A stretch of 20,016 bases of DNA from a virus: positions 1 to 20,016 of the IMG/VR virus record IMGVR_UViG_3300027861_000247; one strand, written 5' to 3'. Positions within the stretch are counted from its first letter, which is position 1. Every line of letters starts with the position of its first letter. Under the pieces are notes generated by a model. It searched no databases, had not been told where the DNA came from, and saw only the letters and a program-made list of their open reading frames with translations. The position numbers were made by a program, and so were the translations under genes. Positions 1 to 20,016 of this stretch are shown here, one piece after another.

Positions 1-24
1 AAAATTATCATAGTGTTATATTAT

Positions 25-53
25 CTTATAGTTAGATTCTAGTTAAGTGTCAA
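25..53 (-). promoter_or_regulatory. Possible leftward promoter at window edge
   Basis: Read on the minus strand, TTGACA (53-48) is followed after exactly 17 bases by TATAAG (30-25), one base from the general sigma-70 consensus; the TTG also sits in TTTG, the Bacteroidota -33 form. An ATG follows at 11-9. The expected Bacteroidota -7 TAnnTTTG is missing, and such matches arise by chance in AT-rich DNA, so this is tentative. Confidence 0.3.
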
Positions 54-103
54 ATTGTGGTAGAAAGTGGTGAATGTGACTTGGTAGCCACACTCACAAC
101 CGT

Positions 104-125
104 GTTTATGATGCAAACCATAAAC
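104..125 (-). other. 7-bp inverted repeat downstream of the terminator
   Basis: GTTTATG (104-110) and CATAAAC (119-125) are perfect complements around an 8-base loop. It lies just beyond the intrinsic terminator of the leftward gene. It has no U-tract, so it may be a back-up 3' end structure or a protein-binding inverted repeat. Confidence 0.45.
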
Positions 126-132
126 ATTAAAT

Positions 133-155
133 AAAAAGCACTCATTTCTGAGCGC
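133..155 (-). terminator. Intrinsic terminator of the leftward 89-aa gene
   Basis: Read on the minus strand this is GCGCTCA, a GAAA tetraloop, then TGAGTGC and TTTTT. All seven pairs form, one of them G-U. It begins eight bases past the stop of the leftward gene, the expected position for a rho-independent terminator. Confidence 0.88.
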
Positions 156-162
156 CTTAAGA

Positions 163-432
163 CTACATTACAAAACTGTCTAACACAGTAAGAGAGCTAG
201 CACAAGCAATTACCATAGGCTTACCTGTTTTCTCATCAGTACTATGAGCAATTGATAACTCACTTAAGTCTGCTTTCTGAGAATTGATACCCGAACCTAC
301 AGGCATAGTGAATTGCTCATTGTTTACAGTATAACCGATGAATGCACCGTTACCATTAGACAACTTAGATACTTTACCTGTTGCACCGATTGACGCTAGG
401 TATTCACGAACTGACATTACGAAATTTTCCAT
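163..432 (-). CDS. Small phage protein of unknown function (89 aa)
   Basis: A complete leftward ORF from ATG (432) to TAG (165-163). The only convincing minus-strand gene in the window, it has its own terminator immediately downstream, so it is very probably monocistronic. The start follows an A-rich leader (TTTAAAAAA before ATG) with no Shine-Dalgarno, as in Bacteroidota. The protein begins MENFVMSVREYLASIG and is rich in Gly, Ser and Ala, with a central GNGAFIGYTV segment; the pattern suggests a short helix followed by beta strands. There is no signal peptide or membrane segment and I recognise no family. A solo gene with a strong terminator opposite the structural operons suggests an abundant or early small protein, but that is inference. 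Confidence 0.75.
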   Translation of the reverse strand: MENFVMSVREYLASIGATGKVSKLSNGNGAFIGYTVNNEQFTMPVGSGINSQKADLSELSIAHSTDEKTGKPMVIACASSLTVLDSFVM

Positions 433-499
433 TTTTTTAAAGATTTAGTTAACGGGGTATTATTACTCCAAAGGATAGAGGGGGTCTTTGTTTGAAGTG

Positions 500-515
500 G
501 TTCACACGTTCACAA
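500..515. repeat. Tandem 8-bp repeat, operator-like
   Basis: GTTCACAC (500-507) is directly followed by GTTCACAA (508-515), seven of eight bases identical. It lies between the divergently read 89-aa gene and the rightward promoter-like element at 568, where a regulator could act on both. The rest of 433-567 shows only homopolymer-rich AT DNA. Confidence 0.4.
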
Positions 516-567
516 CTACTGGGTAAAAATTTTTTTGGGATTTTATTTTTTTATTGGTTATTTTTTA

Positions 568-575
568 TATCTTTG
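568..575 (+). promoter_or_regulatory. Bacteroidota-type -7 element (TATCTTTG)
   Basis: TATCTTTG is an exact match to TAnnTTTG. No TTTG stands at the usual 19-22 base distance upstream; the nearest are 11 bases (TTG at 554) or about 30 bases (TTTG at 534) away, so the -33 is weak. Transcription would start near 580, exactly where the folded region begins, which supports the assignment. Confidence 0.5.
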
Positions 576-579
576 CAGT

Positions 580-830
580 CCAATATTATCGTCCCCTGGT
601 AACCAAAAACGGGACTAGACATCGGATTGGTAGTTCTAAATAAGAACGAGATTTTCTCCGGTAATTGGAAAAAGAGTAAGATATAAACTCTGATTTGGAT
701 AGATTGCACACAGGTACGTGCGGTGAATTAACATCAAGATCACTATCCATGGGTCTCCGCTGATAACGGAAAGCACTGTCAGAGTGAAATTCACATACTT
801 GAAAACAGGTCTCCAAGGGGGAGAGCTATA
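580..830 (+). ncRNA. Candidate structured RNA or long structured leader
   Basis: About 250 bases with no convincing protein gene but many complementary segments. In order: CCAAT (580-584) with ATTGG (626-630), enclosing GTCCC (591-595) with GGGAC (611-615); GTTCT/AGAAC (633-647); AGAGT/ACTCT (673-691); GCAC/GTGC (706-721); TGGATAG (696-702) with CTATCCA (743-749); GTGAATT (723-729) with AATTCAC (788-794), which crosses the previous helix and would make a pseudoknot; TCCG/CGGA (756-770); CACT/AGTG (774-786); TCTCC/GGAGA (810-824). The base composition is more mixed than the AT-rich flanks. It follows a TAnnTTTG element and precedes a micro-ORF at 852, so it may be a free RNA or that gene's leader. 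No RNA family is recognised. The minus-strand reading frame here needs a TTG start and looks spurious. Confidence 0.55.
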
Positions 831-851
831 TTTAATTTAGAAATAAATAAT

Positions 852-935
852 ATGAAACAGCCAAAACCGGTTGCCAGACCTAGACCAACATCAAGACCTA
901 GACCAAAAAAAGGAGGGTGTGGATGTGGTAAATAA
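852..935 (+). CDS. 27-aa Arg-Pro-rich peptide ending GGCGCGK
   Basis: A complete short ORF, ATG 852 to TAA 933-935, between the structured region and the promoter of the next operon. The peptide is strongly basic and proline-rich: KPVARPRP and SRPRPKK, then a Cys/Gly tail GGCGCGK. The repeated RPRP units with two closely spaced cysteines look selected rather than random, and the start has the A/T-rich leader (AAATAAATAAT) seen before other genes here. It could bind nucleic acid or metal, or be a leader peptide. No family is recognised. Confidence 0.5.
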   Translation: MKQPKPVARPRPTSRPRPKKGGCGCGK

Positions 936-952
936 AATATTTCCTTAAAATA

Positions 953-985
953 TTTGTAAATATAAAAGATTTATTTATATATTTG
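953..985 (+). promoter_or_regulatory. Bacteroidota promoter of the groES-terL operon
   Basis: TTTG (953-956) and TATATTTG (978-985) are separated by 21 bases, matching the Bacteroidota housekeeping consensus TTTG/TAnnTTTG. Transcription would start near 990, giving a leader of about 18 bases to the GroES start at 1008. No other good promoter is seen before 6500, so it probably drives all genes to terL. Confidence 0.7.
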
Positions 986-1007
986 TCCCAACCAAAAATA
1001 TATAAAT

Positions 1008-1271
1008 ATGAATTTTAAGCCAAGCGGATCCTGGATAGTCCTTCCAGATCCTACAATCACTAAAACAGCATCAGGTATTATATTAGATGAAGAGACTGCA
1101 AAGTTACAAGCAACTAATATCCTTAAAGCCGTAGCTGTAGGTCCCCAATGTCATTTCGTTAAAGAAGGAGATACCATTATGGTAGATCCTAGATCAGAAG
1201 CTATCAAAGCTGAAATTGATGAAGAAGAGTATTTAATTATCTCAGAACATCAGATTTTAGGTAAATGGTAA
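1008..1271 (+). CDS. groES: GroES-like co-chaperonin
   Basis: Predicted co-chaperonin that caps GroEL and helps fold substrates in the cytoplasm. At 87 aa it is slightly shorter than bacterial GroES. The N-terminus WIVLPDP (residues 9-15) matches the first strand; TITKTASGIILDEETA (16-31) matches the mobile loop that contacts GroEL, usually of TKTxGGI(V/I)L type; AVAVGP (about 41-46) matches the VxAVGxG strand; GDTIMVD and the YLIISEHQILG ending fit the C-terminal strands. It is first in the operon that leads to the terminase, from a promoter 25 bases upstream. Phage-encoded co-chaperonins such as T4 gp31 help fold the capsid protein, so a capsid-folding role is a good inference, with host GroEL as partner. 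Confidence 0.9.
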   Translation: MNFKPSGSWIVLPDPTITKTASGIILDEETAKLQATNILKAVAVGPQCHFVKEGDTIMVDPRSEAIKAEIDEEEYLIISEHQILGKW

Positions 1272-1510
1272 AGGGAACTGTAAATATACAACTAAAAGAT
1301 TATCATACTTTTCTAGAAGCCACTCAAAGATCAACAGAAAAACAAGAGAATTTAATAAGAGCAGCTAAAGAGTTACAAGTATTCCTTGATTTTATATGTA
1401 ATCAAGTGGATATAGAAGAACATATAAATGCTTTTAATAGGCAATCTAAAACAGCGGAAATAAAATTTATTAACGGAAGAGCTAGAATAGAATTTAAAGA
1501 TGATGAATAA
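1265..1510 (+). CDS. Unknown 81-aa protein
   Basis: Starts inside the end of the GroES gene (7-base overlap), suggesting translational coupling. Residues about 12-50 are helical with heptad-like spacing (EKQENLIRAAKELQVFLDFI); the C-terminus (AEIKFINGRARIEFKDDE) looks like a two-strand beta hairpin. No signal peptide or membrane segment. No family is recognised; its reality rests on packing and coding-like composition. Confidence 0.65.
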   Translation: MVKGTVNIQLKDYHTFLEATQRSTEKQENLIRAAKELQVFLDFICNQVDIEEHINAFNRQSKTAEIKFINGRARIEFKDDE

Positions 1511-1634
1511 AATTAAATATATATTACATAAAATGGGGTTTCATAATGATAATTGTAGGAGACGTATATACACTACAGAACAGGATTATTTATGTACTAT
1601 TACAGGTAATTCACACAAAAAATTTACACTATAA
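1503..1634 (+). CDS. 43-aa basic micro-protein
   Basis: ATG at 1503 overlaps the preceding stop by 8 bases, and its TAA (1632-1634) shares a base with the ATG of the next gene (TAATG). Overlap at both ends is the pattern of translationally coupled phage genes and fills an otherwise empty 120-base gap. The protein is basic and aromatic (HNDNCRRRIYTTEQDYLCTI) with two cysteines. No function is recognised. Confidence 0.6.
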   Translation: MNKIKYILHKMGFHNDNCRRRIYTTEQDYLCTITGNSHKKFTL

Positions 1635-1843
1635 TGGAAGATGAAGATATAAATATATTATTAAAGGCAGGATTATGGTTTACTGTAACTCCAGTTCCTT
1701 CTAAGGGTGCGTGGAGATGGGTCTGTGGTATATATAAGAAGAATAAGGGAACAGGTGACTGGCAGACTGAGACTTGTAAAACTTGGGAAACTCCAGGGGA
1801 AGCATATGACTGGGCATTGACTAAATTAACAAAAAGAGTATAG
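1634..1843 (+). CDS. Unknown Trp-rich 69-aa protein
   Basis: A small acidic-to-neutral protein with six tryptophans and a regular arrangement: WFTVTPVPSKGAWRWVCGIY, then GDWQTETCKTW, then GEAYDWALTKL. This looks like a compact beta sheet followed by a C-terminal helix in which the aromatics form the core, a type often found in small phage accessory proteins. It is coupled to the upstream micro-gene by a TAATG overlap. No named family can be assigned. Confidence 0.7.
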   Translation: MEDEDINILLKAGLWFTVTPVPSKGAWRWVCGIYKKNKGTGDWQTETCKTWETPGEAYDWALTKLTKRV

Positions 1844-1846
1844 TAG

Positions 1847-2056
1847 ATGGCAGTATTTAAATGTAATACCTGCGGGAAAAGCTTAGAATTACAAAAGCAT
1901 ATATCTACATACGTAGAATCTGAGAAAAAGTTTCTAGTTAAGGAAGCTATTTGTTGTAATAACTATATGGATGAAATAGAAGATCCTATAATAGGGGATA
2001 TAAAAATACCAAATATAAAAAGAACAGAAGGGAGTTTAACTAAAAAACATAATTAA
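1847..2056 (+). CDS. Small zinc-ribbon-like protein
   Basis: A 69-aa protein starting three bases after the previous stop. CNTCGK at residues 6-11 is a zinc knuckle; a second pair, CC at about residues 37-38, could complete a four-Cys site, although adjacent cysteines are unusual. The tail (GDIKIPNIKRTEGSLTKKHN) is basic. It may be a small nucleic-acid or protein-binding zinc protein; the exact role is unknown. Confidence 0.65.
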   Translation: MAVFKCNTCGKSLELQKHISTYVESEKKFLVKEAICCNNYMDEIEDPIIGDIKIPNIKRTEGSLTKKHN

Positions 2057-2057
2057 T

Positions 2058-2273
2058 ATGAGTTTAAGGACAACATTAAAAAGGCAGGGAACTGTCAGAG
2101 GTAGAAGATGGATTATCAAATACAATAAAGATAATGAGATTAGAGAAGTAAAATTACTCTTTAATCCTGAAGAATATGCAAAAGAAAATAAACATAATAG
2201 AACATTATACGGTGATAAAGCTCTATTAAAAATACTAGACAAAAATTATGAAAAGACAAAAATTAACAATTAA
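2058..2273 (+). CDS. Small basic protein of unknown function
   Basis: 71 aa, starting one base after the previous stop. It is Lys/Arg-rich (TLKRQGTVRGRRWIIKYN), with a predicted beta hairpin (RRWIIKYNKDNEIREVKLLF) and then a helical C-terminus. Its high charge suggests contact with nucleic acid, but no motif shows this. A long reverse-strand frame over the same bases is its shadow. Confidence 0.65.
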   Translation: MSLRTTLKRQGTVRGRRWIIKYNKDNEIREVKLLFNPEEYAKENKHNRTLYGDKALLKILDKNYEKTKINN

Positions 2274-2568
2274 AGCTACTACAATTTATAAGTATGTACA
2301 ACTTTGGAATGGAATATTTAATTTAACATCTAAAGAATTAGATATATTAAGTACATTCCTTGAGTTACCTTTAGAGATAGCGTTTACAACTAAAGGAAAG
2401 AAATTAACTGCTAAAACATTAAATTTAAAAGATTTTAATACATTAAATAATTATATTAAAAAATTTAAAGATAAAGGGGTTATTAGAAAGATAGATAATG
2501 AATATATATTAAATAAATTACTTGATCCTACCACTGAGTTAGTAGAAATAAATTTTATACATGGGTAA
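2248..2568 (+). CDS. Winged-helix-like small protein
   Basis: 106 aa, overlapping the previous gene by 26 bases. Residues about 26-86 read as a helix-turn-helix with wing: LTSKELDILSTFLELP is a first helix, TAKTLNLKDFNTLNNYIKKFKDKGVI resembles recognition helix plus the start of the wing (NEYILNKLL). This resembles MarR-type or replication-initiator winged helices. It could regulate transcription or be a DNA-binding packaging factor; position among small genes does not decide. Confidence 0.6.
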   Translation: MKRQKLTIKATTIYKYVQLWNGIFNLTSKELDILSTFLELPLEIAFTTKGKKLTAKTLNLKDFNTLNNYIKKFKDKGVIRKIDNEYILNKLLDPTTELVEINFIHG

Positions 2569-2707
2569 AACAGTATTATTAGTACCTTCTGTCTTTGAAT
2601 TAGAAGTAGGCACTTTGTATATATTACAAGATGAAAATGGAGAATTAATAAAATTAGAAATAGAATATGACAGACCAGGATACAAACAACACGCCAAAGA
2701 AAGTTGA
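2561..2707 (+). CDS. 48-aa micro-protein overlapping both neighbours
   Basis: ATG 2561 lies in the last codons of the upstream gene and the TGA (2705-2707) lies 41 bases inside the next gene. The protein reads MGKTVLLVPSVFELEVGTLY followed by ILQDENGELIKLEIEY, an alternating hydrophobic pattern of a small all-beta fold. It fills a gap that would otherwise be non-coding within a tightly packed operon. No family is recognised. Confidence 0.55.
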   Translation: MGKTVLLVPSVFELEVGTLYILQDENGELIKLEIEYDRPGYKQHAKES

Positions 2708-3035
2708 AGCAGAATATGTAAAGCCCCCTTCTTTTTTCAAAATGGCTATGAACTTTAGTAAAGACTTAGCTACTTATATTAAAAATGGAGCTCCAAATGT
2801 TTCGACAGAAGATTATATAGCAAGATTAGATACTTGCCAAGGATGTGAATTTTTAATAGAAGAGAAAAAACGATGTGGCGCATGCGGATGTTTAATTGAA
2901 CATAAAGCTAAATGGAGAACTGCTGGATGCCCTAAACAAAAATGGGCGGTACAAGATGTCTCTGACCTTGATATAAAGAAAGTCGAACAAAATGAAGATG
3001 ATAGACGTACAAAAAACGAACAGACGGGTGAGTAA
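2667..3035 (+). CDS. Zinc-binding phage protein (six-Cys domain)
   Basis: 122 aa. The core (residues 57-93) carries C57xxC60, C70GAC73GC75, then K80AKWRTAGC88PKQKW. This C..C-CxxCGC-KAxxxxxxCPxxKW arrangement is a small zinc-finger module common in phages and known from families such as DUF6171; the biochemical role of these proteins is not established. The N-terminal 40 residues are helical and the C-terminal tail is charged and flexible. The start overlaps the upstream micro-gene; no better start is visible. Confidence 0.75.
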   Translation: MTDQDTNNTPKKVEAEYVKPPSFFKMAMNFSKDLATYIKNGAPNVSTEDYIARLDTCQGCEFLIEEKKRCGACGCLIEHKAKWRTAGCPKQKWAVQDVSDLDIKKVEQNEDDRRTKNEQTGE

Positions 3036-3240
3036 AGATTTAATTATTTACAGATTAGCTAATAAGTATAATCTTCCTATAAAAAAAATTAAGGAGATAG
3101 TAGAATATCAGTTTAAATATACAACTGAAGTTATGAAGAAAGGAGACTTTGAAGCTATACGTCTTCCATACTTTGGTAAATTCTCAGTTAATCCAAGGAG
3201 AGTCGAATATATAAATAAGAAGAATGATACAAAAGATTAA
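2992..3240 (+). CDS. HU/IHF-like protein lacking the DNA-binding arm
   Basis: Residues 14-73 match the HU/IHF fold: two helices (SKDLIIYRLANKYN, PIKKIKEIVEYQFKYTTEVM) and then KKGDFEAIRLPYFGKFSVNP, the GxxVxLxGFGxFxV signature. The protein ends at residue 82, just where the long beta arm of HU would begin, so the DNA-wrapping arm and final helix are missing or minimal. It may dimerise, bind DNA weakly or act as a virion component. The ATG at 2992 overlaps the previous gene by 44 bases; a GTG at 3028 (8-base overlap) would give 71 aa and keep the whole fold, so the true start is uncertain. IHF-like genes near the packaging module are known in crAss-like phages. Confidence 0.8.
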   Translation: MKMIDVQKTNRRVSKDLIIYRLANKYNLPIKKIKEIVEYQFKYTTEVMKKGDFEAIRLPYFGKFSVNPRRVEYINKKNDTKD

Positions 3241-3751
3241 AGATTTATTTACTGTTTATTCCCCAACGAATGAGTGGAAAATAAAATTAGGTTGTATGGA
3301 TATATATGTAATGGATATATTTATTCCTTATGGAATAATACAACTTTATTATTATTTCAGAAGTTTAATATTGATATATACCAAATTTGAATTAAACTAT
3401 ATAGAATGGGATTTAATACAAACAGAAGGATCTAATCTTCCAGGAGATACAGATAAAGATTATTCATGGGGAGAATTAGAAAAATCTATAAAGAAACATA
3501 ATGTTCTTTTTCCGATATTATTAAAGACGCTTCCAGAAGGGCATCACTCAACAAAAGATTGGTCTAAACATCCTCCCATAGAAAATGTTTATAAATATGA
3601 TGTTGTAGACGGGTACCATAGATTAGCTGTTTTAAATAAATTATATGGTTCTAACTATAAAGTTAAATGTAGGATTATAGATTATAATGAATGTACAAAG
3701 GACTTAACAAAAATACTAAATGGAAGATTTAATTTTTATAAAAGATGGTAA
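3224..3751 (+). CDS. ParB/sulfiredoxin-fold protein
   Basis: 175 aa. Residues about 79-152 look like the ParB/Srx superfamily core: DYSWGELEKSIKKHNVLFPI followed by VVDGYHRLAVLNKLYG and a final strand KVKCRIIDY. The D129GYHR133 motif corresponds to the nucleotide-binding DGxHR/(G)ExRxxA region. Members bind or hydrolyse CTP or ATP, or act as nucleases; which applies here is not evident. Residues 1-60 are rich in Tyr, Ile and Phe and may add a hydrophobic subdomain, with no clear signal peptide. It overlaps the HU-like gene by 17 bases and the next gene by 32 bases. Confidence 0.7.
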   Translation: MIQKIKDLFTVYSPTNEWKIKLGCMDIYVMDIFIPYGIIQLYYYFRSLILIYTKFELNYIEWDLIQTEGSNLPGDTDKDYSWGELEKSIKKHNVLFPILLKTLPEGHHSTKDWSKHPPIENVYKYDVVDGYHRLAVLNKLYGSNYKVKCRIIDYNECTKDLTKILNGRFNFYKRW

Positions 3752-4235
3752 TCTAGCAGTACCTAGTGCATATGCTTGTACTATACTAGAATTCAAAGGT
3801 TTACGCGCAGAAGAGTTGTCTTTTGTATACTTTATGGTTGATCATAGATCTGCTTTTTCAGTTTATGAGTGGGAACAACGTCTTATTGAAGTAAAAAATA
3901 GTATCTTTGGAGAAGAAAAGAAATGGGAGGCATCAACTAAAGTATTAGCTGCGTGTTCTAAATATGATAAATTAATAGAAACCTCAGCAGTAAGGTTATT
4001 AAAAGCAGCTAGGGAATCTATTGTTAAGTTAGAAAAATACTTTAGATTTATAGATCTACATGCAATGGATGATAGGGGTAAACCTATATACGCAGCAAAA
4101 GATCTTATATCTAATCTAGAAAAGATGGGTAAAGTAGTTGATGGACTAACTAAGCTAGAAGAAATTGTTAAACGAGAAGAACAAGCTGCTAACACTAATA
4201 GAGGTGGAGTAGAAGTAAATAAATATAATATATAA
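3720..4235 (+). CDS. Helical protein, candidate small terminase or packaging factor
   Basis: 171 aa, mostly alpha helical with long charged amphipathic stretches (VRLLKAARESIVKLEKYFRF; LISNLEKMGKVVDGLTKLEE). It lies two genes upstream of TerL, and its last base is the A of the next ATG. Small terminase subunits are helical oligomers usually encoded just before TerL, so this is a reasonable candidate, but no helix-turn-helix or known TerS motif is seen. It could equally be another virion assembly factor. Its antisense frame is a shadow. Confidence 0.6.
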   Translation: MEDLIFIKDGNLAVPSAYACTILEFKGLRAEELSFVYFMVDHRSAFSVYEWEQRLIEVKNSIFGEEKKWEASTKVLAACSKYDKLIETSAVRLLKAARESIVKLEKYFRFIDLHAMDDRGKPIYAAKDLISNLEKMGKVVDGLTKLEEIVKREEQAANTNRGGVEVNKYNI

Positions 4236-4516
4236 TGGATTTTTTAGAAGAAATGGAACTATATAACAGTGCAATGGATAATGCTTATAATTTAATAACA
4301 GGTAGAATGAAACTAGAAGATTTATTTATAAACTTTGAGGAGGAAGAAGATGCAGAAGATGATTTACTTCCTTTACCATTTAACCCTTTTATGACAAGTA
4401 AATATTCAGACGATACTATAGATATAGTTATAGAACATTTTTCAGGATTAGAAGAATATGAGAAATGCGCTGAATTAGTGGCTATTAAAGAGCGAAATGC
4501 TAAAAAATACAGCTAG
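4235..4516 (+). CDS. Acidic 93-aa protein upstream of terminase
   Basis: Starts in a TAATG overlap with the previous gene and runs 20 bases into terL. It is acidic, with a run EEEEDAEDD at about residues 35-43, then a PLPFNPFM turn and a helix (EEYEKCAELVAIKERNAKKY). Sandwiched between the helical protein and TerL, it may be a packaging accessory or part of the small-terminase function. No family is recognised. Confidence 0.6.
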   Translation: MDFLEEMELYNSAMDNAYNLITGRMKLEDLFINFEEEEDAEDDLLPLPFNPFMTSKYSDDTIDIVIEHFSGLEEYEKCAELVAIKERNAKKYS

Positions 4517-6476
4517 AGTTACCCAAGCAGCTTTAAAGTTCTTAGAAACTGGGTATTATACATCAGCTCTTCCTGGTACAAAAGAATACTTTGAGTTCTG
4601 GGACAAAGAAAAGAAAAAATGTCTGTATGGGTACACAGTCGATAAAGGAACTCCAGATGAATTCTCAGTCACTGGTTTTCATTACTTCTATTTAAACTAT
4701 TGTCCTATTGACAGGGCTATAGATGAAGTTATGCCAGATGGTAGTATTCAGGCTAAACGTGAGAGGACATTCCCAGCGTTTTATGATGGTGATTATTTAT
4801 ATTTTCATGAGATAGATAAAGCAAGATCTGAAAATAAACATATGATCGTTCTAAAAGCTAGACGTAAGGGTTACTCTTATAAGGCTGGTAGTATGTTAGC
4901 TAGAAACTATTTCTTTATAAGGAATTCAAAGAACTTTGTATTTGCAGGGCAAAAAGAATATTTAATTGGTGATGGTTTATTATCAAAAGCATGGGAATTC
5001 TTATCTTTTATAGATGATCATACAGCATGGGCTCAACCTAGATTAAAAGATAGGGAGATGCATAAAATGTCCGGCTATAAGAAGAAAGTAAACGGAGTAG
5101 AAATAGAAATGGGGATGAAGTCTCAGATAATGGGAGTGAGTTTAAAAGATAATCCAGATAAAGTGAGGGGAAAGGCGGGTGAATTAGTTTTCTTTGAGGA
5201 AGCGGGTTCATTCCCCGGACTTCTTAAAGCATGGGAGGTAACTATGCCAACAATGAGACAAGGATCTAAAACATTGGGAATGATGGTTGCTTTTGGTACC
5301 GGTGGTACTGAAGGAGCGGATTTTGAAGCTATGGAAGAAATCTTTTATAATCCTGTAGCATATGATTGTATGGATTATGAAAATGTATGGGATGAAGGTG
5401 CTATGGGTACTAGATGTGGGTATTTTATACCTATTCAAAGAAATTTAGATGGATTTATAGACGATCAAGGTAACTCTTTAATGCCGGAAGCCGTAGAATA
5501 CGAAGATAAAGCCAGAGAAAAGAAGAAAGGAGCTGCAGATCATAAATCATTAGATCAGTATATAGCTGAACATCCTTACTCACCTCAAGAGGCTACCTTA
5601 CAAGTCACATCTAACTTATTCGATATAATATCACTTCAAGAGCAGTATAATAAAGTTAAAGCTTCTAATTTACATTCTTTAGGAACTGCTGGAGACCTTT
5701 ACTACGATTCAAAAGGTGTAGTTAAGTTTAAGTTAAATGGCGATCGTAAACCTATTTTAAAGTACCCTCATAGGAAAGATGATAGTATTACAGGGGCAAT
5801 ATTAGTATATGAAGCTCCTTATAGAAACAATGTAGGACAAGTGCCTATGAATATGTATGTACTTTGTCATGACCCTTATGGTCAAAATCAATCTGCAGAT
5901 AGTACCTCGTTAGGTTCTGCGTATGTTATAAAGAGAACTAATAACATATCTAAACCTGACGATATGATAGTAGCTAGTTATGTGGGAAGACCTAATACCT
6001 CTGATGAGTATAATAGAAATCTCTTTATGTTAGCTGATTATTATGGATGTAAGATTGGATTTGAAAATGATCGAGGGGAAATAATACCATACGCTAAACG
6101 ACATAGAAAGTTACATAAACTTCAGGAAGAGTTTGAAATGCTAGATAAGAAAGAATTGCAGTCTAAAACAGTAAAACGTCAGTATGGGATGCATATGACT
6201 GAAGCTAGAAAGAGGCAGGGAGAGCTTTACATTAGAGATTGGTTAGTGTCTCCTAGAGGAAAAGACGAGGATGGGGTGTATACCCTCAATCTTCATAAAA
6301 TATATGACCCAGCATTATTAACTGAGTTAATAAAATTTAATCATAAAGGTAACTTTGATAGAGTTATGTCGTTAATGATTGGTATGTTCCATACAAAGGA
6401 ATTATACAATGCTGAGGTTAAAGATATACTAGAAGATGGATCAGCTAATGATTGGTTTGATAGGATGTATAATTAA
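4497..6476 (+). CDS. terL: Terminase large subunit
   Basis: The DNA-packaging motor, an ATPase plus nuclease that docks on the portal and cuts concatemers. At 659 aa it is within the size of large TerL proteins. ATPase: a Walker A-like MIVLKARRKGYSYK at 116-129 (a deviant P-loop, as common in TerL), Walker B LVFFEEAG at 230-237 with catalytic Glu, and a coupling segment VAFGTGGTEG at 264-273. Nuclease: RNase H-like VLCHDPYG with Asp 459, GFENDRG at 521-527, and a C-terminal Asp 621 in NFDRVMSLMIG. It ends the first operon; the portal gene follows with its own promoter. The ATG at 4497 overlaps the upstream gene by 20 bases. The family assignment is firm. Confidence 0.95.
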   Translation: MLKNTARVTQAALKFLETGYYTSALPGTKEYFEFWDKEKKKCLYGYTVDKGTPDEFSVTGFHYFYLNYCPIDRAIDEVMPDGSIQAKRERTFPAFYDGDYLYFHEIDKARSENKHMIVLKARRKGYSYKAGSMLARNYFFIRNSKNFVFAGQKEYLIGDGLLSKAWEFLSFIDDHTAWAQPRLKDREMHKMSGYKKKVNGVEIEMGMKSQIMGVSLKDNPDKVRGKAGELVFFEEAGSFPGLLKAWEVTMPTMRQGSKTLGMMVAFGTGGTEGADFEAMEEIFYNPVAYDCMDYENVWDEGAMGTRCGYFIPIQRNLDGFIDDQGNSLMPEAVEYEDKAREKKKGAADHKSLDQYIAEHPYSPQEATLQVTSNLFDIISLQEQYNKVKASNLHSLGTAGDLYYDSKGVVKFKLNGDRKPILKYPHRKDDSITGAILVYEAPYRNNVGQVPMNMYVLCHDPYGQNQSADSTSLGSAYVIKRTNNISKPDDMIVASYVGRPNTSDEYNRNLFMLADYYGCKIGFENDRGEIIPYAKRHRKLHKLQEEFEMLDKKELQSKTVKRQYGMHMTEARKRQGELYIRDWLVSPRGKDEDGVYTLNLHKIYDPALLTELIKFNHKGNFDRVMSLMIGMFHTKELYNAEVKDILEDGSANDWFDRMYN

Positions 6477-6513
6477 TGTTATATTATAAATAATAAGATA
6501 TAATATGTATAGT

Positions 6514-6548
6514 GTGTAAAAAATTGAATAAATAATGTTATTTTTGTA
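6514..6548 (+). promoter_or_regulatory. Promoter of the portal operon
   Basis: GTGTAAAAAA (6514-6523), then 15 bases, then TATTTTTGTA (6539-6548), whose first eight bases match TAnnTTTG exactly. It ends five bases before the portal ATG, so the transcript would be nearly leaderless. The same two 10-mers with the same 15-base gap recur before the scaffold gene at 11412. The upstream 6477-6513 has only a weak AT hairpin (ATATTAT/ATAATAT). Confidence 0.75.
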
Positions 6549-6553
6549 GAATT

Positions 6554-8845
6554 ATGGGATACGAAGGAATACCTAGGCAGAAGCTGTCTATCAAGAAAAA
6601 AAATAAAGAATGGAGAGAAGCTTGTGTAGAAGCTTATATAGGTTTATCTGGAAACGGATTTACACTTTCTTCAAGGAGAGATGATTTACAACGCCTTTAT
6701 GATATGTATAATGGGATTGTAGATACTAATGATTATAACTTAGTATTAAAACCTTACGGTAAATCCCGTAAAAACTTTCCATCAGAATTAAGAAATTACC
6801 CTATTATCAAACCTATCATTGATTTGTTATTAGGAGAAAAAACTAAAAGGCCTTTCAATTTTACAGTATCAGTTCAGAATGCAGATACAATATCACGTAA
6901 AGAAATGCAAAAGCAGGAAATTATCTACAGAAATTTGCAACAACACTTTATTAATGCTGCCAACCAAGCGGGAGTTGATACAGGGGTAGCATCTGAAGAG
7001 GTTAGTATGCCTGAACATATAGAAAAACTATTCGAATCTGATTACGTAGATAATAGAGCTGTTATGGGACAGCATGCTATGACATACATTGAGCATCACC
7101 AAGAAGTTAAACATAAACTAGATAAAGCTTGGTTTCATTATTTAATATCTGGTGAGACGTATACACATAGAGGGGTAAGACATAATGAACCTTTTTATGA
7201 GGTTTTAAATCCATTAAATGTAAATTATGATTTAGATCCGGATTTAGAGTTTGTAGAGGATGGTGATTGGGCTTCTATAACTAAATTTGTACATGCTAGT
7301 ACAATTATTGATCATTATTTTGACGTATTAACTGAAAATGAGATACTGGAATTAGAATCACCTACACACTCAGGAAGTGACATAGGGTTTTTAGCAGCAG
7401 CTGCTTCTCAAGGTAAAAACGATAATAGGTTAGATTCTAGATTAATTGAAGTTGTTAATGTGTATTGGAAATCTAGAAAAAGAATAGGCTTTCTATCTTT
7501 TATGAACCCAGAAACAGGGGAACCTATTATAGAAGAAGTAGAAGATGGATTTAGAATGCCGGCAGAACTTAAAGAACAAAAAGCTAAACTAGAGTGGATA
7601 TGGGTTAATGAAGTATGGGAAGGTACTAGGATAGACAATAAATATTATGTGAATATTAGACCTATACATAACCAAAGAACTTCATTAGATAATCCATCTA
7701 TATGTAAGCTTCCTATTAACGGTAGAAGATATTCAGATGTTAATTCTTCTAATATATCTTTAGTTTCAATAGGAATACCTTTCCAGGTTAATTATAATAT
7801 TTATAAATATAGATTAGAACTAGCTATAGCAAGATCAAAAGATATTATAGCTCAATTCGATATTAATATGATCCCTAAGAAATGGGATATGGATAAATTT
7901 ATGTATTTTGTAGAAGGTACAGGTATTGCTTGGGTTGATTATAATAAAGAAGGTGTTAAACTATCACCTCAACATCAATCAGTGATGGATATGTCTATTA
8001 AAACTATTGAGCAGTATATAATGCTTCTTAATTCAATTGTAGAGGAATGGGAGAAGTTATCAGGGGTGAATAGACAAAGACAGGGTCAGATAGGATCATA
8101 TGAAGGTAAGGCTGCTTCTCAACAGGCTATTGTACAATCTTCTCATATTACTGAGGATCTATTTAAAAAGTTTGGAAGATTAGAGCAGAGAGATATGCAA
8201 GCGCTATTAGATTACTCTAAAGAGGCTTGGCATACAGGTAAAAAAGCTGCATTTGTAATGCCTGATGGTGCTACAGAGTTTTTAGATATAGATTCTATGG
8301 AGCATATGGAAACTAATTATGGTATATTCATGACGGATTCAGGGAAAGAGCAGGATAAGATCGAGGGTATAAGACAATTATCACAATCAATGGTTCAAAA
8401 TGGAGTTAAGGTATCTGCAATTGTAGATATGATGGATGCTACGAGTTTCACTCAACTTAAATCTAAAATAAAACAAGCTGAAGCTAAACAGGCTGAATTA
8501 GAGAAAGCTCAACAAGAGGCTGAACAACAACAGCAGCAGGCACAGTTAGAACAGCAACAAGCTGCTATGGAGCAACAGGCCGAAGATAAGAAAGCGGAAA
8601 GAGAGCTTAAAGTTCAAATTGCAGAGATACATGTAAGTGGACAGAAAGAAGCTGCTCAATTGAACTTACAAACGTCTATGCAGGAGATTGAATTGAAAGG
8701 AGAGGAAATTGATATTAAAGAAAAATTAGCAAATGAAGAGATTAGATCTAATAAAGCTGATGAGTCTATAGATAGAGAGAAAATTCAAGCTGATATTAAA
8801 AAAACTAAAATAGCTAAGGTTAATCAAAAAAAGAAAGATAGTTAA
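6554..8845 (+). CDS. Portal protein
   Basis: Predicted dodecameric portal, the channel at the capsid vertex on which head assembly and packaging are centred. 763 aa, in the size class of large P22- and crAss-type portals. Residues 81-100 contain PIIKPIIDLLLGEKTKRP, the conserved segment before the clip region (hydrophobic helix, GE, xRP). The middle is mixed alpha/beta (MIPKKWDMDKFMYFVEGTGI; KLSGVNRQRQGQIG), typical of the wing and stem. From about residue 630 it becomes a Gln/Glu/Lys/Ala-rich coiled coil (KAQQEAEQQQQQAQLEQQQ), the barrel or an extended crown projecting into the head. It follows TerL, and its stop overlaps the next ATG (TAATG). Confidence 0.9.
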   Translation: MGYEGIPRQKLSIKKKNKEWREACVEAYIGLSGNGFTLSSRRDDLQRLYDMYNGIVDTNDYNLVLKPYGKSRKNFPSELRNYPIIKPIIDLLLGEKTKRPFNFTVSVQNADTISRKEMQKQEIIYRNLQQHFINAANQAGVDTGVASEEVSMPEHIEKLFESDYVDNRAVMGQHAMTYIEHHQEVKHKLDKAWFHYLISGETYTHRGVRHNEPFYEVLNPLNVNYDLDPDLEFVEDGDWASITKFVHASTIIDHYFDVLTENEILELESPTHSGSDIGFLAAAASQGKNDNRLDSRLIEVVNVYWKSRKRIGFLSFMNPETGEPIIEEVEDGFRMPAELKEQKAKLEWIWVNEVWEGTRIDNKYYVNIRPIHNQRTSLDNPSICKLPINGRRYSDVNSSNISLVSIGIPFQVNYNIYKYRLELAIARSKDIIAQFDINMIPKKWDMDKFMYFVEGTGIAWVDYNKEGVKLSPQHQSVMDMSIKTIEQYIMLLNSIVEEWEKLSGVNRQRQGQIGSYEGKAASQQAIVQSSHITEDLFKKFGRLEQRDMQALLDYSKEAWHTGKKAAFVMPDGATEFLDIDSMEHMETNYGIFMTDSGKEQDKIEGIRQLSQSMVQNGVKVSAIVDMMDATSFTQLKSKIKQAEAKQAELEKAQQEAEQQQQQAQLEQQQAAMEQQAEDKKAERELKVQIAEIHVSGQKEAAQLNLQTSMQEIELKGEEIDIKEKLANEEIRSNKADESIDREKIQADIKKTKIAKVNQKKKDS

Positions 8846-11355
8846 TGCTTACATCTAAAGATAAATTAGATATCATAAAAGGATCTTTATCTGGAGAGGT
8901 AAATGAACCTGCCTATATAGCTATAAAAAAGGTTGAGGAAGAGCAGGCTGTGCAACAGGCTGAACAAGAAGCTCAACAAGCCCAGCAAGGAGAAACGGCT
9001 GTAGAACCCCCTCAGGAGGCTCCTACGGTACAGGCTACAGGAGGTACAGCGGCTATAAAGCCTACAATGCCTCATACGGCAAGTTCAGGTTCACCTCATT
9101 TAATTAATTCAGCTTCATCCTTAGATATAGGATTTAATCAAGCATCAGGAACATCTAGAGGTAAAACTTCTTTAGGTACACAGGGCTCATATAAGAAAGG
9201 TGGAATCAAATATGAGGATGGAGGTCCTGGTACAGAACTATCCATGTGTAGTAATGGAGAATGGAATGGAGGTAGTGTTAAAACGGCTTGTGGAAATAGA
9301 AACTCAGCACATAATTTATATGGATCTGGAGCTATAACTTTAGGTGATATAAGTGATAAGACTATGTCTGGATCGGTTAGGGCAGGTTTAGGTTATAGTA
9401 CACATGTTCCTTATTCACCTATTACTGGTCATCTCGGATTAAGTGGTGGATCAAGATTTAAAATGGATGAGCATAGTCAAAATTTTAAGCCTATCTTTGA
9501 TGCTACAGGGTCTATTGGTATGGAAGGAGAATTTGGGGGTAATTCTCATAACTGGAGAGAGCCGTGGAAATATGGTGCTGGAGTTTATGGGAAACAAGAT
9601 TTAACAGGAGGTACTGGAACTACGGTTGGTTTATATGGGAATGTTGGTAAGTTCTCAGGTAAAGTAGGATATAATAGAAATACTGGACCAGAAGCTACTA
9701 TAGGGTTTGGCCTTCCTATAAGAAAAAAGGGAGGATTTAAATATGAAAATGGAGGACCAAAGAGACCTACAAGTAAAGCGGATATTAAGGAACTACAAAA
9801 CCATTTACTTTCAGAAGGGTTTAAGTTACCTAAGTTTGGAGCGGATGGAAGTTGGGGGGAGGAGTCGCAAATTGCATATGATAAATATACTAATAGAACT
9901 AAAACAAACTCAATTAGTATGTGGGATAGAGTGAAAGGAGCAGTACAAAAGGTTAATCCAATGAATATTAGTCAATCAGCTGCATCTTATGCACAGTATA
10001 TGGGTAATGCTTTATTACAAGGAACTGGTCTTGTAGGTCAAGATGAATCATATTTTGATGTAGATGAAAATGATCTTAGATCTGATGAATTAGGAGCATA
10101 TAAATCAATGTTAAGACAAAATCTTAATAAAGGTAAGAAAGGTAAGATAGATTACAGAGAGTATAGTAATGATGCGGAGATAAATAATGCTCCAAATTCA
10201 GAGGCAGCTAGAAAAAAATTAAGGGGGAAAGGTATAGGAAAAACATTACTGAAGGATTGGTACTTTGCTAATAGTACTAATAGTACAAAAGAGGCTTTAC
10301 ATGGTTTAACAGGTAATGCTAATTATACTATAGATGATGATGGTAATGTACATGTTCAAGATAATTATGATTTTAATTACTCACAAAATAAAAAAACAGG
10401 TCCACAGAAAGCAGGAACTACTCTTGGTGAGATATGGAATACAGTTAAAAATTCTAAAATGGAAGGATTATATCAAAGAGCGCACGAAGTAGGAGATCAT
10501 ACTAAATCTAGTATTCCTGTAGATATTTCTCTAGGATCTGCAACTGATATGGGATTATCACCACAAGAGATAGCGTCCTTAGGAAAATATACGACAAATA
10601 AAATTAAGACAGTAGGTACTTGGGATTTAATGAAAAGAGCTGTTGGATTTGAAGATGGCGGGTTTAAAGATGGGGATGGGACAGAAAATACTGATACTAT
10701 TCCTAATCTTAATCTTAGACAGGAGATTATGGACTATATGCATAGGTCAGGAAGGGACACTAATCAAGTAAAACTTGTTCAGGAGTATATAGCAACGCAG
10801 GAATCTAATAATAATCCTAGTAAAAAACAATTATCTCAAAATAAAGAAACTAAAGAATTTTTTGATGGACCGGGTAGAGGTAAGTATCAGTTTGAAATGG
10901 GTAAAAAACAAGGAGCAAATACTGCTTTAAATAGTGCTGTACTTTTTCTTCAAGAAGTATTAGGTATTGATCCTGTTAATACTAAATATAAAGGTTATGA
11001 GAACATACATAAGTTTTATAGTCAGAAAGGTGAGAACACAGATTTTTCTACTTTTACAGAAAAAGAACAAGATGCAATATTTTTAGCTCAATCTATTTAT
11101 GATGGATCAGATAAGAGGGATGACTTTAATACTTTAGTTAAAAACAATAAAAGAGGAGTAACTTCAGAAGGTGTTTATGAATACTGGTTAAAACATCATA
11201 AAGTTAAAAGTACTGAGAAAGATGAGAGGAAGAGATGGGATAAGCGTACTAAATCTGTAAAAACTAAAATTAAAGATGATAATAAAAATAATATTTCTGA
11301 TTTTATAGAAAGACCTAAAAAGAATTCTAACTACAAGAAGTGGGGACTTGAATAA
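8845..11355 (+). CDS. Modular virion protein with peptidoglycan-binding and transglycosylase-like domains
   Basis: 836 aa, coupled to the portal gene. Order of parts: a Gln/Glu/Ala-rich N-terminus (33-60); a Gly-rich, alternating beta region (about 135-292, e.g. SGSVRAGLGYSTHVPYSP, TTVGLYGNVGKFSGKVGY) resembling small outer-membrane barrels; a peptidoglycan-binding repeat (about 311-350: DIKELQNHLLSEGF, FGADGSWGEESQIAYDKY); a Lys-rich middle; and a C-terminal region (about 640-790) with IATQESNNNPSKKQLSQ (candidate catalytic Glu 653) and GPGRGKYQFE (675-684), resembling lysozyme/transglycosylase-type cores. Segments KKGGxKYExGG at 117-127 and 294-304, and EDGGFKDGDG at 603-612, separate the modules. 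It is probably an ejected or tail-attached protein that opens the wall during entry. The binding repeat is well supported, the lytic domain moderately, the barrel speculative. Confidence 0.75.
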   Translation: MLTSKDKLDIIKGSLSGEVNEPAYIAIKKVEEEQAVQQAEQEAQQAQQGETAVEPPQEAPTVQATGGTAAIKPTMPHTASSGSPHLINSASSLDIGFNQASGTSRGKTSLGTQGSYKKGGIKYEDGGPGTELSMCSNGEWNGGSVKTACGNRNSAHNLYGSGAITLGDISDKTMSGSVRAGLGYSTHVPYSPITGHLGLSGGSRFKMDEHSQNFKPIFDATGSIGMEGEFGGNSHNWREPWKYGAGVYGKQDLTGGTGTTVGLYGNVGKFSGKVGYNRNTGPEATIGFGLPIRKKGGFKYENGGPKRPTSKADIKELQNHLLSEGFKLPKFGADGSWGEESQIAYDKYTNRTKTNSISMWDRVKGAVQKVNPMNISQSAASYAQYMGNALLQGTGLVGQDESYFDVDENDLRSDELGAYKSMLRQNLNKGKKGKIDYREYSNDAEINNAPNSEAARKKLRGKGIGKTLLKDWYFANSTNSTKEALHGLTGNANYTIDDDGNVHVQDNYDFNYSQNKKTGPQKAGTTLGEIWNTVKNSKMEGLYQRAHEVGDHTKSSIPVDISLGSATDMGLSPQEIASLGKYTTNKIKTVGTWDLMKRAVGFEDGGFKDGDGTENTDTIPNLNLRQEIMDYMHRSGRDTNQVKLVQEYIATQESNNNPSKKQLSQNKETKEFFDGPGRGKYQFEMGKKQGANTALNSAVLFLQEVLGIDPVNTKYKGYENIHKFYSQKGENTDFSTFTEKEQDAIFLAQSIYDGSDKRDDFNTLVKNNKRGVTSEGVYEYWLKHHKVKSTEKDERKRWDKRTKSVKTKIKDDNKNNISDFIERPKKNSNYKKWGLE

Positions 11356-11411
11356 TAAACAAGCATTTGATAAAGTGTTATATAATAATAGAAATACCTA
11401 AAAATAAAAAA

Positions 11412-11446
11412 GTGTAAAAAATATAGATATATTTTATATTTTTGTA
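11412..11446 (+). promoter_or_regulatory. Promoter of the scaffold-capsid operon
   Basis: GTGTAAAAAA (11412-11421), 15 bases, TATTTTTGTA (11437-11446): identical in both elements and in spacing to the portal promoter. The leader to the scaffold ATG at 11474 is about 22 bases and A-rich without a Shine-Dalgarno. The preceding bases 11356-11411 show no convincing terminator. Confidence 0.75.
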
Positions 11447-11473
11447 ATTATAAACCAATAAAAATAGACTAAA

Positions 11474-12607
11474 ATGAGTGAAGAACCAGACAAAATACAA
11501 CTAGACGACATATCGTTTGATGATGTTGTAAGTGATGTGAGCCCATCCGATGGAATGGAGGATCTTGCAGTAGAAGATGTAGTAGAAGAAGTAGTAGAAG
11601 AAGAGATAGGAGATGATTTAGAGGACGACTTAGAAGATGATGAAGAGGAGTCTTATGATGATGAAGAGGAGGAGGATTATGAAGAGGATTATGAAGACGA
11701 CGATGAGGAGTCTGAGTATGAGCCTGAAGAGCATGAAATAGAAGAAGGTGACGAAGAAGTGTATGAGCCTTCAGTAGTAAATGAAGTTCTTTCTAATTTA
11801 GGGTATGACCCGGACAATGAGTATGAGGATAGTCCTGAAGGATTAACTCAAATGACACAGGATATAGCATCTCAGATAGCAGATGATCGTATTGATAATC
11901 TATTAGAGGCATATCCTATGGTTAAAGAACATTTACAATATGTCATGAACGGTGGTGAGTCTAATACTTTTTTAGAGAGCACTACTAAATCAGGGGATTA
12001 TGAGTTGTTAGAAATCCGAGAGGATGATATTAATACTCAAAGGAATGTACTTGGTAACTATCTACACATGAAAGGACATGAGGCAGATTTTATCAATGAA
12101 TTGTTAGAAGACTATGAAGATAGTGGCAAGCTATATGGAAAATCTTCTGCAGCTAAAGATGCGATGGCTAAATACCAGCAAGAGCATAGAGAGCAAGTGC
12201 AGGAAAACCAACGTGTAGAATTGTCAAAACAGAAAGAACAAAATGAAGAATTTTGGTCAGGTGTAGCAAACACTATACATGATTCAAGAGAATTCGCAGG
12301 AATTAAGATTACAGATAAAGATAAACGTAGTTTTTATAATTATGTATCTCAACCTGTAGATCAGTCTGGAAAGACACAAAGAGATTTAGATCATCAAGAA
12401 GCTGATATGGAAATTAAATTAGCAATTGATTATCTAATGTATAAGGGGTTTAACCTTGAAGATATAATAGGACAGAGAGCTAATACTCGAAGTACTGCTT
12501 CTTTAAGAGATAAACTATCTAGGAACGATGAAAGTTTAAAGAGTTCAAAGAAAAGACGTAGAACAGTTAAGAACGTTGACTTTGATGATTTAGATCTTTC
12601 TATTTAA
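11474..12607 (+). CDS. Capsid scaffolding protein
   Basis: 377 aa directly before the capsid gene, the usual place of a scaffold. The N-terminal quarter is extremely acidic: residues about 36-100 are almost only Glu, Asp and Tyr (DDLEDDLEDDEEES and similar). The middle is helical (KYQQEHREQVQENQRVELSK). The C-terminus has a basic patch KKRRR (359-363) ending in NVDFDDLDLSI; scaffolds of other phages bind the capsid protein through a basic C-terminal helix. Expected role: internal chaperone of procapsid assembly, later lost or cleaved. No protease motif is seen here, so removal would be by exit or by a protease encoded elsewhere. Function is inferred from composition and position. Confidence 0.8.
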   Translation: MSEEPDKIQLDDISFDDVVSDVSPSDGMEDLAVEDVVEEVVEEEIGDDLEDDLEDDEEESYDDEEEEDYEEDYEDDDEESEYEPEEHEIEEGDEEVYEPSVVNEVLSNLGYDPDNEYEDSPEGLTQMTQDIASQIADDRIDNLLEAYPMVKEHLQYVMNGGESNTFLESTTKSGDYELLEIREDDINTQRNVLGNYLHMKGHEADFINELLEDYEDSGKLYGKSSAAKDAMAKYQQEHREQVQENQRVELSKQKEQNEEFWSGVANTIHDSREFAGIKITDKDKRSFYNYVSQPVDQSGKTQRDLDHQEADMEIKLAIDYLMYKGFNLEDIIGQRANTRSTASLRDKLSRNDESLKSSKKRRRTVKNVDFDDLDLSI

Positions 12608-12611
12608 AACG

Positions 12612-12635
12612 ACAATTAGCTGGAAACAGCATTGT
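12612..12635 (+). other. GAAA-tetraloop hairpin in the capsid gene leader
   Basis: ACAAT (12612-12616), a two-base TA bulge, GCTG, loop GAAA (12623-12626), CAGC, ATTGT (12631-12635): nine pairs with a stable tetraloop between the scaffold stop and the capsid ATG. There is no U-tract, so it is more likely an mRNA processing or stabilising element than a terminator. Confidence 0.6.
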
Positions 12636-12659
12636 ATATAACTTAAAAATAAATAAAAA

Positions 12660-14087
12660 ATGAACGGAACAAACATTACAGTGCAGAAAAATTATTATAA
12701 TGATGCACAAATGACAGACATGAACAGTTTGTCAAACGCTTTAATGTCTAAGCCTACGGAACTTTCTCCTATCATTACTCATTTAGCTGGAAAAGACGAC
12801 AAACGTTTTCCTTTATCTTTCTTAACGGAAGGTGTTGGAAATGCTAAGTCTATTGATAGATTAGAGTATGAATACAGAGTAAAGACTCACACGCTTAAGA
12901 CTAGACCTATTTCTGTTGCTACAGCTATGCCTATGGGTGCTGGTGGAGCAACTTTTACATTAACATTCCCAGATAAATGGTTTGTATTCCCTTACGTATT
13001 AGTAAACGGCGTAGGAGATCAAGCTAGAATCATGGCGGAACCAATTCAAGTTGGAACTGACTGGCAATATACTTTACAGTTAATTGATCCAGCTGGAGCG
13101 GCTATTAGTACTGGTGGTGCTGTTGGAGACCTTTGGGCTCAAATGTACGCACCTGTTGGAGTTGATTTCTCTAGAGGAAATGCTTCTAACTGGGAAACTC
13201 CAGGAAAAGTACGTAACAAGATTGGTACTGTTAGAAAATCTTACCACATGTCTGGTAACGCTAAAGATTTTGTAGCTGAGTTTACATTACCTACTAAAGG
13301 TGGTAAATCTACAAAATTATGGATGGACTATGAAGAGTATACTCACATGTTAAACTTCAAAGAAGAATGTGAAATGTACTACTGGTATGGTCAGAAAACT
13401 TATGATGCTAAAGGGCAAACGCACATGAAAGATGAGAATGGACAACCAGTTGTTGTTGGTCCTGGTCTTTTAGAGCAAATCATAAACAAAGATACTTACT
13501 CTACTCTTACTGAGAATAAGATTAAGAATATCATTGGTGACTTATTCTACGGAATGACTGATGCTAATGCTAAACAAATCACATTGTACACAGGTACAGG
13601 TGGAGCAAGAGAGTTTGATGAAGCTCTTAAATCTCATTTCAACGGGGGCGCAGGCTCATGGAAAGTTGGAGGTGAGAATAGATTCATCACAGGATCCGGG
13701 AGATCTTTAGGTATGTCTGGTTACTTTACTTCTTATGAGCACATTGATGGTCATACAGTAAACGTAGTTAAATTACCATTATTCGATCACGGTCCTGTTG
13801 CACAAGCACGTCAAAAACACCCTGTTACTGGATACTCTTTAGAGTCTTACAGAATGGTGTTTGTTGATCAATCTAACTACGATGGACAGAACAATCTTCA
13901 AATGATCAATAAGAAAGGTCGTGAGATGATGAGATGGGCTGTTGCTGGTTCAGTAGTTCCAAGAGGATTCGATGCTGGAACTTCTAGAGCTTCTGATGTA
14001 GATGGTGCTTCTGTACACATGTTGAAGACTGCAGGGATTGTATTGAGAAGATTCGATACTTCGTTGGATATTCAATGTGTAGCGTAA
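12660..14087 (+). CDS. Major capsid protein
   Basis: 475 aa following the scaffold, in the size range of HK97-fold capsid proteins of large tailed phages. Features include a helical N-terminus (MTDMNSLSNALMSKPTEL), a KRFPLSFLTEGVG segment, and a C-terminal region rich in Gly and aromatic residues (NRFITGSGRSLGMSGYFTSY, MMRWAVAGSVVPRGF) ending in RRFDTSLDIQCVA. Its codons differ from TerL and portal: many end in C (AAC, TTC, CAC), as expected for the most highly expressed gene. It is flanked by an RNA hairpin before and two after, which would tune its mRNA level. No single motif proves the fold; size, position and codon bias carry the call. Confidence 0.85.
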   Translation: MNGTNITVQKNYYNDAQMTDMNSLSNALMSKPTELSPIITHLAGKDDKRFPLSFLTEGVGNAKSIDRLEYEYRVKTHTLKTRPISVATAMPMGAGGATFTLTFPDKWFVFPYVLVNGVGDQARIMAEPIQVGTDWQYTLQLIDPAGAAISTGGAVGDLWAQMYAPVGVDFSRGNASNWETPGKVRNKIGTVRKSYHMSGNAKDFVAEFTLPTKGGKSTKLWMDYEEYTHMLNFKEECEMYYWYGQKTYDAKGQTHMKDENGQPVVVGPGLLEQIINKDTYSTLTENKIKNIIGDLFYGMTDANAKQITLYTGTGGAREFDEALKSHFNGGAGSWKVGGENRFITGSGRSLGMSGYFTSYEHIDGHTVNVVKLPLFDHGPVAQARQKHPVTGYSLESYRMVFVDQSNYDGQNNLQMINKKGREMMRWAVAGSVVPRGFDAGTSRASDVDGASVHMLKTAGIVLRRFDTSLDIQCVA

Positions 14088-14125
14088 GGCATTAATTTGC
14101 GTCTATATATTGGTTTTTGATTGAG

Positions 14126-14152
14126 GTTGTGGGGAGAAATCCCCACGACTTT
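14126..14152 (+). terminator. Terminator-like hairpin after the capsid gene
   Basis: GTTGTGGGGA (14126-14135), loop GAAA, TCCCCACGAC (14140-14149): ten pairs with one G-U, followed by TTTAATTAATT. The U-tract is short, so partial termination that lowers downstream expression relative to the capsid gene is likely. Confidence 0.75.
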
Positions 14153-14162
14153 AATTAATTAT

Positions 14163-14190
14163 ATAAGGGGAGTTATTCTTCCCACCTTAT
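14163..14190 (+). other. Second hairpin after the capsid gene
   Basis: ATAAGG (14163-14168) pairs with CCTTAT (14185-14190), and the inner GGGAG pairs with CTTCCC with one bulge. It lies 13 bases after the terminator-like hairpin and 38 bases before the next ATG. It may protect or process the downstream mRNA. No promoter match is seen between it and the next gene. Confidence 0.55.
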
Positions 14191-14228
14191 TAACAAATAG
14201 TAATTAACAAAAAAAAAGAACTGAAATT

Positions 14229-15041
14229 ATGAGTAGTAAAAAAATTTTCCTAAGAAGGAAAGAACTAAATAACCATCTTCCTAAAGAAGTGCAGGCAGAA
14301 TCGGTTATGAAATTAAGTAGTGTATTTGTGAATCGTCAACCTTTAAAGGCGTTTGACGTTGAAGATGAAGAGAAGTACTTAAAAGGTATTTTAGATGTTA
14401 ACCCTGATCATTCTGATTGGCCAAAACATTCTAAGAAATTCTGGGCAGAGTTAACTGTTCCTGTAGGATTTACAGGAGTTGAGTTAGAAATTGGCACAGA
14501 TTCTAAAGGTAATCCTATAAGTATTATAGACTTTATTAAATATAGGTTTGCTTTAAAGCATCCACATGTAGCACTTACAAAAGAAGAAATGTTAAGCGAT
14601 TATGGTAAACGTTTTTATATTCAAGATTTATCTAGAGAAGATACAACAAAGAATAATGAAATACAAGTACTTAAAGATGCTGACAAAGAATTTATTAAAT
14701 TATCATCAGATGTTGCAGGGATGAAAAGAGTATTAAGAATGTTATCAACAGTTAATCCAGATACATTATCTAGGGAGCAAGTTGAAAATAATCTTTATGC
14801 ATTGAAAGCTGCAGAACCTAAGAAGTTCCTGAAGATAGCTACAGATAAACATCTTGAAACAAAATCAGAAGTCCAAGCAATGGTTACAGCCGGAGTATTG
14901 AGGAGGATTGGAAATCAAGTAATATTTATTGATGAAGTTATTGGAGAAACATTAGATGATGCAGTAATTTATATGAAAAATAAAAAGAATTCTGGTTCGC
15001 TTACTATTATGCGAGCTAAATTAAAAGAATTAGCACTGTAA
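14229..15041 (+). CDS. Unknown virion-operon protein (270 aa)
   Basis: A Lys/Glu-rich soluble protein with no signal peptide or membrane segment. The N-terminal 80 residues mix short strands (KKFWAELTVPVGFTG) and loops; residues about 140-230 are helical (KDADKEFIKLSSDVAGMKRV; EQVENNLYALKAAEPKKF); the end (KSEVQAMVTAGVLRRIGNQVIF) resembles a small winged-helix or helical hairpin. The position between capsid and connector genes suggests a head-completion or accessory head protein. The ATG follows an A-rich leader. I recognise no family. Confidence 0.75.
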   Translation: MSSKKIFLRRKELNNHLPKEVQAESVMKLSSVFVNRQPLKAFDVEDEEKYLKGILDVNPDHSDWPKHSKKFWAELTVPVGFTGVELEIGTDSKGNPISIIDFIKYRFALKHPHVALTKEEMLSDYGKRFYIQDLSREDTTKNNEIQVLKDADKEFIKLSSDVAGMKRVLRMLSTVNPDTLSREQVENNLYALKAAEPKKFLKIATDKHLETKSEVQAMVTAGVLRRIGNQVIFIDEVIGETLDDAVIYMKNKKNSGSLTIMRAKLKELAL

Positions 15042-15042
15042 T

Positions 15043-16194
15043 ATGACTATAGGAGAGATGCACATAGCAATTCAGCAAGGAGTGGATAAGATAAATTCAT
15101 TCCAAGCTGATATGCTTTTACCAGAGGAGATAGATCTAGAGCTTAATAAAGCCCAAGCTAAATTTATTAGTTTAAAATATGGAGCAGGTAATAAGTATCA
15201 AAAAGGATTTGAACAGAGTCAGAAACGTATTGATGATTTAAGATCCTTAGTTGTAGAGACATCTCTTCAAGCTTTGTATAAAGAGCAATTGAATAATACT
15301 ATCTTTGTGGATACCGTTAGACTTCCAAAAGATTATATGCATTTAGTTAATAGTAGGTCTAAACTTTGGATTAATAAATGTATTCCAATAGAGTTTGATG
15401 AAACTACGGGGGCAGATATAAAATACTTCCATGTACCTATGTCTGAGCTTTTAGGGAGTTATTCTCTAGACTCTGCAGATAGTATATACATGACACCAGA
15501 TATATCTGATGACTCAGCTACATCTATGTCTATATGGTCTAACACTAATTCTTTAGATTTACCTATAGATGAGGCGGCGTTTGTTGCAGAGCTTATGGTA
15601 GGGATACCTGGTTTAGTAGATGTTTACTGGGAAGAGTACGATGGTTTAAGCTATCCTGGGGAGTTTATATTTAGTTTAGCAGGATCATATAAAGGTGCTG
15701 CGCACTGTATAGATGAGGAGTTAGGATCTGTATGGCATTTGGTAGTAGATAATCCTAACACACCTACAGGTCTATCTATTTATGACACACCTTTAGTGTG
15801 TGAAGTATCTGATGATGTGTATAGAACACCCCCTGAAAATGATGGAGGTAAACTGGACGCAACTACTGAGTTTGCTATAAATAAGTATGTACAACAAGAT
15901 GATATTTATACATTACTTCAAGATCCTTTTAATACAACAACATACGAAAAACCTTTAATGACTGTAAGAGGTAGTAATTTAGATATATTCACAAGTGATA
16001 TATTTATAATAGACGAGGTAAAATTAACATACATAAAAAAACCTGCAGAGATTTCATTATCTTTGCGTGTAAGCTGTGAATTACCCGACCACACTCACAG
16101 GGAGATAGTGGACATGGCTGTAAGTAGTATTCTAGAAACAATTTCGGATCCTAGATATAAAACTTATGAAAATGAGGTAGGTAAAAATGAATAA
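15043..16194 (+). CDS. Probable head-tail connector / adaptor protein
   Basis: 383 aa, one base after the previous stop. The N-terminus MHIAIQQGVDKINSFQADML followed by PEEIDLELNKAQAKFI resembles the N-terminal helical segment found in many phage adaptor and tail-ring proteins (DxxLNxAQxxF). The middle is beta-rich and Asp/Ser-rich. The end, LPDHTHREIVDMAVSSILETI followed by SDPRY, is a helix shared in my memory with structural proteins of Bacteroidota phages that form rings below the portal. Gene order (capsid, unknown, connector, abundant tail or head protein) supports this. The exact ring position cannot be told from sequence. Confidence 0.6.
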   Translation: MTIGEMHIAIQQGVDKINSFQADMLLPEEIDLELNKAQAKFISLKYGAGNKYQKGFEQSQKRIDDLRSLVVETSLQALYKEQLNNTIFVDTVRLPKDYMHLVNSRSKLWINKCIPIEFDETTGADIKYFHVPMSELLGSYSLDSADSIYMTPDISDDSATSMSIWSNTNSLDLPIDEAAFVAELMVGIPGLVDVYWEEYDGLSYPGEFIFSLAGSYKGAAHCIDEELGSVWHLVVDNPNTPTGLSIYDTPLVCEVSDDVYRTPPENDGGKLDATTEFAINKYVQQDDIYTLLQDPFNTTTYEKPLMTVRGSNLDIFTSDIFIIDEVKLTYIKKPAEISLSLRVSCELPDHTHREIVDMAVSSILETISDPRYKTYENEVGKNE

Positions 16195-16214
16195 CAAATA
16201 AAAAAAAAGAAATA

Positions 16215-17060
16215 ATGAGACAATTAATTATTGGAAAAGATGTAAATAACGCAACCGCTACGGGAGTTAAATTCATCAATGAAGCAGGAGTTGTATTAAC
16301 AGCTGCACCTGCATCAGGAAAATTTAGAGTAGAGCTTAATGGTTCTAACGTAAAGTCACCTTGGATTGACGTTGCAAATGTAGTTTCAGCTAATACTGCT
16401 ACAGGAGCTGCGGCTGCTGCTGAGGTATTTACAGTAACTTTAGTAGAAGATGCGGCTGCAACTGAGCCAGCTACAGTAAAGTTTATTGATACTTCTGCTG
16501 GGTATGAGCCTTTTGCTAGAAAATCATATGAAGTAGCTTGTAATGGAGCTGCTGGTACATTCGCTGCTAACGTAGCTGCTGCTATCACTGCTGATATTGC
16601 TGCTGGAAACTCTCCATTCATCACTGCTGCTACGGCTGCTGTTGGTGTTTTGACTATCACAGGAACTGTATACGCTGGAGGTAATGTTGATGCAAGTAAT
16701 ATTCAAATGGCTTATGATGCTAATGGATCTGCAGCTACTGTATCTGCACAAACATTCACAACAACTGCATTCAAAGGAACAGGGGATGTATTTGTAATAG
16801 CTGACTTAGAGAAAAATCTATTAGGTTCAGGAGTATCTGATTATGACAGAGCTACTTACTTACCAGATCCATCTGACATCTATGCAGATGTTACAGGATT
16901 CCCGTATCAACTTAATGTGATTACATGGAAAAATGATGCTCCAGGTCAAATTAGAGGGGTAGACAATGTAAGAGAGCTTATCATCGCTGTAGAAAATAGT
17001 GCTGCTGCTGTAGCACCTGCTACAAGTGTAGATTCTGCTGTTATCGTTGCAGCTCTTTAA
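16215..17060 (+). CDS. Ala-rich abundant virion protein (tail tube or head-decoration candidate)
   Basis: 281 aa, very rich in Ala, Val and Thr with runs such as TGAAAAAEVFTVTLVED. Residues about 115-160 show the FAANVAAAITADI ... VGVLTITGTVYAG pattern, a helix followed by strands, common in phage tail tube, sheath and fibre domains. Alanine is mostly GCT, and the codon choice is markedly more uniform than in TerL, suggesting strong expression. The gene is followed by the strongest terminator of the window, so it probably ends the capsid transcript. The C-terminal third (GVSDYDRATYLPDPSDIYAD; NVITWKNDAPGQIRGVDN) is less repetitive. The long antisense frame over this gene is a shadow of its GCT repeats. 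Specific role unknown. Confidence 0.7.
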   Translation: MRQLIIGKDVNNATATGVKFINEAGVVLTAAPASGKFRVELNGSNVKSPWIDVANVVSANTATGAAAAAEVFTVTLVEDAAATEPATVKFIDTSAGYEPFARKSYEVACNGAAGTFAANVAAAITADIAAGNSPFITAATAAVGVLTITGTVYAGGNVDASNIQMAYDANGSAATVSAQTFTTTAFKGTGDVFVIADLEKNLLGSGVSDYDRATYLPDPSDIYADVTGFPYQLNVITWKNDAPGQIRGVDNVRELIIAVENSAAAVAPATSVDSAVIVAAL

Positions 17061-17075
17061 GAGTAACTAAATATT

Positions 17076-17115
17076 AGATTTACGGGGGTAATAATCCCCC
17101 GTAAGTCTTTTTTTT
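17076..17115 (+). terminator. Strong rho-independent terminator
   Basis: AGATTTACGGGGG (17076-17088), a 7-base loop, CCCCCGTAAGTCT (17096-17108) and then eight T in a row (17108-17115). Thirteen pairs with a single G-U. It lies 16 bases after the Ala-rich protein gene and 21 bases before the next ATG. Confidence 0.93.
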
Positions 17116-17135
17116 AATATAAAAATTTTAATTCA

Positions 17136-17633
17136 ATGTCATTAACAATTGTTGGTACTAGACCAGACTGTTTAGTTGTATCCATAGATACTACAGATTC
17201 CACAGGAGCTGCCGTTTCAGGTGCCCTTACTTTAACTAATTATGAAACAGGGGTTGTAATTGCACATCCTGTTGTTTTTTCAACTGCTGGTGAAACATTA
17301 GAAAATGAAATATCGTTAACTGTTAATGGTGTTTACGAAGTAGAATACGCACAAGGAGGTACAACTATTGCTAATGCTGCATTTATTGCCAGTTGTGATA
17401 TAGATTGTTGTCTTACTAAATTGACAGAAGAATTAATAAATTGTGGGTGTGAATGTCCTAGATGTTCTAAAGCGCTTGCAAAAGCACAAAAAATATATTT
17501 ACTTATCAGCACTGCTAAAGCATCAGCAGAACAAGTATATGTCCTTGGAAATACTGGATATATACAAAACGCCTTTGATAAGTATAAAAAGGCTAAAGAA
17601 CTTTGTGATTTATCCTGCGGGTGTAATTGCTAG
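17136..17633 (+). CDS. Cys-rich tail-associated protein
   Basis: 165 aa with two parts. Residues 1-85 read as an Ig-like beta sandwich (LTIVGTRPDCLVVSIDTTD; LTLTNYETGVVIAHPVVF). Residues 88-165 carry most of the 12 cysteines: CDIDCC, NCGCECPRC and a final LCDLSCGCNC, around a helical stretch (KALAKAQKIYLLISTAKASA). The pattern suggests a metal cluster or disulphide-knotted helical hairpin. The stop is three bases before the large SprB-repeat gene, so the two are co-transcribed and may act together at the tail tip. The start follows the terminator by about 20 bases; a separate promoter is not evident, so read-through or an unrecognised promoter is needed. Not a named family to my knowledge. 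Confidence 0.75.
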   Translation: MSLTIVGTRPDCLVVSIDTTDSTGAAVSGALTLTNYETGVVIAHPVVFSTAGETLENEISLTVNGVYEVEYAQGGTTIANAAFIASCDIDCCLTKLTEELINCGCECPRCSKALAKAQKIYLLISTAKASAEQVYVLGNTGYIQNAFDKYKKAKELCDLSCGCNC

Positions 17634-17636
17634 TCT

Positions 17637-20016
17637 ATGGCATCAGTTAACATAACTTTAACTAGTTCTACCTCTTACTGTAATGTGTCGCATGCATTTA
17701 CAGGTACATTTTTATATACAACAAATGTAGCTGATCCTGTATTACAGTCACATTTAACAGTAGTGCTACAATTTCTTAATCCAAGTACAAGTATTTGGAT
17801 AGACGCTTCTGATCCTACTTTATTTCCATTTTCCTTTACATATACTCCTAATCCAGGAGTCGGAGGTACTTTATCAGGTGAATTCATTGAGTCTTGTGGG
17901 ATTGGAGATATATCTGATTGGGCTGGAAATAATGCTAGTATAGTTGGTAATGGGAATTATAGAGTTTTAGTTACAATAAATCATCCAAGTTATTCATCGT
18001 ATACTGGTGTCTCTCCCAACTCCAATTTTTTCAATTACACTGGGTATACTGCAGCTTCTGAGGTGTGTGGGTGTATGATTACAGGAGACAGTGGGTATGA
18101 TTCTTTAGCTAATTGTGATAATGGAACTTGTTGTGGTACTTTCACTGCAGATATTACTTCTATACCTGAGACTGGTATTGTATCTGGTGACGGAGAAATT
18201 GTAATTACTAATATAGCTTTTGTACAACCTTATAGTACTGCTATGACTAGTGCTGTTACTGTGGCAGTCTGGGATAGTACTCCTGCCTTAATAACCAATC
18301 CCCCTATCGCTATAGGTACTCTTAATAATATATCTCCTACATCGTATACAGAATCTACTTTATCATCAGGAAATTACGGTGTAGTATTTTCAACTGGTAA
18401 ATGTTCTTATTCATTTCCTATAAATGTAGGAAACTGCAGTGGATTTAGTACAACGACATCTTTTACAAATGTAACTTGTTATAATGGTTCAGATGCTTCT
18501 GCAATTGTTACTGCCTCTGGAGGAGTAGCGCCATATACTTACAACTGGACAGGACCTGGAGGACCATACACAACTCAGTGGATTTCTGGTTTAGGTTCTG
18601 GTACGTATGATGTTATTGTAACAGATGCACAAAATTGTACGTCTACGCAATCTATATTTATTACTCAACCTACCAATTTTACAATTAGCTTTCCTAATGG
18701 TACTGGTCCTGTGCATGCAAATAATAGTACATTAAACAATGGAAGTATAGATATAGATGTTGTAGGTGCTACACCTGGGTATACTTATTCGTGGACTGGC
18801 CCTGGGGGATTCACTGCTACAACTCAAGATATTAATAATCTTGTTCCAGGAGATTATACAATAGTACTAACTGACTCTGTTGGATGTAACCATGATCCTG
18901 TTATTTTTACAGTAAATGATACATGTGTTTATGGATGTACGGACTCTACTGCTTTAAATTATGATGCTAATGCTGTTTGTGATGATGGATCGTGTACTTA
19001 TCCTTGTTGTGATACTCCAACGTTTGGACAGGCAGCAGGACATGTAGATAGTTGTGATGCAGAATATATATTCGAGATTGATTGTAATAATCCTGCTACA
19101 GATAATGCAGATAATATGTTAACAATATTATTTTATTCTGGAGATGGGGGTACTACTTGGTCAACGGGGGTTCCGGTCGTCTATAATCCTCCAGGAACAG
19201 ATAATATAGCTTCTCATAGTATTACATATCATTATAATTGTTCAACTGATGACTTTGGGGGTTATGGCTCAGGTTTATATTATGTAGATGTTAGTATAAA
19301 TTATTCAAGTGGACATATGTGTTCGTTTTCTTCTAATATAGAAAATATACAATTAGATCCATGCGGATGTACGGATTCTACTGCTCTTAATTATGATGCT
19401 GCAATTAACTGTGATGATGGTAGTTGTATTTACCCAGATCTTACAGCTACCTTTGTAGAGGTTGCTAATAACGGCTGCGCGGTACAATTTGCATGGCAGT
19501 TAGTAAATAATGCTATTACTGGCCCAACTATAACCAACGTAGATTTCGTTGCAATACAAGATCCTTCAGGATTGGCTACTATACTAAATGGAACACTTCA
19601 AACAAATGTACCCTTAGTTCTTGGTTCTTATGGAACTCAAGTAGGTTTCCTATGTACTACAGCATATATATATTTCCCTGCAGATGATGATTATAGCTGG
19701 AGATTCACTGTTACATATAGTACTGGGGTGGTTGTAGAGATTGAGACTAATATTTTAACATATACAGCTCTGATATGTGGATGTACAGATGCAACTGCTG
19801 TTAATTATGATGCTACAGCAACTTGTGATGACGGAACCTGTTTATATTGTTCATCTTTAGCAGTTAATGCTGTTATTGTGGATGAGAACAGTGGTGCAGG
19901 AACTACTGGACTTATAAGCTTAACTCTTTCGGGAGGGACAGTACCATATACATATTTATGGGATGACCCTCTTGCACAAACTACTTCAAATGCTTTTGGA
20001 TTAACTGCAGGTACAT
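17637..20016 (+). CDS. Large modular tail adhesin with SprB repeats and Cys modules (partial, open at right edge)
   Basis: ATG at 17637, three bases after the upstream stop; 793 codons without a stop to the window end. Domains in order: a beta domain (1-143); Cys module 1 (145-165, degenerate); a beta domain; SprB repeat 1 (about 281-336: GGVAPYTYNW ... LGSGTYDVIVTDAQNC); SprB repeat 2 (about 367-418: GATPGYTYSW ... LVPGDYTIVLTDSVGC); Cys modules 2, 3 and 4 at 433-453, 577-597 and 715-735 (GCTDxTAxNYD ... CDDGxC), separated by beta domains of about 120 aa; and a third SprB-like repeat (about 750-793+: SGGTVPYTYLW). SprB repeats occur in the flavobacterial gliding adhesin SprB, and the Cys modules in secreted Bacteroidota proteins. 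No signal peptide is present and the gene sits in a phage tail operon, so it is probably a virion fibre or receptor-binding protein rather than a secreted one. Confidence 0.88.
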   Translation, partial: MASVNITLTSSTSYCNVSHAFTGTFLYTTNVADPVLQSHLTVVLQFLNPSTSIWIDASDPTLFPFSFTYTPNPGVGGTLSGEFIESCGIGDISDWAGNNASIVGNGNYRVLVTINHPSYSSYTGVSPNSNFFNYTGYTAASEVCGCMITGDSGYDSLANCDNGTCCGTFTADITSIPETGIVSGDGEIVITNIAFVQPYSTAMTSAVTVAVWDSTPALITNPPIAIGTLNNISPTSYTESTLSSGNYGVVFSTGKCSYSFPINVGNCSGFSTTTSFTNVTCYNGSDASAIVTASGGVAPYTYNWTGPGGPYTTQWISGLGSGTYDVIVTDAQNCTSTQSIFITQPTNFTISFPNGTGPVHANNSTLNNGSIDIDVVGATPGYTYSWTGPGGFTATTQDINNLVPGDYTIVLTDSVGCNHDPVIFTVNDTCVYGCTDSTALNYDANAVCDDGSCTYPCCDTPTFGQAAGHVDSCDAEYIFEIDCNNPATDNADNMLTILFYSGDGGTTWSTGVPVVYNPPGTDNIASHSITYHYNCSTDDFGGYGSGLYYVDVSINYSSGHMCSFSSNIENIQLDPCGCTDSTALNYDAAINCDDGSCIYPDLTATFVEVANNGCAVQFAWQLVNNAITGPTITNVDFVAIQDPSGLATILNGTLQTNVPLVLGSYGTQVGFLCTTAYIYFPADDDYSWRFTVTYSTGVVVEIETNILTYTALICGCTDATAVNYDATATCDDGTCLYCSSLAVNAVIVDENSGAGTTGLISLTLSGGTVPYTYLWDDPLAQTTSNAFGLTAGT
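18069..19841 (+). repeat. Four copies of a 21-codon Cys module
   Basis: Copies at 18069-18131, 18933-18995, 19365-19427 and 19779-19841, each encoding 21 residues of form GC-x7-YD-x4-C-D-x-G-[ST]-C. Copies 2-4 keep GCTD, NYD and CDDG; copy 1 is degenerate but keeps every cysteine plus YD. Copies 2, 3 and 4 start 432 and 414 bases apart, so the repeat unit with its beta domain is about 140 residues. Conserved Asp/Asn suggest calcium binding, by analogy only. Confidence 0.85.

Follow-up and report, generated by a model that had tools for sequence, protein, structure and literature searches.

Covariation points to a conserved structured RNA, without a known relative, in front of the late genes of crAss-like phages

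What occupies the long gap at positions 568–851 of the window, by which we mean the whole 20,016-nucleotide stretch analysed (positions 1 to 20,016 of IMG/VR record IMGVR_UViG_3300027861_000247)? A sequence-only reading had seen no believable protein gene there and had proposed a new phage RNA preceded by a promoter element for it; this RNA could be a free RNA, a packaging-type RNA or a regulated leader of a 27-aa peptide gene at 852. Judged by its conservation and covariation among related loci, the region is a real, strongly conserved, structured non-coding RNA, with best limits of 568–837 on the plus strand.

Among the genes of the window are those for a GroES-like protein, a large terminase (crAss-type phrog_6681, E 2e-134), a portal (phrog_6547, E 2e-122) and a major head protein (phrog_11589, E 5e-85). 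Because the crAss-type terminase, portal and major head protein are all present, the window is, by these gene matches, a crAss-like phage (Crassvirales). Its terminase is closest to those of gut crAss phages, at about 42% identity among the best matches, and megablast and blastn searches of the window against INPHARED returned no match. Phages of this kind infect Bacteroidota and rank among the most widespread phages of these bacteria. The RNA region lies between a minus-strand gene on its left and the late block on its right (GroES-like, HU-like, terminase, portal and capsid genes); a family search with the 89-aa minus-strand neighbour gave no relatives. About 70 nt upstream of the RNA promoter, at 499–515, stands a 17-base element, GGTTCACACGTTCACAA, which recurs with at most two mismatches in 43 of the 111 loci compared, these being of the window's type (group A) or related to it. 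Each of the 43 has a single copy, mostly some 120 nt ahead of the RNA core, and the element might serve as an origin or as an early promoter for the divergent minus-strand genes.

Homologues were collected in two ways. A search for the GroES-like neighbour, which is independent of the RNA, gave 14 IMG/VR loci, and in all 14 the RNA precedes that gene, whole or truncated where the contig stops. Later loci came from pattern scans on the most conserved core, bringing the total to 118 IMG/VR contigs; because these were found by exact core matches, part of the invariance seen in helix P3 follows from the way of searching; the remaining helices are unaffected. The RNA is present once per record (16 of 16 records) and keeps a constant position upstream of the terminase block: of the 17 records examined, all but a 24-kb fragment yielded a crAss-type terminase (16 records), and where coordinates were compared the terminase follows the RNA at some 2.5–9 kb and shares its strand.

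We aligned 69 distinct copies with MAFFT, fitting the alignment to no structure. Across these homologues, 40 base pairs in eight helices are 99.6% paired, 20 of the 40 show compensatory changes, and doubly changed cells number 273, where shuffles have 70. Covariation reaches a score of 0.331, compared with 0.140 after shuffling (0 of 500) and at most 0.073 with the partners slid. Nine helices are supported, namely the eight of the covariation count and P8, and some of them had not been listed in the sequence-only reading (Table 1). They form a 5′ domain, in which P1 closes P2 and P3/P3b, and, after a short linker, a 3′ domain, in which P4 closes P5 (with P6 and P7) and then P8; a tail with an invariant GGGGG follows. 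P1 occurs as GCAAC/GUUGC, GUAAC/GUUAC, CCAAU/AUUGG and GUGAU/AUCAC among the copies, and one position of P3b shows as many as six pair types. We place the 5′ end at about 579–580, and beyond the last conserved motif, AAGGGGG, the tail is conserved until about 837.

Table 1. Positions in the window of the RNA, its helices and the neighbouring promoter elements.
Feature	Position	Strand	Evidence
TATCTTTG, Bacteroidota-type −7 promoter element (TAnnTTTG)	568..575	+	sequence and homologues
Structured RNA	579..837	+	conservation in 118 contigs and covariation
5′ domain closed by P1 (580–584 with 664–668)	580..668	+	all five P1 pairs compensatory; 100% of cells paired
Helix P2 (592–595 with 611–614), conserved GGUAACCA loop	592..614	+	two compensatory pairs; 100% paired
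Helix P3 (621–626 with 657–662), holds P3b	621..662	+	nearly invariant, partly from locus collection
Hairpin P3b (634–637 with 643–646), loop AAATA	inside P3	+	all four pairs compensatory
3′ domain closed by P4 (689–694 with 778–783)	689..783	+	4/6 pairs compensatory; 98.3% paired
Helix P5 (696–702 with 743–749), first helix of the sequence-only reading	696..749	+	99.8% paired; three compensatory pairs
Hairpin P6 (706–709 with 718–721), AGGUA in loop	706..721	+	98.9% paired; one compensatory pair
Hairpin P7 (722–725 with 732–735)	722..735	+	100% paired; overlaps refuted pseudoknot strand 723–729
Variable-length hairpin P8 (756–759 with 767–770)	756..770	+	outer pair C-G, U-A or U-G in 68/69 homologues
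AAGGGGG 3′ motif	815..821	+	GGGGG invariant in 69 homologues
TATATTTG, promoter element of next gene (GroES-like)	978..985	+	sequence; likewise in most group A relatives that lack an inserted gene

Two interleaving helices had been proposed to form a pseudoknot. One of them, 696–702 with 743–749, is our P5, and each of its positions is paired in 68–69 of the 69 homologues, with compensatory changes. The other, 723–729 with 788–794, is 66.3% paired compared with 66.2% in shuffled columns, and two of its seven pairs form in just 11 and 8 of the 69 sequences; because this pairing is at chance level and the helix overlaps the supported hairpin P7, we reject the pseudoknot. The inverted repeats described between 580 and 824 are no more than chance in one sequence, and the P5 repeat stands through comparison. 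A further candidate, an ACTTG/CAAGG helix near the 3′ end, is kept in part only and was left out. Folding energy is no better than that of shuffled sequence (z −1.13 for 568–851, z −0.67 for 579–795), and by this measure alone, which the sequence-only reading had offered as a test, the RNA would have been dismissed. Because the single-sequence energy is not exceptional, the case for the RNA rests on comparative covariation, and another check proposed there, for compensatory changes, is answered by the 20 pairs that show them.

The same energies, and a 76-codon open frame present in the window, could be taken to mean that the region is a minus-strand protein gene (586–816), or that the pattern is due to chance and there is no RNA at all. 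However, only 14 of 75 homologues keep a minus-strand frame open for 70 codons or more, and the covariation is far above both controls. Covariation and frame counts together already refute this explanation, whose probability we regard as negligible, and the frame counts agree with the original impression that the region holds no believable protein gene. Nor does the RNA look like the leader of the 27-aa peptide gene, as a similar peptide follows it in one relative only (L036). We also asked whether the GGGGG tail could act as a Shine-Dalgarno site for translation and found no conserved start codon or frame.

Divergent copies fall into group B (L058, L082, L116, L121), group C (L038, L123, L150, L166, L295), group D (L296) and group E (L320). 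The 5′ domain is common to groups A to E, and the 3′ half in groups B and C differs in sequence from that of group A. When groups B and C are added, the 5′ domain is 96.9% paired with a covariation score of 0.454, against 0.171 shuffled, in an alignment that leans towards the structure, being fitted to the model. In a terminase tree whose long branches leave the exact placement of the groups unsure, group A, group B and groups C and D together stand in separate places among crAss-like phages, and the 5′ domain is kept across these separate lineages. Searching by blastn with the group A and B RNAs gave no match, and the short, weak matches of a group C RNA in two huge phages (E 0.03–0.4) were judged to be chance. 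When about 85,000 bacterial and archaeal genomes were scanned for the pattern, those among the matches listed proved on inspection to be chance matches only. In group C, GGUAAAGCCACCC recalls RNase P, a resemblance that Rfam does not support.

The contigs of these divergent groups have other features of their own. In the L320 (5780–8962, minus strand), L082 and L296 records the terminase is one open frame of about 1060–1170 codons, in which the terminase match is split in two by about 350 residues, as an intein would do. Group B contig L082 has a match to the permuted tmRNA family on the minus strand (366–548; Rfam score 55.7 bits, gathering score 47), and group C contig L038 an array of 14 tRNA genes (6–1680, minus strand). 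Full-length GroEL genes are found in group C at L038:4181–5773 and L123:197–1777 (minus strand), 1.7–2.8 kb downstream of the RNA, where group A has its GroES-like gene.

As had been claimed from the sequence, the TAnnTTTG element ends just before P1. TAnnTTT[G/A] precedes the RNA in 105 of the 110 copies having enough upstream sequence; the exceptions belong to groups B and D. In groups C and E this promoter element is followed by the RNA, an intrinsic terminator and a new TAnnTTTG element, with no gene between, and from this arrangement the RNA in both groups is best described as a self-contained RNA gene. In group A the promoter element is clear, and after the RNA there is no clear conserved terminator. 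Behind the RNA, many group A phages have another TAnnTTTG element, which belongs to the GroES-like gene; in the window this element, TATATTTG, appears to mark where the RNA transcription unit ends. Part of group A has late genes directly behind the RNA with no promoter between, so read-through into them is possible. In L030, L061, L079, L108 and L140, variable late genes of this kind stand directly after the RNA and before the GroES-like gene; their products are an M15 peptidase, LamG-like proteins, many of which begin with MLGLG, and unknown proteins, and a 62-aa cysteine-rich protein is also among the genes directly behind the RNA in part of group A. Because the genes downstream differ between phages (GroES-like, LamG-like, M15 peptidase, thioredoxin-like and others), a gene-specific leader does not fit.

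At the curated gathering scores of Rfam 15 (4227 models) the window has no match. This result, the covariation and the upstream element in 105 of 110 copies uphold the suggestion of a new phage RNA with a promoter element of its own. More permissive Rfam scans of the window and of group B and C copies gave nothing convincing, and eight related loci matched tRNAs and one permuted tmRNA only, none at the RNA. We found no description of the RNA in the literature searched, namely freely accessible papers other than bioRxiv preprints. Nor did the RNA models R1 and R2 (5′ domain) find a credible copy in 16 named phages, the best scores being E 0.23 in Fpv1, 0.45 in a Bohxovirus and 0.83 in cr130_1. 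Thirteen of the 16 are crAss-like: 11 are annotated to Crassvirales (cr114_1, cr10_1, cr52_1, cr55_1, cr130_1, cr4_1, ProJPt-Bp1, phi14:2, crAss001, DAC15 and the Bohxovirus), and two, Fpv1 and Dulem virus 42, are counted for their crAss-type terminase. Cellulophaga phages belonging to other families make up the remaining three. Inspection by eye of the equivalent gaps in the gut phages cr10_1 and cr52_1 revealed no recognisable copy, and a diverged copy may lie below detection in the 16 phages. The terminase frames of cr130_1, cr4_1, cr114_1 and cr52_1 (L314, L315, L288 and L292) contain 9–12 in-frame stops under table 11, which is what the reassignment of stop codons known from such phages would lead one to expect.

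GOLLD, ROOL and OLE are large ornate RNAs, the first two often found in phages. Their structures have been described (PMC12286853). Like them, the RNA reported here would be a free, highly structured, non-coding RNA gene, but at about 250–390 nt it is much smaller, has another fold, belongs to another phage group and has no Rfam match.

Of the three options originally raised, a free RNA is the best supported, through the promoter–RNA–terminator–promoter unit of groups C and E. We consider it fairly probable that 568–837 is a free-standing RNA gene of crAss-like phages, made by the host polymerase, acting in trans and probably binding protein. Host RNA polymerase would start at the TAnnTTTG promoter, and the transcript would begin at P1, fold into its two multi-branched domains with their short linker and 3′ AAGGGGG tail, and stay untranslated. 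We infer from the sequences that it would be transcribed around the switch-on of the late gene block and would work in trans in its folded form, most probably by attaching to a protein of the phage or its host. The contacts would be its nearly invariant surfaces: P3 with the GUUUUCUCCGG strand, the GGUA loops of P2 and P6, and the GGGGG tail. We favour a free trans-acting RNA because it is a self-contained unit in two groups, is present in single copy, precedes unrelated genes and has these nearly invariant surfaces. Against this reading, group A has no clear terminator and may in part read through, 16 named phages have no recognisable copy, and the RNA is always at the head of the late block, as a cis-acting element would be.

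That constant place would also suit a cis-acting role, which we think unlikely. Such a late-block leader would modify its own RNA polymerase (antitermination resembling that of HK022 put) or would stabilise or regulate the late mRNA. It would account for the RNA always heading the late block on the terminase strand, for the terminator after it in groups C and E, and for those group A phages whose late genes have no promoter of their own. Like put and other processive antitermination RNAs, the RNA stands between a promoter and a long late block, with a terminator after it in groups C and E, where its position seems compatible with put-like antitermination. However, known put elements are much smaller, the present RNA is far larger and more conserved, the genes downstream differ, and the next gene has its own TAnnTTTG element in groups C and E and in most of group A. 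A decoy, either binding polymerase as 6S RNA does or occupying a host protein by mimicry as a counter-defence, would suit a free RNA with invariant surfaces and a patchy occurrence among relatives, which is often seen for accessory counter-defence functions; yet its fixed position and single copy over distant lineages are unusual for accessory genes, and Rfam gives no similarity to a known host RNA. The RNA resembles 6S RNA in being free and of roughly similar length, but 6S is one long hairpin with a central bubble, the present RNA has two multi-branched domains, and no 6S match was found in Rfam. We regard a decoy role as quite improbable. An RNA for packaging or virion assembly, working with the portal or terminase in a role like that of phi29 pRNA, seems more improbable still. 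Both are phage-encoded structured RNAs in a late or packaging-gene neighbourhood, and ours precedes terminase and portal by 2.5–9 kb, on their strand. The packaging motor is another one, however: we met no phi29-type packaging ATPase, and the large terminase is the ordinary crAss-type phrog_6681, which related phages possess without a recognisable copy of the RNA. No Rfam family, phi29 pRNA included, matches in sequence or structure, and the loops are not visibly complementary in a covarying way and give no sign of ring formation, so that the packaging option raised at the outset gained no positive evidence. Packaging, polymerase-binding and counter-defence roles are each no more than possible; the free-standing trans-acting RNA is the reading we prefer.

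The novelty here is an RNA family without a known relative rather than a proven new mechanism; no structured RNA of this kind is given for crAss-like phages in Rfam or in the literature searched. It is tempting to speculate, and we do so tentatively, that this is a new trans-acting phage RNA family, ancient in crAss-like phages and placed at the head of the late block, with a mechanism unlike that of pRNA, 6S or antitermination RNAs; it could, for example, be the RNA core of a phage ribonucleoprotein. Since its core is kept across distant terminase lineages, the RNA must do something important, and the contrast between this conservation and the 13 named crAss-like genomes without a recognisable copy makes its function testable.
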